A DNA stretch of 64,000 bases from Candidatus Methanosuratincola sp. (GTDB taxonomy: Archaea > Thermoproteota > Methanomethylicia > Methanomethylicales > Methanomethylicaceae), in NCBI GenBank assembly GCA_037478935.1, contig JBBFLR010000002.1, positions 88,604-152,603 on the forward strand, in the 5' to 3' direction. Both the position numbers and the translations under genes were made by a program. Positions 1 to 64,000 of the stretch are shown one piece after another. The notes below the pieces were generated by a model, which made no database searches, was not told the origin of the DNA, and saw nothing but the letters and a program-made list of their open reading frames with translations. How positions within the stretch are numbered: the first letter of the stretch is position 1; each line of letters starts with the position of its first letter.

Positions 1-1380
1 TTGGATATCTTCTGGTGTTCCTTCCACCCCAGCGAGTTCGCCCCATTTAGAAAGAAGCTCATTTCTGTTTTCTTGCAACGCAACCTGCAAATCTATATAT
101 CTTTTTTGAACATCAAGAAATGATTTCTGAACATCATCAAACTCTCTCAAAGCTTCGTTTTTTTGAGACAACTCATGGATTTTTTCCTGAATTTTGTCGA
201 TTTCTGCAATCATTTTTTTTCTCTCATTCATCACATTCTTCAGAGTATTTAACAGAATAAGTACTCTATCGGAAGCTAATTTTACTTTTATTGCTCGGAG
301 ATCCCGTAAGACTTCGTTGACTGGTTTGTCAATCAGAGGGACCATGTCATTTGCAGGATATTTTTGGAAGAAGTCAATCATATCTTCTACAATCCTCAAT
401 TCGACGGCTTTTTTCTGTTCTTGTGGTTGGACTTTCCTGTTCAGCTCATTAAGCTCAGACCAGTCGTTTTCTAAGAGTTTTTCGCTTTGAATTGAAATTC
501 CATAAGAGCTTAAGGAGCTGCATATCTGAATAATTCTACTATCCACTTCTTTTAGCTTTTCATTAGCTAATTTAAAGTTCCACCTCTCTTTCGTAAGCTT
601 TGCAACAATATCTGCGCCTGTCTTGCCTTTCAATTGGTCATATCTTTTTCCAAGGGCCTTGTATTCAGCGGTTATCTCATATTCTTGGCTTAACAGTTCA
701 AGTTTCTTTTTTATTTGCTCTTTGAGTTCCACTTTTTTTAGTTTTTCTTGTAATTCAACTTGCCGTTGTTTCGCCTTTTTTATGGTTTGCTCCAATTTTT
801 CAATTTCTTGGGTCATTTCTTTTTCTTTTCTCTTGAAATTATAGAATTCATCGATATCCATGAGATGTTTGTTAATTTCGCTTTGCAGAGAAACCAATCC
901 TTTTTCAAGATCATAGAAATACTTGCTCAGCTTTCCCAAGCTGGCGCTTACTACTTTCTTTGGGTCGTCTTCTGTTAGAAAAACCACCTCGAATTTTTTG
1001 TCGATTGTCTCCACTGAGATTGGTTTTGAGTTTAGAAAGTACTGTGGCTTTTGTCCTTTTGTGCGTTGCATTATTAAATCAATAGGTTCAGGTTTGTCAC
1101 AATAAACTCTGAAATAATATTCAAGAGTCTTATTCTCATCAAAATCTTGCAACTTTCTTTTTAGTATCGGTTTTCTTTCCAACTCCTTCTCTTGGTCGAG
1201 ATAACCCAAAGCTAATGCTAAGCAGTTAAGTAAGGTGGTTTTTCCCGTACCGTTTCTGCCTTCTATTTCCACAAGATTTGTTTCTGTTTTTGAGTCTGAG
1301 CCTTGTGGCGGAAAAGAAAATGGGAGATCGCCTGGTTTATGATATCCTGGTTCCAGGTAACTCATTTTGAACTCGAACAA
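1..1380 (-). CDS. Rad50/SbcC-like coiled-coil ABC ATPase, C-terminus beyond window
   Basis: The frame is open from the window edge to a TTG at 1380 preceded by AGGTGA; an in-frame ATG lies at 1365. The TTG start is preferred because it keeps the first strand (FEFKMSYLEPG) of the ATPase head. A P-loop GRNGTGKTT lies near residue 45. From about residue 140 there is a long Lys/Glu-rich coiled coil, as in SMC, Rad50 and SbcC. The second half of the head is outside the window. It is the last visible gene of a leftward operon with a 53-residue protein, a HerA-like ATPase and a NurA-like nuclease. DNA-end processing for repair or defence is inferred from that context. No Mre11 gene is visible, though one could lie beyond position 1. 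Confidence 0.75.
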   Translation of the reverse strand, partial: MFEFKMSYLEPGYHKPGDLPFSFPPQGSDSKTETNLVEIEGRNGTGKTTLLNCLALALGYLDQEKELERKPILKRKLQDFDENKTLEYYFRVYCDKPEPIDLIMQRTKGQKPQYFLNSKPISVETIDKKFEVVFLTEDDPKKVVSASLGKLSKYFYDLEKGLVSLQSEINKHLMDIDEFYNFKRKEKEMTQEIEKLEQTIKKAKQRQVELQEKLKKVELKEQIKKKLELLSQEYEITAEYKALGKRYDQLKGKTGADIVAKLTKERWNFKLANEKLKEVDSRIIQICSSLSSYGISIQSEKLLENDWSELNELNRKVQPQEQKKAVELRIVEDMIDFFQKYPANDMVPLIDKPVNEVLRDLRAIKVKLASDRVLILLNTLKNVMNERKKMIAEIDKIQEKIHELSQKNEALREFDDVQKSFLDVQKRYIDLQVALQENRNELLSKWGELAGVEGTPEDIQ

Positions 1381-1523
1381 CTTTGTTCACCTGTTTTCTT
1401 TAGAAGAAATTGAAGTTTCTCATCAATGCTTAACTCTTCATTCCACACTGCTTCCAATATTTGCAATTCCTTTTCTGTCACCAATTTGGTCAAAAGCTCT
1501 CTGGCATATAATTTTTCTCTCAA
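1362..1523 (-). CDS. Small 53-residue coupled protein between HerA-like and Rad50-like genes
   Basis: The TTG start overlaps the HerA stop (TTGA) and the stop overlaps the Rad50-like ATG (ATGA), the usual signature of translational coupling. The sequence begins LREKLYARELLTKLV and is predicted mostly helical and charged, with a Cys/Ser-rich tail (SCSSSK). I recognise no family. It could be a small subunit or adaptor of the HerA/Rad50-like complex. It could also be a fortuitous frame inside a translational linker, because the next gene's preferred TTG start lies within it. The coupling at both ends is the main support. Confidence 0.5.
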   Translation of the reverse strand: MREKLYARELLTKLVTEKELQILEAVWNEELSIDEKLQFLLKKTGEQSCSSSK

Positions 1524-3091
1524 CTTTTAACCCCCATTAACGGGATTGGAAACTTCACCAGTCTAACCTGGGGCACAGCGACACTCGACATAACGGCAAA
1601 CCCATTTTCAAGCGAAGATAATTCAACTGAAAATTCCTTTACTCCGAATTTTTTGCCAACATTTCCAAGAGATCTAAAGAATATCCGTGTGTTGACAATT
1701 GATGTAAGTCCAACAGGTAGATCTTCTGGATTCTGCGAAGCGAAAATTACTCCAATTCGCTCAGAGCGCCCCATCCTGGCAATGGCATTAAGTTCTTCAA
1801 GGGCTTGCACAGACGCCCCAGATCTGTAGAAGTGGTGTACTTCATCAATCACTATTAAAACAGGGATCTCCGAATACTGACCCTTGATAGCTTTTGCCTC
1901 ATAAATTTTTGATAGTAAATGTCGGAGTAGAACAGCCCCAAATATAATCGTGTCTTTGTTTGAAAGATCTATAACTGATAATCTTCCAGGGATCATTATA
2001 TGGTCTTCGCGTATTGCAAGACAATCGCGTTCTTGGCTGTCAAAGAAATCGATTGCGTTTTCCAGGGATCGTAAGATGGCAGTACATGTTCCTGGGTGCA
2101 ACGGAATCTCACTTTCTTCGCCAGCTTGCGAAAGAGTCGGGAACATATACTGGTTTTCTCTTGTCGCCCGCTCTCTAAACCAACGGATAAAGTTGCGAAA
2201 AGCGATCTCTTCGCCATGGACTCTTTCCATCCAGTATCTGAATATGTTTGGCAATGCCTCGGCGGCTCTATCTGTTATATTTTGTAGGACCCCTAAGAGA
2301 GAATTAGGTTCAAGATCTCGAGTTCTAAGCGTAATCGATCTAACTCTTTCTCTATTGACACCTTCCTTATGTTTTTGCGTGGATGCAGGAACATAAATGC
2401 CAAACTCTGGTGCTTCATTTCTCGAAAACCCTAACGTATTCCATTCTTCATCTGTTTGTTTCTGAAGTTTCTCATTTTTAATTGTTGTTGGTTGATCCAT
2501 TGTTAGCAGATCATTAGCCTTAACATTGATGGCCAAGACAGCTCCATTTTCTTGCGCAAGAAATTGCTCAATTAAATATTTCATAGCCACAGTCTTTCCA
2601 GAACCTGTCTGACCACAGATCATTGTCTGAAGGTAAAGTGAGTCGAAGGGTATTCGCACATATATCAAATTACCTGAATCATCTTTGAGAGTAGAATTTT
2701 GAGAAAGAAAGCTTGTAGCTAGAAAAACAGGATAACCTTCCTTTGAAATAAATATCTCATCGATTTCTTGCTGCGAAGTTCTTCGAGCATAATCATTCGG
2801 TTTGATAAAGCTGAACAGGCCGTCTGGCCTCAAAGGAAACTGCCGAATCTCTCTTGCCAATACTATGTTCTTGCATTCTTGATCTTGCTTAAGTAATGGA
2901 AGTTCGGCATCAACGATTAATGGCGATGGTTCAAAAAGAGATTTTTGATAAGATTTTTCAACAATCAATATGTGTTTGACATTTTTGTCATCGGTAACGG
3001 TTAGGTAAGAACCTATAGGCAATATTCCATCCACATTTTTTGCTGAGACTAACTTTATCAAATCACCTTCTGTTCCAGTTACTATCCACAT
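1520..3091 (-). CDS. herA: HerA-like hexameric DNA translocase ATPase
   Basis: This 523-residue protein belongs to the HerA/FtsK clade of DNA-pumping ATPases. An N-terminal beta-rich region (about 1-90) resembles the HAS barrel. Walker A ICGQTGSGKT is near 158-167, and Walker B VLIVIDEVHHF is near 405-415. Further on are the SERIGVIFASQ segment and an NTRIFFR motif that may supply the inter-subunit arginine. In archaea HerA works with the NurA nuclease and Mre11-Rad50 at DNA ends. Here it lies 6 bp after a NurA-like gene and overlaps the next gene. The ATG start follows a GGTGAGAG ribosome-binding site. The AT-rich composition and the dead restriction genes upstream suggest an acquired copy, possibly defensive rather than housekeeping. 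Confidence 0.85.
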   Translation of the reverse strand: MWIVTGTEGDLIKLVSAKNVDGILPIGSYLTVTDDKNVKHILIVEKSYQKSLFEPSPLIVDAELPLLKQDQECKNIVLAREIRQFPLRPDGLFSFIKPNDYARRTSQQEIDEIFISKEGYPVFLATSFLSQNSTLKDDSGNLIYVRIPFDSLYLQTMICGQTGSGKTVAMKYLIEQFLAQENGAVLAINVKANDLLTMDQPTTIKNEKLQKQTDEEWNTLGFSRNEAPEFGIYVPASTQKHKEGVNRERVRSITLRTRDLEPNSLLGVLQNITDRAAEALPNIFRYWMERVHGEEIAFRNFIRWFRERATRENQYMFPTLSQAGEESEIPLHPGTCTAILRSLENAIDFFDSQERDCLAIREDHIMIPGRLSVIDLSNKDTIIFGAVLLRHLLSKIYEAKAIKGQYSEIPVLIVIDEVHHFYRSGASVQALEELNAIARMGRSERIGVIFASQNPEDLPVGLTSIVNTRIFFRSLGNVGKKFGVKEFSVELSSLENGFAVMSSVAVPQVRLVKFPIPLMGVKS

Positions 3092-3097
3092 TTTCTC

Positions 3098-4135
3098 TCA
3101 CCCGAAACGTACCTGATTAATCGTTGGAAGAAATCCAAGCCTGCCGAGTAGTACAGGGACATTTAGAACTCTTAATCCTTCTCTCGCATATTTCTCTGCA
3201 ACTGCAATAGGACGTACTTGAGGGTTCATACAGTCTCCCTGTACAAGATAGAAGTAAGCGACTAAATTCATTAGAGACGGGATTAAAGAACCATATTTCT
3301 CATATGTTAAACTGTGCATTTCTACTCTTTCTGTAAAACCAGCAAGCGCCTTTACGTAAGTGAAAACTTTTGAATTTCTACTGTTGTCTTTGTCAGTGTA
3401 TCTGAAGAATGACGATCTATATCCCGCTTTTAATCCATAAGCCGCCCAGTGGAAGTCACTATTGAATTCACGCGCAAGTTTCGGATCATTTTCAATAACG
3501 AGTCGGCTATCTGAATTCTTCACAAAATACAGAGGGATACAATCCTTCTCCCTCAGTTTTTCGTCCATTCCGACAAGGTATGTAGATACGTTTCCTCCAA
3601 TCAGTGGGCCATCAATTAACACAATTGAATGAGGTACTACACTTTCAAGTATTGAATTTATCTTTGATTGTATTAGTATAATATTGCGTTCTTCTTCCAC
3701 ATTCTCCGCGAAACGAATGTCCTCTTCCTGAAAATCCTTGTATTTTTTCATCGAAGTTAGGAAGTATGGTGAAACGGATAAGCTGAACTTATAACTATCT
3801 TCTATCTTGATGACTGAGCAACTACAAAACATGAGATCTCCTTCTAATGCTTTGTAGGTTTGAACGCTTTCGTCATACGCGTAAACATTCCAGTCTTCCA
3901 TCAAACTTATGCATTTAGGGTCTAGAGCATAACTGGAGCCTAAACTTTCAAGGCAACTCATCGTCGAACTCATATAGAATTCTGGCATTTTCACATCAAC
4001 ATAGGATGGAACGAAAGAGACATATTTTGTCACTTTTTTGCTTATGTTATCCAATCTTATCTTGATTCGATTAAGATCAATTTTACTTAACAATGGGCAG
4101 TCCACCGTCCAAAGCACGCGACGAGAATTTATCAA
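3098..4135 (-). CDS. NurA-like nuclease partner of HerA
   Basis: The protein has 345 residues and is divergent. Similarity to NurA rests on an early acidic residue (TVDCP near 11-15), a conserved-looking IVLIDGPL at about 171-178, the basic run GYRSSFFRY, and a C-terminal segment ending PIAVAEKYARE that matches the NurA end motif. NurA is a 5'-3' nuclease that binds HerA. Position directly upstream of the HerA-like gene supports the call. A TATA-like TTTATATAA at 4157-4165 puts transcription start close to the TTG at 4135, so the mRNA may be leaderless; the nearby ATG at 4139 is in another frame. The family call is moderate and catalytic residues need a profile alignment. Confidence 0.6.
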   Translation of the reverse strand: MINSRRVLWTVDCPLLSKIDLNRIKIRLDNISKKVTKYVSFVPSYVDVKMPEFYMSSTMSCLESLGSSYALDPKCISLMEDWNVYAYDESVQTYKALEGDLMFCSCSVIKIEDSYKFSLSVSPYFLTSMKKYKDFQEEDIRFAENVEEERNIILIQSKINSILESVVPHSIVLIDGPLIGGNVSTYLVGMDEKLREKDCIPLYFVKNSDSRLVIENDPKLAREFNSDFHWAAYGLKAGYRSSFFRYTDKDNSRNSKVFTYVKALAGFTERVEMHSLTYEKYGSLIPSLMNLVAYFYLVQGDCMNPQVRPIAVAEKYAREGLRVLNVPVLLGRLGFLPTINQVRFG

Positions 4136-4156
4136 TCATGGCAGAGCTACATCCTG

Positions 4157-4165
4157 TTTATATAA
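4157..4165 (-). promoter_or_regulatory. TATA-like promoter of the NurA-HerA operon
   Basis: The minus strand reads TTATATAAA about 25 bases before the TTG start of the NurA-like gene. This fits an archaeal TATA box driving a near-leaderless transcript for the whole leftward operon. Confidence 0.45.
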
Positions 4166-4303
4166 TAAATTAAATCTCGGGTTATTTATTTATTTATTGT
4201 TTACTAAAAATCCTTACGAAAACTCACGACTAAATGCTGACAATCACCGCTCAGCAAAAAGAACCAATTAAAGTTGTTTAATAAAATATCGTGCACTCTT
4301 TTT

Positions 4304-5020
4304 CTACTGTTTTAATTTCACTTGAAATATTGGTGTCAAGGCTTCACCAACCAAGTTTTGAGGTTCAGGTAAACTGCCAGAAGCTTCTGTTGACTCGTCT
4401 TTTAGCCAGAAAATGTCAAGGTTATAGTCTCTCTCTTCTATGTCTTTTTTTGTGAACCGCTTAAATCGTTCCGTTTCTTTTCTTGGCTTTGCATGGTAGC
4501 AAGCCTCGAAATCTCTGAAATAGTCATCAGTTAACGGATGCCCTTTAGTCACCTTCTCCACATTTGTCCTCAAATCATAAATCCAAACCTCTTCAGTCGG
4601 CAAACCTTTCCTAAAAAACAAAATGTTCGCTTTCACACCTGGCGAATAAGGTGTAAAAGTGCCAATAGGCAACCGCAAAATCGTATGCAAATCACAATCA
4701 CTCAACAAAAGTTTGCGCACTTCACGTCCAGCATGTTCCTCAAACAAAACATTATCAGGCAAAACAATTGCAGCTCTACCGCCAGGCTTCAAAATCGTCA
4801 TCAAATGCTGTAGAAAATTCAGCTGCTTATTAGAAGTCTTAACCGTAAAATCCTCACGCAAAGGCGCCTCACCTGCACCCTTCGTCCCAAAAGGCGGATT
4901 AGTCATAACACAATCATACCGCTTGCTCAAATGCGGGCCCTCAGCCAAAGCATCACCATAATAAATATCCGCCTCAATCTCATGTAAATACAAATTCATC
5001 AAAGCCAAACGCCGAGTCTC
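4304..5020 (-). pseudogene. hsdM: C-terminal remnant of type I restriction-modification methylase (HsdM)
   Basis: The segment encodes the catalytic core and C-terminus of an N6-adenine methylase. It starts at ETRRLALMNLYLHEIEAD, then has the target motif CVMTNPPFGTKG, the AAIVLPDNVLFE segment and a FWLKDES tail. The N-terminal helical domain and the first SAM-binding segments are missing. At about position 5020 the frame is joined directly to a truncated HsdR fragment, so a deletion fused the two genes. No HsdS specificity gene is present. It is very unlikely to be an active methylase. The longest open frame runs from a TTG at 5008. Confidence 0.85.
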
Positions 5021-5910
5021 CCAAACAAGTTAATCCGCATACGCTGAATCGTACAAACATAAACAAACACATGATGAGGTTGCGGATCAGTTAAATACTC
5101 ATTAGGCATAACATTTGGATCAAACCTAACCTCCTCATCCAAATCTTCACGCCGAAAACGCTGACTATAAACCTCATAAATCCGGTCAAACTTCAAACCA
5201 GGCTCAGGCTCAAACATAAAAAACGCCTTAACCGCCTGAGCAGCCAAGGCTCGCCTATCCACAAGAAACAGAATCCGCCTTGCAAAGCCAGACTTCAACA
5301 ACCTATAAACCAAAGAAACAGCCACAACTGTCTTACCAGTACCAGTTGCCATCGCAATAAGCATCCTACGCTTACGCGAGAGCAACGCTTGCTCAACACT
5401 GTCAATAGCTTCTTTCTGATAAGGCCTAAGGTAAGGATTATCGACAGGATTATTCCTCAACCACTCTTCAGCCTTCGCCAAATTATGCTCAAGAAACTCT
5501 CGCAAAGCAGAAGGAGTGTGAAAACCAGCAACCTGACGAGACCGGCTACGAACATCACGCAAATCCTGAAACCAAAAAACCTCACCATTAGTCGAATAAG
5601 CAAAAGGCACACGAAAACCACTAAAATTAAACCGCGCACTCCTCAAACTCCTCGCATAACTCTGAGCCTGAACCTAAACATTCTGAGGGGGCCAACTCCA
5701 ACCGCTTAGACTCAACAACTGCAACAGCCACTCCATCCATAAACAAAACGTAGTCTGCTGGTCCGCTATCAGTTTCATATTCACGAACAGCACCAGACTC
5801 ATAAGACTACCCCCCCTAACATAATCAACAATAGGCAACCAACCAGCCGACTTCAAGGCTTTCTCGACAAGTCGTTTACGAGTTTCAGCCTCACTCAACA
5901 TGAAGCTCAT
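5021..5910 (-). pseudogene. hsdR: Broken N-terminal remnant of type I restriction endonuclease (HsdR)
   Basis: The N-terminus (ETRKRLVEKALKSAGW) and the nuclease region (GPADYVLFMDG, VAVVESKRLEL) are recognisable only by changing frame. A seven-base C run (plus strand 5810-5816) shifts out of frame, a second shift lies near a five-base G run at 5687-5691, and a TAG at 5674-5676 interrupts the frame. The helicase part then reads on with LRPYQKEAID, Walker A MATGTGKTVVAVSL and ILFLVDRRALA, and ends abruptly after NLFG where HsdM begins. Loss of motor motifs, frameshifts and a stop show a dead gene. Sequencing error could explain a homopolymer shift but not the deletion. Confidence 0.88.
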
Positions 5911-5926
5911 ATCTCCAGTTAATCAA

Positions 5927-6658
5927 TCAAAGCTTATCGATACGTTTAACCCTTTTAGCGATTGAAGGATGAGTCTCAGACGGTTCTTCAAAATTTTTTC
6001 CATCCACAAAGTTCAACAAAGCTGATCTAATATGCTCCTTTCCAACAAGTTTTGCCGCAAACTTGTCCGCATCCTGCTCAATATACCAGTTTATGGGAAT
6101 CAAAACCATCAGCAGAAACGCCAAGCTAGAAATATTTAACATGACAGTTAAAATAATTTGTGTTATTGGCTCAGAAACGAAAATAGGCACGTAAAGATTA
6201 GACCAACTCAACATCAAAAGAGCCAAAAAAGGAACCAGCCAAACACAACGGATAACAACATGCCTTCTCTTTATATGCCCCAACTCATGAGCAACCACTG
6301 CTTGACGCTCATCAAAACTAAGCTTCTTCAACAGATCGGTACCCAAAACCAGCGACTTACCCAAAACATAAGCAGCATCAGCTTTCACTATTCCCAGCTC
6401 CTTAACCTCAACGCCAGCTTTTCTTGCCAAATCCAAAATCTCAGCAGAAACAGGAAGCTTCATTCTGCCTCTATGCGATACAAAATGTCTGAAGGTCGAA
6501 ATAAAATGAGACGCAGCCACAGGCAATTCAATAGGGTCGAAGTCGTATTCTTGTGTCCAGAGGCCGTTTGCTTTGTATGTGAATTTGCCTGGAATCGGGT
6601 TCCCATTAGACTGAGGAATACCTTCAAGGCTTGTGGCTACTTCTTGGCCACTATCCAA
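5927..6658 (-). CDS. M48-family membrane zinc metalloprotease (HtpX-like)
   Basis: The zinc-binding helix HELGHIKRRH (about residues 126-135) is followed by two to three hydrophobic segments and the third-ligand motif IEQDADKFAA. This is the M48 layout of a membrane-anchored protease with a cytosolic active site. The family performs protein quality control or peptide cleavage. The start is uncertain. A TTG at 6658 opens the longest frame, but an acidic in-frame stretch continues upstream to a TGA, and a second small frame overlaps the 5' end. The gene sits at the border between the AT-rich segment and GC-rich DNA, so its N-terminus may have been altered there. Confidence 0.82.
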   Translation of the reverse strand: MDSGQEVATSLEGIPQSNGNPIPGKFTYKANGLWTQEYDFDPIELPVAASHFISTFRHFVSHRGRMKLPVSAEILDLARKAGVEVKELGIVKADAAYVLGKSLVLGTDLLKKLSFDERQAVVAHELGHIKRRHVVIRCVWLVPFLALLMLSWSNLYVPIFVSEPITQIILTVMLNISSLAFLLMVLIPINWYIEQDADKFAAKLVGKEHIRSALLNFVDGKNFEEPSETHPSIAKRVKRIDKL

Positions 6659-6841
6659 CTCATCGTCTTCCTGCGCGGCTTCTTGAAGGCGCCGCCCGTA
6701 ATCTTCCTCTTCCTGTCAAACTTCTTCTTCCAGTGCCCTGTAGATTCTGGCATTTTTGTTAACTCCGATACCAAGTAGGCAGCGCTATTGATAAAGTCGA
6801 CTGTCCCTGCGGGGCTTTAACACTGATCTGCAGACCCCCCT

Positions 6842-6932
6842 GGAGGAATCCGGCTCCACTCAGGGAAATCAAAGCCCTCTGGAAGCTCGACCGAGCAGGT
6901 AAGCCGCTCCACAGGGCTTTTATTATTCCTCC
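6842..6932 (+). other. Nested inverted repeat / possible structured RNA before nitroreductase
   Basis: An outer pair GGAGGAAT (6842-6849) and ATTCCTCC (6925-6932) encloses a stronger pair, AAAGCCCT plus TGGA (6871-6883) with TCCA plus AGGGCTTT (6908-6920), broken by one C-C mismatch. A small inner GCTC/GAGC hairpin lies at 6884-6895. The inner stem is followed by TTTATTATT. The element ends 14 bases before the nitroreductase ATG. It could be a 5' leader structure, a terminator-like hairpin or a separate small RNA. No known RNA family is recognised. Confidence 0.4.
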
Positions 6933-6946
6933 GAGAGCTCTTATTG

Positions 6947-7486
6947 ATGGATATGGAAGTCTTCGAGGCTATCCTCAAGAGGAGGTCCGTCAGGTCTTAC
7001 CTGCCTGACCCTATCCCGCAGGAGAAGGTCAACAGGATACTTGAGGCGGGCCGTCTCTCACCCTCGGCGATGAACAGGCAGCCCTGGCACTTCGTAGTGG
7101 TCACCGACCCTGAGAAGAGGAAAGAGCTGGCGCACGGCAAGTTCGGGGGAATGCTCAAGGAGGCTCCCCTGGTTATAGTTGGTTGCGGGGACAGGGAGGC
7201 TTCGCCGAAGTGGTACAAGGTCGACACCGCGATAGCCCTCCAGACAATGGTCATCGCCGCAACTGGAGAAGGGCTCGGCACGTGCTGGGTGGGCAGCTTC
7301 GACGAGGCCAGGGTAAAGGGGGTCCTCAAGATACCCGAGAGGTACGAAGTGGTATCGCTACTAGCAGTGGGGTACCCGAGGGAGGGGTTCAGCGTCACCG
7401 GGGCGATTACCTCGGTCCTGAGGAACAAGAAGAAGATTGGCGAGATCGTCAGCTACGAGGAGTACGGTAACAGCCCGAGGACATGA
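6947..7486 (+). CDS. Nitroreductase-family FMN flavoprotein
   Basis: This is a compact 179-residue nitroreductase-fold protein. The N-terminus EAILKRRSVRSYLPDPIP carries the FMN-phosphate arginines (RRSVR). SPSAMNRQPWHFVVVTD is the second FMN motif, and the C-terminal GLGTCWVGSFDE matches the flavin and dimer-interface region. The family reduces nitro compounds, quinones, flavins or enones with NAD(P)H or ferredoxin. Substrate cannot be read from the sequence. The ATG at 6947 is preferred over the overlapping TTG at 6944. It is the first gene of the GC-rich part of the window and stands alone, preceded by an unusual nested inverted repeat. Confidence 0.9.
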   Translation: MDMEVFEAILKRRSVRSYLPDPIPQEKVNRILEAGRLSPSAMNRQPWHFVVVTDPEKRKELAHGKFGGMLKEAPLVIVGCGDREASPKWYKVDTAIALQTMVIAATGEGLGTCWVGSFDEARVKGVLKIPERYEVVSLLAVGYPREGFSVTGAITSVLRNKKKIGEIVSYEEYGNSPRT

Positions 7487-8114
7487 AGGGACGTGACCGC
7501 CACCCCAGGGATCGTAACACAAAACTTCATTTTTAATCCCTGCGAATTCTGATCATCTTTGTGATTTGTGGTTGCGTAATGATTCTAAAATTTGGCATGG
7601 GCATTCTTTTGGGTAAGATCTTACGGAGACCGTCATGGTGACGGCGATGCCGATGGTCGTCACCTTGTAGAATATTCTACAAACGGGTTCAGCGTTTAAG
7701 ACTGGAATTATACCGACTACCGACCATCGACCATCCTGAGGGGGCATAACTCTCGCCTCACTTTTCAATGTATGAAGCTTCAAAATAACCACCCAGCTTG
7801 TGGTTACGTCGAATGGCGCAAACAAAGCAGCAAGGCCTATTTTCGGAGTGGATTAAACATTAACATTTTATGGACGCACAACAACTCCGACCTATCCCAT
7901 CAAAGAGGCTACTTCACCAGCGGGGGAGGCGAACCAACTCCTCCACGGTTATCGCATTTATGTTTGCAGCCTAGCACTTTACCGGTTCGTAAACGAAGAG
8001 CGCCCCGGGCGTTTTAGGCATGAGTAAAAAGAAAGAGAAGTAGAAGGGAAAAGATTTCATTGTATATAGATGAGCCGGAAGCATTTATCCTGAAACAGAA
8101 AGCTTATTTTATGT
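7487..8114. other. Gene-poor intergenic stretch with palindromes
   Basis: About 630 bases with no convincing gene. Two short open frames here have no recognisable motif and poor codon character. The stretch contains CAGGGAT/ATCCCTG around 7507-7545, GGTGACG/CGTCACC around 7637-7664, an 18-base perfect palindrome at 7665-7682, and repeated GACCAT-like words at 7710-7735. A TATA-like TGTATATAG lies near 8058-8066, suitable for the next gene. Decayed mobile DNA is possible but unsupported. Confidence 0.5.
7665..7682. repeat. 18-base perfect palindrome
   Basis: TTGTAGAATATTCTACAA is identical to its reverse complement. It lies mid-intergenic, immediately after an imperfect GGTGACG/CGTCACC inverted repeat. 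A dimeric regulator site or a cruciform remnant of a mobile element are possible. Confidence 0.6.
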
Positions 8115-9146
8115 TTGGATCATAGTATACGCACCCTGAGCACAGCGCCCGGGGGTGCCCAGATTAAAAGCTTTCCGAGACCTAAACTGGTGGTTAGTAA
8201 GTGCCTCGGGTTCGATCACTGCAGGTGGAACGCCCAGATCATCTCGAATGACTTTGTGAAGCTCCTCCAAAACTACGTCGAGTTCACACCCGTGTGTCCG
8301 GAGGTCGAGATCGGGCTCGGGGTCCCCAGGGACCCTATCAGGGTTGTCTACGATCTCGGAGCGGGAACGCTGCGGCTGATCCAGCCTGCGAAAGGGCGGG
8401 ATCTAACTGATGAGATGCGCGGCTTCTGCGATGCGTTCCTCTCGTCCCTGAAAGGGGTAGACGGCTTCATACTGAAGGGAAGCTCGCCCTCCTGCGGGCT
8501 GAAGAATGTGAAGATCTATGCAGGTATGGGGAGCCCATACGTGAAGGAGAAGGGAAGGGGCTTCTTCGGGGGTGCGGTGTACGAGAGGTTCTCTAAACTC
8601 GCCGTAGAGGACGAGGAGAGGCTGGCAAACCCGCTTATAAGGGAGCACTTCCTGACGAAGCTCTTTGCACTCGCCGGCTTCAGGCATGCGGAGGAGGGGG
8701 GCAAGACTGCAGATCTGGTCAAGTTCCACTCGGAAAACAAGTTCCTGCTGATGGCGTACAGCCAGGCTGGTGCCATGGAACTGGGGAGGATAGTAGCAAA
8801 ACAGAAGGCAACGGGCATTGCAGACGCCTTCAAGCTCTACCGGACCGGTATAGAGAATGTGCTCCTCAGGCCTCCCAGGAGGGGCAGGGTCGTGAATGTC
8901 CTGAGTCACATGCTGGGCTACTTCTCCGACAGGCTGACCAAGGAGGAGAGGGCATTCTTCGCCGAGTCTGTGGAGAACTACAGGAGAGGATTGGTGCCGC
9001 TCCTGGTATGCCTGAACCTAGTCAGGTCTTACGCGATAAGGTTCGGGGTGGACTACCTCCTGAGCCAGAGCTTCCTTGAGCCTTACCCGCTAGAGCTTAT
9101 GGAGAGGCCGACCTACGACGAGGACAGGGACTACTGGCGTTTCTGA
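8115..9146 (+). CDS. DUF523-DUF1722 two-domain protein (TudS/YbgA-like)
   Basis: The N-terminal DUF523 half has the three cysteine motifs VSKCLGFDHCRW, FTPVCPEVE and SSPSCGLK. In the related bacterial TudS proteins such cysteines hold a [4Fe-4S] cluster used for thiouracil desulfuration. The C-terminal half from about residue 190 (FHSENKFLLMAYSQAGAMELG) is DUF1722, as in E. coli YbgA. The fused architecture is common in bacteria and archaea and its physiological role is not established. A nucleobase or tRNA thiolation-related activity is inference. The start is a TTG at 8115 and the first 20 residues are weakly supported. A TATA-like sequence lies about 50 bases upstream. Confidence 0.85.
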   Translation: MDHSIRTLSTAPGGAQIKSFPRPKLVVSKCLGFDHCRWNAQIISNDFVKLLQNYVEFTPVCPEVEIGLGVPRDPIRVVYDLGAGTLRLIQPAKGRDLTDEMRGFCDAFLSSLKGVDGFILKGSSPSCGLKNVKIYAGMGSPYVKEKGRGFFGGAVYERFSKLAVEDEERLANPLIREHFLTKLFALAGFRHAEEGGKTADLVKFHSENKFLLMAYSQAGAMELGRIVAKQKATGIADAFKLYRTGIENVLLRPPRRGRVVNVLSHMLGYFSDRLTKEERAFFAESVENYRRGLVPLLVCLNLVRSYAIRFGVDYLLSQSFLEPYPLELMERPTYDEDRDYWRF

Positions 9147-9368
9147 TACATTACACCAAGGTCTGAAATTAGAGGTCCTCTATCCTGAACCCCCTATGAT
9201 TGGAGCTCGGACGGTTTTTTGCTTCCTCCTTACGTATGCCAGAGCTTGCGATCACATTAAGCAAGCCGGAAGCCCCCAGGACGGATAGCCTTGAGCCTAA
9301 ACTCGGCTGCAAAGGATACGGTAACTCATACTGCAGCTATACTAAGGCCCTTTTTCTTTATATTTAGC

Positions 9369-9764
9369 CTAACGCTTGTCGCCCTTCCCCCTTACCTCGA
9401 GCACGAGGCCATCGTGCCCGATTATCTCAACCTCTTCGCCGTTCCTGATCAGGTTGGAGGCCCTCGCGGTCCAATAAGCGCCTTCGACGAAGATCGTCCC
9501 CTCCGGATCGAGGTCTGAGGCGGCGACACCCCACTTCCCTATAAGCGCTTCAGCGCCCACGGCAGGTCTCTTTACCTGCGCCTGCCATACCTTGATGAAG
9601 ACGATCCCAAAGAGGACCGCCAGGAAGATTACGATTATCGCAGCTGAGAGGATGTCGAGTATACCCAGCGCAGAGATTGCCACTATGAAGGCAGCGGAGG
9701 CAAGTGCAATGATCAGTATCTCGTCGGATAGGGCAAGCGTGATCTCCAGTTTTGAGGGCATCAA
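9369..9764 (-). CDS. NfeD-like short membrane protein
   Basis: Two closely spaced transmembrane helices (about residues 17-60) are followed by an OB-fold-like C-terminal domain with LIGKWGVAASDLDPEGTIFVEG and the ending NGEEVEIIGHDGLVLEV. This is the short NfeD architecture. NfeD domains act with SPFH/stomatin proteins and site-2-type quality-control systems in the membrane; no stomatin gene is adjacent. The gene ends in TAG. It lies downstream of the decarboxylase operon but is separated from it by a strong terminator-like hairpin, so it is probably transcribed separately. Confidence 0.83.
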   Translation of the reverse strand: MMPSKLEITLALSDEILIIALASAAFIVAISALGILDILSAAIIVIFLAVLFGIVFIKVWQAQVKRPAVGAEALIGKWGVAASDLDPEGTIFVEGAYWTARASNLIRNGEEVEIIGHDGLVLEVRGKGDKR

Positions 9765-9845
9765 AGGCAGCTCCTTGGTCTAGCACTTACTTACATAATC
9801 ACTGTTTATGAAGCACCTAATTACTCTTTCATTGTGATTTCATCG

Positions 9846-9899
9846 AAAAATGACCCCCTCTCGGTCGGGAGTGAAACCGACGCCATAGGAGGGGGACCT
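9846..9899 (-). terminator. Intrinsic terminator-like hairpin after oadB
   Basis: On the minus strand, downstream of the OadB stop, GTCCCCCTC pairs with GAGGGGGTC, with an inner TCGGT/ACCGA stem and a bulge between them. The hairpin is followed by CATTTTT. Hairpin plus U-tract fits termination of the leftward decarboxylase operon. Confidence 0.6.
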
Positions 9900-9907
9900 A
9901 TGTGAGG

Positions 9908-11053
9908 TCACGCAAAAGAGATTATAATCCCCGCGACGATCGCAGAGCCTATGACTCCCGCAACATTCGGACCCATCGCATGCATAAGGAGAAAATTCTC
10001 GGGATCTTCCTTCGAGGCCATACGCTGAACCACCCTAGCCGACATGGGCACCGCCGAGACTCCCGCAGCCCCGATCATTGGATTGTACTTACCGCCAGTA
10101 AGGATATAAAAGAGCTTGCCGAAGAGGACCCCTCCAGCAGTAGCCGTGGCAAACGCAAATGCGCCTATGCCTATTATCAGGACAGTGCCGTAGCCGAGGA
10201 AGGCCTCAGCACCCATGGTTCCACCCACGCCGAGCCCCAAGAGGATCGTTGAAATGTTTATCAGCTCATTCTGGGCTGCCCTCGAGAGGCGTTCGGTCAC
10301 CCCAGACTCCCTGAGCAGGTTTCCGACCATCAGCGCCCCTATGAGCGGCGCAGCAGTAGGGACCAGCAGGCATGCAACAACGGTGGTGATTACCGGGAAG
10401 AGGATCTTCTCCCTCTTCGATACCTCCCTCAGCATCGGGGGCATTCTAACCGCCCTCTCCTTTCTCGTGGTAAGCAGCCTGATCACCGGCGGCTGGATTA
10501 TCGGTACCAGAGACATGTAAGAGTATGCAGCAACAGCGATCGGTCCGAGGAGTTGAGGCGCTAGCCTTGAGGCCGTATATATGGCAGTCGGCCCGTCTGC
10601 CCCACCTATTATTGCTATGGCACCAGCTTCGTTTATGCCGAAACCAAGTACAACCGAAAGGAGGAGGGCAAGGAATATGCCTATCTGTGCTGCGGCACCC
10701 AGTATGAAGGACTTTGGACTTGAGATGAGAGGACCGAAGTCGGTCATCGCACCTATGCCTATGAAGATGAGGATCGGGATTATCCCTGTCGCCAAGAGAT
10801 ACTCATAAATGTAAAAGAGGAAGCCGCCTGGACCAGTTATTCCGCTCATCGGAAGGTTTGCGAGGAGGGCCCCGAAACCGATCGGGAGAAGGAGGAGAGG
10901 CTCATATCCCTTCTTAACCGCCAAGTACATCAGCAGAAACGCGACCCCGATCATCAGCATGTTGCCGGGGCTGATGTTGTAGTATCCACTGCTCGCCAGA
11001 AAATCAAGGATTCGGGATATGATGTCCCCGAGCAACTCACTCACCGTTCGCAT
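9908..11053 (-). CDS. oadB: Sodium-pumping decarboxylase beta subunit (OadB family)
   Basis: The protein has 381 residues with about nine to eleven membrane segments. It carries family signatures: GIGAMTDFGPLIS, GGADGPTAIY, SYMSLVPIIQPP and GLGVGGTMGAEAFL. OadB carries out carboxyl-biotin decarboxylation coupled to sodium export. The start ATG overlaps the end of the biotin-carrier gene, giving the operon order gamma, biotin carrier, beta. The complex could be oxaloacetate, methylmalonyl-CoA or glutaconyl-CoA decarboxylase. The carboxyltransferase alpha subunit, which sets the substrate, is not in this window. A terminator-like hairpin follows. Confidence 0.93.
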   Translation of the reverse strand: MRTVSELLGDIISRILDFLASSGYYNISPGNMLMIGVAFLLMYLAVKKGYEPLLLLPIGFGALLANLPMSGITGPGGFLFYIYEYLLATGIIPILIFIGIGAMTDFGPLISSPKSFILGAAAQIGIFLALLLSVVLGFGINEAGAIAIIGGADGPTAIYTASRLAPQLLGPIAVAAYSYMSLVPIIQPPVIRLLTTRKERAVRMPPMLREVSKREKILFPVITTVVACLLVPTAAPLIGALMVGNLLRESGVTERLSRAAQNELINISTILLGLGVGGTMGAEAFLGYGTVLIIGIGAFAFATATAGGVLFGKLFYILTGGKYNPMIGAAGVSAVPMSARVVQRMASKEDPENFLLMHAMGPNVAGVIGSAIVAGIIISFA

Positions 11054-11564
11054 CTATGATGATAAGGGGATCACCTATGTTCACAGAGTCGCCGGGTTTC
11101 TTGCTTACCCGCTTCACGATCCCTTCTGCGGGGGATACGACATCGTTGAGCATCTTCATAGACTCAATGTACATAAGGGTGTCGCCCTTGCCTACCCTCG
11201 TGCCCTCCTCGACCTCAAGACTCGAGACAACACCCGGAAGGGGGGACTTTACCTCGATTGTCTGCTTCGGCGATGCCTCCGCTTCAAGAAGTTTGGCGGG
11301 GCTCGCCCCATTCCCATCGACAGCGGAACGGTGAGTAGGCGAGTGTAGGGCATCGTTCGAAGCTGCATTGGTTTGAACCTCGGGTGTAGCCGCCACATTA
11401 GGTGTAGCCGCCACATTACTGGTTGCGTACTCCTGGATCGTGTTCAAGTCGTCGACAGAGACATCGTATTCTTTCCCGTTCACCTTGACCTTCAGAATGC
11501 CGTTTCCTGAAGGAGAAACCTCCACGTCCTTCCTGACACCGTTTACGGTTATTGCGAATTTCAT
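11037..11564 (-). CDS. Biotin carboxyl carrier subunit of the sodium-pumping decarboxylase
   Basis: The start is the ATG at 11564, set by an ATGA overlap with the preceding gamma-subunit stop; a longer upstream frame is spurious. An N-terminal region MKFAITVNGVRKDVEV is followed by a low-complexity Ala/Asn/Thr/Pro linker (about residues 70-105) with a repeated NVAATP unit. The C-terminal biotinyl domain carries ESMKM, where the lysine is the biotin site, in place of the more usual AMKM. It ferries the carboxyl group from the carboxyltransferase to the membrane beta subunit. It overlaps oadB by 17 bases. Confidence 0.9.
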   Translation of the reverse strand: MKFAITVNGVRKDVEVSPSGNGILKVKVNGKEYDVSVDDLNTIQEYATSNVAATPNVAATPEVQTNAASNDALHSPTHRSAVDGNGASPAKLLEAEASPKQTIEVKSPLPGVVSSLEVEEGTRVGKGDTLMYIESMKMLNDVVSPAEGIVKRVSKKPGDSVNIGDPLIIIDANGE

Positions 11565-11938
11565 TCCCTTAACCCCACTGAAAAAAGGCGTGAACTCCTC
11601 TTCCACTCTTTCCTGCACTCCTCGGCTATGGATTTTGACGATGGCTTGGATGACGGCTCTCGGCTCGTCTTGCACAGGTAAAGGTAAATGCCCGCTGCCA
11701 CGAATGCGTCGTCCTCCCCCGATAGCACGGCTCCCGGAGGCGCCTGTACGGATGCAACAAGGTTCGACCTGTTCGTCACTGTGGGGGGAGCTGCGACCTC
11801 CCTTGCCTTTAACCTGAGTAGGCGCCTCTGCTCGTACCTGCCCAGGATGTGGAATATGCTGGCAAGGGCTGCCAGTAGGAGGATCGTCACGGACATCCCT
11901 ACCAGGGCTATTGTGAGGGCTAGAGCGAAGTCATCCAT
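11561..11938 (-). CDS. oadG: Sodium-pumping decarboxylase gamma subunit (OadG-like)
   Basis: From the ATG at 11938 the protein begins MDDFALALTIALVGMSVTI and has one N-terminal transmembrane helix (about 5-30). A basic cytosolic segment (GRYEQRRLLRLKAR) and a polar tail follow. This is the usual size and layout of OadG, which anchors and stabilises the decarboxylase complex. A longer frame from 11965 adds nine residues with no support. Its stop overlaps the biotin-carrier ATG. It is the first gene of the three-gene operon. Confidence 0.8.
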   Translation of the reverse strand: MDDFALALTIALVGMSVTILLLAALASIFHILGRYEQRRLLRLKAREVAAPPTVTNRSNLVASVQAPPGAVLSGEDDAFVAAGIYLYLCKTSREPSSKPSSKSIAEECRKEWKRSSRLFSVGLRE

Positions 11939-12208
11939 AGAAGTAAAAAAATGCCACGATTGCATAAATCGATTTGGGTCCCACTGGATTTGGTCTTATT
12001 TTTAGCATGATGGAGGCGGCACTCGGAGGCGGCGGCAGCATGCAAAAGTTCTTCTGAAATAAGCCCCACTATCGGTTCTTTCCCTTTTAACGATTAAGCC
12101 GTGCTAACAGATTAAGAGGAGTGGCCCGCAAGCAGGGATGTTGATGCTTTCCTTTTTAGGAGCCTCAGCAGGGGTGGGCAGGCGGGAACAGTCCCGGGGG
12201 TGTGGAAT

Positions 12209-12589
12209 TCATATCACGACTATCTCATAACCCATCGCGATGTACCTTTCCATGGCAGGGTGTCCGCTCATCTCATCGCAGAGGGGCAGTTTTTGTTCCT
12301 CAGCACTCTTAATCGAACCGGACTGCGTGGCGCATGCCTTGCAGACGCAGTCGATGATCCCCGCCTCCTTCAATTTCGTGAAGAGGTTGGAGAAGGGCGT
12401 CTTCGGGTCGGCTAGTTGGGGGATAAGGGCGGTGGCGCAGCCTTCGATTACTAGCTTAACATCGTAGCCTTTGGATCTCATGTCGATTGCGTTCAGTAGC
12501 GCGTGGGCAAAGCACGGAAGCTCACCGTTGAATGCAAATATAGCGACCTTTCTTGAATTTTCAGGCAATAAAAACACCTGATATAGCAA
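12209..12589 (-). CDS. DsrE/TusD-family sulfur-relay-like protein
   Basis: The DsrE fold is shown by KVAIFAFNGELPCFAHALLNAID, VKLVIEGCATAL and IIDCVCKACATQSG. The cysteines of the VCKAC segment sit where DsrE/TusD relatives carry persulfide. The protein probably handles sulfur or peroxiredoxin-like redox chemistry; the partner is unknown. The start is ambiguous: TTG at 12589, GTG at 12577 or TTG at 12568. A TATA-like TTTATATCC around 12602-12610 would place transcription start near 12578, favouring a leaderless GTG at 12577. No sulfur-metabolism genes are adjacent. Confidence 0.8.
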   Translation of the reverse strand: MLYQVFLLPENSRKVAIFAFNGELPCFAHALLNAIDMRSKGYDVKLVIEGCATALIPQLADPKTPFSNLFTKLKEAGIIDCVCKACATQSGSIKSAEEQKLPLCDEMSGHPAMERYIAMGYEIVVI

Positions 12590-12631
12590 GCTCTCTCCTA
12601 GGATATAAAGCCCTGCTCCTGCAAGGATTAA

Positions 12632-12991
12632 TCAAGACGCCAGTTTGGGGGAGCTGAACCAGAGGCCAGTGATCTTGGCTGGGCCATTTTCGGATGTGAA
12701 TACCACCTTCACCGTCACGCCTGCAGGTTCATTTGTATAGTTCGCCCTGTAGTAGGCTATGATAAATTCTCCAGTCCGCTCCCCTTTGATGAACGTCTTT
12801 GAGGCTGGCACATAGTGACCGATCTTTGACTCGAACTGGGTCCTCAGCTGCTGGAAGGCCGCCAGGTCCAGCGCGTTCTTCATGGAATTGTCAAAGTCCC
12901 TGGAGAAGTCGGTGTAGTTGCCGCTCTCGATCGCGAGTAGCAGGTTCTCGGTCATCGGGTCGGAGTAGATCCTGAGCGATGCCTCGTCCAC
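12632..12991 (-). CDS. DUF3887-like protein, separated from its membrane anchor by UAG
   Basis: From GTG at 12991 the 119-residue product has a DUF3887-like fold, with TENLLLAIESGNYTDFSRDF, a helical middle, SKIGHY and a C-terminal beta region. Such domains usually follow a signal or lipoprotein anchor. In the same frame upstream an ATG at 13084 encodes a 29-residue membrane anchor that ends at a TAG (12995-12997), and the reading frame then continues without a break. Without read-through the anchor and the domain would be separate products, or the gene is a recent pseudogene. It directly follows the YhfC-family membrane gene. The family call is moderate. Confidence 0.55.
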   Translation of the reverse strand: MDEASLRIYSDPMTENLLLAIESGNYTDFSRDFDNSMKNALDLAAFQQLRTQFESKIGHYVPASKTFIKGERTGEFIIAYYRANYTNEPAGVTVKVVFTSENGPAKITGLWFSSPKLAS

Positions 12992-12994
12992 GGG

Positions 12995-13084
12995 CTACGG
13001 TAGCGAGAGCCAGTAGGCAATGCCGCCAACAGCAGCCAGGGCGACGATAAGGACGATTATGATGCGGGAGGCGCTCATGCGCAT
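12995..13084 (-). pseudogene. Signal-anchor segment in frame with the DUF3887-like gene, ended by UAG
   Basis: ATG at 13084 opens 29 codons encoding a basic start (MRMSASR), a hydrophobic helix (IIIVLIVALAAVGGIAYW) and LSLP, then TAG. The next codons stay in frame with the domain at 12632-12991. The ATG lies 2 bases after the stop of the YhfC-family gene. The arrangement reads as one 151-codon gene split by a single amber codon. Confidence 0.6.
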
Positions 13085-13085
13085 A

Positions 13086-13934
13086 TCAATCAGTCCGATC
13101 TTTAGGTTCACCACTAATATCGATATCGCTTGCGCCCCCGGGCGCTATTTTATCGATGTTGAGAATGCCCAGGAGACCGACCAGCCCCACCACTGCGACA
13201 AATGCCTCGGTTATCAGCAGATAGTACGGCGAGGTCGAGAGTGTCGCCTGCAGGATCGGAATAGGGGCGTCGAGCGCAGTTTTGTATGCGATCGCACCCC
13301 CGAGGAGGAGAGGGCGCCGGTTGACGACCGCAAGGTAGGTGAGGACGGTCGCGAATGCGTGTGCGAGTATGGCAAAGACCCGCTCCCAGACCGCGGCAAC
13401 GGCAGCCCAGGTCGGCTGGCTCAGCTGTGCCACGACAACCTGTAACTGGTCCGGCGGGAGTGGGGCGAGTGTTGACGGGTCGAGGAAGATCGAAGCCATC
13501 TGGACCAGCGAGGGGAATGCTATCACTATCGCCTCGAATGCGCCGAAACCGATGCCGACTGCGAGCGCCCCCTCGTAGGCAATCCCCCTGCCACCGGGCT
13601 GGCTTCCCGCAGTCCCTGACCCCCTCCTTGCGGCCGCCCTGAACCCCGCGTAGGTGGCGCCGCACTCGAAGAAACCTGTCCTCAAACCGATGTACAGCCC
13701 CAGCGCCAGGAGTGCGCCCATGGCTCCGAGCGAAGAGGTCCACCAGAGGTAGAGTGGCTGAGTGATCGTATAGTCCATGACGAGCTTCGGTATTATGGCG
13801 GCTGCCCAGAGGAGCCCGCCAAACAAGAAGAGCCTCAGCGGGATGCCCTCCCTCTTCTTCCAGAAGATGATCGAGAAGATGCCGACAACGATCATACCGG
13901 AGGGGCCGAGTATGAGCCATTGGTTGAGGTCCAT
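13086..13934 (-). CDS. YhfC-family intramembrane metalloprotease-like protein
   Basis: The product is a polytopic membrane protein of 282 residues with about seven to eight helices. The segment WERVFAILAHAFATVL matches the E-x-x-x-x-x-x-H helix characteristic of the YhfC (PF10086) glutamic/metallo-intramembrane protease-like family. GFGAFEAI is another family motif. Substrate and activity are unknown. The region around residues 100-120 is Gly/Arg-rich and GC-rich and probably forms a loop. It precedes the DUF3887-like gene, and the two are likely cotranscribed; that protein could be a membrane-anchored partner or substrate, which is inference only. Confidence 0.72.
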   Translation of the reverse strand: MDLNQWLILGPSGMIVVGIFSIIFWKKREGIPLRLFLFGGLLWAAAIIPKLVMDYTITQPLYLWWTSSLGAMGALLALGLYIGLRTGFFECGATYAGFRAAARRGSGTAGSQPGGRGIAYEGALAVGIGFGAFEAIVIAFPSLVQMASIFLDPSTLAPLPPDQLQVVVAQLSQPTWAAVAAVWERVFAILAHAFATVLTYLAVVNRRPLLLGGAIAYKTALDAPIPILQATLSTSPYYLLITEAFVAVVGLVGLLGILNIDKIAPGGASDIDISGEPKDRTD

Positions 13935-14112
13935 ATTGAAAGCCTCTTAAGATCGCCCTTTGCGTCCCAGTTTTTTTAACCCTATCGGCTGAAAGTCCAG
14001 CCTTCACATTTCGGGACTTGACGGCATGATTTGCCAGTCTAAAAGGTCACTGCGGCAGATACAGGTTTCTCTCTAGGTCGAGTACCACGTACTGAGCGTT
14101 TTTGTCCTTGTC

Positions 14113-14655
14113 TTAGGCTGCAACGGTGTGCCCCTCGCCCTCGAGCACCTTCTTCTGAGCCTCGGCCCCGCCCGGGTACTTCTCGTTGATCACGCCGCCC
14201 GATTGGGCGGAGAACTGCACACTGTACTGGGCCTTGTAGTTGGCTGCCAGGGTCATGTTTGTGGTGACCTGCACGGTGCCGGAGACATTCATAGGGGAGG
14301 TGAAGGGGAGGGTCAAGCAGATCGGCAGAGCAGGGGGGATAGCTGGAAAGCAGGTGGTCGTTAAAACCGTTTTTGTGGCGTTAATGAAGGCGTACCTCAG
14401 GCTCGAGTTGACATTGATGTATTCCTGCCAAGTATAGGCGGCGTTCGTCCCATTCGCAACGTTGAATGTCCTCGGCAGTTGGTTAGCCAGGACGTTGTTG
14501 CCGTTAAAGTTGATGACTATGCCGCTTATCCCGCTGTCTATACCAGTGGCGTTGATTGTCACAACATTCGTCTCGGCACGGACATTGCCCGCAGGAAGTA
14601 AGATTAAAAGAGTTAAAAACGCTATTACAGAGAACAGTAGAAAACGTTTACCCAT
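14113..14655 (-). CDS. Secreted protein of unknown function
   Basis: A clear signal peptide (KRFLLFSVIAFLTLLILLPAG, ending near VRAET) leads into a Thr/Asn-rich beta-type extracellular domain with many N-x-S/T sites. One cysteine pair lies around TTTCFPAIPPALPICLTL. Resemblance to the Ig-like repeats of archaeal cell-surface proteins is general rather than specific. The C-terminus (EAQKKVLEGEGHTVAA) is polar with no anchor. No family is recognised. It stands alone between the YhfC and ilvC transcription units. Confidence 0.65.
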   Translation of the reverse strand: MGKRFLLFSVIAFLTLLILLPAGNVRAETNVVTINATGIDSGISGIVINFNGNNVLANQLPRTFNVANGTNAAYTWQEYINVNSSLRYAFINATKTVLTTTCFPAIPPALPICLTLPFTSPMNVSGTVQVTTNMTLAANYKAQYSVQFSAQSGGVINEKYPGGAEAQKKVLEGEGHTVAA

Positions 14656-14739
14656 ATTAATGACCAGACATTAATTTATCTGGGTAACTATATTATTTTT
14701 TCGAAAAATTATGAAAAAAGGCGAAAGGAGGAGTTATAT

Positions 14740-15729
14740 TCACTTCTCCTGTCCCATGAGGCGCCTTACTTCCTTCCCAACCTTCTCAATCGGGTGCCTC
14801 GAGGATTCCTCCATCAGGCTGCTCAGGCGCTGCATGCTCTCGGCAGGGTTTGACATCCATTCCTTCGCAAAGTTCCCGCTCGTGATGTTGTCGAGCACCC
14901 ACTGCATCTTCCTCTTCGTGTCGTCGTCTATGACCTTCGGGCCGTACACGAGTCCGCCGTACTTAGCGGTGTCGCTGACACCCCTGAGCATCTTCTCCAT
15001 CCCGCCCTGGAAGATCAGGTCCATTATCAGCTTGGCTTCGTTGCACACCTCGAAATACGCGACCTCGGGTTGGTAGCCATTCTCTATTAGGACCTCGAAC
15101 CCGGTCTTTATGAGCTCCATCAGACCGCCGACCAAGACGCACTGTTCCCCGAAGATGTCCGTCTCGGTCTCCTCCTTGAACGTGGTCTTTATTACGCCGG
15201 GCCTTGTGGAGCCGATCCCCTTCGCCCAAGCCAAGGTCTCAGCCCAGGCCTTGCCGGAGTGGTCCTGGTAGACCGCAACGATCGAGGGGACCCCGTAGCC
15301 CTTCAGGAACTCCTCCCTGACTCTCACGCCAGGGCTCTTGGGCGCGACCATTATCACGTCGACATCCGCCGGGGGCCTGATCAGGCCGAAGTGGATGTTG
15401 AACCCGTGGGAGACGCCGAGGATCTTACCCTCCTTAAGGTTGGGGGCGATCTCGTTTCTGTAGACCTCTGGCTGCCTCACGTCAGGTATCAGCATTATTA
15501 TGAAGTCCGCGAGCGCAGACGCCTCAGAAACAGCGTAGACCTTGAAGCCGTCCTCCTCCGCAGACTTCCAGGATCTGCTGTCCTTCTTGAGGCCGATTAT
15601 GACATCCAGGCCGCTATCCCTCAGGTTGAGGGCCTGGTGCTTCCCCTGGCTGCCGTAGCCAAGAACTGCTATCCGTTTGCCCTTAAGCACCGAAAGGTCT
15701 GCATCACTGTCCTTGTATATGGTCACCAT
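14740..15729 (-). CDS. ilvC: Ketol-acid reductoisomerase
   Basis: This is a 329-residue class I KARI catalysing the second step of valine, leucine and isoleucine synthesis. The N-terminal Rossmann motif GYGSQGKHQALNLRDSG binds NAD(P)H. PKSPGVRVREEF and the acidic metal-binding DIFGEQCVLVGG follow in the knotted C-terminal domain. The ATG at 15729 is preferred because GGTGAG precedes it and the TATA-like box at 15760-15771 would place transcription start downstream of the alternative ATG at 15744. ilvH and ilvB lie about 4 kb away on the same strand, separated by unrelated genes. Confidence 0.96.
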   Translation of the reverse strand: MVTIYKDSDADLSVLKGKRIAVLGYGSQGKHQALNLRDSGLDVIIGLKKDSRSWKSAEEDGFKVYAVSEASALADFIIMLIPDVRQPEVYRNEIAPNLKEGKILGVSHGFNIHFGLIRPPADVDVIMVAPKSPGVRVREEFLKGYGVPSIVAVYQDHSGKAWAETLAWAKGIGSTRPGVIKTTFKEETETDIFGEQCVLVGGLMELIKTGFEVLIENGYQPEVAYFEVCNEAKLIMDLIFQGGMEKMLRGVSDTAKYGGLVYGPKVIDDDTKRKMQWVLDNITSGNFAKEWMSNPAESMQRLSSLMEESSRHPIEKVGKEVRRLMGQEK

Positions 15730-15759
15730 ACATCTCACCGCCATCAGAATGTACTCTGG

Positions 15760-15771
15760 TATTTATAAATA
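15760..15771 (-). promoter_or_regulatory. TATA-like promoter of ilvC
   Basis: TATTTATAAATA lies about 30-40 bases upstream of the ATG at 15729. It is an almost ideal archaeal TATA box, itself palindromic. Its position argues for the shorter ilvC start. Confidence 0.5.
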
Positions 15772-15826
15772 TGACCAAAATTTAAACGTTGAAATAAAAG
15801 AAATAAAAGAAAAAAATAAGAGGCGC

Positions 15827-16045
15827 TTATGCGCGCTTCGAGAAGTTTTTGCTGCCGCAGAGCGGGCACACGGTAACCTTGTAGTCAGCCCAGAACTTGT
15901 GGTTCTTGTCGCACTCGTACTTCACCAAGTCCTTCCGGTCGTATTCGGTGCAGTACTTCTCAGTGGTGCCACAGTATGGACATGGGGTTGCATCGGTGAA
16001 GTACCACCAGGTGTGCCCGTTTATGCATCCGCACATGTAGCCCAT
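15827..16045 (-). CDS. Small double zinc-ribbon protein
   Basis: The 72 residues contain several cysteine and histidine pairs: YMCGCINGHTWWYF, CPYCGTTEKYC, YECDKNHKFW and CPLCGSKNF. These are probably two zinc ribbons or rubredoxin-like knuckles. Its role is unknown; such proteins bind nucleic acid or serve as small structural subunits. It stands alone upstream of ilvC and may share a transcript with it. Confidence 0.75.
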   Translation of the reverse strand: MGYMCGCINGHTWWYFTDATPCPYCGTTEKYCTEYDRKDLVKYECDKNHKFWADYKVTVCPLCGSKNFSKRA

Positions 16046-16552
16046 TGAGATCTCCTCTGTTATTTAATTCGGGCTTTGAGAATAAAACATTTTCCAGACA
16101 AAGAAAGATGTTGCAATGAGATGATCGGCGCGGATCGATCCTAATCTTGGCTCAGAACGATTATTGGTCGATTCGGGCTGTTGGAATGAACTTGTTCTCG
16201 GCTGTATGCGGATTCGTCAGCTTTAGCAATTAGGGGCAGACATAATCAAGTCATCAGTTATACGGCGGGTTTGAGCCAGAGCCTCTTGAAGCTTTCACTC
16301 CTGGAAAACCCCAAGACGCCACTGGAGATGCTCCCTCAGTATCGGGCTGCAGAAATGGATAAAATGGATGTTTTCGTATTAATACTCTGCCAACGAGGAC
16401 CCAATTTAGAGACCCATTTGAAAAACAAGGGCTCGCCAACACCTGGTGCTTTAATAGGAATAAGTATTTGGAGATTGTGAAGGATTGTCAAGAACGTTCT
16501 ATCCTAACTTTGGAAGTCGAATATTGTTTGATTGTAAGAGAGCGCCCGGCGG
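16046..16552. other. Intergenic region without recognisable genes
   Basis: About 500 bases lie between the zinc-ribbon and hydrolase genes. Short frames exist in both directions but none shows a motif, ribosome-binding site or codon pattern like its neighbours. I see nothing further in it. Confidence 0.5.
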
Positions 16553-17320
16553 TTAACCGACAAGGCGTGTGAAGAATTCCAACGTAGCGTCCAATACCTG
16601 CTGCTGTTGGCTCTCACGGCTTATGGCAGCATCGTTGTCACCAGGTTGGGGCCCGTACCATCCGAACTGGGCGTGGTTCCCTCCAACTATTGGGACGTAA
16701 ACGGTGTCAGGAGGCAAGAGGGATCTAGATGATTCGATCTTTTCTGGGGTTGAAAGGCCGTCGAGGGTCCCGTATATCGAAATTACCTTTATGCTGGCAG
16801 AAGAGAGGTTGTTGCTCGCGTCAGGGTAGGATGCCCAAAGGACGAGGCCCCTCACAGAGGACGGATGCTCATAGGCATATCGAGCAGCCATCGCTCCCCC
16901 AAGGGAATGGCCTCCCACGACCCAGGTAGTCACAGAGGGGTACTTGGCGATCACGTCGGATGCCAGGCCAGACCCAAAGATTGCTAGGTTGAACGGCATG
17001 GGCACTATCACCGTCAGGTATCCGCTCGCTGCTAAAGCGCGGGCTGCGATGGCATAGGACCTGGGGTCAACGCGGCCGCCAGGGTAGAATATGAAGCCCA
17101 GCGGCTTCTGAGATTTTGCCGGGGCAAAGGTCAGCCAGGGATTAGTTGTTACAATGACGTCTTCGTCGGACTGCATAGCCGACAAAGCCTCCGGCATGGG
17201 GCTCGGCGGGGTGTAAGCCCACACGGTGAATACGATCAGGGCGACGGCTATTGCAAGCGGTATTGCCGCGATAATTATTTTAAGGCGCCTTCCCACCAAG
17301 CCGCCCACCAACCAACCCAT
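16553..17320 (-). CDS. Membrane-anchored alpha/beta hydrolase
   Basis: An N-terminal transmembrane anchor (about residues 13-33, IIIAAIPLAIAVALIVFTVW) precedes an alpha/beta hydrolase domain. The nucleophile elbow is GGHSLGGAMAARYA. Asp in SIYGTLDGLSTPEK and His in GGNHAQFGWYG complete a plausible catalytic triad. It resembles the dienelactone-hydrolase-like Abhydrolase_5 group of about 250 residues. The substrate, an ester or lactone probably met outside the membrane, is unknown. Flanked by gene-poor DNA on both sides. Confidence 0.82.
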   Translation of the reverse strand: MGWLVGGLVGRRLKIIIAAIPLAIAVALIVFTVWAYTPPSPMPEALSAMQSDEDVIVTTNPWLTFAPAKSQKPLGFIFYPGGRVDPRSYAIAARALAASGYLTVIVPMPFNLAIFGSGLASDVIAKYPSVTTWVVGGHSLGGAMAARYAYEHPSSVRGLVLWASYPDASNNLSSASIKVISIYGTLDGLSTPEKIESSRSLLPPDTVYVPIVGGNHAQFGWYGPQPGDNDAAISRESQQQQVLDATLEFFTRLVG

Positions 17321-17870
17321 ATTACCAGTAAATATACCAGTACATCCGAACTAAACTATTTTTCGGAGGTCTTCCCAATCTTATAGTAAGGACGATTAGA
17401 TTAAATAAACTGGGTGAAGCACGGCATCATCTCGAAGTAGATCAGTATCTGCGGGATCATGATGAACGATGTTGTTTTTATGGTGATATTTTGAAATAGG
17501 GGACGTAGATCGGGTCGGGGCAAGGCGGTTCTTGATCGCTGCCTTGAAAGCGTTTGTCTCCTTCTTGATTAGTACTCGCGGGCGAGTTGATCTACCTCAT
17601 TGACTCGAGTTTCCTGTTTCTGCGCCTGATCAGTACAGGGCACAAGCAGACCTTCTTGTTTTCAAATGCTATCATTATGCTTACATTTACATGATGGCCA
17701 GGCACTGCCGTCCTATGCATTCCTGGCAACGACCTTTAACCTGGGGTACAGAAATTTCGAGAATTTTGATTCGCCAAGTAATGAGTTGCTATGACAGAAT
17801 AGACCTTTTTTGATCTGGAGGGCTTGGAAAGATTTGTATCATAATAAAAAAAGAATAGTTGAAGGACAGG
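17321..17870. other. Gene-poor stretch, possible decayed coding remnant
   Basis: About 550 bases have no intact gene. On the minus strand around 17400-17470 a short hydrophobic frame (FIMIPQILIYFEMMP) looks like a fragment of a membrane protein, but it has no start or extension. The composition is less GC-rich than the neighbours. Confidence 0.35.
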
Positions 17871-18842
17871 TCACTCGCAGTAGTTGCATTGAGTGGTCTC
17901 AGGGCATGCGGTCTCGATGCCCACGACTGCATGGAAGATGACCCAAATGGGTGCTTCTTCATTTGGAAGGTCGATGTAATACTGACCCGGCGCTACGGTT
18001 GGCCTGTATACTTTACCCTGCTTGACCATCGGGAACATGGTTGTTCCGGCGTAGACGTGGACTTCCTCATCACCGTGCTCGTTCTCAAGTATGGCATTAT
18101 CTTCCATTTCGACGCTCCAAGTCAGTCCCGATCCGTCGTATGTAATAGTCACGGTTCCAACAAGGACCCCTTTTGAGGTGTCGCACTGGCCCGCTCCAGC
18201 CCACAGTTCAAAATCGTATGTGCCGTATTCCGGTAGCTGTGTCGTCCAGCCCCATCTCGAGAATCCATGGTCTATGAAGCATTCAGAATTTTCTGCTTTT
18301 GCGTAGGCGGTCTCGTAGTAGTAGCAAGGCGCTTCACTATACGATTCGCGGAAGCAGAACGTCACGTGCGAAATCCCATAGGGCTTATTATTAGCAGGGT
18401 TGGTCGGAGCATAGAGTCCCTCATCAGATGTAGCGCAGTCGTAATTGAACACGTTAGCACTAGGTCCGCCCTTCACTATGACGGTGCAGACGCAGTAACC
18501 TGGCCCTATTGACCAATCAAAATGAGTCCCATTGTGATTTGAAATTGTGATCGTTGTGCTGCTTATTGCAGTACCATCATTTACATCAGAAACGGTACCA
18601 TTCCCGTAGATGTAGACCGTATAGGCCCCGCTCATATTAAAGCTCGCGTTAAAATCCCAATTGTCGATTTTGTATGCGTATGCGCAACTTGAATTAGCCT
18701 GATAACATTCATCTTTAGCATTGCCTGATTGCCAAGAATCGTAGAGTGTTGGAAGTACAGACGCACCCATCACTGCAACTGCAGAAAGCGGAAGCATCAC
18801 TGCCAGCATAACAGCGGCAATCATGGTAGAAATCTTTTTCAT
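17871..18842 (-). CDS. Secreted cysteine-containing surface protein
   Basis: A typical signal peptide (MKKISTMIAAVMLAVMLPLSAVAVMGAS) is followed by about 295 residues with around 15 cysteines, including VCTVIVKGGPSANVFNYDCA and PYGISHVTFCF. The KGGP...GLYAP...SHVTFC pattern recurs in secreted bacterial and archaeal proteins with an unassigned beta-sandwich domain. A C-terminal part ending ETTQCNYCE lacks an anchor. The coding sequence is less GC-rich than its neighbours, which fits a surface protein under different selection or transfer. Disulfides are likely. Function unknown. Confidence 0.7.
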   Translation of the reverse strand: MKKISTMIAAVMLAVMLPLSAVAVMGASVLPTLYDSWQSGNAKDECYQANSSCAYAYKIDNWDFNASFNMSGAYTVYIYGNGTVSDVNDGTAISSTTITISNHNGTHFDWSIGPGYCVCTVIVKGGPSANVFNYDCATSDEGLYAPTNPANNKPYGISHVTFCFRESYSEAPCYYYETAYAKAENSECFIDHGFSRWGWTTQLPEYGTYDFELWAGAGQCDTSKGVLVGTVTITYDGSGLTWSVEMEDNAILENEHGDEEVHVYAGTTMFPMVKQGKVYRPTVAPGQYYIDLPNEEAPIWVIFHAVVGIETACPETTQCNYCE

Positions 18843-19448
18843 GTTTACTTTCTCCTCTAATTATTATATTTTCTCAGAAAATGGTAACCGCTAATCATAA
18901 TATAAATTTAATTAAATTCGAAAATTCAAATATCCTAACTGTTGTTTTGTGCAACAATAATACTAATTTTTATATTAATGTTTATTTGTACAACATAAAA
19001 ACAATTGATTGATGGCTGCAGGCCCATCATATCATGAGCATGAAAACAGCACCTACTAATCAGTCACACAGCCGAACCGGAAGGCGACGGTTTTAGAAGT
19101 ACCGTGTGCTTGGAAATACGGCAGGTTTCTTTAAAGCCACAACGGAAGTTGCAATTGTGGAAACCTGAATTCAAGACCGCCTGACGGGCTCTGGAGTTTA
19201 CAGGAGCAACGTAAATTAAAAAATCTAAAGAAGAAAATCAGATCCTGGCAATAATGATGCAACTGACGATATTACTGGCGGCAAAAGAGGATAAGCCACC
19301 ACGGATAAGACTGACACGCTCACTGGCTTACGCCGGCGAACTCTTGGGGTCGATCCCAGTCTGACCCTCGCTTAAGTTCCGCCACCATTCAAACCCTAGA
19401 ATGATGACAGGCGGGGAAAATAAAAAGCGTAGAGCTCTGCAGAGGACT
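18843..19448. other. AT-rich intergenic region
   Basis: About 600 bases. The part just upstream of the secreted-protein gene (18850-18990) is very AT-rich and presumably holds its promoter. Around 19068-19165 a short plus-strand frame reads GDGFRSTVCLEIRQV and ends WKPEFKTA; it is faintly reminiscent of a transposase tail but too short to call. No RNA gene recognised. Confidence 0.4.
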
Positions 19449-19979
19449 TCAGTCGGGAGGCGACGATGATGATGAAGAAGAAGAGGTGGAGGACGAAGAA
19501 GACCTTGCACCCCTCGCGAGCGCAACTGTCCCGGTCTTCGCCATCTCGATCACGCCGAAGCCCTTCATCAGGTCGAGGAACGCCTGGACCTTCCTCGGCT
19601 GCCCCACGATCTCGATTACCAGCGAGTCCTTTGAGGCGTCGATCACGCGGGCCCTGAAGATGCTTATGTAGTTCAGTATGTCAGACCGCTTTGAGGGGTC
19701 TGTAGCCGAGACCTTGATCAGTGCAAGCTCCCTGAATGCCGACTCTTCAGGCTCCAGCTCGCTTATCTTAAGGACGTCTGGGATCTTGCTAAGCTGCTTC
19801 ACGAGCTGCTCCACCACCGCGGGGTTGCCCCTCATCGTAATAGTTATCCTCGAGACCCGCTCCTTCTCAGTGCCCCCCACGGTTATCGTCTCGATGTTGA
19901 AGCCCCTCCGCCTGATCAGCGACGTGACCTTGAAGAGGACGCCGGGCCTGTCCTCCACGATCGCAGAGATTATCCTCAT
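19449..19979 (-). CDS. ilvH: Acetolactate synthase regulatory (small) subunit with poly-serine tail
   Basis: The ACT domain opens with MRIISAIVEDRPGVLFKVTS and GFNIETITVGG, the valine-binding regulatory region. A second ferredoxin-like domain follows (EIVGQPRKVQAFLDLMKGFG). The ATG at 19979 is preferred, with GAGG five bases upstream; a TTG at 19994 gives a longer frame overlapping ilvB. It activates and confers feedback control on IlvB. The C-terminus is unusual: after ALARGA it runs into about 16 residues of almost pure serine (SSSSSTSSSSSSSSPPD), encoded by a simple TC-rich repeat. Confidence 0.92.
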   Translation of the reverse strand: MRIISAIVEDRPGVLFKVTSLIRRRGFNIETITVGGTEKERVSRITITMRGNPAVVEQLVKQLSKIPDVLKISELEPEESAFRELALIKVSATDPSKRSDILNYISIFRARVIDASKDSLVIEIVGQPRKVQAFLDLMKGFGVIEMAKTGTVALARGARSSSSSTSSSSSSSSPPD

Positions 19980-19986
19980 ACCTTCC

Positions 19987-21690
19987 TCAGCCAAACCAGA
20001 CCACCTCTCTCAGCGTCTTCCCTGGCGGGACCATCGGCAGTACCTTCTCGTCAGGCGAGACAGGGACATCGATGACCACTGGGACCTCGGCATCCACGCT
20101 CCGCCTTATTGCCGACTCGAGTCCGCCGTAGTCCTCCACCCTGATCCCCTCGGCACCGTAAGCCTCCGCCAGCTTGACAAAGTCAGGGACCTTTCCCAGA
20201 TCCGTCTCCGAGTACCGTTTCTCGCAGAACATGCACTGCCACTGCCTGACCATCCCAAGGACCCTGTTGTCCATCACGATCGTCACGGTCGGTATATTCT
20301 CCACGACGGCGGTCGCCAGATCCTGCTCGGTCATCAGGAAGCTGCCGTCTCCGTCTATGTTGAAGACCGGCCTGTCGGGGCACGCCACCTTGACGCCGAG
20401 CGACGCAGGGAATCCGAATCCCATCGCGCCGAGCCCGCCCGAGGTTATGAAGGTTCTAGGCTGGAGGACCTGGAAGTGGAGGGCCGCCCACATCTGGTTC
20501 TGCCCGACCCCCGTGGTGACGATGGACCGCTCGGGTATTGCCGACCGGAGCGTCTTCATTACGCGCTTGGGGCTCAGGGAACCCCTGCTCTCCTCGCTGT
20601 TGTAGAATTCCCTGTACTTCTCTTTGAGCTCGGCTATCCTCCTCGACCACTCGTTCTCTTTCTTCCTTATCCCCACCTCGATGAGGCGGTCCGCGAGGGC
20701 GGCGAGTGCTTTGCGCGCATCTGCAACTATCGGCACGTCGACCCCAAGGTTCTTCCCTATCTCGGCAGGGTCGATGTCGATGTGGATTATCTTGGCGTTC
20801 TCGCCGAACTTTTCCATCCTCCCCACGGTCCGGTCATTGAAGCGCATTCCTACGGCTATCAAGAGGTCTGCCTCCTCCGCGGCCATGTTGGCCTCGCCTT
20901 TCCCGTGCATCCCGATCATCCCCAGCGAGAGCGGGTGGACCTCAGGGATGGACCCTTTGCCCATCAGCGTGGTCGCAACTGGGGCGGGGATGATCTCGGC
21001 GAGCCTCGCGAGTTCCGCGCTGGCGTTCGACGCGATGACCCCCCCTCCGGCGATGATGAGCGGGCGCTCGGACTCGAGTACAAGCCCCACCGCCCTCTTT
21101 ATCGAATACGGATGTGGATCCCCGCTCTTGATGACGTACCCGCCTATCCTGACCCTCTCCGCCTCCATGTAGTCCACCTCTTCGTAAAAGACGTCCTTCG
21201 GGATGTCGACCAGCACGGGGCCTTTCCGGTTCGTGTTGGCGAGCATGAAGGCAGCCTTCATGGTGTCAGGTATCTCCGAGGCCTTGGATATCTGGAAGGC
21301 GTACTTGGTTATCGGGGTGGCTATCCCAACGATGTCAGCCTCCTGGAAGGCGTCCCTCCCGATCATGGAACGGGGGACCTGCCCGGTTATGGCGACCACC
21401 GGCGAGCTGTCCATGTGCGCGACGGCTATCCCTGTGACAAGGTTTGTTGCGCCCGGGCCGCTCGTCGCGGTGCAGACGCCAGGGATGCCCTTTGCCCTTG
21501 CGTACCCGTCTGCCATGTGTGCCGCGCACTGCTCGTGGCGGGCGAGAATGTGCCTAAGCTCCCCCTTCTCTGCGCATTCGTAGAGGGCGTCGTAGAAGGG
21601 TATCGTGGACCCCCCCGGGATGCCGAAGATCACCTCGACCTTCTCGTCCTTCAGCGCCTCCACCAAGGCTTTAGCCCCTGAAACTCTCAT
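19987..21690 (-). CDS. ilvB: Acetolactate synthase catalytic (large) subunit
   Basis: The 567-residue thiamine-diphosphate enzyme condenses two pyruvates, or pyruvate with 2-oxobutyrate. The N-terminal FGIPGGSTIPFYDAL region is followed by HEQCAAHMADGYARA containing the catalytic Glu. A central FAD/DHS-like domain follows. The C-terminal ThDP-Mg motif begins IDGDGSFLMTEQDL. The ATG at 21690 has GGAGG about eight bases upstream. It directly precedes ilvH in the same operon. A 667-codon antisense frame across this gene is a codon-bias shadow. Confidence 0.96.
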   Translation of the reverse strand: MRVSGAKALVEALKDEKVEVIFGIPGGSTIPFYDALYECAEKGELRHILARHEQCAAHMADGYARAKGIPGVCTATSGPGATNLVTGIAVAHMDSSPVVAITGQVPRSMIGRDAFQEADIVGIATPITKYAFQISKASEIPDTMKAAFMLANTNRKGPVLVDIPKDVFYEEVDYMEAERVRIGGYVIKSGDPHPYSIKRAVGLVLESERPLIIAGGGVIASNASAELARLAEIIPAPVATTLMGKGSIPEVHPLSLGMIGMHGKGEANMAAEEADLLIAVGMRFNDRTVGRMEKFGENAKIIHIDIDPAEIGKNLGVDVPIVADARKALAALADRLIEVGIRKKENEWSRRIAELKEKYREFYNSEESRGSLSPKRVMKTLRSAIPERSIVTTGVGQNQMWAALHFQVLQPRTFITSGGLGAMGFGFPASLGVKVACPDRPVFNIDGDGSFLMTEQDLATAVVENIPTVTIVMDNRVLGMVRQWQCMFCEKRYSETDLGKVPDFVKLAEAYGAEGIRVEDYGGLESAIRRSVDAEVPVVIDVPVSPDEKVLPMVPPGKTLREVVWFG

Positions 21691-21993
21691 CGAGATTCCT
21701 CCTGGTGATTTATAGAATTCTTGCAGTCTGTAAGAGGAATGCTGCGCGGTTGATTGGCTCCGGCAAGTGGAAGGCTATCAGAAGGGGATGAATAGAAGGC
21801 AGGCACCAGCAGTACTCCTCATCACTATCACTTAGTTCCATAAATAACGGGGCTTTTTATATAAATATTTCTTATTTGGCCCGCGAGGGGTCGTAAAGAG
21901 TAGTGGATGTGACGCCCCACTGCGGGGAAAATCAATTGGTTTGGGCGAGAGTCGGCTGCTGAAATATAAAAAAAAGGAGATAAAACGGTAGGG
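21691..21993. other. ilvB upstream region
   Basis: About 300 bases. It carries the ilvB ribosome-binding site (GGAGG), a TATA-like TCTATAAATC near 21710-21720 and another AT-rich patch at 21850-21870. The 3' end of the PNPOx-fold gene faces it. No gene or clear leader structure is visible. Confidence 0.4.
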
Positions 21994-22404
21994 CTATGCA
22001 ATCTTCTTGCCGGCCTCGTAGCTCGCGCTCTGGTTCCAAACTTCCTTTGGCTCCAGGATCCAGACGCCCCTCGCGGAGAGGCCAAGTTTCTTCAGCTCCA
22101 CGTTCATCCTGTCGACTATCTCGCCGGAAGTGAGGTAATCCCTCACCCCTGCCTTGATCTCGTATGATGTCATCTCCTTCGTAACGAGGAGTGACGCAAG
22201 CTCCCCGGATTTCTTCATGTTCTCCAGGTTGCTGCTGCTCCGCTTCATCAGTATCGCGCCCGCCACTACGGTGTTCGGATCCGGCGCCATCAGGCTGCCG
22301 ACGTGGATGATGTGCACATGCCCCTCCGGAGTCTTTGTCCCGAGTACCTTGGAAGCCCTCGGATCGTTCAGTATCTTCATCACTTCTGCAGGTAAAGCTA
22401 CCAC
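21994..22404 (-). CDS. Pyridoxamine 5'-phosphate oxidase-fold FMN-binding protein
   Basis: The protein has 136 residues. DPRASKVLGTKTPEGHVHIIHVGSL forms the split-barrel strands of the PNPOx-like fold, followed by PNTVVAGAILMKRSSSNLEN. Relatives bind FMN, heme or F420 and reduce varied substrates; none can be assigned. The GTG start at 22404 has GGGGG about six bases upstream. A TATA-like CATTTATACC lies near 22435. Monocistronic. Confidence 0.78.
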   Translation of the reverse strand: MVALPAEVMKILNDPRASKVLGTKTPEGHVHIIHVGSLMAPDPNTVVAGAILMKRSSSNLENMKKSGELASLLVTKEMTSYEIKAGVRDYLTSGEIVDRMNVELKKLGLSARGVWILEPKEVWNQSASYEAGKKIA

Positions 22405-22793
22405 AAAAATTCCCCCGAGATCAATACCTTTGCAGCGGTATAAATGTTGTTGTATCGGTTTTTATTTTATAATTAGTTTATAATCTAAGTTTATCAAAGC
22501 GATTCAGGCTGGTGGCGAACCTGCTCCAAGAAAGAGACGTGGGGGAAGAAGCGAGAAAAAATGGGCGAAGATTTTTGGATCTCAATCTGTACATTCAGTA
22601 GATAAAGTCAGAATCCCCGATAAAAACGGACGCCTCCAGTTCCATTAGAGGTCGCGAGCCGGCAGAACCATCTGGCGGTGCGGAATTCGGCACGCAGTGG
22701 GGGAAAAACAAGCACGATAAGGAAAGAAAGCATGGCAGCCCTTCCCTGCGGAGGGCTTGGTCTACTCTTACGCTCAGGGACGGCGCGTCGAAT
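22405..22793. other. Intergenic region without recognisable genes
   Basis: About 390 bases between the PNPOx-fold promoter and the 3' end of the DUF2207 gene. The first 60 bases are AT-rich and contain the PNPOx promoter. I see no gene or structured RNA in the rest. Confidence 0.45.
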
Positions 22794-24596
22794 TCATCTG
22801 GCCCCCGCACCGCCCCCTCCGAACCCACCTCCGCCCCCGAAACCACCGCCGAATCCTCCCGTGGATCTCCCGCCCGACTGGGGTATAGACGCGTATATGA
22901 CGGGCCTGAAGACGAGGCGCATCCCAGGGAGGTACGATGCCTCGGGCAGATTTACCTTCAGCTCTTTCATGACGGAGGCCACCTTCTCGCCAACACCCAG
23001 GGCGGTCCCGTAAACAAGCCACTCGCCCCAGATCGATATGTCCTGCGGCGCATACTTCTTTATCATGGCCAGATCGGTCAGGAAATTCCGGAACGCGTCC
23101 CATTCGAGCTTCTCACGGTAGTATTCCTTCCTCCACCTTCCAAAGAGCGAAGACGGGAATGAGGCGGCTATCAGGCACTCGGCAAGGGCCACTAGTGAAA
23201 AGGCGGAAGCCGCGAATAGCGCGGGGGCGGCGTCCTCGAAGACGAAGGCACCGAGCGCAGAGGCAACAAGCAGGGCGACGGCGATGCCTGCCAATGGCAC
23301 GACCCTCCGCCTGCCACTGGAAACATACCTCGAGGCGATCGACCGGTTGGGGGAGCGGGCGATGTAGCTCCAGTCGCGCTTGGCCGCGGCTATCGACGCG
23401 TACCGACCGGAGGCGGCGCTCCTGTCGATGCGTCTCTTGACCGAGTTCACGTTCAGCACTCCGCCCTCGGAGAGGTCTGCAAGGTACTCGAGGACGCGCC
23501 TCTCATAATTGTCCTCGGACGACTGATCCAAGATCCTTATTGAAGTCCCCTCGTCCTCAATCCTTATCTTCCCCTGCCGGTGGAGGTCGAGGAGCGTCGC
23601 GTAGAGGCCGTTCTCGTCGAAGACGAACGGGTCTCCGCGGAAGACGAGGTTCACAACCCACGGCTTGAGGCCGCTGTTGGGCACGAAGCTCAGGTATTTG
23701 GACACCGCAAACCTCCGTTCCCTTCCGAATGACAGATACAGACCCAGCAGGAGGAAGGGGGTGGCCAGCGCGAATACGCGCGCGCCCTCCATCACCCCGG
23801 ATGCAAATGTGAACTGGAGCGAGTACAGGAGGTTCGCGCGCTCTGTAGATCCCAGCACGTCCCGGACCTCCCTAGGGAAGCCCTGGATTTCAGAGAGCTG
23901 GCTGGCGGGGAGGAGGAGCTCGAATTCAAGAAGCTGATCCTTGGGGGAGGAACCGTAAATGTAGGCCCCGCCGCTGGTGTTTACCACCTTGAGCGTCGGG
24001 GGGTGCGCGTATATCCTCCCGATGTAGCCGCCTTCCGGCGCTTCCACCCGTACAACCACATCGCGGTAACTCAGGTGCTTCCTTGCCAGCATCAGGTTCA
24101 AGTGGACGTGGAGGTTATCGTACTCGAGGGGCGGGGAAACAGAGAAGACGTACCTCACCAAGTACGTCCCGGCCTGGAAATAGGAGGGGTTGTAGATCCC
24201 GACCTCGCTGGGCTCCGCGTTCGAGGATATGAAGCCAAGGACCGCCGAAGAACTGTTCTCCTCAGGCACCCAGACCGCGCCGAGGTGATCTTTGAGGTAA
24301 GGCACCGTCCCAGGCGGGTTTTCGTACGAGACGAGGGCTACAAAAGGCGCTGGGAGCGGCGACTGGGAGAGGGGGGCGTCCCAGCCGCGGTAGAGCATGC
24401 GGTACTTTCCCGAGACTTCTACGCGGTACACGTATTCCTCGACGAGGGTCCCGTTCAGGTGGTAGGTGGCAGAATATGATTCGACCCAGACATCGTCGCG
24501 GAGAAGCGACGGGAAGGATTCCACCAGGTACACGCCGGCTATCCCGACAATGAGGGTCAGCACCACCAGTGCAGAGATCTGTTTTATCTCGGCCAA
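22794..24596 (-). CDS. DUF2207 membrane protein with Gly-rich C-terminus
   Basis: This 600-residue protein starts with a signal/TM segment (ALVVLTLIVGIAGVYLVESF). A large extracytoplasmic beta domain (about 30-250) follows, then a TM helix (ALATPFLLLGLYLSF), a cytosolic region with winged-helix-like LLDLHRQGKIRIEDEG, and two further helices (VPLAGIAVALLVASALGAFV). The tail is Gly/Phe-rich (GGFGGGFGGGGGFGGGG). This is the YciQ/DUF2207 architecture. Such proteins are commonly paired with LemA, as here, 16 bases downstream of the LemA gene. The pair probably forms a membrane complex of unknown role. Confidence 0.85.
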   Translation of the reverse strand: MAEIKQISALVVLTLIVGIAGVYLVESFPSLLRDDVWVESYSATYHLNGTLVEEYVYRVEVSGKYRMLYRGWDAPLSQSPLPAPFVALVSYENPPGTVPYLKDHLGAVWVPEENSSSAVLGFISSNAEPSEVGIYNPSYFQAGTYLVRYVFSVSPPLEYDNLHVHLNLMLARKHLSYRDVVVRVEAPEGGYIGRIYAHPPTLKVVNTSGGAYIYGSSPKDQLLEFELLLPASQLSEIQGFPREVRDVLGSTERANLLYSLQFTFASGVMEGARVFALATPFLLLGLYLSFGRERRFAVSKYLSFVPNSGLKPWVVNLVFRGDPFVFDENGLYATLLDLHRQGKIRIEDEGTSIRILDQSSEDNYERRVLEYLADLSEGGVLNVNSVKRRIDRSAASGRYASIAAAKRDWSYIARSPNRSIASRYVSSGRRRVVPLAGIAVALLVASALGAFVFEDAAPALFAASAFSLVALAECLIAASFPSSLFGRWRKEYYREKLEWDAFRNFLTDLAMIKKYAPQDISIWGEWLVYGTALGVGEKVASVMKELKVNLPEASYLPGMRLVFRPVIYASIPQSGGRSTGGFGGGFGGGGGFGGGGAGAR

Positions 24597-24612
24597 TTTT
24601 TACCATCCGGGT

Positions 24613-25176
24613 TTAGAACTCTATCTTCGGGCGCCTCTCCGACTCCTCTTCGAACCGCAGGTACTCCATCTTTATCAGCCCCATCAGCCTTGCGACGAAG
24701 TTGGTCGGAATGGTCTCGGTCTTTATGTTGAATTCCTGCGCGATGTTGTTGTACGTGTAACGGTGCCTCGCGATCTCCTCCTCCAGCCCCTTCACCGAGT
24801 CCATGAGCGAGACCACGGTCCCAGAGGTCTTCAGGTCGGGGTACGCCTCAGCGACCGCGACTATGCTCCCGAAGATCCTCCGCGATTCGGCGTCGACGCT
24901 CCTAAGGCCCTCTGCGCCAGCCTTTCCGATCTCGGACCTGAGACCGGTGATCTTCTCGAGGGTCTCCTTCTCGAACTTTGAGTAGCTCTTGACCGCGCCG
25001 AGCAGCTGTTCGATCATGTCCAGCCGCTTCTTCATTGCCACGCGGACCTGCCCCAGGGTGGCCTGGGCCGAGTTCGAGAGAGTCTTGAACCTGTTGTAGA
25101 CAGATACGAAATAGAGGGCAAAGACGGCGGCGATAACCACAATGGTTACCACAATCAGGATCTGGACAAAATCCAT
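24613..25176 (-). CDS. lemA: LemA-family membrane protein
   Basis: One N-terminal transmembrane helix ([20 protein letters not shown]) is followed by [20 protein letters not shown], a version of the LemA signature. A long helical bundle and the ending [20 protein letters not shown] follow. LemA proteins face outward or inward by lineage and associate with DUF2207/TPM proteins. It is the first gene of a two-gene operon with the DUF2207 protein. Confidence 0.9.
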
Positions 25177-25278
25177 AAGATCACACCACTCAAATGATAA
25201 CGTTAGGATTTAAAGCTTTATCAGCTTTTTAAATGGGACGGTATTTTTTGTTTTAGGATGGCGAAAAATCAGAAAGAT

Positions 25279-25584
25279 TCAGTAAATCTTACCCTTGATC
25301 GCAGCGGTCGGGTGGATCACAATTACCCCTGCATCCTTGTAAACTGAGCCGTTGACCTTGCCGTAAATTTTCAGCTCGCCGCCGTGGTTGTGCACGTCGC
25401 CCTCGACCTCGCCGTAGAGTTCGACATAGGAACCCCTCTCGAGGATCACGTCCTGCTTGATGATCCCATTGAGGATGAGCTTTCCCCCGTTCGACACGAC
25501 TGCGCTCCCGGTTATGGTGCCATTAACAGTGAGCTCCTCGGCTATCTTAATGTCGCCCTCTATCTTCTTGTTCTCAATCCTCAT
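25279..25584 (-). CDS. Bactofilin-like polymer-forming protein
   Basis: From the ATG at 25584 the protein begins MRIENKKIEGDIKIAEELTV and consists of short beta-helix repeats, for example NGTITGSAVVSNGGKLILNG, up to the C-terminus AIKGKIY. This is the bactofilin (DUF583) fold, which self-assembles into non-polar filaments. At 101 residues it is essentially only the core helix. A longer frame from 25635 runs through the promoter and is rejected. An 18-base inverted repeat lies 61 bases upstream. Its role in this archaeon, cell shape or membrane scaffolding, is unknown. Confidence 0.8.
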   Translation of the reverse strand: MRIENKKIEGDIKIAEELTVNGTITGSAVVSNGGKLILNGIIKQDVILERGSYVELYGEVEGDVHNHGGELKIYGKVNGSVYKDAGVIVIHPTAAIKGKIY

Positions 25585-25644
25585 CTTGATCACTGTAAAT
25601 GAAATATCAACCAGTATGCTTAAAAAACTCTCCATATATACTTA

Positions 25645-25662
25645 GGTATATCAGCATATACC
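25645..25662. promoter_or_regulatory. Palindromic site upstream of the bactofilin gene
   Basis: GGTATAT and ATATACC flank a CAGC spacer, a perfect seven-base inverted repeat in a run of TATA-like sequence (25630-25672). It may combine a TATA box with a dimeric operator controlling the bactofilin gene. Confidence 0.45.
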
Positions 25663-25719
25663 ATATATATAAAATAAGTAAACATTCCAATATTTATAAT
25701 TTATAATTTACTGTAAATT

Positions 25720-26505
25720 TTATATATATCTATTCCTGCCTAGGGCGCCCGTCTCAACCTCCTTTCGGATCCTGCGCATAACCCCGATTGGAGGGAAACG
25801 GAAGATGCCTATCCCGTCCTCCACCGCCAGCGGCACGAAACTCTCTATGTCTGATTCCCTCAGGTAAGGCGACAGCAACTCCCCACGGTCGATCTCATTT
25901 ATTCCAGAACCCGCAGAAAGCGGGGAGAATGCGGGCAAGACCACCAGCCGCTTGCCCCTGTACTTCCCCACAAGGAAGCACCTGAATTTGTATCTGGCGC
26001 CCGAGGAGTCCAGCGATGAGACTGCGGGGTGCTCGTGGCCGATCACGATGACTTTTGCGCCCTCAGGCAGCTCAATCTCTGAATGCCCATGCATGAGCAG
26101 GATGTGGTCCATCATCATGAAGCTCTCATGGAGGTGGACGCCGTACCTTGAGAGGATGGAAATGACGTAGTTGTCGTGATTGCCGCGTACCACGTGGGTC
26201 TCGACCCCCATGGAACTGAGCGTTTCGAGCAGGTCTTTCACCTCAACCCACTCCTGAGGGGAAGGCTTCCCGAACTCGTGCTTCAAATCCCCGAGGATCA
26301 CGAGCCTCTTGGCGCCAGTACTCCCGAGCAGCCCTTCAATCCTGCGGCGCATGACGTCGTACGAGTTCTGCGGCAGGAAGACCCCCTTATTGCGCAGCGA
26401 GCTCTCGTACCCGATGTGAAGGTCTGCGATCACTACTGATCCATGCTTAGGGAGGAATAATGCAGGGTACGCCCCGACAGTAACTCCGTCCTTGAATATC
26501 CTCAT
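25720..26505 (-). CDS. ICC-like (COG1407) metallophosphoesterase
   Basis: The calcineurin-type metal motifs are in order: VVIADLHIGYE, LVILGDLKHEFG, VRGNHDNYV, LMHGHSEIE and VIVIGHEHPA. Together they make a two-metal phosphoesterase of 261 residues. COG1407 proteins are common in archaea, often next to the Lhr helicase, and are thought to act on nucleic acids; no helicase neighbour is present. The start ATG is at 26505. Convergent AT-rich DNA separates it from the bactofilin promoter. Confidence 0.88.
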   Translation of the reverse strand: MRIFKDGVTVGAYPALFLPKHGSVVIADLHIGYESSLRNKGVFLPQNSYDVMRRRIEGLLGSTGAKRLVILGDLKHEFGKPSPQEWVEVKDLLETLSSMGVETHVVRGNHDNYVISILSRYGVHLHESFMMMDHILLMHGHSEIELPEGAKVIVIGHEHPAVSSLDSSGARYKFRCFLVGKYRGKRLVVLPAFSPLSAGSGINEIDRGELLSPYLRESDIESFVPLAVEDGIGIFRFPPIGVMRRIRKEVETGALGRNRYI

Positions 26506-26542
26506 GGGTTACAAGATAAAAAGGGGTTAAATTATTGTTTCC

Positions 26543-27781
26543 CTATGCCCTCATGAGATCCTCCTGCTTGTACTTGTACAGACCAAGGTCCTGGAGGATC
26601 TCAAGGAATTCTTCGTCAGAGACGGCGCCCCTCTTCTGCAGGGAGGCTTCGTAAATCCTCCCCAGTATCAAGGGGTACCTCTCCCTAGGGACCTCCAGCC
26701 CGAGTTCCTTGAGCTTGAGTTCGAGGTTGTAAGGTCCGCTCTTTTTGCTCAGGATGATCTTCGGCTCAGGGTGGCCTACAAGGTCGAACGAGAACGGGTA
26801 TGACAGGTAACCCTCCTCTGCCTTGGACGTCCACTGTGCCGACTGTGCGGACTCGATGTTGAAGACGTTTGTGCCCACTATCGGCTTGTTAAGTGGGATC
26901 GGGAAGCCGGAGATTTCAGCGACCACCTTGCAGAGCCGGTAGAGCTCCTCTAACTTGATGTTTGAGTCGACCCCCATAAGCAGCTTGAGGGCGAGCGCGA
27001 CCTCGCTCAGCGGCGTGTTCCCTGCCCTCTCGCCCATACCATTAACTGTGACGTGTACAGCCGATGCCCCGGCGGCTACACCTGCCAGGGTGTTCGCTGT
27101 AGCCAGGCCGAAGTCGTTGTGGCAGTGCACCTCAATGGGCTTCGTGGTAATCCCGCGAACCTTTTTGACGAGCCCGTACATTGCCATCGGGAGTATCACG
27201 CCGAAAGAGTCGGAAAGGGCGAATGAGTCGCAATACTTTTCGGTCCCGGAGATTATGCGCTTCAAGGTGTCGAAGTCCGACCTGGTCGAGTCTACGAGGA
27301 GGAGTACAACGCGCATTCCCTCGGACTTTGCGTATGCAGCATTCTCGGCCGTCTTCGATACGACTTCGTCCAAACTGGTTGAGTAGCTCCCCTTCATCAT
27401 CACCTCGCTCGCAGGTATCTCGATTGTGACCCCCCAGCTCTCGCAGTCCTTCGCCGCGGATATGTCCAGCCTGTTGTTCCTGCACCAGGAGAAGAGCTTA
27501 CTTTCGAGGGAGGCGACGACCAGTGCACGCAGTGCCTCGCGATCCTCCGAGGAGAAGCCTGGCGTTCCGACCTCTATTCTGTCGACTCCGGCCCTGTTCA
27601 GGGATCTACCGATCGCTATCTTGTCGTATTTCGTGAATACTACTCCCGCCTGCTGCTCTCCGTCCCGGAGCGTCACATCATGGAACTCGACCTTCTTCAC
27701 ATCCGAGGGTGCAGGAACCATGGAGCTGTCGTAGTTGAATGGGCTCACAAACCATTTGGCACTCATCCAAGGTTTATCCAT
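26543..27781 (-). CDS. LeuA/NifV-family acyl-CoA condensing enzyme without regulatory domain
   Basis: The DRE-TIM metallolyase signature is FHDVTLRDGEQQAGV, and HCHNDFGLATANTLAG carries the metal-binding His pair. VHVTVNGMGERAGNTPL matches the second family signature. The enzyme condenses an acyl-CoA with a 2-oxo acid. Isopropylmalate, citramalate, homocitrate and Re-citrate synthase are all in this family and I cannot choose. At 413 residues it lacks the C-terminal leucine-binding domain. The ATG at 27781 follows GGAGGA by seven bases; a longer upstream frame is rejected. It diverges from the ferredoxin-AOR operon across a palindrome-rich promoter region. Confidence 0.85.
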   Translation of the reverse strand: MDKPWMSAKWFVSPFNYDSSMVPAPSDVKKVEFHDVTLRDGEQQAGVVFTKYDKIAIGRSLNRAGVDRIEVGTPGFSSEDREALRALVVASLESKLFSWCRNNRLDISAAKDCESWGVTIEIPASEVMMKGSYSTSLDEVVSKTAENAAYAKSEGMRVVLLLVDSTRSDFDTLKRIISGTEKYCDSFALSDSFGVILPMAMYGLVKKVRGITTKPIEVHCHNDFGLATANTLAGVAAGASAVHVTVNGMGERAGNTPLSEVALALKLLMGVDSNIKLEELYRLCKVVAEISGFPIPLNKPIVGTNVFNIESAQSAQWTSKAEEGYLSYPFSFDLVGHPEPKIILSKKSGPYNLELKLKELGLEVPRERYPLILGRIYEASLQKRGAVSDEEFLEILQDLGLYKYKQEDLMRA

Positions 27782-27835
27782 TAAAAAGTTCCTCCATGAA
27801 TATATATACCACAGGGCTTTTAAAAACCCTTTTAC

Positions 27836-27849
27836 TGCCTTATAAGGCA
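27836..27849. promoter_or_regulatory. 14-base palindrome in divergent promoter
   Basis: TGCCTTATAAGGCA is a perfect palindrome in the 127-base gap between the LeuA-family gene and the ferredoxin-AOR operon. It includes a TATA-like core and could be an operator acting on both directions. Confidence 0.5.
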
Positions 27850-27862
27850 TTTATACAAAAGG

Positions 27863-27879
27863 AATAAGTAATACTTATT
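27863..27879 (+). promoter_or_regulatory. Inverted repeat upstream of the ferredoxin-AOR operon
   Basis: AATAAGTA and TACTTATT are separated by a single A. The repeat ends 30 bases before the ferredoxin ATG and overlaps the TATA-like ATTTTTAAG. Its position suits a repressor or activator site for the AOR operon. Confidence 0.5.
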
Positions 27880-27908
27880 TTTAAGCAAAAGCAAGGCATG
27901 GGATCTCT

Positions 27909-28349
27909 ATGAGCGTTGTTGTAGCGCAGGAAAAGAAGCCCCTGATAAGGTTTGACATCAAGAAATGCGCATTCTGCAAGATATGCGAGTTGAGCTGCTC
28001 GAAGTACCACTACAAGAAGTTCGGGGACTCGATCTCGCGGATAACGATAATCAGGAAGGGCCCGCTGATGTTCAAGTGCCACATATGCACGAGGTGCGAG
28101 AAGCGCTTCTGCATAACCGCCTGCCCCACGAAGGCACTCTCATACAAAGGCGGAAACATCGTGGTGGACCCTAAGCTTTGCAACTCGTGCGGGGACTGTG
28201 TGAAGGCGTGCCCGTTCCACGGGATAAGGCTCCACCCAGAGACAAAGCTGCCACTCATATGCGATCTCTGCGACGGCGATCCGAGCTGCGTCAAGGACTG
28301 CCCCAAGGGAGCCCTGTCGCTTGTATGGTTGCCTGAGGTAAGGAAGTGA
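27909..28349 (+). CDS. Four-cluster ferredoxin partner of AOR
   Basis: The 146-residue protein has four sets of cysteines: CAFCKICELSC, CHICTRCEKRFC with ITACP, CNSCGDCVKACP, and CDLCDGDPSCVKDCP. This is the HycB/polyferredoxin pattern for up to four [4Fe-4S] clusters. Such small subunits sit next to aldehyde:ferredoxin oxidoreductases and pass electrons to ferredoxin or a membrane partner. Its stop is 2 bases before the AOR ATG, so the two are translationally coupled. Strongly palindromic DNA upstream suggests regulated expression. Confidence 0.92.
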   Translation: MSVVVAQEKKPLIRFDIKKCAFCKICELSCSKYHYKKFGDSISRITIIRKGPLMFKCHICTRCEKRFCITACPTKALSYKGGNIVVDPKLCNSCGDCVKACPFHGIRLHPETKLPLICDLCDGDPSCVKDCPKGALSLVWLPEVRK

Positions 28350-28351
28350 TC

Positions 28352-30226
28352 ATGATGAAGTACAGCGGATATAAAGGGAAAGTATTGGCAATAAACCTGA
28401 CAACCAAGAAGACCTCCTCAATCGAGATCACGGACGAGTTCGCCAGGAAGTACCTCGGGGGCAACGGGTTCGCGGTGAGGTACATCTTCGACATGGTCGA
28501 CCCTAGGATGGATGCGTTCGATGCGACGAACGTCGTCGCGATGATGACCGGACCCTTCCAGGGGATAAACTCCCCGACTGCTGGGAAGTACTACATGGCG
28601 ACAAAGTCGCCTTTGACGAACGGGTACTTCGACAGCGTGAGCGGCGGTTTCATCGGGGCCCAGATAAAGTACGCGGGTTACGACGGCTTCCTCATCACGG
28701 GGAAGGCCGACAAGCCGACCTACCTGTTTGTCGAGGACGGGAAGGTCGAGTTCAGGCCTGCCGAGAAGCTTTGGGGGAGGTTGACAGGGGAGACCCAGGA
28801 GATGATAAAGGAGGAGGTGGGCGACCCTAACCTCTGCGTCTCCGCAATAGGCCCGGCTGGCGAGAACCTCGTGAGGTATGCTTGCGTGATCACGGAGTAC
28901 AGGGCTGCTGGCAGGGGAGGGGTCGGGGCGGTGCTCGGTTCCAAGAAGCTCAAGGCGGTAGCAGTGAGGGGCTCGGGCACGAACGAGGTTGCAGACCCCG
29001 AGGCTTACGAGGCTTGGATGCAGTGGTACAAGGAGGAGGCGAAGAAGGTCCCCGGACTGGCAGTCGGCCTCCCGACATACGGCACGCCGGCGCTCGTCGC
29101 GAGCATCGGAAAGATGCTTGGCGCGATGGGATCTTACAACCACAAGACAGAGTTCTTCCAGAACTGGGAGAACATCTCGGGAGAGAGGCTGAAGAAGGAG
29201 TTCTGGGACAAGGACACTGCGTGCCCAGCATGCCCGATCGCCTGCAGCAAGGTCTTCTCCGCCAAGTCGGGCAAGTGGAAGGGCGCCATATCCGAGGGGC
29301 CGGAGTACGAGACGATATACTCGCTCGGCTCGATGTGCGGGATCGACGACCTCGGCGCAATAATCAAGGGGGACAGCCTGTGCGACGAATGGGGCATGGA
29401 CACAGTGAGCTATGGCGTTGCGGTTTCGTTTATAATGGAGGCTTACGAGAAGCAGCTGATAACAAGGGAGAACACGGACGGCGTGGAGTTCAAGTTCGGC
29501 AACGACGACGCAATGATCGCATACATCGAGAAGACGGCTAAGAGGGAGGGCATCGGAAACCTGATAGCAGAGGGCTCCCTGAGGGCTGCCAGAGTCATCG
29601 GAGGGGGATCGGAGCGTTTCGCGATCCAGGTCAAGGGTCTCGAGATACCCGGACACTCCGCAAGGGCGCTCAGGGGCATGTCTCTCGGCTACGCCACTGC
29701 GACGAGGGGAGGGAGCCACCACGACCCGAGGCCGACAGGGGAGTACGCGGGCGCCTCGGACAGGAAGGCTGTCGAGGGCAAGGCTGCGTGGGTCATAGGC
29801 ACCCAGCAGATGACCACGATCGGGGACAGCCTCGTGAACTGCCACTTCCTGGAGAGGCTGCTCGGGTTCACGCTGACCCAGAAGTGGGTGGACATGATAA
29901 ACCCTGTCACGGGATTCGGATACACGCTGGAGGAGCTCACAACCGTCGCGGAGCGGATACTGGACCTCGAGAGGTCGTTCAACGTTAGGACGGGGATAAG
30001 GAGAAAGGACGACACGCTCCCGAGGAGGTTCCTGGAGGAGCCGATTCCGGAAGGCCCTTCACAGGGGATGCACACCGACGAGCCGACCCTGAACAGGATG
30101 CTCGACGAGTTCTACGTGATAAAGGGATGGGACCCGAAGACGGGCATCCCGACGAAGGAGAAGCTCATCAGGATGGGCCTCGAGGACGTAGCAGACCGTT
30201 TGGCCAAGGAAGGGATAAGCTGTTAG
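28352..30226 (+). CDS. Tungsten-type aldehyde:ferredoxin oxidoreductase family enzyme
   Basis: The enzyme has about 624 residues. The N-terminal domain (KVLAINLTTKKTSSIEI, KYLGGNGFAVRYIF) binds the tungstopterin. CPACPIACSKVF supplies cluster cysteines, and a later NCHFLERLLGF contributes the last one. The family oxidises aldehydes to acids with ferredoxin, but members include benzoyl-CoA reductase-type and unknown-substrate enzymes; the substrate here is unassigned. Start is ATG 28352 or 28355. It ends in TAG at normal length, showing that UAG is an ordinary stop here. The AOR, its ferredoxin and the methyltransferase genes downstream share direction but a T-rich stretch lies between. Confidence 0.93.
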   Translation: MMKYSGYKGKVLAINLTTKKTSSIEITDEFARKYLGGNGFAVRYIFDMVDPRMDAFDATNVVAMMTGPFQGINSPTAGKYYMATKSPLTNGYFDSVSGGFIGAQIKYAGYDGFLITGKADKPTYLFVEDGKVEFRPAEKLWGRLTGETQEMIKEEVGDPNLCVSAIGPAGENLVRYACVITEYRAAGRGGVGAVLGSKKLKAVAVRGSGTNEVADPEAYEAWMQWYKEEAKKVPGLAVGLPTYGTPALVASIGKMLGAMGSYNHKTEFFQNWENISGERLKKEFWDKDTACPACPIACSKVFSAKSGKWKGAISEGPEYETIYSLGSMCGIDDLGAIIKGDSLCDEWGMDTVSYGVAVSFIMEAYEKQLITRENTDGVEFKFGNDDAMIAYIEKTAKREGIGNLIAEGSLRAARVIGGGSERFAIQVKGLEIPGHSARALRGMSLGYATATRGGSHHDPRPTGEYAGASDRKAVEGKAAWVIGTQQMTTIGDSLVNCHFLERLLGFTLTQKWVDMINPVTGFGYTLEELTTVAERILDLERSFNVRTGIRRKDDTLPRRFLEEPIPEGPSQGMHTDEPTLNRMLDEFYVIKGWDPKTGIPTKEKLIRMGLEDVADRLAKEGISC

Positions 30227-30231
30227 GGCCA

Positions 30232-30262
30232 AGACTCCTTTCTTTTTTCTCGTTTTTGAACC
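30232..30262 (+). terminator. T-rich putative terminator after AOR
   Basis: CTCCTTTCTTTTTTCTCGTTTTTG directly follows the AOR stop. Archaeal termination uses such oligo-T tracts. It suggests the corrinoid/methyltransferase genes can be a separate transcription unit, with a weak TATA-like GTATTAAAAC near 30311-30320. Confidence 0.45.
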
Positions 30263-30353
30263 ATGACCGGCCCCCGAAGCGCCAGCCTTTTCCCAGGAAA
30301 AACCGAAAAAGTATTAAAACAGCCCAAGACCTCTTCAGATGAGGTTTTATTCG

Positions 30354-31013
30354 ATGAGTGAAGCACAGTTATTCGAGGAGTTGGCAAAAGCAGTCTACAG
30401 TGGGGATGAAGCAAAAGCAGTGGAGCTCTCAAAGAAGGCCCTAGAGGCAGGGGTCGAGCCCCTCAGGGCAATAAATGAAGGGCTCATGAAGGGGATGAGC
30501 AGGGTTGGCGACGATTTCAGCCAGCTCAAGATATACCTCCCCGAGGTGATGCTTGCGGCTGAGTCGATGAAGGCGGCCTTGGCAGTACTCGAGCCCGAGG
30601 CGCTCAAGAGGGGGGAGGCCAAAGTCAAGAGCAGGGTCGTGATAGCCACCATCACCGGCGACATCCACGACATAGGGAAGAACATCGTAGCGATGCTGAT
30701 GAGGGCTAACGGGTTCGAGGTCTATGACTTGGGCAGGGATGTTCCGATAGACGAGCTGGTAAAGAAGGCAGAGGAGGTCAAGGCCGATTTCATCTGCGCA
30801 TCCACGCTCCTCTCTACGTCGATGCCATACATGGAGGACCTGATTGCGCTCCTGAAGGAGAGAGGGATCAGGGAGAAGTACATTGTGATGGTTGGCGGCG
30901 GGCCGGTGACGCGCGAGTGGGCAGCATCGATCGGAGCTGACGGCTACGGCGACGACGGGGACGAGGCGGTGAAGGTCGCGAAGGATCTCCTCCAGAGGAG
31001 AGTTGCCGAATGA
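30354..31013 (+). CDS. Corrinoid methyl-carrier protein (MtmC-like)
   Basis: An N-terminal helical cap (FEELAKAVYSGDEAKAVEL to MLAAESMKAALAVL) is followed by a Rossmann B12-binding domain. GDIHDIGKNIVAMLMRANGF contains the DxHxxG base-off cobalamin motif, then STLLSTSMPYMEDL and VGGGPVTREWA. It carries a methyl-cobalamin between a substrate methyltransferase and a second methyltransferase. The next gene overlaps its stop by four bases (ATGA), so it is the cognate carrier of the MtmB-like protein. The ATG at 30354 with upstream GAGG is preferred over 30339. No activating RamA or MtbA-type protein is in the window. Confidence 0.93.
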   Translation: MSEAQLFEELAKAVYSGDEAKAVELSKKALEAGVEPLRAINEGLMKGMSRVGDDFSQLKIYLPEVMLAAESMKAALAVLEPEALKRGEAKVKSRVVIATITGDIHDIGKNIVAMLMRANGFEVYDLGRDVPIDELVKKAEEVKADFICASTLLSTSMPYMEDLIALLKERGIREKYIVMVGGGPVTREWAASIGADGYGDDGDEAVKVAKDLLQRRVAE

Positions 31014-32377
31014 CCTCGATCTGGGAAGTAATCGACAGGACTGAAACAGGAACTTACATGGAAGAGACCGACTTTGACCTCAAGGTCGTCGCAAAGAAGT
31101 GCAAGGACCTCGTCAAGGAGTACGACATAAGGTACGACCCGAAGCAGATAATCACATCGGACGACTCGCTCGCGGACGACGTCTTCGAGGCCGGGCTGAG
31201 GCTCGCGCTGGAGTCGGGCATATACTGCATCGACACCAAGAGGGTAGTGAAGTTCGACGAGTACGAGATAAAGGAAGGGATGATCTCCGCTCCAAGGAGG
31301 CTCCTCATCGGAGAGAACAAGGACTCGAGGATACTCTACGCCAGGGGAGTAGAGGACGAGCGCAACCCGATAATCTGCGGAGGCCAGGCAGGGGCGGCGA
31401 TACCCGAGGATTGGTACCTCCCTATGGCGATATCATACATGAAGGAGCCCCTCGTCGACATGATCAACAACGGCGGGCTCGCGGTCGTCGAGGGGAGGAA
31501 GGTCAGGACGAAGACGCCCCTGGAGATCCAAGCCACGAGGAGAGAGCTCTCGATGCTCAGGGAGGCAGCGAGGCGCGCGGGGAGGCCGGGGATCAGCTTC
31601 ATAGCTGCGGAGAGCAGCGTCTCGGCCATGGGGGACCTCGCGATTGCCAGCGAGAGGTACATGAGGAGGACGGACTCGCACCTCGTCGCGCTGCTCAACG
31701 AGCTGAAGACGGATTTCGACAGGATCTCCAAGGTGGTTAACTTCTACGAGTACGGTGCGCACAACGTGACGCTCGTCGACCCGATTATAGGCGGCTACGC
31801 GGGCGGACCGGAGGGGGTTGCGGTCTGTTTCGTTGCCTCTTTCCTCCTCGGCAGGGCCATGTACGGATCGGACTTTCACGTCTGCCACCCGATCCACTTC
31901 AGGTACATGAGCACAAGCGCGCCGGAGTGCATGTGGAACCTGAATGTCGTCGGCCAGGCCATGGCAAGGAACGCCCCGTGTATCATCATGGGGGACGTTT
32001 GGACGTCGGCAGGGGCCGGGAGCGAGATGGTGTTCTACGAGACGGCTGCAAACACAATAACGAATGTGGTCACGGGCAGCCATCCGCTTGGCGTCTCGGC
32101 AACCAACGGCAAGTACCCGCACGCAACCGGGCTCGAGACAAGGTTCATGGCGGAGATCGCACACGCAGCGGTCAGATCGAGGCTCACGCGCAAGTCGGCC
32201 AATTCGATAGTCGTCGATCTCGTGAAGAGGTACGCCGACAGGCAGGGCAAACCGGACGTGGGCAAGCCGTTCCCGGAGCTCTATGATGCTGCGAAGGTGA
32301 TACCGAAGCCGGAGTGGAACGCAACTTATCTGAAGATGAAGAAGGAAATCGCCGAGATGACCGGTCTTAAGCTCTGA
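31010..32377 (+). CDS. MtmB-family methyltransferase without pyrrolysine codon (copy 1)
   Basis: The 455-residue protein matches the monomethylamine methyltransferase MtmB family in length and along its whole course: ALESGIYCIDTKRVVKF, IICGGQAGAAIPED, GRPGISFIAAESSVSAMGD, RTDSHLVALLNELKTDFD, IIGGYAGGPEGV and GLETRFMAEIAHAAV. In Methanosarcina MtmB an amber codon near position 202 encodes pyrrolysine. Here the frame is continuous and the AESSVSAMGD region has ordinary residues. Chemistry and substrate may therefore differ from methylamine demethylation. The start ATG overlaps the corrinoid protein stop. A paralogue follows 16 bases later. Confidence 0.88.
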   Translation: MTSIWEVIDRTETGTYMEETDFDLKVVAKKCKDLVKEYDIRYDPKQIITSDDSLADDVFEAGLRLALESGIYCIDTKRVVKFDEYEIKEGMISAPRRLLIGENKDSRILYARGVEDERNPIICGGQAGAAIPEDWYLPMAISYMKEPLVDMINNGGLAVVEGRKVRTKTPLEIQATRRELSMLREAARRAGRPGISFIAAESSVSAMGDLAIASERYMRRTDSHLVALLNELKTDFDRISKVVNFYEYGAHNVTLVDPIIGGYAGGPEGVAVCFVASFLLGRAMYGSDFHVCHPIHFRYMSTSAPECMWNLNVVGQAMARNAPCIIMGDVWTSAGAGSEMVFYETAANTITNVVTGSHPLGVSATNGKYPHATGLETRFMAEIAHAAVRSRLTRKSANSIVVDLVKRYADRQGKPDVGKPFPELYDAAKVIPKPEWNATYLKMKKEIAEMTGLKL

Positions 32378-32393
32378 GCGGGGGTCGTATGGG

Positions 32394-33770
32394 ATGAAGA
32401 CCTACAGGCTTGACGAAGTGACCAGAAGGGCTCTTGAGGGCCCCTCCATGGAAGAAAAGGACTTCGACATGAAGCTGATGAGGAGGGTCAGGGAGCTCGT
32501 CAGGGAGTACGACATAAGGTACGACCCGAAGGAGCCAGTCTGCACCGACGACTCTGTGGCTGACGACGTCTACGAGGCGGCGATGAGGCTCCTCCTCGAG
32601 ATGGGTTTTTACTGCCAGACCACGAAGCGCTCCATCATCTTCGAAGAGGGCGAGATAAAGGGTGTGCTCAGGTCCCTGCCTGAGAGCATCGTGCTGGGCA
32701 CTGGCAAGGACGCGGTCACAATGAACATGAGGCGGGTCGAGGATCCCAGGCCGCCTGTGATACACGCCGGACCGACTGGGACGCTCTGCACCGAGGGCGA
32801 GGTCTACGTCAAGACGATGCGGAGCTTCGCGCAGGAGGAAGTCATCGACTCGGTGGGAGCCGGGACGCTGGCCACGATAGACGGCTTCAAGATAAGGAAG
32901 GGGACCCCGCAGGAGTTCAGGGCGGCGCGCCTCCTGGCGAGGTGGGCGAGGGAGGCGATAAGCCAGGCTGGGAGGCCGGGTATGCACATAAACGACGTCG
33001 CCGTGGTCAGCCCAGAGGCGAAGCTTTGCGCACTGGACCCCGCCTACGGGCTGAGGCCGAGCGACGGCATAATAGTCTCCCAGATGATAGAGCTCAAGAC
33101 GAGCCTGCAGCACCTCTCGCTAGTTGAGCACCTCCAGAGCTACGGGATCCACATCGGCAACCTGATGACCCCGATCCTGGGCGGGTACTCTGGCGGACCC
33201 GAGGGGACAGCGGTAGTGAACGTCGCAGAGCACATAGCAGGCGTTTTGTGCTACAGCGCGAGCTACCACTACTGCAGTTTGACCAACGTGAAGAACCTAA
33301 ACGGGACGGACCGCCCGGGGCTGTGGGCGATAAGCATGGTTGGGCAGGCCCTCTCAAGGAACTCAGAGGTCATGAGCGTTTACGATTGCTACTGCGCGAG
33401 CGGGCCCGGGGAGGAGATGCTCCTCCTGGAGGCGGCCGCAGGCGGGATCGCGGCATCGGTCGCCGGGATGAACGTGATGGGCTGCGGGTCGTGCGGCGGG
33501 AAGCTGGTCGACCATTCCACGGGGCTGGAGGCCAGGATGCTAAAGGAGGCGGCAGCCGCTGCAGCCGGCATGAGCAGGGCGGACGCAAACGAAGTCCTGA
33601 ACAGGATCCTCCCAAGATACGAGGAGAGGCTTGACATCTCCAGGGCACCCAAGGGCAGGACCTTCCAAGAGCTCTACGACTTGGCCTCAGCCAGACCCAA
33701 GAGGGAATGGCAAGACCTTTATCAGAAGGTTTCAAGAGATCTCTCAGACTTGGGCCTAGAAATCCCCTGA
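32394..33770 (+). CDS. MtmB-family methyltransferase without pyrrolysine codon (copy 2)
   Basis: A 458-residue paralogue of the preceding gene, the canonical MtmB length. Shared landmarks are EYDIRYDPKEPVCTDDSVAD, LLEMGFYCQTTKRS, VLGTGKDAVTMNMRRVED, IHAGPTGTLCTEGEVY, ILGGYSGGPEGTAVV, HSTGLEARMLKEAAA and GRTFQELYDL. The region aligned with the pyrrolysine site reads NDVAVVSPEAKLCALDP and has no in-frame UAG. The two copies are clearly diverged, suggesting two substrates or a heteromer using one corrinoid protein. A long polypyrimidine tract immediately downstream probably ends the transcript. Confidence 0.88.
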   Translation: MKTYRLDEVTRRALEGPSMEEKDFDMKLMRRVRELVREYDIRYDPKEPVCTDDSVADDVYEAAMRLLLEMGFYCQTTKRSIIFEEGEIKGVLRSLPESIVLGTGKDAVTMNMRRVEDPRPPVIHAGPTGTLCTEGEVYVKTMRSFAQEEVIDSVGAGTLATIDGFKIRKGTPQEFRAARLLARWAREAISQAGRPGMHINDVAVVSPEAKLCALDPAYGLRPSDGIIVSQMIELKTSLQHLSLVEHLQSYGIHIGNLMTPILGGYSGGPEGTAVVNVAEHIAGVLCYSASYHYCSLTNVKNLNGTDRPGLWAISMVGQALSRNSEVMSVYDCYCASGPGEEMLLLEAAAGGIAASVAGMNVMGCGSCGGKLVDHSTGLEARMLKEAAAAAAGMSRADANEVLNRILPRYEERLDISRAPKGRTFQELYDLASARPKREWQDLYQKVSRDLSDLGLEIP

Positions 33771-33823
33771 TTTTTCTATTTCTCTCTTTCTTTTTTCTTT
33801 CTCTTTCTCTCTTTCGCTTACCA
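33771..33823 (+). terminator. Polypyrimidine terminator after the MtmB pair
   Basis: About 50 bases of almost uninterrupted T and C (TTTTTCTATTTCTCTC and onward) follow the last methyltransferase stop. This is typical of archaeal U-rich termination. Confidence 0.6.
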
Positions 33824-33873
33824 TGCGGACGTGAAAAACTGGCATACGAACTAAAGGAATAGAAAAGGAAGGA

Positions 33874-34815
33874 TCACCGCTCCCTTCCAATCCTCTTTCC
33901 CAGGCTGGCGGGACCCCTAACGCCCCTCCCTCCGACAACAAGCGCGATAAGCGCGACAAGATAGGGAAGCAGTGCGAAGAGCTGGTTCATTGAGGCGCCC
34001 GAAAGCTCAGGGAATATTACTCCAATCCTTAGCGACAGAGCCTCGGTGAAACCGAAGAGCAGCGAGCCGGCGAGGGCTCCCCACGGGTTCCACCGCCCCA
34101 GGATGACTATCGAGACAGCGACGAAGCCCCTCGCAGCGACTATCCTGGGATCAAAAGTGTTGAACATCGATATCGTAAGCATTCCGCCAGCCAATCCTGC
34201 TAGGACGCCCTCCGTCAATAGGGCAGCATACCTCATCTTTAAGACGTTTATGCCGAGGTAGGAGGCTATAACAGGATCCTCGCCGATCGACCTGAGGCGG
34301 AGGCCGAACGTTGTCCTGGTCAGAAGCACGTAGATAAGAGGGACGGACAGCAGCCCGAGGTACACAAACCCAGTCTGTGAGAACAGGACCTCCCCCAGGA
34401 ACGGGATCCCGGACAGGATCGGGATAGGCATTGGTCCGAAAAGGTCCCCGAGGTACGGTGAGACGCCCCCGGTGAACAGCACCCTTGTAAAGTAGAGTGT
34501 GAGTCCGCTGGCGAGGAGGTTGATCGCCAGGCCCGAAACCACCTGATCGAGATCGAGATTTATCACCAGGACACCGAAGAGGAGGGTAGTTAGCACCCCG
34601 CCGATTACTGCCGATGCCAGTCCGAGCCAGAGGCTCCCGGCGAAGTAAGCGCCCATGAACCCGGAGAATGCGCCGACGAGCATCGCACCCTGGACGCCCA
34701 AGTTCAGCATCCCTCCCCTCTCGGCGATGGTCTCGCCAAGCGAGGCTAGCAAGAGCGGCGCGGCCACCCTAAGGGTGGCGGCAGCTAGGCCCGCAATCAC
34801 TATCCACTCGATCAT
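33874..34815 (-). CDS. BMP/nucleoside-type ABC transporter permease (second)
   Basis: The product is a 313-residue permease with about nine to ten helices, of the YufQ-like branch-chain permease superfamily. It opens WIVIAGLAAATLRVAAPLLLASLG and contains ERGGMLNLGVQGAMLVGAF, the family motif. GLRLRSIGEDPVIASYLGINV is the cytosolic coupling loop. Its start overlaps the preceding permease gene by four bases. Last gene of the four-gene transporter operon. Confidence 0.92.
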   Translation of the reverse strand: MIEWIVIAGLAAATLRVAAPLLLASLGETIAERGGMLNLGVQGAMLVGAFSGFMGAYFAGSLWLGLASAVIGGVLTTLLFGVLVINLDLDQVVSGLAINLLASGLTLYFTRVLFTGGVSPYLGDLFGPMPIPILSGIPFLGEVLFSQTGFVYLGLLSVPLIYVLLTRTTFGLRLRSIGEDPVIASYLGINVLKMRYAALLTEGVLAGLAGGMLTISMFNTFDPRIVAARGFVAVSIVILGRWNPWGALAGSLLFGFTEALSLRIGVIFPELSGASMNQLFALLPYLVALIALVVGGRGVRGPASLGKRIGRER

Positions 34816-35867
34816 AGCTTCAACACCCCGCGCCTCTCAAGTAAGCGCACCAGTGGCTCAGACGCGAGAACGAATATGAACAGGAGGCCCTGCATCAGGT
34901 CGACTATCCCCATCGGTATGTTCATCGTCCAGGCGAGCGTCGAGGAGCCGTTCATTATCGCGGCCAGGAAGAGGGAGGCCAGCGCAACCCCCAGGGGGTT
35001 GTTATTACCGAGGAGCGCCACCACTATCCCGGTGAAGCCATAGCCAGGGGAAAGGGATCCCCTCACCCTGAACTGGATCCCCATAACCTCAGTTATGCCA
35101 GCGAGTCCGGCCAGAAGTCCACTGAATATAAGCGAGACGAAAATGGTCTTCCCTATCGCCATCCCGCCATACCGTGCGGCTTCCGGGTTCTCCCCTACGA
35201 CCTTAACTTTGAACCCGAACGTCGTCCTCTCAAGCAGGAAATAGACTACGGGCACCAGTGCAAGTGCGAGTGCTACTCCCATGTGGAGGCGGGTTCCCGG
35301 CAGGATTACCGCAAGCGCGGACGATGATGGTATTGCCGCCGACTCCGGGAAGTAAGTGTCAGGGCTCCTGAAAGGGTAAGAGATCATCCACTGCACCAGA
35401 TAGATCCCGACGAAGTTCATCAGGAATGTGGTAATCACCTCGTTGATCCCGAGCTTTACCTTCATCAATGCTGGCCCAGCCGCCCACAGAAGCCCTCCTA
35501 TAGCACCGATTACCAGCGCAGCCACAAGCGATAGAAAACCGCCTCCGATCCCGATCGCCACAATGGTGCCGAGCATTGCCCCTATGTAAAGCTGCCCCTC
35601 TGCCCCGATGTTCCATATCTTGCACTTGAATGAGACGGCTAAGCCCAATGAAACGATGAGTATGGGGGTCATCCTTATCAGGGTCTCTGAGAGGAGGTTT
35701 ATGTCGCCGAAGGCACCCTGAAACAAGTAGATGAATGCGATTATGGGGTTGACGTTGTTTATCAGGAAGACTACCGATGTCACTGCCAGTGTCAGCGCCA
35801 CTGACAGCAGTGCCTTGACGATGGAGCGCTTTGTGCCCCTTGAGACGGTTAGCTGGTTCGCCCCCAA
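34812..35867 (-). CDS. BMP/nucleoside-type ABC transporter permease (first)
   Basis: This is a YufP-like permease of 351 residues with about ten helices. Family features are CKIWNIGAEGQLYIGAMLGT and the coupling loop FKVKVVGENPEAARYGGMAI. It forms the transmembrane channel with the neighbouring permease. It starts 2 bases after the ATPase stop and overlaps the next gene (ATGA), so the subunits are made in stoichiometric order. Confidence 0.92.
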   Translation of the reverse strand: MGANQLTVSRGTKRSIVKALLSVALTLAVTSVVFLINNVNPIIAFIYLFQGAFGDINLLSETLIRMTPILIVSLGLAVSFKCKIWNIGAEGQLYIGAMLGTIVAIGIGGGFLSLVAALVIGAIGGLLWAAGPALMKVKLGINEVITTFLMNFVGIYLVQWMISYPFRSPDTYFPESAAIPSSSALAVILPGTRLHMGVALALALVPVVYFLLERTTFGFKVKVVGENPEAARYGGMAIGKTIFVSLIFSGLLAGLAGITEVMGIQFRVRGSLSPGYGFTGIVVALLGNNNPLGVALASLFLAAIMNGSSTLAWTMNIPMGIVDLMQGLLFIFVLASEPLVRLLERRGVLKL

Positions 35868-35868
35868 C

Positions 35869-37458
35869 TCATTTAGCCCCCAGCATCAGTCTTGAAAGCC
35901 GTTCGATGTCCAAGTTCTCCGGTACGAACTCCCCTACGATCTTGCCACCGAAGACCACACATATCCTGTCGCTCAGCTTCATTATCTCGTCGAGGTCTGA
36001 GGAGACGAGGAGAATCCCGACACCCTTCGACCTTAGCTCGACCAGCTTATTATGCACGGCCTCGGAGGCCTTTATGTCGAGGCCGGCGGTTGGCTGCTCA
36101 GCTATGAGGACCACCCCGCCGTTTGAGAGCTCCCTGGCCACTATGAGCTTCTGTATGTTCCCGCCCGAGAGGTTCTCTACAGATGCGCATGGATCCGAAG
36201 CCTTTATCGAGAAGCGGGAGATCAGGCTTTCGGCGTTCTTGAGCATTGATGCCCTGTCAATTATCCTGTTCTTGCTCATTGGTGGCTTCTCGATGCACTT
36301 GAGAGCCAAGTTTTCGTGAATTCCCATTGTGAGCACAACCCCCCTGTGCATCCTGTCCTCGGGTATGTAGGAGACGCCATTCTCAATTATGAAGCTTGTC
36401 GGCTTGTTCGTGATGTCCTGCGAGGAGAGCCTTACTGTCCCTGATTCGACCTTCCTTAGTCCGGTTATTGCCTCCACCAGCTCCTTCTGTCCGTTTCCTG
36501 CAACCCCTGCGATTCCGACGATCTCCCCGGATCTGATCTCCAAGCTCAGCCCGTCAACTGCAGTCCGCCCGCGATCGTCGTTTACCCTGAGAGACTCCAC
36601 TTTGAGGACCGTATCGCCAGGGGTACCGCGCCCCAACGATGAGGCGGGAACCATGCCCTCGACCACAAGCGAGGCCAAGAGGGCTTCGTTGGCTTCAGAG
36701 GTCGGAATAGTCTTGATCACCCTTCCACCGCGCAGTACAGTTATCCGGTCACTTATCTGGAGGGCTTCTTTCATCTTGTGAGTGATTAACACGATCGTCT
36801 TTCCGGAGGACTTCAAATCCCTTATCATCTTGAAGAAGGAGTCCACTTCGATTGGCGTCAAGACCGAAGTAGGCTCGTCGAGTATCAGGATCCTGACGTC
36901 CTGGCAGAGCAGCCGGAGGATCTCGACCAACTGCCTCTTGCCAACCGGTAGGCTTTCGATCTTAGATTCAGGGTCGATCTCGAGCCCCATCTCCTTCGAT
37001 ACAGCAATTATCTTTTCGTCGACCTTCTTCAGATCCAGCCAGGCGGACGATGCAAGGACCAAGGCAACATTCTCCCGCACGGTGAACTCAGGGATGAGCG
37101 TGAAGTGCTGGTGTACCATCCCTATCCCGAGCCGGGATGCGTCCCTCGGATCTCTAATTCTTGCGGGTTTACCATCAATGAAAATTTCTCCGGAGTCTGG
37201 TTTCAGGATCCCTGAGATTATCCGCATCAGGGTTGTCTTCCCGGCACCGTTCTCACCTAGGATGGCATGGACCTCACCCTTCAGTATCCCCAGGGTCACA
37301 TCACGGTTAGCCACGGTGCCGTTCGCGAAGGTCTTGGATACGCCTTTGAGGAATATAGCATACGCTTCGTTCGGAACGCCTGTACTATCTCCTTTACCCT
37401 CAAAAAAAGGGGGGGAAAGTGGCGTGATTGCCACCTCCTTATGGACTTGGTGGATCAA
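35869..37458 (-). CDS. BMP/nucleoside-type ABC transporter ATPase with two ABC domains
   Basis: This 529-residue protein has tandem ABC modules. The first has ILGENGAGKTTLMRIISG and RILILDEPTSVLTPIEV. The second has a degenerate P-loop GIAGVAGNGQKELVEAI, signature ENLSGGNIQKLIVAREL and IAEQPTAGLDIKA. This matches the YufO/RbsA-like ATPase of nucleoside (BMP-type) importers. The start is unclear: the TTG at 37458 overlaps the binding-protein gene by 20 bases, and a GTG at 37434 abuts a GGAGG sequence. Confidence 0.93.
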   Translation of the reverse strand: MIHQVHKEVAITPLSPPFFEGKGDSTGVPNEAYAIFLKGVSKTFANGTVANRDVTLGILKGEVHAILGENGAGKTTLMRIISGILKPDSGEIFIDGKPARIRDPRDASRLGIGMVHQHFTLIPEFTVRENVALVLASSAWLDLKKVDEKIIAVSKEMGLEIDPESKIESLPVGKRQLVEILRLLCQDVRILILDEPTSVLTPIEVDSFFKMIRDLKSSGKTIVLITHKMKEALQISDRITVLRGGRVIKTIPTSEANEALLASLVVEGMVPASSLGRGTPGDTVLKVESLRVNDDRGRTAVDGLSLEIRSGEIVGIAGVAGNGQKELVEAITGLRKVESGTVRLSSQDITNKPTSFIIENGVSYIPEDRMHRGVVLTMGIHENLALKCIEKPPMSKNRIIDRASMLKNAESLISRFSIKASDPCASVENLSGGNIQKLIVARELSNGGVVLIAEQPTAGLDIKASEAVHNKLVELRSKGVGILLVSSDLDEIMKLSDRICVVFGGKIVGEFVPENLDIERLSRLMLGAK

Positions 37459-38443
37459 AATTGAGTGGAACTACCACTGAGCCGTTCAAGATCTGCTGCA
37501 CAAGCGTGTCGCTATAGGCCTTCGCCTCAGGGAACTTGGCGGCATTGACCGGGTTCCAGACGAACTTGGACGAGCCCTTGCTCATCGAAGCGATGTAATC
37601 GCCCGGGGTGAAAGTCCCGTTCTGGGCGCGCTGTATGAGCTCCTTTACCATCGGGTAGGTGTCCCAGACCACGCTCCCGATCACTGCCTCAGACGCATTG
37701 TTCTGATCCACAATATTACCAAAGGCGTAGGCAATTATCTTGCCAGTGTTGTCCTTGCATGCCTCAAAGACTCCGTATCTCTCCGAGTATATCACGTCGA
37801 CACCGGACTCGATAAGCCCGGCGGCGGCCTCCTTAGCCTTCGAGGGCGCGTACCAGTCATAGATATAGGAAATGACGATGTTAACGCTGGGGTTCACTGA
37901 CTTAGCCCCTGCGATGAAACCGTTCAGTAGGTTGTCGACATCTCCGACTCCCGGGAATGCAGTGACTATGCCTATCTTACTCGTGTTGGTTATCTTGGCC
38001 GCGATTGCGCCGGCGACATAGGCAGCCTCCTGTATGTGGTAGTCATAGAGGACGGTATTGTTCCCGTAGTTCATGTTCATGCCCGAACCCTGTGCGAAGA
38101 AGACGCTCCTGTACTGGGCCGCGGTCGTGTTTGTCACAGGGTGGTAACTCCAGCTGTGCGGGAAGATCATCTTGAAGCCGGCAGAGACGTACTGTGTCAT
38201 CACCATCGCAACCGCCGAGTCGCCAACGTTCTCGGAGTAGTTGTATGCGATCCCCAGTTCGTTCTTCGCCTTCAATAGAGATTGGTGCAGGGCCTGGTTC
38301 CATGGCTCTTCCAAGGGGGATATGTAGATCGCCGCTACCTTGAACTGCTCTGGCTGAGGGGGCAATGTTGTTGTGTAGTAGTAGGCTCCAGCAATCACTA
38401 TGATTGCTACAACAATCAAACCTATCACAAACGAGGTCTTCAT
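37439..38443 (-). CDS. BMP-family ABC transporter substrate-binding protein
   Basis: An N-terminal membrane anchor (SFVIGLIVVAIIVIAGAYYY) is followed by a BMP/PnrA-like periplasmic-binding domain beginning FKVAAIYISPLEEPWNQALH. GIVTAFPGVGDVDNLLNGF and GVDVIYSERYGVFEACKDN are family-like segments. Bacterial relatives bind purine nucleosides; some archaeal relatives take other ligands. The tether would hold it outside the membrane. The ATG at 38443 is chosen over a TTG at 38449. It is the first gene of the operon. Confidence 0.9.
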   Translation of the reverse strand: MKTSFVIGLIVVAIIVIAGAYYYTTTLPPQPEQFKVAAIYISPLEEPWNQALHQSLLKAKNELGIAYNYSENVGDSAVAMVMTQYVSAGFKMIFPHSWSYHPVTNTTAAQYRSVFFAQGSGMNMNYGNNTVLYDYHIQEAAYVAGAIAAKITNTSKIGIVTAFPGVGDVDNLLNGFIAGAKSVNPSVNIVISYIYDWYAPSKAKEAAAGLIESGVDVIYSERYGVFEACKDNTGKIIAYAFGNIVDQNNASEAVIGSVVWDTYPMVKELIQRAQNGTFTPGDYIASMSKGSSKFVWNPVNAAKFPEAKAYSDTLVQQILNGSVVVPLNFDPPSP

Positions 38444-38534
38444 AAACAATCACCCATATCCGACTTTAACTTTTATTAGCCCGTATAAAAATTTTTTTTA
38501 CATAAAAGAATCAATTACCATGAACTAGTAAATT

Positions 38535-39290
38535 TCACACGGGTATCCCGAAGAAGCGCGACGCGTTGGCGGTTGTGACTTCGACGACATCCGCCACTGG
38601 GATCCTCTTTATTTCAGCCACCTTGACAGCAGAGTGCATCAAGTTCGCAGGCTCATTCCTTTCGCCCCTGACAGGCGAGAGGACGGGGGAGTCGGTCTCC
38701 AGCATCATCGATTCGAGCGGCAGCAGGCGGACAAGCTTCTGCTTCTGCTCAGAATGGACCACCGAAGTCGGTATGGAGAAAAAGAACCCCTTCTTCGCCG
38801 CGGCCAGGGCATCCCCGGACTTGCCGTCGAAGGCATGCATTAGAACCTTTTCAACACCTTCCGAGTAGAGCACCTCCAAGGCCTTTCTCCCCGCGCTTCT
38901 GGAATGGACGACCAAGGGCTTGTCCAGCGACATAGCAGCCCTTATGCACTCCCTGAAATGCCGTTCCTGGGTTTCCATAAGGGGCGGATCCCTGATGTAG
39001 AAGTGATCTAGGCCGACCTCCCCGACGCCGACAATTGGGGCAGCATTCAGGGCTGCTCTGAAAGCGGTGAGCTTCTCCTCAGACAGTAAAGTGGGATCGA
39101 GCCCCACAGTCAAGTATACGTAACCGCTGTGCTGCTCAACGATCTTCTTCGCTGAAGGCAGATCTGCCGGGTCGGTTATCGAGGTCACAACCGCAAGGAC
39201 TCCCGCACCCTTTGCCCGCCCTATTACCTCAGCCAGGTCACTGAAGGCAGGATCAGTCAGGTGTGCATGGACGTCTATCAAAATCAGCAC
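38535..39290 (-). CDS. tatD: TatD-family metal-dependent deoxyribonuclease
   Basis: The TIM-barrel hydrolase motifs are present: IDVHAHLTDPAF, VGVGEVGLDHFYI, PLVVHSRSAGRKALEVL, LMHAFDGKSG and MLETDSPVLSPVRGERNEP. The His and Asp residues coordinate two metals. TatD enzymes process DNA or RNA ends. The length of 251 is normal. The gene begins with GTG at 39290, stands alone, and faces the proteasome operon on the same strand. Confidence 0.93.
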   Translation of the reverse strand: MLILIDVHAHLTDPAFSDLAEVIGRAKGAGVLAVVTSITDPADLPSAKKIVEQHSGYVYLTVGLDPTLLSEEKLTAFRAALNAAPIVGVGEVGLDHFYIRDPPLMETQERHFRECIRAAMSLDKPLVVHSRSAGRKALEVLYSEGVEKVLMHAFDGKSGDALAAAKKGFFFSIPTSVVHSEQKQKLVRLLPLESMMLETDSPVLSPVRGERNEPANLMHSAVKVAEIKRIPVADVVEVTTANASRFFGIPV

Positions 39291-39397
39291 CAGTATAGAA
39301 GAACGTCAAGGAACTAAAAGAGCTTTTGTGGAGCGACTGTTGGCTGTCTCCAACGAAGCCGAAGCGCCTTAACTTACTCCAAGGGATGAGAAAAAAA

Positions 39398-40084
39398 TCA
39401 GGAGGGCGACTCCGAGTCGAGAGCCTCCTTCAGGCACAGCTTCTTGAAGGACATACCCTTCGCAATGCCGACCTCAACAGGGCTCTCCCCGTCCTCGGCG
39501 CTCGAAAGCGCCTTCACAGCCAAGTTTATGGCATCCCTCATATTGATCTCGGGCCTGTACTCGCCCCTCAGGAGGGAGACTGCGGCTTCGCTGTTCTTTC
39601 CAATAGCCAATGCCTTTCCGCTGAGCAAGAGGCCGCGCGTGTCGATCTGGAAGATGTGGTTTCCGACCCTGTCCGAGCCTATCACTATGAGAGAGGCACC
39701 CAGCGGTCTCACGTTCCCGTACCTGGTGAACTGGTACATGAACTGCCCCAGCTGGTTGACGAGCGTCCTTACGTCTATAGGGTCCTCAAAGACGAGCCTG
39801 TGACGCTGCGCTTCGACCCTTGCCTGATCGACGAGCAGCTGTATGTCCCCCGTGAAGCCGGCACCCGCGATCCCTATGTTCTCGTCCACCATGTGTATCT
39901 TCTCCATAGGGTCCAGGAGCGGGTCAGGCTCCTTTGTGCGTGCCACCATCACTGCAAATCCCTTGCCCCTGATGGCGACTACGGGCGATCCGTACTTAGC
40001 CGCCTCGGCGGCGTACTCAACCTGGACCAGCCGCCCGTCGGGCGTGTACATCATGTAAGCCCCCTCAGATCCCCTCGGGAGCAT
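39398..40084 (-). CDS. psmA: Proteasome alpha subunit with atypical N-terminus
   Basis: The alpha-type N-terminal helix signature is MMYTPDGRLVQVEYAAEAA. The rest of the Ntn fold follows without a catalytic threonine. Alpha rings gate the 20S chamber and bind regulatory ATPases. The usual gate motif YDR before the SPDGR segment is absent; instead the protein starts MLPRGSEGAYMM. At 228 residues it is slightly short. Its ATG overlaps the beta-subunit stop (TAATG), so both are made from one mRNA, beta first. Confidence 0.92.
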   Translation of the reverse strand: MLPRGSEGAYMMYTPDGRLVQVEYAAEAAKYGSPVVAIRGKGFAVMVARTKEPDPLLDPMEKIHMVDENIGIAGAGFTGDIQLLVDQARVEAQRHRLVFEDPIDVRTLVNQLGQFMYQFTRYGNVRPLGASLIVIGSDRVGNHIFQIDTRGLLLSGKALAIGKNSEAAVSLLRGEYRPEINMRDAINLAVKALSSAEDGESPVEVGIAKGMSFKKLCLKEALDSESPS

Positions 40085-40674
40085 TAGGCAGCACCCCCCG
40101 CGTCCAGAAATTCCGAGCCCTTCTCTGTTATCACCATGACCTGGACGCCGTTCCCTGATCCGGGATCCCTCTCCATCGCAGCTCGTACTGCCCTCTTTGC
40201 GATCTCAGCCCCCTCCTTGACTGTGAGTCCCTCCCTGAACGAGGCCTCGAGCAGCCCGTAAGCCATGGGTGATCCGGACCCTGAGGACGTGAACATCTCG
40301 TCTGTCACAGCGCCGCTAATGTCCGCCTCGAAGACGTTCGGACCGGTCTCGTCGACGCCAGCTACGAGGAGCTCCGTGATGTATGGGGAATAATTCCTCA
40401 TGCCGGAGTAAAGCATGTTCGAGAGCAGCTTCGCAACCTCCTTGACGGTGAGGGGGAAGCCGCGGTTGAACTCGATCAGTTTAGCCTCTGCCTTCACCAG
40501 ATTGACCAAGTAATTGGCATCAGAAAGCTGACCTGCGATCGCTACCGCCTTACGGCTATCTATCGGGTATATCTTTTTAACAGCCTTCGAACCTATCATG
40601 CCGCCCTTACTGGCACGCCTATCAGAGGCGAGCACTACGCCGTCTGCGCACTTAATTGCCACGATTGTTGTCAT
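40084..40674 (-). CDS. psmB: Proteasome beta subunit, catalytic
   Basis: From the ATG at 40674 the product starts MTTIVAIKCADGVVLASDRR. Removal of Met, or Met plus one Thr, would expose the N-terminal nucleophilic threonine. The usual multi-residue propeptide is therefore missing. Asp17- and Lys33-equivalents are visible in ASDRRAS and GSKAVKKIY, and GSGSPMAYGLLE is the conserved Ser region. A longer frame from 40701 adds nine residues with no family support. It is cotranscribed with the alpha subunit. Confidence 0.93.
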   Translation of the reverse strand: MTTIVAIKCADGVVLASDRRASKGGMIGSKAVKKIYPIDSRKAVAIAGQLSDANYLVNLVKAEAKLIEFNRGFPLTVKEVAKLLSNMLYSGMRNYSPYITELLVAGVDETGPNVFEADISGAVTDEMFTSSGSGSPMAYGLLEASFREGLTVKEGAEIAKRAVRAAMERDPGSGNGVQVMVITEKGSEFLDAGGAA

Positions 40675-40763
40675 AACGACCACACGAATATCCTGCGTCA
40701 CAATGAATCTTATAGACTAGATTTTGCTGAACCAAGTCACACCCTTGGCGAAAACGACTGTAT

Positions 40764-41321
40764 TCAGTTATCCGGGCTCTGCCCCCTGCCGTATATCGCA
40801 TTTATTATCTTCGTGAAGAGTCGAGAGGCCATCTCCATTGCCCTCGCCTCCTCGTTTGGCGGGAATGATTCGAGGGCCACCTCGAGCACTTCTCTCCCGA
40901 CGTTTAACCCTACCTGTATCTCCCCGTCCTCGCTAACCCATTTCAGGTTGCAGTAGCCGTTTTCAGAGGAGGCGCCCAGCCAACGCATCCCACCGAACCA
41001 CCTCCCCTTCAGCTGGCTCTCAACAAACTGCAAGTTGGCCCCCGGAGGTAAGTAGGACGTGCCTACCACTATCCTCTTAGACGCGGACCCCGTGCGTCTA
41101 GCCGCCCTCATCCCCTTAGGGGTGATCGTGTAACCCTCGTTGTCCTTCCAGACATAGCCCTGTGACTGTAGGCGACTGAGTCCCCTGGACAGCCTCTCCT
41201 GATGGATCTTAAGCGTCCTCTTAATGCCTTGGAAGCTGAACCTGGTCTGTGAGTCCGAGGCCATCAGCCTCAACACTCTGTCTTCGACTTCGCCTAACCC
41301 TGCGGAACTGCCCATCAGCAT
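40764..41321 (-). CDS. Winged-helix DNA-binding protein, probable regulator
   Basis: The longest frame reaches 41663, but its first 110 codons are antisense to the divergent hydrolase gene. A TATA-like AAATATAA near 41343-41350 puts transcription start at about the ATG at 41321, giving a leaderless 185-residue protein. A winged helix (about 10-75) has FQGIKRTLKIHQERLSRGLS as recognition region and GYTITPKGMRAARRTGS as wing. The C-terminal domain is beta-rich and of unknown ligand. It diverges from the MBL-fold gene, which it may control. Confidence 0.65.
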   Translation of the reverse strand: MLMGSSAGLGEVEDRVLRLMASDSQTRFSFQGIKRTLKIHQERLSRGLSRLQSQGYVWKDNEGYTITPKGMRAARRTGSASKRIVVGTSYLPPGANLQFVESQLKGRWFGGMRWLGASSENGYCNLKWVSEDGEIQVGLNVGREVLEVALESFPPNEEARAMEMASRLFTKIINAIYGRGQSPDN

Positions 41322-41462
41322 GACCCCAATATGTTTCTTTGCGTTATATTTTCTTCCGTTATATTTAGGCTTTTTGCAATCTGGTAGAGGTGTGAAGCGA
41401 CAGGGATCCTGACCCGAGCAAAGGAGATATATCCTTGCAGTTTGAATTCGATTGTGACTGAG

Positions 41463-42383
41463 ATGAGAGTCAACCAGATTAAGGTCCCTTTTCCTAGCGA
41501 GTACGGGAGCGGCAGGGGCACGAATGCGTATCTGCTCGAGGGGGAGCTCAAGATCCTCGTCGACTCCGGGCTCGACAGCGAAGAGAATAGGAGGTTCATA
41601 CGGAAGGCGCTCCAGAAGGCGGGGGCATGGGATCTTGATGTCATATTGCTGACACACGGGCATCTAGATCACTTCAGCCTAGGCGTGTACATCCAGCAGG
41701 AGACAGGCGCAGTATTGATGGTACACGAAGCCGACTCAGAGATGCTCTCAGACTATGGCAGCCATTTTTCAAAGCAGTTCGAAGAAACGTATGAGCATGC
41801 GGTGGAGGGCGGCTTCGATCCAAGCATACTAGGGGAGGCGAGGATCAAGCTAGTCACCGCGGCTTCGATTATCTCTAGGCCTGCCGTCCATGAAACATTT
41901 ACAGAAACTTGCCTCGCAGGCGGGACGGTGAAGACCATTCGGCTGCCAGGGCACACAGAGGGCAGCATAGGCGTTGTCGTCGGGGATTCGGTCTTCTGCG
42001 GAGACGCAGCGATCGAGGGCAGCACCGCTGTAAGGGACCTCAAGGAGGAGTTCGATTCGCTGGAGAAACTCAAGGTTTTTAAAGGGGTGTACCCTGGGCA
42101 CGAGAGGTCGCCGCTCACGAGGGCGGACATTGAAGCACTGGAGGTCCACTTTGTTTCAAGACTGGAGGAGGTGCTCAAAGCGACTAAGGGAGGGGCGACG
42201 CTCAAGGAAATAGTGGTTTCACTCTACAGGGGGTTAGACATGGGTCAGGCGCCCTACAGATTGATACTCCCCATAAACCAGGCAGTCACCTACCTGAAGT
42301 ACCTGGAGACCGAGGGACATGTTGAGAAAAGGGGAAGGATGTGGTACTCCTTCAGAGAGAGCCTCTCTTCACCGGTTGGCTAG
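41463..42383 (+). CDS. Metallo-beta-lactamase-fold hydrolase with winged C-terminus
   Basis: The metal-binding motif LTHGHLDHF lies at about residues 60-68. Further ligands are in RLPGHTEGSIGVVVG, SVFCGDAA and VYPGHERSP. It resembles the glyoxalase II/LACTB2-like group. After the hydrolase domain, about 60 residues (QAVTYLKYLETEGHVEKRGR) form a winged-helix-like tail often seen in LACTB2 relatives. Thioester or nucleic acid substrates are possible. The ATG at 41463 is chosen. It converges with the COG2522-like regulator, overlapping by 15 bases. Confidence 0.85.
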   Translation: MRVNQIKVPFPSEYGSGRGTNAYLLEGELKILVDSGLDSEENRRFIRKALQKAGAWDLDVILLTHGHLDHFSLGVYIQQETGAVLMVHEADSEMLSDYGSHFSKQFEETYEHAVEGGFDPSILGEARIKLVTAASIISRPAVHETFTETCLAGGTVKTIRLPGHTEGSIGVVVGDSVFCGDAAIEGSTAVRDLKEEFDSLEKLKVFKGVYPGHERSPLTRADIEALEVHFVSRLEEVLKATKGGATLKEIVVSLYRGLDMGQAPYRLILPINQAVTYLKYLETEGHVEKRGRMWYSFRESLSSPVG

Positions 42384-42731
42384 TATCTCCTCAACCCTTT
42401 CCCAGAACGATGCCTCTCTCCTGATTATCTTACAGAGACCGCAGAATTCCTCGAAGACGAGGTCGTCATCGCTGCGGTCGCGCATCAGCTCTTCGGAGAT
42501 CCTGGCAACAGCTGCCTTAACCTCAGGCATCTTTTCCAGCTCTGAGGCCATCTTTGCTCCGCGCTTCGACTTTAGATAGTGGCTTATGGCAGCCTGGGTC
42601 ACGCCCAGCCTTGACGCGACCTCGGACTGTGAGAGCTTGTACTTGCTCATCATGTTCTTGGCAACCATCGACCTGAAGACCGGCAAAACGTAGCGGGAGA
42701 CGACCTCACAAGAAGGGCGCATGTCAGTCAC
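42369..42731 (-). CDS. COG2522-type helix-turn-helix regulator with cysteine tail
   Basis: The helix-turn-helix is KYKLSQSEVASRLGVTQAAISHYLKSKRG at about residues 30-58, preceded by a Cys (PSCEVV). A C-terminal FCGLCKIIRR pair could form a metal or Fe-S site with it, as in COG2522 archaeal regulators. The redox-sensing suggestion is inference. The 3' ends of this gene and the MBL-fold hydrolase overlap. Confidence 0.8.
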   Translation of the reverse strand: MTDMRPSCEVVSRYVLPVFRSMVAKNMMSKYKLSQSEVASRLGVTQAAISHYLKSKRGAKMASELEKMPEVKAAVARISEELMRDRSDDDLVFEEFCGLCKIIRREASFWERVEEILANR

Positions 42732-42783
42732 CTAAGGAAACTCGGTTGTATATAGTTGTCGGAAGAAGGTTAATCAAAATCTA

Positions 42784-44511
42784 TCAACCCCGTACGATCT
42801 TCAGTACTGCGGGTATCAGGAAACACGCAGCAATGCAGATCCCCACCAGGTAAGCCCCGAACCCAAGCGAAACGACGCTCGCGCTGAGTGACGTGAGCGG
42901 GATCAAGTAGTAGTAGACCCAGCCGAAGGTGAAGAGCAGAGCCAAGCCGCCTAGCCATATCCGGGCAGCGAAGGCAAGCAGCGAACCATAGAGACCCAAC
43001 AAGAGCAGGGCGAAAGGTGCAAAGTGCAGCGCATACCTGTCCCAAAGCTGCAGAAGGCTCACGGATGTCCTCCCTGTGAATTCGATCCACGGTAGCGAGG
43101 TCGCGAAGGCTGCCACTGCCCATATCAAGAGACCGGCTATGAATAGGGACAACCCCATCGAATCCAGCTCAACACCGAGTACCTCTTCCCGCCAGTTGAT
43201 GAAGAGCACCAACACGACCGCAACCAGGAATATCACGGATATAACAAATACAGAAGGCACGACCGAAATCTGGTAGACAGGGCTCGTCGAAACCACTGTC
43301 CCGTTGGACTTGACCCCTATGAAATAGCTTACGGTAGTGGGGAATAAGGGCATTGGCAACAGGTCGCCTTTAGACAGGTCCTGTTCGTCCCAGAGCGACC
43401 CCGGCAACCCATCCCTGTAAAAGACGGAGACGTTTTCCGCATCAGGTACATTGACCCTTATCGACGTATAGAAGTTGACGGGCTCAGCGGTCGGGACAGG
43501 AGGGGACGGCAGCGTATCGCTTGACCCTTTCAGGTAGTGATCGAGCCAGATTACAGAGGACACAAGCCACCTTTCATCAGGCATCGCGTGTCCGGTATTC
43601 GGCGCAAGGTTGATTGCCTTCTCGCAAGGTATTACCGAATAAGTCTTGTTGACGGCCTCAAGGAAGAAGAACTCATCGTGGGTGCCGATAAGAAGGAGGG
43701 TGGGCACATTTAAGTTTGCAGCATATGCCCTGCAGTCGAAGTACTTTATCAGATCCATCCCGGCCTGCTCATTTAGCGTCATCTCCGGGGGGACTATGAA
43801 GTTGGCGAAACTGCCCCCCATCACTATCTCGTCGAAATACCCGCTCGCAACAACAGGTATAGCGGCTTTCACCCGGGCATCTGTCGCAGCCACCAGATAA
43901 GTCGCCACTCCGCCCATAGAGGCACCGGAGACAGCTACTGCGTCCGGGTTTACATAGGGAAGGCCCGAGATGACGGTGATCGCCCTCCTCGCTGCGATGA
44001 CGTTGTGGTAGTAGTACGCACTGTAGGGGCCGTCGCTAAAGTCCACGGTGTTCTCGGGAGAGGAGGTTGGTCCTGTGGATAGCCCGCAACCTGGCGAGTC
44101 CATGACCGCTACGACATAGCCATGAGAGGAAAGCACCCTCCCGTATGGGAGGAGCTGCAGATACGAGCCGCCAGTCCCGTGCATGAGCAGGACCGCCGGC
44201 AGATCCTCCCCGGGGGGCTTTAGGATCACAGCGTGTATCCTGATCATCGAGCCGTTGAAAATATGGCTGTTGAAGAACACGTCGTACTCTTCCAAAACAA
44301 CTTCGCCGACCGTCGAGTTACCGATATAGCTCAAATTTGCCTCCAACGGAGGGTAATCAGTTCCAGTATCCCAGAAGGTAGTGTTAAAAGTATCAACCAG
44401 GCTCTTGTGGGATGGACGCCATGTGTCGGAGGCGAGGAATGAAGAAAACAGGACGCCTAAGATTACAAGTAACAATACCTTAAGGACGACTGCCCTGCTC
44501 ATTGCAACCAT
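42784..44511 (-). CDS. Alpha/beta hydrolase fused to C-terminal membrane domain
   Basis: A signal/TM segment (VLKVLLLVILGVLFSSFLAS) precedes an extracytoplasmic hydrolase domain. The nucleophile elbow is VSGASMGGVATYLVA, with VLLMHGTGGSYLQLLPYG as oxyanion region and NTGHAMPDERW near the catalytic His. An Ig-like beta section then leads to five or so C-terminal helices from about residue 410 (VFVISVIFLVAVVLVLF onward). Homologues are secreted acetyl-xylan-esterase or dipeptidyl-peptidase-like enzymes. Substrate unknown. Diverges from the first Lrp-type regulator. Confidence 0.8.
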   Translation of the reverse strand: MVAMSRAVVLKVLLLVILGVLFSSFLASDTWRPSHKSLVDTFNTTFWDTGTDYPPLEANLSYIGNSTVGEVVLEEYDVFFNSHIFNGSMIRIHAVILKPPGEDLPAVLLMHGTGGSYLQLLPYGRVLSSHGYVVAVMDSPGCGLSTGPTSSPENTVDFSDGPYSAYYYHNVIAARRAITVISGLPYVNPDAVAVSGASMGGVATYLVAATDARVKAAIPVVASGYFDEIVMGGSFANFIVPPEMTLNEQAGMDLIKYFDCRAYAANLNVPTLLLIGTHDEFFFLEAVNKTYSVIPCEKAINLAPNTGHAMPDERWLVSSVIWLDHYLKGSSDTLPSPPVPTAEPVNFYTSIRVNVPDAENVSVFYRDGLPGSLWDEQDLSKGDLLPMPLFPTTVSYFIGVKSNGTVVSTSPVYQISVVPSVFVISVIFLVAVVLVLFINWREEVLGVELDSMGLSLFIAGLLIWAVAAFATSLPWIEFTGRTSVSLLQLWDRYALHFAPFALLLLGLYGSLLAFAARIWLGGLALLFTFGWVYYYLIPLTSLSASVVSLGFGAYLVGICIAACFLIPAVLKIVRG

Positions 44512-44589
44512 CTGCCAATAACTATTGCAACACTACTCTTTTAAGATTTAAATTGTATTGATCTCTTTGTCATAGTGAAGTGTTTAGCT

Positions 44590-45027
44590 ATGGATGAGAT
44601 CGACGTGAAAATACTAAAGCTGCTCCAAGAGGATTCGAGGATTTCATACATCGACTTATCTAGCAATGTGGGGATCTCCGAAACTGCGGTAAGGAGAAGG
44701 GTGAAGAAGCTCCAAGATGAGGGGATAATCACCAAATTCACCATCAAGATCGATCCTGAGAAGTTAGGAAAAGGAGTGACTGCATTTGTAGGGGTGGATG
44801 TAGGCGGGGAGATGGGACCTGTTGCTGGTTCAGAGCTCCTTAACGACCCGGCCATTTCCGAGCTCTACACTGTGACTGGAGATTTCGATTTGTTGATCAA
44901 GGTCACATGCAGGGACGTTAAGGAACTTGAGAGAGTGATAGAAAGGGTGCGCGGGATGGATTTCACCAAAACAACCAAGACGCACGTGGTCCTGAGGAAG
45001 CTTAAGGACGCGCCACTCGAGCCATAG
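44590..45027 (+). CDS. Lrp/AsnC-family transcription regulator (first of a pair)
   Basis: The N-terminal helix-turn-helix MDEIDVKILKLLQEDSR and LSSNVGISETAVRRRVKKL is followed by a RAM/ligand domain (TKFTIKIDPEKLGKGVTAF, LYTVTGDFDLLIKV). Such proteins form octamers and respond to amino acids. ATG 44590 fits the family start; a GTG at 44575 lies about 26 bases after a TATA-like TTTAAATT and could be a leaderless alternative. A second Lrp gene follows after 12 bases. Confidence 0.92.
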   Translation: MDEIDVKILKLLQEDSRISYIDLSSNVGISETAVRRRVKKLQDEGIITKFTIKIDPEKLGKGVTAFVGVDVGGEMGPVAGSELLNDPAISELYTVTGDFDLLIKVTCRDVKELERVIERVRGMDFTKTTKTHVVLRKLKDAPLEP

Positions 45028-45039
45028 GGAGGTGAAAGA

Positions 45040-45486
45040 ATGCTATATGATGAGACCGACCTTATGATACTCAGGGAGCTGCAAGAAGACGCGATGACAA
45101 GTTATAGGGACATCGCCGAGAAACTGAACCTTTCTGTCGGCACAGTCCATAACAGGATAAAGAGGCTGAAGGAAGCCGGGCTGATCAGGAGTTTCTCGGC
45201 CATCGTCGATGCTGAAAAGTTAGGCTACGGACTGACAGCAATAGTGCTCATGCAGGTCGAGGGGGAAAGGATAGTCGAGGTCGAGGAGAGACTGGCGACC
45301 TCCAAGTCGATCATCGCCGTCTACGACACGACAGGGGAGTTCGACATAATAGCAATTGGCAAGTTCAAGAACAGAGAGGACCTCAATACATTCATAAAAG
45401 AGGTGCTCAAGATCCAGTCGATCAAGAGGACGGTCACGAGCATTGCGCTCAACGTGGTCAAGGAGGATTTGAGGATCAGGTTCTAA
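45040..45486 (+). CDS. Lrp/AsnC-family transcription regulator (second of a pair)
   Basis: Same architecture as its upstream neighbour: LMILRELQEDAMTSYRDIAE, LNLSVGTVHNRIKRLKEAGL for the DNA-binding part, and IIAVYDTTGEFDIIAIG in the RAM domain. The ATG has GGAGGTGA upstream. Tandem Lrp genes may form heteromers or respond to different effectors. Its 3' end overlaps the convergent acyl-CoA synthetase gene by 11 bases. Confidence 0.92.
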   Translation: MLYDETDLMILRELQEDAMTSYRDIAEKLNLSVGTVHNRIKRLKEAGLIRSFSAIVDAEKLGYGLTAIVLMQVEGERIVEVEERLATSKSIIAVYDTTGEFDIIAIGKFKNREDLNTFIKEVLKIQSIKRTVTSIALNVVKEDLRIRF

Positions 45487-46876
45487 AGCCCTTTCTCCTC
45501 CTAAACTCGGAATACCTTACCATTGCAGAGGCCGCTTCGACTGCAGATGATGCGTTAGGAAAGACGGGGACCCCTGCTTTTATGAATGCGCGGGAGGCCG
45601 CGCTCTGGGACGGGCCCAGCAGATCGACAACGAAGAGCGGCTTATTTGTTGCACGGACGAGCTCCGAGATCTCTTTGGCAGCTCCGAGCTCCGATCTGAT
45701 TAAGCTCGGCATAGCTATTGAGCCGATAGTCCCGAAGCCCAAAAGGAACGCCATGTCAAACTCAGGCGACTTGAGGACAGCCTCGAGTATACGGGCGTAG
45801 CTGAAAGGGTCCGGGGACGCCACCATGTCTATAGGATTCCTCTTCGACCAGAACTCGGGAAGAACCGCGTCTGCAACCTCAAAAACCGCTTCAGGGAGCG
45901 GGGGCAGTACCATCCCACTCATCTCAATGGCATCAGCGCATTCTATCCCCCACCCCCCTCCAGTCGTAACCACGGCAGCAGATCGGCCTAGCGGCAGGGG
46001 TAGGCTTGAGAATGCGAAGGATATGCGGAAGAGTTCCCCGGGATCCCTCGCCCTGGTCACTGAGAACTGCCTGAATATGCCATCAATAATCCTGTCCTCA
46101 ACCGCCATTGCGCCCGTGTGGGACGAGGCGGCTGCAACGCCCGCAGAGGTCACCCCCACCTTCATAGCCACAACGGGCTTCCTCATAGTGCAGGAGGACA
46201 AGGAGGAGACGAGCGCCCGCCCATCCCGGACCGACTCCAAGTAAAGCGTGACCACCTGCGTGCTCTCGTCATCTCCAAAATACTCGAGAAGCTCTGGTGT
46301 GGAGAGGTCAGCCTCGTTTCCAATACTCACAAAATTGCTGAATCCAACCCCGTGCTCCTTTGCCCAAGCCAGGACGGTCGTGCCGACGGCGCCGCTCTGG
46401 GATACAAACGAGATGCCTCCCTTCGGTGGGACGAGGGAGGTGAATGTAGAGACGAGATCCGAGTAGGAGCTGTAAATCCCCATGCAGTTGGGACCTATAA
46501 TCCGGAGGGCCCGCGCCCTTGCCTCTTGGACCATCTTGCGCTCAAGCTCAGAACGGCCCGACTCCCCGAACCCGGCTGAGACTACTATTGCGAACTTCAC
46601 GCCCTTTTCCCCGCACTCGATTACCGCGTTATATGCCAAGCTACTGGGGAGGGCGATCACTGCCAAATCGATCCCCTCAGGCAGTTCACCCACGGATCTG
46701 TGGCACCTTACGCCTAGAACTTCATCCGCTCTAGGATTTACTGCATAGATCTTGCCGCCGAACCCCCCATTCAGGAGGTTACGGAGGAGGACATGCCCCC
46801 AAGCCTCAGGATCCCTAGAAGCCCCGACAATACAGACAGAGTGGGGAGAGAAAAGTCGTTCCAGAGAATGTCCCAT
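45476..46876 (-). CDS. ADP-forming acyl-CoA synthetase alpha subunit
   Basis: The CoA-binding domain starts at SVCIVGASRDPEAWGHVLLR. Two succinyl-CoA-ligase domains follow, with IIGPNCMGIYSSYSD, ISFVSQSGAVGTTVLAWAKE and AASSHTGAMAVEDRII, where the His is the phosphorylated residue. The 466 residues are alpha only; the ATP-grasp beta subunit is not adjacent and must be encoded elsewhere. The enzyme converts acyl-CoA, ADP and phosphate into acid and ATP in archaeal peptide or sugar fermentation, and could follow oxidative steps such as those of ferredoxin oxidoreductases. Confidence 0.92.
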   Translation of the reverse strand: MGHSLERLFSPHSVCIVGASRDPEAWGHVLLRNLLNGGFGGKIYAVNPRADEVLGVRCHRSVGELPEGIDLAVIALPSSLAYNAVIECGEKGVKFAIVVSAGFGESGRSELERKMVQEARARALRIIGPNCMGIYSSYSDLVSTFTSLVPPKGGISFVSQSGAVGTTVLAWAKEHGVGFSNFVSIGNEADLSTPELLEYFGDDESTQVVTLYLESVRDGRALVSSLSSCTMRKPVVAMKVGVTSAGVAAASSHTGAMAVEDRIIDGIFRQFSVTRARDPGELFRISFAFSSLPLPLGRSAAVVTTGGGWGIECADAIEMSGMVLPPLPEAVFEVADAVLPEFWSKRNPIDMVASPDPFSYARILEAVLKSPEFDMAFLLGFGTIGSIAMPSLIRSELGAAKEISELVRATNKPLFVVDLLGPSQSAASRAFIKAGVPVFPNASSAVEAASAMVRYSEFRRRKGFRT

Positions 46877-46918
46877 AGTTATATATCGGCATTAGAGGTA
46901 AAAAATAGATACTCTTTT

Positions 46919-47374
46919 TCATTTGCCGAGTAGGTGCCGGAGTACTTCGTATACCCTATTCGCAAAGTCCTTCCTCACAGCGGAGAGGTTCTCGACCTTC
47001 CTCAAAAACTTGATCGAGACGACCTTTGTCGCAGCATATTCTATAGTCACATCTTCCCTATAGGCATCCCGAAGGCATTCAATCAGAAGGTTAACTAGGT
47101 CATGTGCGAGGGTGTTGCGCCTGCGCTTCAGCTCAAATGAAAAGTCTTCCGCCTTCATCTCATCGAATATACGGATCTCGTTTACAGCTGCGTTAAGCGC
47201 AGGTAGGAGGAGATGCTCTAGCTCCCAGAGATCGATTGTCAGGCTAGCCCCCCGTTCCGGGGTGACTCCAGAGAGGATCTGGGATGACAGCCTCTCTGAG
47301 GCATCATACAGCACCTTCTCCAGTTCCAGACCCGATAGCGCCTCCCTGCGATCGTTGAACTGTGGCTTTGGCAA
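46919..47374 (-). CDS. Hypothetical helical protein
   Basis: From TTG 47374 (GGAGG seven bases upstream) the product has 151 residues; a frame to 47404 is longer. It is helical throughout, with LEKVLYDASERLSSQI, FSFELKRRRNTLAHDLVNLL and a C-terminal EVLRHLLGK. No motif is recognised. It diverges from a small winged-helix gene, and the pair flanks the NifB homologue region. Function unknown. Confidence 0.6.
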   Translation of the reverse strand: MPKPQFNDRREALSGLELEKVLYDASERLSSQILSGVTPERGASLTIDLWELEHLLLPALNAAVNEIRIFDEMKAEDFSFELKRRRNTLAHDLVNLLIECLRDAYREDVTIEYAATKVVSIKFLRKVENLSAVRKDFANRVYEVLRHLLGK

Positions 47375-47500
47375 AAATGAGCCTCCACATTTAAATGAGT
47401 GCAAGCAAACTGAAATATCTTTCTAGATCTGTACAACAAATGGCAAGTGTTATTAGTTCTCCATGTTCGTAATTCAGATCATAACAGAGGGGTAGCCACA

Positions 47501-47905
47501 TTGCCCAGGAGGATCGTCCCAAGAGCCAAGAGATCGGGCAGGATGTACTTCCACGCCTCCAAAGTCTCCAGCAACATGGGCCTGAAGGAGATTACTGAGA
47601 TAGTCTTCACAAATGCCGAGTCGTACAAGGAGATAGCCACCCTCATACTCGAATGGATAAAGGTCAAGAGCGACCGCGAAAACCGGGGGTACCCCAAGTG
47701 GGTTACGACCCAAGAGCTTTCGGATTACATCAACGAGAGGCTTAAAAAGCGGAGGAGGAGCGCGGCCTATGCCGTAATCAAGGACTACCTCATGCCGCTC
47801 GGAATACTCGAGTACAGGATCTCGGAATCTAAGTACGTCATAAGCAGGGATTTTGCGGGTGCGCTCAAGAGGCTCGCGGACGCATACACGAAATGGACCG
47901 CATAA
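47501..47905 (+). CDS. Small winged-helix-like protein upstream of nifB
   Basis: The TTG at 47501 has GAGGGG eight bases upstream, so the longer frame from 47447 is rejected. The 134-residue product opens with a basic stretch (PRRIVPRAKRSGRMYF). A helix-turn-helix-like region follows (WVTTQELSDYINERLKKRRR, SAAYAVIKDYLMPLGI), ending YVISRDFAGALKRL. It may be a regulator. Forty bases separate it from the NifB-like gene, with a TATA-like ATAATATATAAC between. Confidence 0.65.
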   Translation: MPRRIVPRAKRSGRMYFHASKVSSNMGLKEITEIVFTNAESYKEIATLILEWIKVKSDRENRGYPKWVTTQELSDYINERLKKRRRSAAYAVIKDYLMPLGILEYRISESKYVISRDFAGALKRLADAYTKWTA

Positions 47906-47945
47906 TATATAACGCTGTTATAACATAGGGTTAAGGGGGAAGCAG

Positions 47946-48830
47946 ATGTCGGACAGAGAGAACCCCAAGTGGGCAGGGATAGGCTCCAAGTTTGCCCACC
48001 TCACGGCAGCCCACCCTTGCTTTGGCGTGAAGGCTCACTTCACAGCCGCAAGAATACACCTCCCAATAGCGCCGAGGTGTAACATCCAGTGTAGATACTG
48101 CGTGAGGAAGCTCGACAAGTGTGAGCAGAAGCCAGGTGTTGCGGCATGCATAATGGACGACGAGACGGCATTCAAGAGGCTTGAAGCAGAGCTGAAGAGC
48201 AACCCAAACCTGAGGGTCGTCGGAATAGCCGGACCTGGGGATCCGCTCGAGAACGAGGCAACTTACAGGGTGCTCGAGCGGGTAAAGGAAAGCCACCCCG
48301 ATCTCATATTATGCCTCTCAACGAACGGTCTGCTGCTCGAGGATGTCGCATGGAAGCTGAAGGAGGCTGGTGTCAGTACCGTAACAGTCACGATAAATGC
48401 CGTTGACCCTTCAGTGGGATCAAAGATCTATGAGTGGGTGAGGTATAACGGGAAGAAGCTTGAAGGCACAGAGGGCGCGGAGCTGCTGATACGGAAGCAG
48501 TTTAAGGGGATCGAAGAGCTTGTGAAGAGAGGGATAGTCGTCAGGATAAACACAGTCCTGATACCGGGGGTCAACGATGACCAGATACCGCGCATCGCAG
48601 AGGAGGCCTCGAAGAGGGGCGCCAGCCTCATGAACATAATACCGCTCATACCGCAGCATGGCTTCAAGGACTATAGGAGGCCGACATGCGAGGAGCTCAA
48701 TGAGGCGAGGAGTGCCGCGGAAAAGTACCTCCCGCAATTCAGACTATGCCGGCAGTGCAGGGCAGACGCGGCAGGCATCCCTGGGAGGGAAAAGGGGGCC
48801 GGCACGACCTCGGAGTACTTTCACGGATGA
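47946..48830 (+). CDS. nifB: NifB-like radical SAM protein
   Basis: The NifB core is unmistakable: HPCFGVKAHFTAARIHLPIA and then the SAM cluster motif CNIQCRYCVRKLDKC. VGIAGPGDPLENEATY, LCLSTNGLLL and VTVTINAVDPSVGSKIY match the family. The C-terminal LCRQCRADAAGIPG supplies extra cluster cysteines. NifB fuses [4Fe-4S] pairs and inserts carbide to make the precursor of nitrogenase cofactor. The 294-residue protein has no NafY/NifX domain. No nifHDK, nifEN or vnf/anf gene is within the window. Confidence 0.93.
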   Translation: MSDRENPKWAGIGSKFAHLTAAHPCFGVKAHFTAARIHLPIAPRCNIQCRYCVRKLDKCEQKPGVAACIMDDETAFKRLEAELKSNPNLRVVGIAGPGDPLENEATYRVLERVKESHPDLILCLSTNGLLLEDVAWKLKEAGVSTVTVTINAVDPSVGSKIYEWVRYNGKKLEGTEGAELLIRKQFKGIEELVKRGIVVRINTVLIPGVNDDQIPRIAEEASKRGASLMNIIPLIPQHGFKDYRRPTCEELNEARSAAEKYLPQFRLCRQCRADAAGIPGREKGAGTTSEYFHG

Positions 48831-48834
48831 ATAT

Positions 48835-50343
48835 TCACTTGGTGTTTATCAGCGATCGTATGTCCTCTGCCCGCATGAACCGGTCCCTGCCGTGGTGCCT
48901 GACCCTCATGGAAAAGCTCTTTGGCACAATAATCGAAGTCGACTGGGAGATCGGAACCTCGACATGGACTTCTTGCGTGCTGCTCAGGGGCCTGTGTTCA
49001 AGATCAACAATCTCACCCACCGAGGGTATGATTATTTCACCAGTGTGTTGCTTGACCGACTCTGCGAGGGCGTTGAGGCTCTCCTCGTCGCCATGGACTA
49101 GCACGAGTCTCTCGGGCTTGATCCTAGATATATAGTTGCACAGCTCGTTGTGCATAGCATGGGCAGATATATCAAAGTGGGCCACCTTGCAGCGGACATC
49201 GACTTCCTTCGACTCCTTCGATATCATGTCACGGAGGGTAAAGTTCCTGACACCTGACATGAGCTGGTGGCCAGTAGTCCCTTCCTCCATATGACCGCAC
49301 AGGGCAATCAAATTCTTCTCGCCCGGCGCCATCTTTATCATATGCCAGACGCTCCATCCACCTCTCAGCATCCCGGATGGTGCAAGCACTATGCACGCAC
49401 AGTCCCTCTCGTAGAGGCGTTTCCTTTCAGTAATGCTCTTGAAGGTTCGGAGGGCCTCCCACCGGAACGGGTTGATGTTGTTGAATAGATAGGCGCGCCT
49501 GACCTTGTCGTCCATGTAGATCAGGAACTGCTCATATATCCTGAGCGTCTCAATTGCCATGCCTTCCAAGTAGACCTCTACGTTCGGGATTTTGTTCCAG
49601 CTGTCCTTTAGAATCTTTAGGATCTCCTGCGCCTTCCCCACAGAGAATGTCGGGATCAGGATCTTCCCGCCGGACTCTATCGTCGACCTCACGGATTCGA
49701 TGAAGTCCTTGCTCGTCTCCTCCCTGCTCTTTCTGTTCTTCCCACCATAGGTTCCCTCGCATATCAGCACGTCTGGGTAGACCAAGTCCTCAGTGCGCCA
49801 GTACCTGAGGTGGTTGGATGAGGTCCCCAGGTCTCCCGAGTATACGAGTCTGAATCCCCTGTACATTATCTCAGTCATCGTTGACCCCAGTATGTGCCCC
49901 GCATTGTGGAAGTTCACGCTTATCGAGTCGAGCTTGAAGACCTCGTGGTAGGTCGTCGGGACCGCAAGCTTGTTCAGCACCTGATGCATCTCCTTGGAGG
50001 ACCATAAGCGATCCTCCCTAGCCCACTCCCTTTCCATTATTGACAGCTCATCCTGCCAGAGGAGCTTGACGAGCGCAAGCGTGGGTAGGGTCATGAACAC
50101 CTTGCCCTTGAAGCCGCTCCTCACCAGCGCAGGTATTGCTCCGGTGTGATCAAGGTGCGCATGGGAAACGAATAAAGCGTCCAAATTCCCTATGTCAGTC
50201 CCCGAAAAATCCGGCAACGCATTTGGCCCTGTTGCAGCAGGGTCTATACCGCAGTCGAGGAGAAAGTGGTGGTTATTCACGTCTAGGCGTATGCACGAGC
50301 GTCCTACCTCGCGTCCTGCTCCTAGCAGCCTCAGCTGGGGCAT
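48835..50343 (-). CDS. Archaeal beta-CASP ribonuclease (aCPSF2-type)
   Basis: The metallo-beta-lactamase motifs are LFVSHAHLDHTGAIPAL, FHNAGHILGSTMTEI and LVYSGDLGTSSNHLRYW. The beta-CASP domain holds ICEGTYGGKNRKSREE, ILIPTFSVGKAQEIL and a C-terminal KVAHFDISAHA with LVHGDEESL. There are no N-terminal KH domains, which separates it from aCPSF1. The family performs endo- and 5'-3' exonucleolytic RNA processing. ATG 50343 has GAGG nine bases upstream. It ends 4 bases after the convergent nifB stop. Confidence 0.9.
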   Translation of the reverse strand: MPQLRLLGAGREVGRSCIRLDVNNHHFLLDCGIDPAATGPNALPDFSGTDIGNLDALFVSHAHLDHTGAIPALVRSGFKGKVFMTLPTLALVKLLWQDELSIMEREWAREDRLWSSKEMHQVLNKLAVPTTYHEVFKLDSISVNFHNAGHILGSTMTEIMYRGFRLVYSGDLGTSSNHLRYWRTEDLVYPDVLICEGTYGGKNRKSREETSKDFIESVRSTIESGGKILIPTFSVGKAQEILKILKDSWNKIPNVEVYLEGMAIETLRIYEQFLIYMDDKVRRAYLFNNINPFRWEALRTFKSITERKRLYERDCACIVLAPSGMLRGGWSVWHMIKMAPGEKNLIALCGHMEEGTTGHQLMSGVRNFTLRDMISKESKEVDVRCKVAHFDISAHAMHNELCNYISRIKPERLVLVHGDEESLNALAESVKQHTGEIIIPSVGEIVDLEHRPLSSTQEVHVEVPISQSTSIIVPKSFSMRVRHHGRDRFMRAEDIRSLINTK

Positions 50344-50449
50344 CACGAGAAACCTCAATATCCGATAATGGTTGTATTTCAATCTTTTTAAAGATTTTTA
50401 TCTAAAAATCCTGAGGCGCACCCTTCGCTGAAGGAACGTAAGCATAAAT

Positions 50450-50833
50450 ATGCCCTCACGGATACCCTTTTTGAAGCGAAATAAGGGGGATCGTAAAAGA
50501 TTGTCAGCAGTTCCAATCGAAATAACAGACGAGGATTTTGATGGTTTCATTGACGGGAACGCGATTGCTGTTGTGGAGTTCTGGGATCCCTGGTGCAGCA
50601 TCTGCAGCGAGATGGCGCCGGTGTACGAAGAGCTGGCGAGGAAGTACGCAGGCAAGGCGGCTTTTGCAAAGCTTAACATGAGGGAGAACAGGAAGAAGCC
50701 GGATGATTATGAAGTCTATGTCACGCCTACATTCATCTTCTTCAGGAACGGCAGGGAAGTCCACAGACTGGGGGGGCTGATGGAGCCGGAGAAGCTCGAG
50801 GAAGACATTAAAGAACGGCTGCTCGGTCGATGA
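50450..50833 (+). CDS. Thioredoxin-fold protein
   Basis: The redox motif is WDPWCSICSEMAPVYEEL, that is C-S-I-C, in a standard thioredoxin fold ending YEVYVTPTFIFFRNG with the cis-Pro. The N-terminus (PSRIPFLKRNKGDRKR) is basic and extended by about 25 residues. It may reduce protein disulfides. It heads a rightward run with the phosphoglycolate phosphatase, Trm9-like and Elp3 genes. Confidence 0.88.
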   Translation: MPSRIPFLKRNKGDRKRLSAVPIEITDEDFDGFIDGNAIAVVEFWDPWCSICSEMAPVYEELARKYAGKAAFAKLNMRENRKKPDDYEVYVTPTFIFFRNGREVHRLGGLMEPEKLEEDIKERLLGR

Positions 50834-50852
50834 ACGGAGATAGTGGCTTAAG

Positions 50853-51545
50853 ATGATAAGGGCTGTTGCCACCGATGTGGACGGGACGATCACAGACGAC
50901 AACTCGATAATTGAGATCGAGGCGATTGAGGCGATAAGAAAGCTTGAGGGGAGGGGGATAAGGGTCATCCTCTGCTCGGGCAACGCGCTCTGCATACTGA
51001 AGGCCCTCTCTAGGTACATCGGTTGCAATGGACCGACGGTAGCAGAGAATGGGGGCGTCGTTGAATATAGAGGGAAGATAAAGATCCTTGGCGAGAGGGG
51101 GCTCGGCAGGAAGGCGGTTGATCACCTCAAGGCAGTATACGGTGACGTGATAAGGGAAGCCTGGTCAAACCCTCATAGGTACGTGGATGCCGCGATAATG
51201 AGAACGATCGATTACTCAAAAGTTGTGTCGGAGGTTAACAAATTCGAAGGGATCAAGGTAATTGACAGCGGGTTCGCATACCACATTCTTGACAAGAGGG
51301 TCGACAAGGGCATCGGTCTCCTCGAGGCACTCAAGTGGGCAGGGATCAGCAGGGAAGAGGTGGCAGGTGTGGGGGACAGCTCGACTGACGCGGAGCTGCT
51401 TCGCGCCGCAAGGGTTAGGTGCGTCGTCGCCAACGGGGACGAGTCGATCAAGAAGGAAGCCGACTACGTATCCAAGTCCCCATTCGGGAAAGGGTTCGCC
51501 GAGATAACAGATGCTATCCTTTCAGGAAAGATCGGGATCCCCTGA
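50853..51545 (+). CDS. pgp: Archaeal phosphoglycolate phosphatase-type HAD hydrolase
   Basis: HAD motif I is VATDVDGTITDDNS; motif II lies in VILCSGNALCI; motif IV is GVGDSSTDAELLRAA. The C2-type cap between them (LGERGLGRKAVDHLK onward) and a length of 230 match the TA0175-like phosphoglycolate phosphatase group. Substrate is inferred from family only. The next gene begins 3 bases after its stop. Confidence 0.87.
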   Translation: MIRAVATDVDGTITDDNSIIEIEAIEAIRKLEGRGIRVILCSGNALCILKALSRYIGCNGPTVAENGGVVEYRGKIKILGERGLGRKAVDHLKAVYGDVIREAWSNPHRYVDAAIMRTIDYSKVVSEVNKFEGIKVIDSGFAYHILDKRVDKGIGLLEALKWAGISREEVAGVGDSSTDAELLRAARVRCVVANGDESIKKEADYVSKSPFGKGFAEITDAILSGKIGIP

Positions 51546-51548
51546 AGG

Positions 51549-52229
51549 GTGAATCTCTTGGAGCGGAATTCCGAGGGCAGGGAGATCGGGGAGCTTTACG
51601 ACAGGATTGCAGACGACTTTGCGAGGACCCGTAGGAGGGCTTGGCCTTCGATACTGGGGCTGAGGGGAGGGAGAGGGATGGCGCTCGACCTCGGCTGCGG
51701 CACAGGGAGAAATGCGGCTGTGTTGGCATCATTCGGGTATCACGTTGTCGCTGCAGACTTGTCGATCGGGATGCTCAGGTCTTTGAGGAAGAGCTTCGCC
51801 GGGCGGGGAATGGAAGCGGTCAGGTGCGACGCGCTCTACCTCCCATTCAGGGAGGGTTCCTTCGACGCTGTAGCGCTCGTGGCGGTGATACACCACATAA
51901 GGGGGAGGGGGAACAGGCTGAAAGCAATGGCGGAGATCAGGAGGGTGACCAGATCGGGGGGGCGGGTCCTCGTCACGGCCTGGTCAATGATCCAAGCCAG
52001 GTTTCTGAGAAGGTGCATCGGGATCATCTCCAATCCGCTGAGGGGAGGGGAACTGGGCGATCTGGTTGTCCCTTGGGGTAGAAAGGGAGGAAGGTTTTAC
52101 CACCTCTTCACAAAGCAGGAATTGGAGAAGACGGTCAGGGGTTCTGGCTTGAGGGTAATCAAGTCATATGGTGAGAGGATAAGGGGCAGACTCCCGGAGA
52201 ACTGGGTAGTGCTCGCCGAGAAGGTTTGA
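51549..52229 (+). CDS. Trm9/ALKBH8-like SAM methyltransferase joined to elp3
   Basis: SAM motif I is MALDLGCGTGRNAAVLASFG; AADLSIGMLRSL and CDALYLPFREGSFDAVALV follow. The N-terminus IGELYDRIADDFARTRRRAW and the C-terminal GGRFYHLFTKQELEKTV resemble Trm9, which methylates carboxymethyluridine at tRNA wobble position 34. Its stop overlaps the region where the Elp3 gene starts. Elp3 makes the carboxymethyl group, so the pair probably forms a consecutive pathway to mcm5U. GTG start at 51549. Confidence 0.85.
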   Translation: MNLLERNSEGREIGELYDRIADDFARTRRRAWPSILGLRGGRGMALDLGCGTGRNAAVLASFGYHVVAADLSIGMLRSLRKSFAGRGMEAVRCDALYLPFREGSFDAVALVAVIHHIRGRGNRLKAMAEIRRVTRSGGRVLVTAWSMIQARFLRRCIGIISNPLRGGELGDLVVPWGRKGGRFYHLFTKQELEKTVRGSGLRVIKSYGERIRGRLPENWVVLAEKV

Positions 52230-52234
52230 AAGCG

Positions 52235-53857
52235 ATGGAACAGGCAAATGAAGGATCCCTGGAAGGGAGGGTTGCAAGGAGAATCATAGAAGAGCTCAAG
52301 GGAGGCAAACCAGGAAAGGACGCGCTGGCCGTTCTGAAGTACAGGATCTGCAAAGAGGAGGGGCTAACGAAGGTCCTGAAGGACCACGAGGTTGCGCGGT
52401 ACCTCAGGGGTGACGAGGGCTGGCTGCGCGAGCTGCTCAGAGGTAAAAGTGTGAGGGGCGCGTCGGGAATCTATACGGTGGCTGTGATGACGAAGCCCTC
52501 GAAGTGCCCAAAGGAAAAGCCGTGCCTTTACTGCCCCGGCGGGGTCGATTCGGGGACGCCTCAGAGCTACCTCGGAAGGGAGCCTGCGCTGATGCGCGGC
52601 CTTCAGACCGGTTTTGATCCTTACATCCAGGTGAGGTACAGGATAGGGCAGTACGAGGCGATCGGGCACATCCCATCTAAAATCCATCTCATCATAATGG
52701 GGGGCACCTTCCCAGCTGCAGATCTCGAGTACCAGGAGTGGTTCATCACCAGGTGCTTCCAGGCTATGAACGATTACCCCAAGGAGAAAGGCTGGAGGTG
52801 GCAGTACCTCGAGCGCGCCATGGAGGAGAACGAGCTCGCGGGCATCAGGTGCACCGGGATCACGCTCGAAACGAGGCCGGACTGGGCAGGCGAGGGCCAG
52901 ACTGACAGGATGATAAGCCTCGGGGCTACGCTCGTGGAGATCGGGGTCCAGGCTTTGGACGACAGGGTACTTCAGCTCGTAAACAGGGGCCACTGCGTCG
53001 ACGATGTGGTATCGGCGACCAGGACCCTCAGGGATTCTGGGCTGAAGGTCGGATACCACATGATGCCTGGCCTGCCTGGGAGGGGGGCAGACGGAGATCT
53101 TGAGGACCTGGAAAGGATATTTGAGGACCCTGATTTCAGACCTGACTACCTCAAGATCTATCCCACCCTTGTGATCGAGGGGACTGGGCTCTACGAGCTC
53201 TGGAAGGGGGGGCAATACAAGGCGATGGAGATCGAAGAGGCGGCGGAACTGATAGAGAGAGCATCAGAGCACTTCCCCGAATGGGTCAGGGTCTCCAGGA
53301 TCCAGAGGGACGTCCCGGCAGACATAATTGTGGACGGGGTGAAGGCGAGCAACCTGAGGGAGCTCGTTGAGAAAAGGCTCTCCCGGGACGGCAGAAGGTG
53401 CAGGTGCATAAGGTGCCGGGAGATAGGGATCGCAGAGGCGAGGGGGCGCAGGGTGTGCAGCCTCGACCCGAAGATCAGAGTCGCGACATACGAGGCAGGA
53501 GGGGGGCAGGAAGAGTTCATCTCGGTCGTTGACGCTAGGAATGACCTGCTGATCGGCTTTCTAAGGCTCAGGATACCGTCCGAACGTGCCCACAGGAAGG
53601 AAGTTGAGGGCGCCGCCGTCGTCAGGGAGCTCCACGTCTATGGGAAGCAGATACCAGTCGGCAAGAGGGAAGAGGGAGGCTTCCAGCACCAAGGGTGGGG
53701 CACAGATCTCCTCAGGAGGGCGGAGGAGATCGCGTCGGATAAGTATGACCGCAAGAGGATCGTCGTCCTTCCAGGCGCAGGCGTAAGGGAGTATTATCGG
53801 AAGAGGGGTTATTCGAGGGTCAGTTCATCGCCGTTCATGGTGAAAGAGCTGGGCTAA
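52235..53857 (+). CDS. elp3: Elp3 tRNA carboxymethyluridine synthase
   Basis: The radical SAM part begins YTVAVMTKPSKCPKEKPCLYCPGG with the cluster cysteines. TLETRPDWAG and VEIGVQALDDRVLQL are Elp3 core motifs, and a cysteine patch RCRCIRCREIG binds zinc. The C-terminal GNAT acetyltransferase domain has VRELHVYGKQIPVG and HQGWGTDLLRRAEEIA for acetyl-CoA. Archaeal Elp3 acts without other Elongator subunits on tRNA U34. The start is ATG 52235 or the overlapping TTG 52226. Confidence 0.96.
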   Translation: MEQANEGSLEGRVARRIIEELKGGKPGKDALAVLKYRICKEEGLTKVLKDHEVARYLRGDEGWLRELLRGKSVRGASGIYTVAVMTKPSKCPKEKPCLYCPGGVDSGTPQSYLGREPALMRGLQTGFDPYIQVRYRIGQYEAIGHIPSKIHLIIMGGTFPAADLEYQEWFITRCFQAMNDYPKEKGWRWQYLERAMEENELAGIRCTGITLETRPDWAGEGQTDRMISLGATLVEIGVQALDDRVLQLVNRGHCVDDVVSATRTLRDSGLKVGYHMMPGLPGRGADGDLEDLERIFEDPDFRPDYLKIYPTLVIEGTGLYELWKGGQYKAMEIEEAAELIERASEHFPEWVRVSRIQRDVPADIIVDGVKASNLRELVEKRLSRDGRRCRCIRCREIGIAEARGRRVCSLDPKIRVATYEAGGGQEEFISVVDARNDLLIGFLRLRIPSERAHRKEVEGAAVVRELHVYGKQIPVGKREEGGFQHQGWGTDLLRRAEEIASDKYDRKRIVVLPGAGVREYYRKRGYSRVSSSPFMVKELG

Positions 53858-53881
53858 GCTAGGCTTGGCTAGGCTAAGCCG
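53857..53881. terminator. Repeat-rich junction between convergent elp3 and deacetylase genes
   Basis: GCTAAGCTAGGCTTGGCTAGGCTAAGC contains repeated GGCT units and a GGCTT/AAGCC stem. It spans both stop codons and could act as a bidirectional terminator. Confidence 0.3.
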
Positions 53882-54926
53882 AGAACGAAGGGTGATTCGC
53901 CCTTATCTCCGCCCTGATCGATTCAGCCTTGCGCAATACCGAGGGCAGCGATGTCGAAGGGTCGGGCCTACAAACTGGGGCTTTCCCCGAGATCGCCGCG
54001 TACTCGACAGCCCAGCAATCTGCCGCGGCCTCAGGGTTGTAACCGCCCCCGCCTACCAGTACGAGCCTCCCCCTGCAGGCCCTGTGCGAGAAGTCATGCA
54101 ACATTTCGATCACCCTGAGGTACCCGTGAAGGGTGAAGGACAGACTCGCCAAGGGGTCGCCCTTCAGTCCGTCCGCTCCGCACTGGACGATCAAGAATTC
54201 AGGCTTCTTCTCCTCGAGGAGTGGCATAGCGAATTCCTCGAACAGAGACAGCAGGAGGTCGTCGGCGGATCCCGGAGGGAGGGGGATGTTAAGCTTTGTA
54301 CCCCTGGCTTCCCCTGAGCCCGACTCTAGGTGGCTGCCAGTCCATGGGAAGAGGGTCCTCCCGTCTTGATGGACGTCGACATTGATAACACCTGGATCCG
54401 AGTAGAAGCCGTACATCACACCGTCCCCGTGGTGTGCATCGAGGTCTATGTAGGCGACCCTCCCCAGGAGCCCCCTCAGCCGCGCCAATGCGACCGCGCA
54501 GTCGTTCATTATGCAGAAGCCGGAGGCGTTGCCCCTGCCTGCATGGTGGAGTCCCCCGGCAAAGCTTACGGCGTGAGCGTATTCGCCCCCGAGCACCATT
54601 TCGACCGCGCGCAAGGTGGCACCAACCACGATGAGAGAGGCTTCGTAGCACCCCTTGAATGCAGGCGTGTCGCCCCCGTCCAGAAATCCGGTGCCCGCCG
54701 CGGAAAAACGTTTGACCAGATCTAGATATCCGGGCTCATGGAAGAGCTCAGCTTCGCTCCGAGTGGCATCCCTTGGAGGTTCGACATGGAGGTCCTGGAA
54801 TGAGCGTGAAAGGAGATCCTTTGCCATCTTCACCCTATGGATCTTGAAAGGGTGATCTCTTCCGAAATCATACTTCAGGACGGAGTCGTCGTATATGAAG
54901 GCGGCACCATCTACCAACTTGATCAC
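53874..54926 (-). CDS. Histone deacetylase-family protein (AcuC-like)
   Basis: The zinc-amidohydrolase motifs are FAGGLHHAGRGNASGFC, VAYIDLDAHHGDGVMYGFY and QCGADGLKGDPLASLSFT, with VLVGGGGYNPEAAADCW completing the site. The tandem His pair, Asp and His ligands are all present, so it should be active. The family removes acetyl groups from lysines or polyamines. At 350 residues it is normal length. It ends in TAG, head-on with elp3. Confidence 0.93.
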   Translation of the reverse strand: MIKLVDGAAFIYDDSVLKYDFGRDHPFKIHRVKMAKDLLSRSFQDLHVEPPRDATRSEAELFHEPGYLDLVKRFSAAGTGFLDGGDTPAFKGCYEASLIVVGATLRAVEMVLGGEYAHAVSFAGGLHHAGRGNASGFCIMNDCAVALARLRGLLGRVAYIDLDAHHGDGVMYGFYSDPGVINVDVHQDGRTLFPWTGSHLESGSGEARGTKLNIPLPPGSADDLLLSLFEEFAMPLLEEKKPEFLIVQCGADGLKGDPLASLSFTLHGYLRVIEMLHDFSHRACRGRLVLVGGGGYNPEAAADCWAVEYAAISGKAPVCRPDPSTSLPSVLRKAESIRAEIRANHPSFSA

Positions 54927-55093
54927 TGGATTTTTGAATCATTCAGCTTATTAACGTAATCGTTGCCCGCGCAACGGAAAACCACCAATGGAGATTCCGT
55001 CCTACAGCGGGGCAATCATCAATGCCAGGTTGCCTGCCTTTTTACGGAAAATTTTATATTGTTTCATCATAGAGACTCATAAAGGTTTATTAA

Positions 55094-56614
55094 ATGACCG
55101 AAGTCATTCCAGACGTATCATCAATAAGTTCAGGGTTCATTGCGGATCTCGTGAGCGCCGGCAAGATCGAAAAGGGCATCGTGATCCCCGGGGCGGTCCT
55201 GAACGCAATAAGGAAGAGTTCTGAGAAGGGCGATCTCATCGCCCTCGAGGAGCTCGAGAAGCTGAAGAACTGCGCGGAGAGCATAGGTGTAAAGATCCAA
55301 GTGGAGAAGTGGGAAAGGCTGGGAGAGGACCCGGACGAGTCCGTCCTGAGGCTCGCGATGGAGAAGGGCTACACGATCGTCACTTCAAACGAAAACCTTG
55401 CCAAGACAGCAGAGTCGGTCGGGCTCAGCGTGATAAAGGGAAGGACGCACATTGCCGGCGAGCCACTCTTCCTGAGGTTCTTCGACAAGGACACGATGTC
55501 GGTCCACCTAAAGGAGGGGATCCAGCCGAGGGCAAAGGTAGGCAAGCCCGGCAGGTGGAAGCTCATCGAGATCGGGAAGGAGCCGATGAGCAAGACCGAA
55601 CTCGAGAAGATAATCCAGGACATCCACGAGAGGGCAGAGGCAGGCGAGGGCTTCCTTGAGGTGAAGAGGGAGGGTTCGCACATACTCATGGTTAAGGACA
55701 GCAGGGTGATCATCACTTTCCCGCCCTTCTCGGACAGGCTCGAGGTCACAATAACCAAGAAGGTGGCTGAGCTCGAGATCGAGGACTACCACCTCCCGGA
55801 GAAGCTCCTGAACAGGTTCAAGGAGAGGGCCGAGGGGATACTGATCTCCGGCGCCCCAGGCATGGGGAAGACGACTTTTGCTCAAGCACTTGCAAAGTTC
55901 TACCTGAGGGAGAACAAGATCATAAAGACCATCGAGTCCCCCCGGGACCTGAGCCTCCCGAAGCTGGCAACCGAGTACTCGAAGACCCACTCTTCCTCGG
56001 AGGAGCTGCACGATGTCCTCCTTCTGAGCAGGCCGGACTATACTTTCTTCGATGAGATGAGGGACACCGAGGACTTTAAGATCTTCACCGACCTAAGGCT
56101 TGCTGGTGTTGGGATGGTGGGGGTCATACACGCCACCTCCCCGATCGACTCGATCCAGAGATTCATCGGGAGGGTCGAGCTCGGCGTGATACCGTCGGTG
56201 ATCGACACTGTCATATTCATCAACAACGGCAATGTCGAGAGGGTCTACGACCTTGAGACCAGCGTGAAAATACCACACGGGTTGACCGAGTCGGACCTGA
56301 CGCGGCCGGTAGTCCTTGTCAGGAACTTCCTCGACGGGGAGGTCGAATACGAGCTGTACGTGTTTGGAGAGAGGACTTTTGTAGTCCCGGTGAAGCGGCG
56401 CGAGGCCAAGGGCACTCCGTCAATGAGGCCCATAATCAGCCGGGTTTTAGGCAAGTACATCGACATGGAGGAGGTTGAGATCGAGACCGGGGAGGGAGAA
56501 GTCAGGGTAATCGTCCCCCCTGAGAGGATATCGATGGTAGCCAGAAAAACCAGGAAGAAGCTCCAGAAGATCGAGGAGAAGCTGGGCACAAAGATCATTC
56601 TCAAGCCAAGGTAA
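55094..56614 (+). CDS. PIN-ATPase-KH protein (COG1855)
   Basis: The N-terminal PIN domain has SISSGFIADLVSAGKIEKGI and VTSNENLAKTAESVG. The central PilT/VirB11-like ATPase has ISGAPGMGKTTFAQALAKFY and a Walker B-like YTFFDEMRDTEDF. The C-terminal KH-like domain ends GEVRVIVPPERISMVARKTR. This three-domain protein is widespread in archaea and probably acts in RNA or translation-linked quality control; its role is not settled. A TATA-like TTTTATATTG lies about 40 bases upstream. Confidence 0.92.
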   Translation: MTEVIPDVSSISSGFIADLVSAGKIEKGIVIPGAVLNAIRKSSEKGDLIALEELEKLKNCAESIGVKIQVEKWERLGEDPDESVLRLAMEKGYTIVTSNENLAKTAESVGLSVIKGRTHIAGEPLFLRFFDKDTMSVHLKEGIQPRAKVGKPGRWKLIEIGKEPMSKTELEKIIQDIHERAEAGEGFLEVKREGSHILMVKDSRVIITFPPFSDRLEVTITKKVAELEIEDYHLPEKLLNRFKERAEGILISGAPGMGKTTFAQALAKFYLRENKIIKTIESPRDLSLPKLATEYSKTHSSSEELHDVLLLSRPDYTFFDEMRDTEDFKIFTDLRLAGVGMVGVIHATSPIDSIQRFIGRVELGVIPSVIDTVIFINNGNVERVYDLETSVKIPHGLTESDLTRPVVLVRNFLDGEVEYELYVFGERTFVVPVKRREAKGTPSMRPIISRVLGKYIDMEEVEIETGEGEVRVIVPPERISMVARKTRKKLQKIEEKLGTKIILKPR

Positions 56615-56630
56615 CGAGGAGGATACGCCC

Positions 56631-57473
56631 TTGAGGAAGAGTGCTATCCTTGAGGCGGTGGAGGGACTTGTGGGAGCCGAAGACCTGCGCAGGGCCATCA
56701 AGGGAGTTGACATCATAGGGAGGATAGCAGTAATCAAGATACCGCGGGAGTGGCACAGGATCAAGCACCAAGTCGGGGAGAAGGTTCTCGCGAGGCTAGG
56801 CGTGGACTCGGTCTACATGCAGACCACGCCTGCCCGAAGAGGCGACAGGGTGAGGGGGTTGGAGTGGCTGGCTGGAAAGAGGTCTACGGAGACGATTTAC
56901 TCGGAGCACGGGTGCAAATTTTTTGTCGACATCGACAAGGTCTATTTCTCACCGAGGCTCTCAAACGAGAGGAGGAGGGTTGCAGATCTCGTAGTGGAGG
57001 GCGAGACCATTGTGAATATGTTCGCGGGAGTCGGAACCTTCTCGATAATCATAGCAAAGACCAGAGGGGCAAGGGTCTTCTCAATCGACAACAACCCGAA
57101 CGCATTTGAACTGATGGTTGAGAATGTCGCGCTGAACAGGCTAAACGGGATGGTCATACCCATACTGGCAGACGCCAGGGTGGCGGCTGAAGATCTGGGG
57201 CAGATTGCGGATAGGGTCCTGATGCCCCTACCGGAGCTCGCTGAAGCCTACCTGGGGGACGCGGTAAGAATGCTCGGGAGTCAGGGTTGGATCCACGTTT
57301 ACACTCATGAGGAGGGGGGCTGTGAGGTTGAGGCGGTGGAGAGCGCCAAGTCGAGAATGCTAAAATCCGCAGCTCAGTTCGCTGAAGTCGCATACTGTGA
57401 AGGCAAGGTCGTAAGGAGTGTTGGGAGAAAAAGCTACCAGGTGGTGCTCGATATGCTGGTGAGACCTCATTGA
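56631..57473 (+). CDS. trm5: tRNA (guanine37-N1)-methyltransferase, Trm5/Taw family
   Basis: After a D2-type N-terminal region (IKIPREWHRIKHQVGEKVL), YFSPRLSNERRRVADLVVEG leads into SAM motif NMFAGVGTFSIIIAKT. VFSIDNNPNAFELMVENV follows, and MPLPELAEAYL stands at the usual NLP motif. At 280 residues it lacks the D1 domain, as in Trm5b or Taw2. Archaeal members make m1G37 or intermediates of wyosine. TTG start with GGAGG eight bases upstream. LarE follows with a TTGA overlap. Confidence 0.88.
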   Translation: MRKSAILEAVEGLVGAEDLRRAIKGVDIIGRIAVIKIPREWHRIKHQVGEKVLARLGVDSVYMQTTPARRGDRVRGLEWLAGKRSTETIYSEHGCKFFVDIDKVYFSPRLSNERRRVADLVVEGETIVNMFAGVGTFSIIIAKTRGARVFSIDNNPNAFELMVENVALNRLNGMVIPILADARVAAEDLGQIADRVLMPLPELAEAYLGDAVRMLGSQGWIHVYTHEEGGCEVEAVESAKSRMLKSAAQFAEVAYCEGKVVRSVGRKSYQVVLDMLVRPH

Positions 57474-58291
57474 GCTGCAGACAATATTCTTTGGGTGAGA
57501 AGCTGAGAAGGCTCGAGAACTGGTTCTCAGGAAAGAGGGGCGTACTTGTCGCCTTCTCGGGCGGGGTGGACAGCACCTTGGTCGCAGCTTTAGCAGCGAA
57601 GACTCTTGGCGACAGGGCTGTCGCCATTACGGTGAGGACCGAGTTCCTTGGGGAGGGGGACTTGGAGAGGGCGGGGAAGAGCGCAATAGAGGCGGGGATA
57701 AAGCACGAGATACTCGAGCTAAGGCTTCCTGAAGAGGTCTTGATGAACACGCAAGACAGATGTTACCTGTGCAAGGCGGCGTTAATGAAGGAGCTATTGT
57801 ATGCAGCAGGGAGGCTTGGGATTGACTTGGTCGTCGACGGCACGAACTCTGACGACATAAGTGCAGGTCGTCCGGGGATCAAAGCCCTCAGAGAACTGGG
57901 GATAAGGAGCCCGCTCGCCGAGGTCGGGGTGAGCAAAAAGGAGTCTTATGAACTCTCGGTTATGATCGGATTGAGCGTGGATAAGGGATCCAACTCGTGC
58001 CTTGCGACGAGGTTTCCCTTCGGGCACCGGTTCACGGAGGAAGAAGGGAGAATGGTCGAGAAGGGCGAACGATTCCTCAGGACGAGGGGGTTCAGAACGG
58101 TAAGGGTCAGGGTCACCGACCTTTCAGCAAGGATCGAGGTCGGTCCTGCCGAGATCGACAAGGCGCTCGATCGGGATCTTAGGAAGGAGATTGTGCATGA
58201 GTTCAGAAGATTAGGGTTCAGGAGCGTGAGCCTTGACTTGGAGGGATATAGACCAGGCAGCATGGACTACCTCGAAAGCAGCCGCCTCTGA
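57470..58291 (+). CDS. larE: LarE-like ATP-dependent sulfur transferase
   Basis: The PP-loop is VLVAFSGGVDSTLVAALAAK. DRCYLCKAALMKELL and the KGSNSCLATRFPFGHRFTEE segment are LarE hallmarks; in Lactobacillus LarE a cysteine of the latter motif donates sulfur to the nickel-pincer cofactor. Archaeal homologues usually lack lactate racemase nearby, and no larB or larC is seen here, so the acceptor may differ. The start is a TTG overlapping the Trm5 stop. Confidence 0.9.
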   Translation: MSCRQYSLGEKLRRLENWFSGKRGVLVAFSGGVDSTLVAALAAKTLGDRAVAITVRTEFLGEGDLERAGKSAIEAGIKHEILELRLPEEVLMNTQDRCYLCKAALMKELLYAAGRLGIDLVVDGTNSDDISAGRPGIKALRELGIRSPLAEVGVSKKESYELSVMIGLSVDKGSNSCLATRFPFGHRFTEEEGRMVEKGERFLRTRGFRTVRVRVTDLSARIEVGPAEIDKALDRDLRKEIVHEFRRLGFRSVSLDLEGYRPGSMDYLESSRL

Positions 58292-58350
58292 GGTGGCAGG
58301 TGCATGGAGAAGAACCGAAGCCAGAGAAACGGGGCGATGCAATAGGTTAA

Positions 58351-59454
58351 TCAATATTGGTCGATCTCAAGACCGGCATCTCTCCAGTTGAATCTCAGCC
58401 GTTTCCTCCCGGATGGGACACCCTTCTGGAGTATATAGCCCACTATTAGTGGGAGACCGATGGTGGATTCGGTGTAGACTGTAGCACGTGTTGCCTTTGC
58501 CGAGACCTTGCCCCAGGACTTTGCCTCGTCGAGGGTACTGCCCGTGAGACCTCCCCAGTGGGGGGCATCGGCTGTGATCTGGAAGGCGTAGGAGTGACCC
58601 CGCGTGTAATCGAGCATTACCGCAGCGTCATTGATATAGTTCTTCGGGACCCCACCCCCGACATATATGGAACCGGTCTTCTTTGACTTCAACACGATCT
58701 GGGCTATCTCAAAGTTGTCCTGCATCACATCTATGACGAATGTCGCCACGCCGTTTTCCTTGGCCCACCGGTAGTAGCCAGCCAGGCCGATACCTATCGA
58801 GCTGTCTGCGATTGCAGGGCAGAAGACCGGGATGCCATACCTGTAGGCGTTGTAGAGTATAGAGTCATCATCATTTAAGGTCGAACCCAGGGCGTATAGG
58901 AACTCTCTTGTGGAGTAGCGCCTCGGCTCCAGCGTGGTGCAGAACTCGGATATGGCATCGTCGCACCTTACGAAGCCTATCTCGTCAACATACGCATCGT
59001 ATATCCGGTCGATGTAAAGGTCGTGCAGCACCGAGTCGTCAGCATTCGGTGTCCCTTTGTAATGCCTGTATCCCATCGCGGCATAGTAGTCCTGGTACAG
59101 GATGGCGCCAGTGGAGACGACCACGTCGACTATCCCCTTCTTTATCATCGTGCTGAGCACTTTGCGGAGGCCCCCAGCTATGAGCGCGCCGGATAGCCCA
59201 ATCATCACGGTCGGACGGTCGGGGTCCAGGAGCATATTCTCGTACACCATAGCGCATTCGGCAAGACTCCTAGATTGGATCCCGCACCCCTTCCATGACT
59301 CTACCAGATCCTTTATCGTGACCGCCTTATCCAGATCCACGGGCTCGACGGGCTGGCTGAGAAGTGCTTTCCTTTCGGCTACGACCTCAGGAGTCAGGCG
59401 GATCTCTTCCTGTTTCTTGCTGAAGAATTTGAAATTAGTCTCCAACCCAGGCAC
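58351..59454 (-). CDS. dys: Deoxyhypusine synthase-family protein
   Basis: This 367-residue protein has the NAD-binding fold and family motifs SLAECAMVYENMLLDPD, GLSGALIAGGLRKVLSTMI and VVSTGAILYQDYYAAMGYR. GGGVPKNYINDAAVML contains the lysine expected to carry the butylamine intermediate. GSTLDEAKSWGKVSAKATR matches the C-terminal active-site segment. The enzyme modifies a lysine of aIF5A using spermidine, but related members make homospermidine; the exact branch cannot be decided by eye. The start is a GTG at 59454. Confidence 0.88.
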   Translation of the reverse strand: MPGLETNFKFFSKKQEEIRLTPEVVAERKALLSQPVEPVDLDKAVTIKDLVESWKGCGIQSRSLAECAMVYENMLLDPDRPTVMIGLSGALIAGGLRKVLSTMIKKGIVDVVVSTGAILYQDYYAAMGYRHYKGTPNADDSVLHDLYIDRIYDAYVDEIGFVRCDDAISEFCTTLEPRRYSTREFLYALGSTLNDDDSILYNAYRYGIPVFCPAIADSSIGIGLAGYYRWAKENGVATFVIDVMQDNFEIAQIVLKSKKTGSIYVGGGVPKNYINDAAVMLDYTRGHSYAFQITADAPHWGGLTGSTLDEAKSWGKVSAKATRATVYTESTIGLPLIVGYILQKGVPSGRKRLRFNWRDAGLEIDQY

Positions 59455-59544
59455 CTTCGATAAAAACGAAGAAGGCTTGGATTTAAATCTATGTATTGGG
59501 CCGGATGGAGCTTTAGGAACGCAATAAAAAATAGTGAAGAAGGC

Positions 59545-59883
59545 TCACTCAGGGACTTCCACAATTATGTCGTCGCCCTCGACGCGCACCGGGTAGGTCT
59601 TGAGAGGCGGGATCTTCTCCAAGGAGTAGCCATCGGGCAGCTTCACCACTTCTCCGTTCGTCACGTTGAAGGCAGCCCAGTGCATGTCGCACCAGATCGT
59701 GTTCCCCTGAAGGCGCCCGGTGAAGAGAGGATTATTCAGGTGACTGCAAACAGACTGTGTTGCGTAAAATTTGCCGTCAACATTCGCTACTAGCACCCTG
59801 GTCTTGGAGGCCTTGATGCTCTTTTTCGTTCCGGGAGGGATCTCAGAGACCTTGGCAACTCTTACTTCCGGCAAAAACCTCAC
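59545..59883 (-). CDS. Rieske-type [2Fe-2S] ferredoxin
   Basis: The cluster motifs are VCSHLNNPLFTGRLQG (C-x-H) and WCDMHWAAFNV (C-x-x-H) at normal spacing in a 112-residue soluble domain. It resembles stand-alone Rieske ferredoxins that serve dioxygenases or other redox enzymes; no oxygenase is nearby, which is expected in an anaerobe. GTG start at 59883, or TTG at 59874 with a better-placed GGTGAGG. Confidence 0.92.
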   Translation of the reverse strand: MRFLPEVRVAKVSEIPPGTKKSIKASKTRVLVANVDGKFYATQSVCSHLNNPLFTGRLQGNTIWCDMHWAAFNVTNGEVVKLPDGYSLEKIPPLKTYPVRVEGDDIIVEVPE

Positions 59884-60055
59884 CTACCAATTATCTTAAG
59901 CGGGTCCTAATATTACTTTCGTGAAGGATAAAAAAAATTTAAGGAATCATTACATTATGCTCCTAATGCTGTCAAAAAATAATCGATTTGTATCGGATAG
60001 GAATGGCTAACCCTTAATTACCAGAAAAATCTAATCTGGAAAGGAGGTTTTGGTT

Positions 60056-60994
60056 TTGAGGACCGTTGAGGTGTCTGCCCCTGCCACAATAGCGAACCTT
60101 GGACCCGGCTACGACCTTATGGGGATGGCCCTGGACAGCCCCAGGGATTTTCTACGGGTCAGCCTGATAAAGTCTGGCATTGACGAGATAGAGATCGAGG
60201 GGATAGGCGGGGATACGATATCATCAGAATCTGACCAGAACTCTTCCATGGTGGCGGCAAGGGCAGTCCTGAGAAGGGCGGGTGTGACAGGGTACTGCCT
60301 CAAGATGCACCTCAGGAAGGGGGTCCCACCAAGGATGGGGATGGGAAGCTCTGGAGCCTCGTCGGCTGCTGGCGCTTTTGCTGCAAATGTCCTTCTCGAC
60401 AGTCCCCTAGGCGAGACCGAAGTACTCGAATGCGCAATGGAGGGGGAGAAGGCGGCATGCGGCTCGGCGCATGCGGACAATGTGGCACCCTCCCTGCTCG
60501 GAGGGATCACTGCGATCCTCAGCTATGATCCCATCAAAATCATGAAGCTCCGACCGCTCTCGGGCGTGGAGGTTGTGGAGGCGACTCCAGAGGTGGAGAT
60601 CGCCCAGGAGAAGACTAAGCTCGCGAGGGAAGTCCTACCGGCTTCGGTCGCCCTGGGTACTGTTGTCTCTCAGATGAGCTCATTCGCCCTACTTTTGATG
60701 GGGATCATGAAGAATGACCCTAAAATGGCGGGGCAGGGGATCTCAGGCGACAGGATAGTCGAGCCCGCAAGGGCGAAGCTCATCCCCGGCTTTTTTGAGG
60801 TTAAGAGCGCAGCCCTGGAGGCTGGCGCATACGGCTGCAGCATCAGTGGTGCAGGCCCTTCGGTCTTCGCACTGGTCCCATCGGGCCTTGGGATGCAGGT
60901 TGGGGAAAGGATGGTAGAGCGGTTCAGCGATGCCGGCGTAAGGTCAAAATTCTCAATCCATATGATAAGCGAAGAAGGTGCAAAGGTTGTCTGA
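60056..60994 (+). CDS. thrB: Homoserine kinase
   Basis: This GHMP kinase has NLGPGYDLMGMALDSPRD at the N-terminus, the ATP motif GVPPRMGMGSSGASSAAGA, and SISGAGPSVFALVPSG at the C-terminus. It phosphorylates homoserine in threonine synthesis. The TTG at 60056 has GGAGGT seven bases upstream; the TTG at 60050 would leave only one base. Its 3' end overlaps the threonine synthase frame, giving a thrBC operon. Confidence 0.94.
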   Translation: MRTVEVSAPATIANLGPGYDLMGMALDSPRDFLRVSLIKSGIDEIEIEGIGGDTISSESDQNSSMVAARAVLRRAGVTGYCLKMHLRKGVPPRMGMGSSGASSAAGAFAANVLLDSPLGETEVLECAMEGEKAACGSAHADNVAPSLLGGITAILSYDPIKIMKLRPLSGVEVVEATPEVEIAQEKTKLAREVLPASVALGTVVSQMSSFALLLMGIMKNDPKMAGQGISGDRIVEPARAKLIPGFFEVKSAALEAGAYGCSISGAGPSVFALVPSGLGMQVGERMVERFSDAGVRSKFSIHMISEEGAKVV

Positions 60995-62234
60995 TGTGAT
61001 ACTCAGGTGCATAGGCTGCAACGCAGAATTCGGCCCAGAAGAGATAATATACAGTTGCAGGAGATGCGGGGGACTGCTCGAGGTTGTCATGGAGCCCCCA
61101 AAAGCTACATTTGATGACTTTTCTAAGAGGGGATTCGGGGTATGGCGCTACAGGGAGTTCATACCCATAGAGGAAGGGGTTGAGATAGTCACGCTGGACG
61201 AGGGGGGCACCCCGCTTTACAGGTGCGACAGGCTCGCAAAATGGGCGGGCGTCAGGAGGCTCTTCATAAAGTATGAGGGAAGGAACCCTACCGGGAGCTT
61301 CAAGGACAGGGGGATGACCGTTGGCGTCACCAAGGCAAAAAGCCTGGGATCTAAGGCAGTGGCATGTGCGTCCACGGGCAACACCTCTGCTTCGCTGGCA
61401 GCGTATGCCGCAAGATCCGGGCTCACATGCTATGTGATACTGCCATCCGGGAAAGTGGCAATGGGGAAGCTCGCACAGGCGCTCATGCACGGCGCGAAGG
61501 TGATCTCAGTCAAGGGCAACTTCGATCAGGCACTCAAGCTGGTCATGGACGTCTCGAGGAGCATGGGAATATACCTCCTCAACAGCATAAACCCATGGAG
61601 GCTGGAGGGGCAGAAGACCCTCGCATTCGAGCTCGTCGATCAGCTCGGGCATGTCCCTGAGTTCGTCGCAGTCCCCATGGGCAACTGCGGGAACATCTCG
61701 GCGATATGGAAGGGGTTCGTCGAGCTGGAAGGCGCAGGGTTGATCAGGGAGAAGCCGAGGATGTTCGGGGTTCAGGCTGCCGGCGCAGCCCCGGTTGTTG
61801 AGATGCTCAGGAAGAATCTCGAGAGGCTCAGCCCGGTGAAAACGCCAGAAACGGTCGCAACCGCAATAAGGATAGGGAATCCAGTTAACTGGCCGAAGGC
61901 GGTCAACGCGATCAGGAACTCAAGCGGGCTCTACGACTCGGTCACGGACGATGAGATCGTTGAGACTCAGAAGATGATAGCCTGCCTCGAGGGGATCGGG
62001 GTCGAGCCCGCGAGCGCTGCATCGGTTGCAGGTGTGAGGAAGGCGGTCTTGTCCGGATCGATACCTAGGGACGCTGAGGTGGCATGTGTCTGCACAGGGC
62101 ACCTGCTCAAGGACCCTGAGGAGGTCATCAGCGTCTGCGGCAAGCCGATCGAGATACCTCCTGACCTTAAGGCAGTTACGGAAATGATCAGGCCGGATCA
62201 ATCAGCGCCTCTTCCAACCCGAAGAGCGGACTAG
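60978..62234 (+). CDS. thrC: Threonine synthase
   Basis: A short N-terminal zinc knuckle (CIGCNAEFGPEEIIYSCRRC) precedes a PLP fold II enzyme. GRNPTGSFKDRGMTVGVTKA carries the PLP lysine, and VACASTGNTSASLAAYAARS and MGNCGNISAIWKGF bind phosphate. It converts phosphohomoserine to threonine. In-frame starts are GTG 60978, TTG 60987 and GTG 60996; the last lies just after the thrB stop. The 3' end overlaps the convergent CBS regulator by 4 bases. Confidence 0.94.
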   Translation: MQRLSDVILRCIGCNAEFGPEEIIYSCRRCGGLLEVVMEPPKATFDDFSKRGFGVWRYREFIPIEEGVEIVTLDEGGTPLYRCDRLAKWAGVRRLFIKYEGRNPTGSFKDRGMTVGVTKAKSLGSKAVACASTGNTSASLAAYAARSGLTCYVILPSGKVAMGKLAQALMHGAKVISVKGNFDQALKLVMDVSRSMGIYLLNSINPWRLEGQKTLAFELVDQLGHVPEFVAVPMGNCGNISAIWKGFVELEGAGLIREKPRMFGVQAAGAAPVVEMLRKNLERLSPVKTPETVATAIRIGNPVNWPKAVNAIRNSSGLYDSVTDDEIVETQKMIACLEGIGVEPASAASVAGVRKAVLSGSIPRDAEVACVCTGHLLKDPEEVISVCGKPIEIPPDLKAVTEMIRPDQSAPLPTRRAD

Positions 62235-63151
62235 GCAGCCCGGTTTTCGGGTTTCCTACCCTCTATCATTTCGAAGGGCTTGAGGATCCTGAGGAGGATA
62301 TCGGTTCTGGTGATTATCCCAACAGGCCTTTCATCCGTGTCTACGACGACGAGCCTGCCGATGCTGGACCGCTGCATCTTCTCCATTGCCTGGAGCATGT
62401 CCTCCTCCATGCCTATGAGCACGGGCTTCCTTGTGGCTGCCTCCCGGACTGTGAGGTGCATCTTCCCCTCGGTGACACACCTTGAGATATCCGAACTAGT
62501 TATCATCCCCACCAGCTTGCCATCCTCAATTATGGGCGCAGCCCTTATCATCTCCTTGTAGAGCGTCTCTGCGGCTGTCCTGAGGGGGGCAGAAGCAAGG
62601 ACTGAGACTATCCTCTTCGACATCACCTCGCCTACAGTGACGCGGGGGATGCTGATCAGTGTTATTACGTCGAGAAGGATCTCTCCATGGAGGTCGTCCC
62701 TGCCCGCGATCTTCCCCTCAATCACCATTCTTCCCGAGGGCGTCGGACCGATCACGATCTCCTCGCCTATGTCGAACCGTGAGAGGTTTCCGATGACCTT
62801 CAGTATAGCCTGGCAGAAGTCGGGACTGAATACGCTCTTGAAGAGGATGTCGGTGACTGTTACTTCGGTTTTCTCACCTTTCTTTGTGTAGATTGGGACA
62901 GAGAGCGATCTTGGTCCTTTGGGGACGTTGAAGCTCTCATATGCCTTGCTTGTGGGGAGGTAACCCCCCTTCGGTCCAGGAATGGCCTCTACCAGTCCTA
63001 TCGCCCTTAGGACTGGCATTATATTCCTTACGGTGCCTTCGTCCCTGCCTGTCCTTGCTGCGATCTCCTTGCTCTTCACAAGGGACCGCTTCTTGTCATA
63101 CAGCTCAAGAAGTGCGACTACGATTTCTTTTTGCGGAGCGGAGAGAGACAT
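62231..63151 (-). CDS. Winged-helix regulator with paired CBS domains
   Basis: The N-terminal winged helix is KEIAARTGRDEGTVRNIMPVL and GYLPTSKAYESF (about 28-75). A middle beta domain follows. Two CBS motifs make up the C-terminal half: VGEVMSKRIVSVLASAPLRT with GKLVGMITSSDISR, and TVREAATRKPVLIGMEEDM with RPVGIITRTDILLRIL. CBS pairs sense adenosyl ligands. The ATG at 63151 has AGAGG seven bases upstream. It diverges from an acyl-CoA ligase across AT palindromes, which may be its own operator. Confidence 0.87.
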   Translation of the reverse strand: MSLSAPQKEIVVALLELYDKKRSLVKSKEIAARTGRDEGTVRNIMPVLRAIGLVEAIPGPKGGYLPTSKAYESFNVPKGPRSLSVPIYTKKGEKTEVTVTDILFKSVFSPDFCQAILKVIGNLSRFDIGEEIVIGPTPSGRMVIEGKIAGRDDLHGEILLDVITLISIPRVTVGEVMSKRIVSVLASAPLRTAAETLYKEMIRAAPIIEDGKLVGMITSSDISRCVTEGKMHLTVREAATRKPVLIGMEEDMLQAMEKMQRSSIGRLVVVDTDERPVGIITRTDILLRILKPFEMIEGRKPENRAA

Positions 63152-63170
63152 CAGCATTCCTCTATGGAAT

Positions 63171-63195
63171 ATTATATATAATTATAATTATAATT
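63171..63195. promoter_or_regulatory. AT palindrome cluster upstream of the CBS regulator
   Basis: ATTATATATAAT (63171-63182) and AATTATAATTATAATT (63180-63195) are perfect, overlapping palindromes just upstream of the regulator ATG. They may combine TATA box and autoregulatory site. Confidence 0.4.
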
Positions 63196-63235
63196 TTTGT
63201 TCAGTGTGGTACCATAAGGGCCTTGATCAGACTCC

Positions 63236-63250
63236 ATTATTATAAATAAT
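63236..63250. promoter_or_regulatory. AT inverted repeat upstream of the acyl-CoA ligase
   Basis: ATTATT-ATA-AATAAT lies about 55 bases before the ligase ATG, similar to the cluster beside the CBS regulator. A shared operator for the divergent pair is plausible. Confidence 0.35.
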
Positions 63251-63305
63251 TATAATCATCAAACCTTATAAAATTGGTAAAGATCGGTTATTGAGGTGGC
63301 ATGGA

Positions 63306-64000
63306 ATGAGCATCGACTCGAGGTTTTCGTCGACCGCGAAAAGGTTCCCCAACAAGGTCGCGCTGAAATGGAAAGGTAAGGATTATACGTTTAAAGAGCT
63401 GGACTCGCTGTCCAACAAGTTCGCCAAAGCACTTTCTGCCGCGGGTGTCACGAAGGGGGACAGGGTCTGCATATTCATGCAGAACTCCCCCGAATTCGCA
63501 ATAGCGCACTTTGGCATACTAAAGTCCGGCGGGGTCACAGTACCGCTGAACGTGATGTACAGGAAGCACGAGCTCAGGCACATGATAAACGACTCTGGGG
63601 CAGCAGCAGTCGTGACCTCGGAGATAAACCTGCAGTTCGTTCAGGAGGTAATGAAGGACCTGAAGACTGTGAAAGCGGTCATAGTCACTTCCGAGAGCGT
63701 TCCGGAAGGCGCCATATCTTTTTACAAGATCATGGAGGGCTTTGACGACACCCCCCTCCCCGGTGTGAACGGAGAGGAGGACGTTGCGGTGATCTGTTAC
63801 ACGTCTGGGACGACTGGGCTCTCCAAGGGGGCAATGCTCACCCACAGGAATTTCCTGTCGAACATAGGCACGCTCGCAGAGATCTGGGACCTCAATGAAA
63901 ACGACAAGGTGCTTATGGCTCTCCCGATGTTCCATATACACGGGCTAGGTATAGTCGTCCACGGGATGGCTTACTGCGGCTATACCGTCGTCCTCCACGA
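63306..64000 (+). CDS. Acyl-CoA ligase (AMP-forming), 3' end beyond window
   Basis: The ATG at 63306 has GAGGTGG upstream and the frame is open to the window edge. The ANL-superfamily N-terminal domain is clear: FPNKVALKWKGKDYTFKELD, then the P-loop CYTSGTTGLSKGAMLTHRNF and ALPMFHIHGLGIVVHGMAY. It activates a carboxylic acid to acyl-CoA through an acyl-adenylate; the fatty-acid or aryl-acid specificity is set by sequence partly outside the window. Divergent from the CBS regulator. Confidence 0.92.
   Translation, partial: MSIDSRFSSTAKRFPNKVALKWKGKDYTFKELDSLSNKFAKALSAAGVTKGDRVCIFMQNSPEFAIAHFGILKSGGVTVPLNVMYRKHELRHMINDSGAAAVVTSEINLQFVQEVMKDLKTVKAVIVTSESVPEGAISFYKIMEGFDDTPLPGVNGEEDVAVICYTSGTTGLSKGAMLTHRNFLSNIGTLAEIWDLNENDKVLMALPMFHIHGLGIVVHGMAYCGYTVVLH

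Follow-up and report, generated by a model that had tools for sequence, protein, structure and literature searches.

Tandem pyrrolysine-free MtmB homologues as candidate amine methyltransferases in a methyl-reducing methanogen of the genus Methanosuratincola

Amine demethylation with and without pyrrolysine

The usual explanation of pyrrolysine (Pyl), the 22nd amino acid, is that simple methylamines are chemically hard to demethylate. The monomethylamine methyltransferase MtmB1 of Methanosarcina barkeri is a TIM-barrel enzyme with a cognate corrinoid protein. It carries Pyl202 together with Glu229, Glu259 and Gln333, which we take, following the papers on the MtmB structure, to make up the pyrrolysine pocket. 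Pyrrolysine-free demethylation of amines directly to a corrinoid is known from the non-Pyl enzymes MtgB, MtcB, MtyB and MtpB of the MttB family. The principle is the same as that proposed here, but these enzymes belong to another protein family, PF06253, which has no member in the genome studied.

A 2026 paper described MtqB from Methanococcoides methylutens Q3c, a non-Pyl MtmB that demethylates tetramethylammonium, choline and, weakly, monomethylamine, methylating cob(I)alamin at 37, 42 and 11 nmol/min/mg, respectively (PMC13044021). The same study presented a tree of 1,061 Pyl and non-Pyl MtmBs (PMC13044021). The preliminary description of the present locus had held Pyl-less relatives to be much less known for MtmB. 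Such proteins do exist, but with MtqB they can no longer be said to lack a known function.

The locus lies in a window of 64,000 nucleotides, the whole stretch of DNA that was analysed, and encodes a corrinoid protein, MtxC, followed by two MtmB homologues, M1 and M2. It shares with MtqB/MtqC a non-Pyl PF05369 enzyme encoded beside a corrinoid gene, which is of the MtbC type for MtqB and TIGR02370-positive here. MtqB, likened to M1 and M2 from its description only, is a single enzyme of the MtmB type from a methylotroph that decodes Pyl and possesses MtbA, whereas M1 and M2 occur in tandem beside an ABC importer of the BMP type, and neither PylS nor MtbA was found in their genome.

The corrinoid gene and the M1-M2 pair

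The arrangement first proposed, one corrinoid gene with two tandem Pyl-less MtmB homologues, is borne out by the open reading frames and the family matches (Table 1). Its right-hand limit was placed correctly at 33770, but the corrinoid reading frame opens at 30339, and the start given before, 30354, is its second in-frame ATG. The corrinoid gene overlaps M1 by 4 nt, and 16 nt separate M1 from M2. MtxC is a corrinoid protein of the methylamine type (TIGR02370, 225.8 bits against a cut-off of 215.3) that keeps the cobalt-ligand motif DIHDIG (DxHxxG). It does not qualify as the dimethylamine corrinoid protein MtbC, scoring 192 bits with NF041607 against an equivalog cut-off of 350.

Table 1. Features of the M1-M2 locus and the adjoining importer, in window positions
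Feature	Positions	Strand	Evidence or remark
MtxC, corrinoid protein, 224 aa, putative methyl carrier for the pair	30339..31013	+	Pfam B12-binding and B12-binding_2; alternative ATG at 30354
M1, pyrrolysine-free MtmB homologue, 455 aa	31010..32377	+	PF05369; MtmB1 structure match; dN/dS
M1 codon 198 (Ile), column of Pyl202 of M. barkeri MtmB1	31601..31603	+	alignments
M1 Asp329, column of MtmB1 Gln333, invariant	31994..31996	+	alignments
M2, second pyrrolysine-free MtmB homologue, 458 aa	32394..33770	+	PF05369; MtmB1 structure match; dN/dS
M2 codon 200 (Asn), column of Pyl202 of M. barkeri MtmB1	32991..32993	+	alignments
M2 Asp331, column of MtmB1 Gln333, invariant	33384..33386	+	alignments
M2 Cys332-Tyr-Cys334, first half of tetracysteine pattern	33387..33395	+	17/17 M2 rows
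M2 Cys364-Gly-Ser-Cys367, second half of tetracysteine pattern	33483..33494	+	17/17 M2 rows
ABC transporter permease of BMP-type importer	33874..34815	-	PF02653; conserved neighbour
ABC transporter permease of BMP-type importer	34812..35867	-	PF02653; conserved neighbour
ABC transporter ATP-binding protein of importer	35869..37458	-	PF00005, two stretches
BMP-type solute-binding protein	37439..38449	-	PF02608, sole such gene in genome; pocket residues conserved across three families

Both enzymes match PF05369 along their full length, M1 with 368 bits (E 1e-109) and M2 with 346 bits (E 3e-103), well above the gathering score of 25. The top PDB match of each is M. barkeri MtmB1 (E about 1e-68 and 1e-70), and the predicted folds are TIM barrels of the MtmB type, with TM scores of 0.91 for M1 and 0.87 for M2 against 1NTH/1L2Q. 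Full-length homology to MtmB and a similar length, as originally supposed, are thus confirmed by profile, structure match and fold. M1 and M2 share 38% identity with each other and 32-33% with MtmB1. They are the only genes of the MtmB family in the host genome.

M1 and M2 lack all four of the MtmB1 residues named above and fall in a separate clade. No UAG interrupts either reading frame. In place of Pyl202 stand ordinary residues, not the same in the two copies, as had been noticed from the sequence: Ile198 in M1 and Asn200 in M2. In the alignment of all M1 and M2 proteins, Glu229 is replaced by Leu or Ile, Glu259 by Leu and Gln333 by an invariant Asp, while the three residues are kept in the TAG-containing mtmB copies of two relatives (G169 and G234). 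M2 alone carries an invariant tetracysteine pattern, missing from M1 and from Pyl-MtmB, which is a possible metal site. An M2-like protein of another archaeal family, f11, retains only C332 of the four cysteines.

M1 and M2 represent two ancient lineages, each conserved on its own, that stand in tandem throughout the host's family. The order M1-M2 is fixed and the spacing tight in every family member whose contig is readable, as well as in f11. The corrinoid gene adjoins the pair throughout the family, in f11 and in others. Purifying selection is strong on both genes, with dN/dS of 0.04-0.1 for M1 and 0.05-0.12 for M2, and these values rule out pseudogenes. An apparent M1-M2 fusion in M. petrocarbonis V4, an open frame of 961 aa, was discarded, as the frame crosses a run of N. 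The genes for aldehyde:ferredoxin oxidoreductase (AOR) and ferredoxin upstream were also rejected as partners, not being kept beside the pair in genera g4 and g5 or in f11.

Methanogenesis and pyrrolysine decoding in the host

The host is a heat-loving, hydrogen-dependent methyl-reducing methanogen of the genus Methanosuratincola, class Methanomethylicia. Its genome combines Mcr, MtaA-type methyltransferase and RamA, the genes expected of methyl-reducing methanogenesis. MtaABC is present, including MtaB, for methanol, and two MtaA above the cut-off; RamA scores 783 bits. A genome search for pylS, mtbA and ramA, proposed at the outset, recovered only ramA. MttB (PF06253) and MtbB (PF09505) were not found in the host genome or in four other members of the genus tested.

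PylS did not exceed its cut-off of 178 bits in the host genome, which is 96.5% complete, and was not found across eight genomes of the genus; it was present in the positive controls G169 and G234. Matches of 18-28 bits occur in most genomes and likewise in E. coli and other controls. A tRNA scan of the 64-kb window found nothing. The preliminary description had expected no Pyl-decoding genome, arguing from the UAG stop of the neighbouring AOR gene. The conclusion is right, as PylS is absent, but the argument fails: Pyl-using archaea also terminate genes at UAG (PMC2933860), and the AOR stop is therefore uninformative. Read-through, or a hidden pyrrolysine in M1 or M2, is ruled out by the lack of both an internal UAG and PylS.

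The occurrence of mtmB in Methanomethylicia had been mentioned earlier (PMC10033731). Genome-based forecasts excluded methylamine use in these archaea on the ground that pyl and mtbA were missing (PMC6783470). M. petrocarbonis LWZ-6, of the same genus, nevertheless uses methanol and monomethylamine, and does not use dimethylamine, trimethylamine, betaine or methanethiol (PMC12244365). This range matches an inventory of one MtaB and the M1-M2 pair, the gene set of LWZ-6 being assigned via its relatives. Growth of a genus isolate on methylamine makes M1 and M2 the prime candidates for natural pyrrolysine-free methylamine use.

Proposed function and alternative readings

The reading that we favour, with a probability of about 0.6, is that the methanogen, a hydrogen-dependent methyl reducer, has in this cluster a methylated-amine:corrinoid methyltransferase system that works without pyrrolysine. 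In this scheme M1 and M2 would demethylate an amine donor and load the methyl group directly onto the Co(I) of MtxC. The donor nitrogen would probably be held by the invariant Asp (329 in M1, 331 in M2) and an aromatic residue, Trp331 or Tyr333, in an otherwise non-polar pocket. Coenzyme M would then be methylated by MtaA-type methyltransferases in place of the missing MtbA, while RamA would maintain the reduced corrinoid and Mcr would release methane. We infer the substrate, the catalytic roles of these residues, the pairing with the carrier and how the two enzymes share the work.

Monomethylamine is most likely accepted in vivo by at least one of the two enzymes. That M1, M2 or both are the physiological monomethylamine methyltransferase, the 22nd amino acid being dispensable there and an invariant Asp and an aromatic pocket serving instead, is a narrower claim with odds a little short of even. 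Some points count against the favoured reading: pyrrolysine was held to be essential for monomethylamine activation, quaternary amines may be the preferred substrates of a non-Pyl MtmB, as in the case of MtqB, and the conserved ABC importer would be unnecessary for monomethylamine. If the lineage grows on monomethylamine with Pyl-free MtmB homologues only, the usual explanation of pyrrolysine becomes directly testable. Such enzymes would offer a natural comparison for its role and would correct forecasts that exclude methylamine use where pyl and mtbA are missing (PMC6783470).

The loss of pyrrolysine and of all three further pocket residues examined, and the presence of the family in f34 (probably Thermofilaceae), a group not known for methanogenesis, could suggest a neofunctionalised MtmB fold in which neither protein is a methyltransferase. 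This is very improbable, given the corrinoid gene beside the pair and the precedent of MtqB. MtaA/MtbA, MtaB and homocysteine methyltransferases carry zinc-cysteine sites at the ends of their barrels. In the predicted fold of M2, the four cysteines lie where two adjacent barrel strands end. M2 might accordingly be a zinc-type metal enzyme that complements M1, acting on a thiol or other donor or transferring methyl from MtxC to a thiol, and the missing MtbA would fit this. This too is improbable, if less so: three MtaA-type proteins are already in the genome, the f11 protein lacks three of the cysteines, and model confidence is below 50 in the second loop. M1 and M2 may also be subunits of one hetero-oligomer, with one or both barrels catalytic and MtxC docking across their interface. 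The fixed order and tight spacing would fit, as would the 71 alignment columns that are invariant within each copy yet differ between the two. Both MtmB and MttB form hexamers of D3 symmetry, and the carrier of MttB-MttC touches two adjacent subunits (PMC9842639). On the other side, the pocket is conserved in both copies and f34 has an M1-sister gene alone, which shows that a protein of the M1 type does not need M2; the hetero-oligomer is held tentatively, with the odds leaning against it. The preliminary description had offered two methyl donors or a heteromer, and the conservation data fit either.

The importer hints at a larger organic cation as the possible true donor, for instance an N-methylated or quaternary amine, monomethylamine being a side activity or the substrate of other enzymes. 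We consider this rather unlikely. It would agree with the preference of MtqB for choline and tetramethylammonium. On every contig of the host's family that extends far enough, the single PF02608 gene adjoins M1-M2, and the association recurs, in different gene orientation, in f11 and f17. The solute-binding protein belongs to the same fold family as the purine-binding AtzT and Brucella 3S99, but does not match the guanine contacts of AtzT (PMC6834077). In a low-identity alignment, which weakens any reading of the pocket, the substitutions at the guanine-site positions 165, 169, 218 and 220 are themselves conserved, with Asp for Glu165, Glu for Asn218 and Tyr or Phe for Asn220, and Trp194 is kept; two acids together with several aromatic residues would make the pocket suitable for a cation. 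Against a larger donor, the importer is convergent with the methyltransferase operon and not inside it, it also adjoins an MtaB gene in f17, and in one genome (G109) a BMP gene occurs although MtmB is missing altogether. Betaine is not used by LWZ-6 either, choline being outside its substrate panel. Whichever donor is used by the favoured methylated-amine system, the link between the pair and the importer in the host's family and two other archaeal families is newly seen, and it provides a concrete route to further methyl donors of a little-studied class of methanogens.

Gene arrangement and absence of pyrrolysine

The corrinoid protein gene MtxC is followed by two tandem MtmB homologues, M1 and M2, as the preliminary description had proposed; the open reading frames are in place, both products match PF05369 over their full length, and the predicted folds resemble Methanosarcina barkeri MtmB1. 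The corrinoid gene overlaps M1 by 4 nt, and 16 nt separate M1 from M2. MtxC exceeds the curated cut-off for TIGR02370, the family of methylamine-type corrinoid proteins. The PDB sequence relatives of M1 and M2 are the MtmB1 structures and no others, and the AlphaFold models match these with TM scores of 0.91 (M1) and 0.87 (M2, a model of moderate confidence, mean pLDDT 74). M1 and M2 share 38% identity, and either shares 32-33% with MtmB1. An AT-rich, TATA-like stretch, AAAAAGTATTAAAAC, lies at 30300-30340 of the window. It precedes the corrinoid gene's first ATG by 20-30 nt, as would be expected of an archaeal transcript with almost no leader.

Features of the M1-M2 region (window positions)
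Feature	Position	Strand	Remarks
Corrinoid protein MtxC ORF	30339-31013	+	both B12-binding domains, TIGR02370, DIHDIG motif
M1 ORF	31010-32377	+	PF05369 end to end
M2 ORF	32394-33770	+	PF05369 end to end
BMP-type ABC importer	33874-38449	-	downstream of and convergent with M1-M2

No UAG lies in frame within either M1 or M2. Across 66 aligned proteins, the column of Pyl202 is occupied by Ile or Leu in every M1 and by Asn in every M2, bearing out the initial observation of ordinary residues that differ between the copies. Glu229, Glu259 and Gln333 of MtmB1 are replaced by Leu, Leu and Asp in M1 and by Ile or Leu, Leu and Asp in M2, and column 335 holds Tyr in MtmB1 and M2 and Trp in M1; these residues have roles in the pyrrolysine pocket of MtmB. 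The UAG-containing copies of two relatives, G169 and G234, retain Glu229, Glu259 and Gln333. PylS was not found in the window's genome (96.5% complete) nor in seven other tested members of the genus, and the identical search clearly detects it in G169 and G234. The absence of pyrrolysine decoding had been predicted from the UAG stop of the upstream aldehyde:ferredoxin oxidoreductase gene. The missing PylS agrees with the prediction; its premise is insufficient, as UAG stop usage (9 of the 49 predicted genes in the window, this one included) does not by itself exclude such decoding (PMC2933860).

G169, from the same family (genus g7), carries a complete pyrrolysine cassette (L073, contig C34, 1-10152) of PylB, PylC, PylD and a PylS without the N-terminal domain, accompanied by UAG-containing mtmB and mtbB; M1/M2 are absent from this genome. 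Adjacent to the cassette, at L073:8817-10151 (-), is the gene of a third PF05369 protein; it has diverged strongly, carries Thr at 202 and matches no NCBIfam model. G234 combines a UAG-containing mtmB and PylS with M1/M2. Families f26 (L080-L082), f36 (L076-L077) and f8 (L087) contain additional MtmB types that lack Pyl and differ in their residues at 202, 229, 259 and 333; in f36, the gene directly upstream of the corrinoid gene encodes a duplicated-ATPase (ECF-like) transporter protein.

Age and conservation of the pair

PF05369 genes are present in 47 of 398 genomes of the phylum, and within the window's family the order corrinoid gene, M1, M2 is kept in almost all genomes whose contigs are readable. 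M1 and M2 form separate, well supported clades, also when the longest branch is removed; that they are each other's nearest relatives (bootstrap 91-93) is suggested rather than shown. A genome of another family, f11 (G143), encodes a diverged tandem; its M2-like member is firmly placed with M2 (100/99), its M1-like member only weakly with M1 (89/68). Family f34, which we take to be probably Thermofilaceae and whose members are not known to be methanogens, includes single-contig genomes and has an M1-sister gene alone, without M2 (L083-L086, L095-L104); a corrinoid gene adjoins it in three genomes. Since the UAG-containing MtmBs of G169 and G234 cluster with MtmB1 (100/99) rather than with M1 or M2, the pair does not derive from a local Pyl copy by recent codon loss.

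Both genes are under strong purifying selection (dN/dS 0.04-0.10 for M1, 0.05-0.12 for M2). Among the invariant columns, 82 are identical in M1 and M2 and 71 differ between the copies, as would be expected of two distinct, retained roles. All 17 M2 proteins carry CxC (332, 334) and CxxC (364, 367) motifs, which the model places where two adjacent barrel strands end; all four cysteines are missing from M1 and Pyl-MtmB, and the f11 M2-like protein retains only Cys332. The pattern might form a metal site, a suggestion given little weight because the model is too uncertain there for geometry and the 17 sequences come from one family.

The linked importer

In the window's family, each tested genome that has M1-M2 carries a single PF02608 gene; the exception is G234 (59% complete), which retains the two permease genes before its contig ends. 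This gene lies 3.6-6.1 kb from the pair in 11 of 14 family genomes; in the other three the mtmB contig stops short of it and the gene is on a different contig. It is absent from G169 (Pyl-MtmB, no pair) and from G090, a genome without any MtmB. The importer is again linked in f11, where it diverges from the corrinoid gene, and at a methyl-transfer island of five f17 genomes (L090-L094): a gene read as RamA comes first, then those of a corrinoid protein, a distant MtmB homologue and MtaB, and the convergent BMP importer follows. The chance of a single-copy gene falling this near the pair is about 1% per genome. As family members are not independent, the association counts as three lineages, not seventeen; a counter-example is G109, which has a BMP gene but lacks MtmB.

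The nearest solved relative of the binding protein is the guanine-binding AtzT, whose contact residues include Ser97, Glu165, Asn169, Trp194, Asn218 and Asn220 (PMC6834077). Across BMP homologues of three families Ser97 and Trp194 are kept, while in essentially all of them Glu165 is replaced by Asp, Asn169 by Leu, Asn218 by Glu and Asn220 by Tyr or Phe (Glu in one homologue). Judged from this low-identity alignment, the pocket would contain two acidic and several aromatic residues, a setting that would be favourable for an organic cation.

Host metabolism and candidate substrates

Among named relatives, Candidatus Methanosuratincola genomes come closest, with M1 identities of 91-96%. The window's genome encodes Mcr; MtaB, in the vicinity of RamA and a second corrinoid protein; and three MtaA/MtbA-type proteins, two above the MtaA cut-off and none reaching that of MtbA. 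Of the genes for which the preliminary description proposed a search, RamA is present, PylS was not found and no protein reached the MtbA cut-off. MttB and MtbB were not found in this genome, and M1 and M2 are its only PF05369 genes. The gene set is that of a hydrogen-dependent methyl-reducing methanogen, with the pair as its only recognised amine methyltransferases. In the most likely route, M1 and/or M2 would demethylate an amine and load the methyl group directly onto Co(I) of MtxC, MtaA would move it to coenzyme M, and Mcr would complete methane formation.

Methylamine use was earlier judged unlikely in these archaea, as pyl and mtbA are missing (PMC6783470); other authors pointed out their mtmB genes and suggested MtaA as a substitute for MtbA (PMC10033731). 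For the isolate Methanosuratincola petrocarbonis LWZ-6, the substrates that support growth are methanol and monomethylamine, not di- or trimethylamine, betaine or methanethiol (PMC12244365). This range mirrors an inventory of one MtaB and the M1/M2 pair, so that the literature points to monomethylamine as donor for at least one of the two. A pure monomethylamine role is questioned, however, by the linked BMP importer and by MtqB, the non-Pyl MtmB of Methanococcoides methylutens Q3c, which prefers tetramethylammonium and choline and acts weakly on monomethylamine (PMC13044021). The same activities show that Pyl-free chemistry is possible. The initial interpretation, that Pyl-less MtmB relatives are little known and that two copies suggest two donors or a heteromeric enzyme, is partly supported and partly overtaken by this 2026 paper. 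As far as the openly available literature shows, the new elements are the conserved divergent pair, the pocket specific to it, its occurrence in a Pyl-less genus that grows on monomethylamine, and its link to a BMP-type importer.

The window's genome encodes four corrinoid proteins in all. The gene of one of them neighbours those of a core methionine synthase and an MtrH-like protein (L105:6896-9317, contig C13), possibly a corrinoid-linked methionine synthesis unit.
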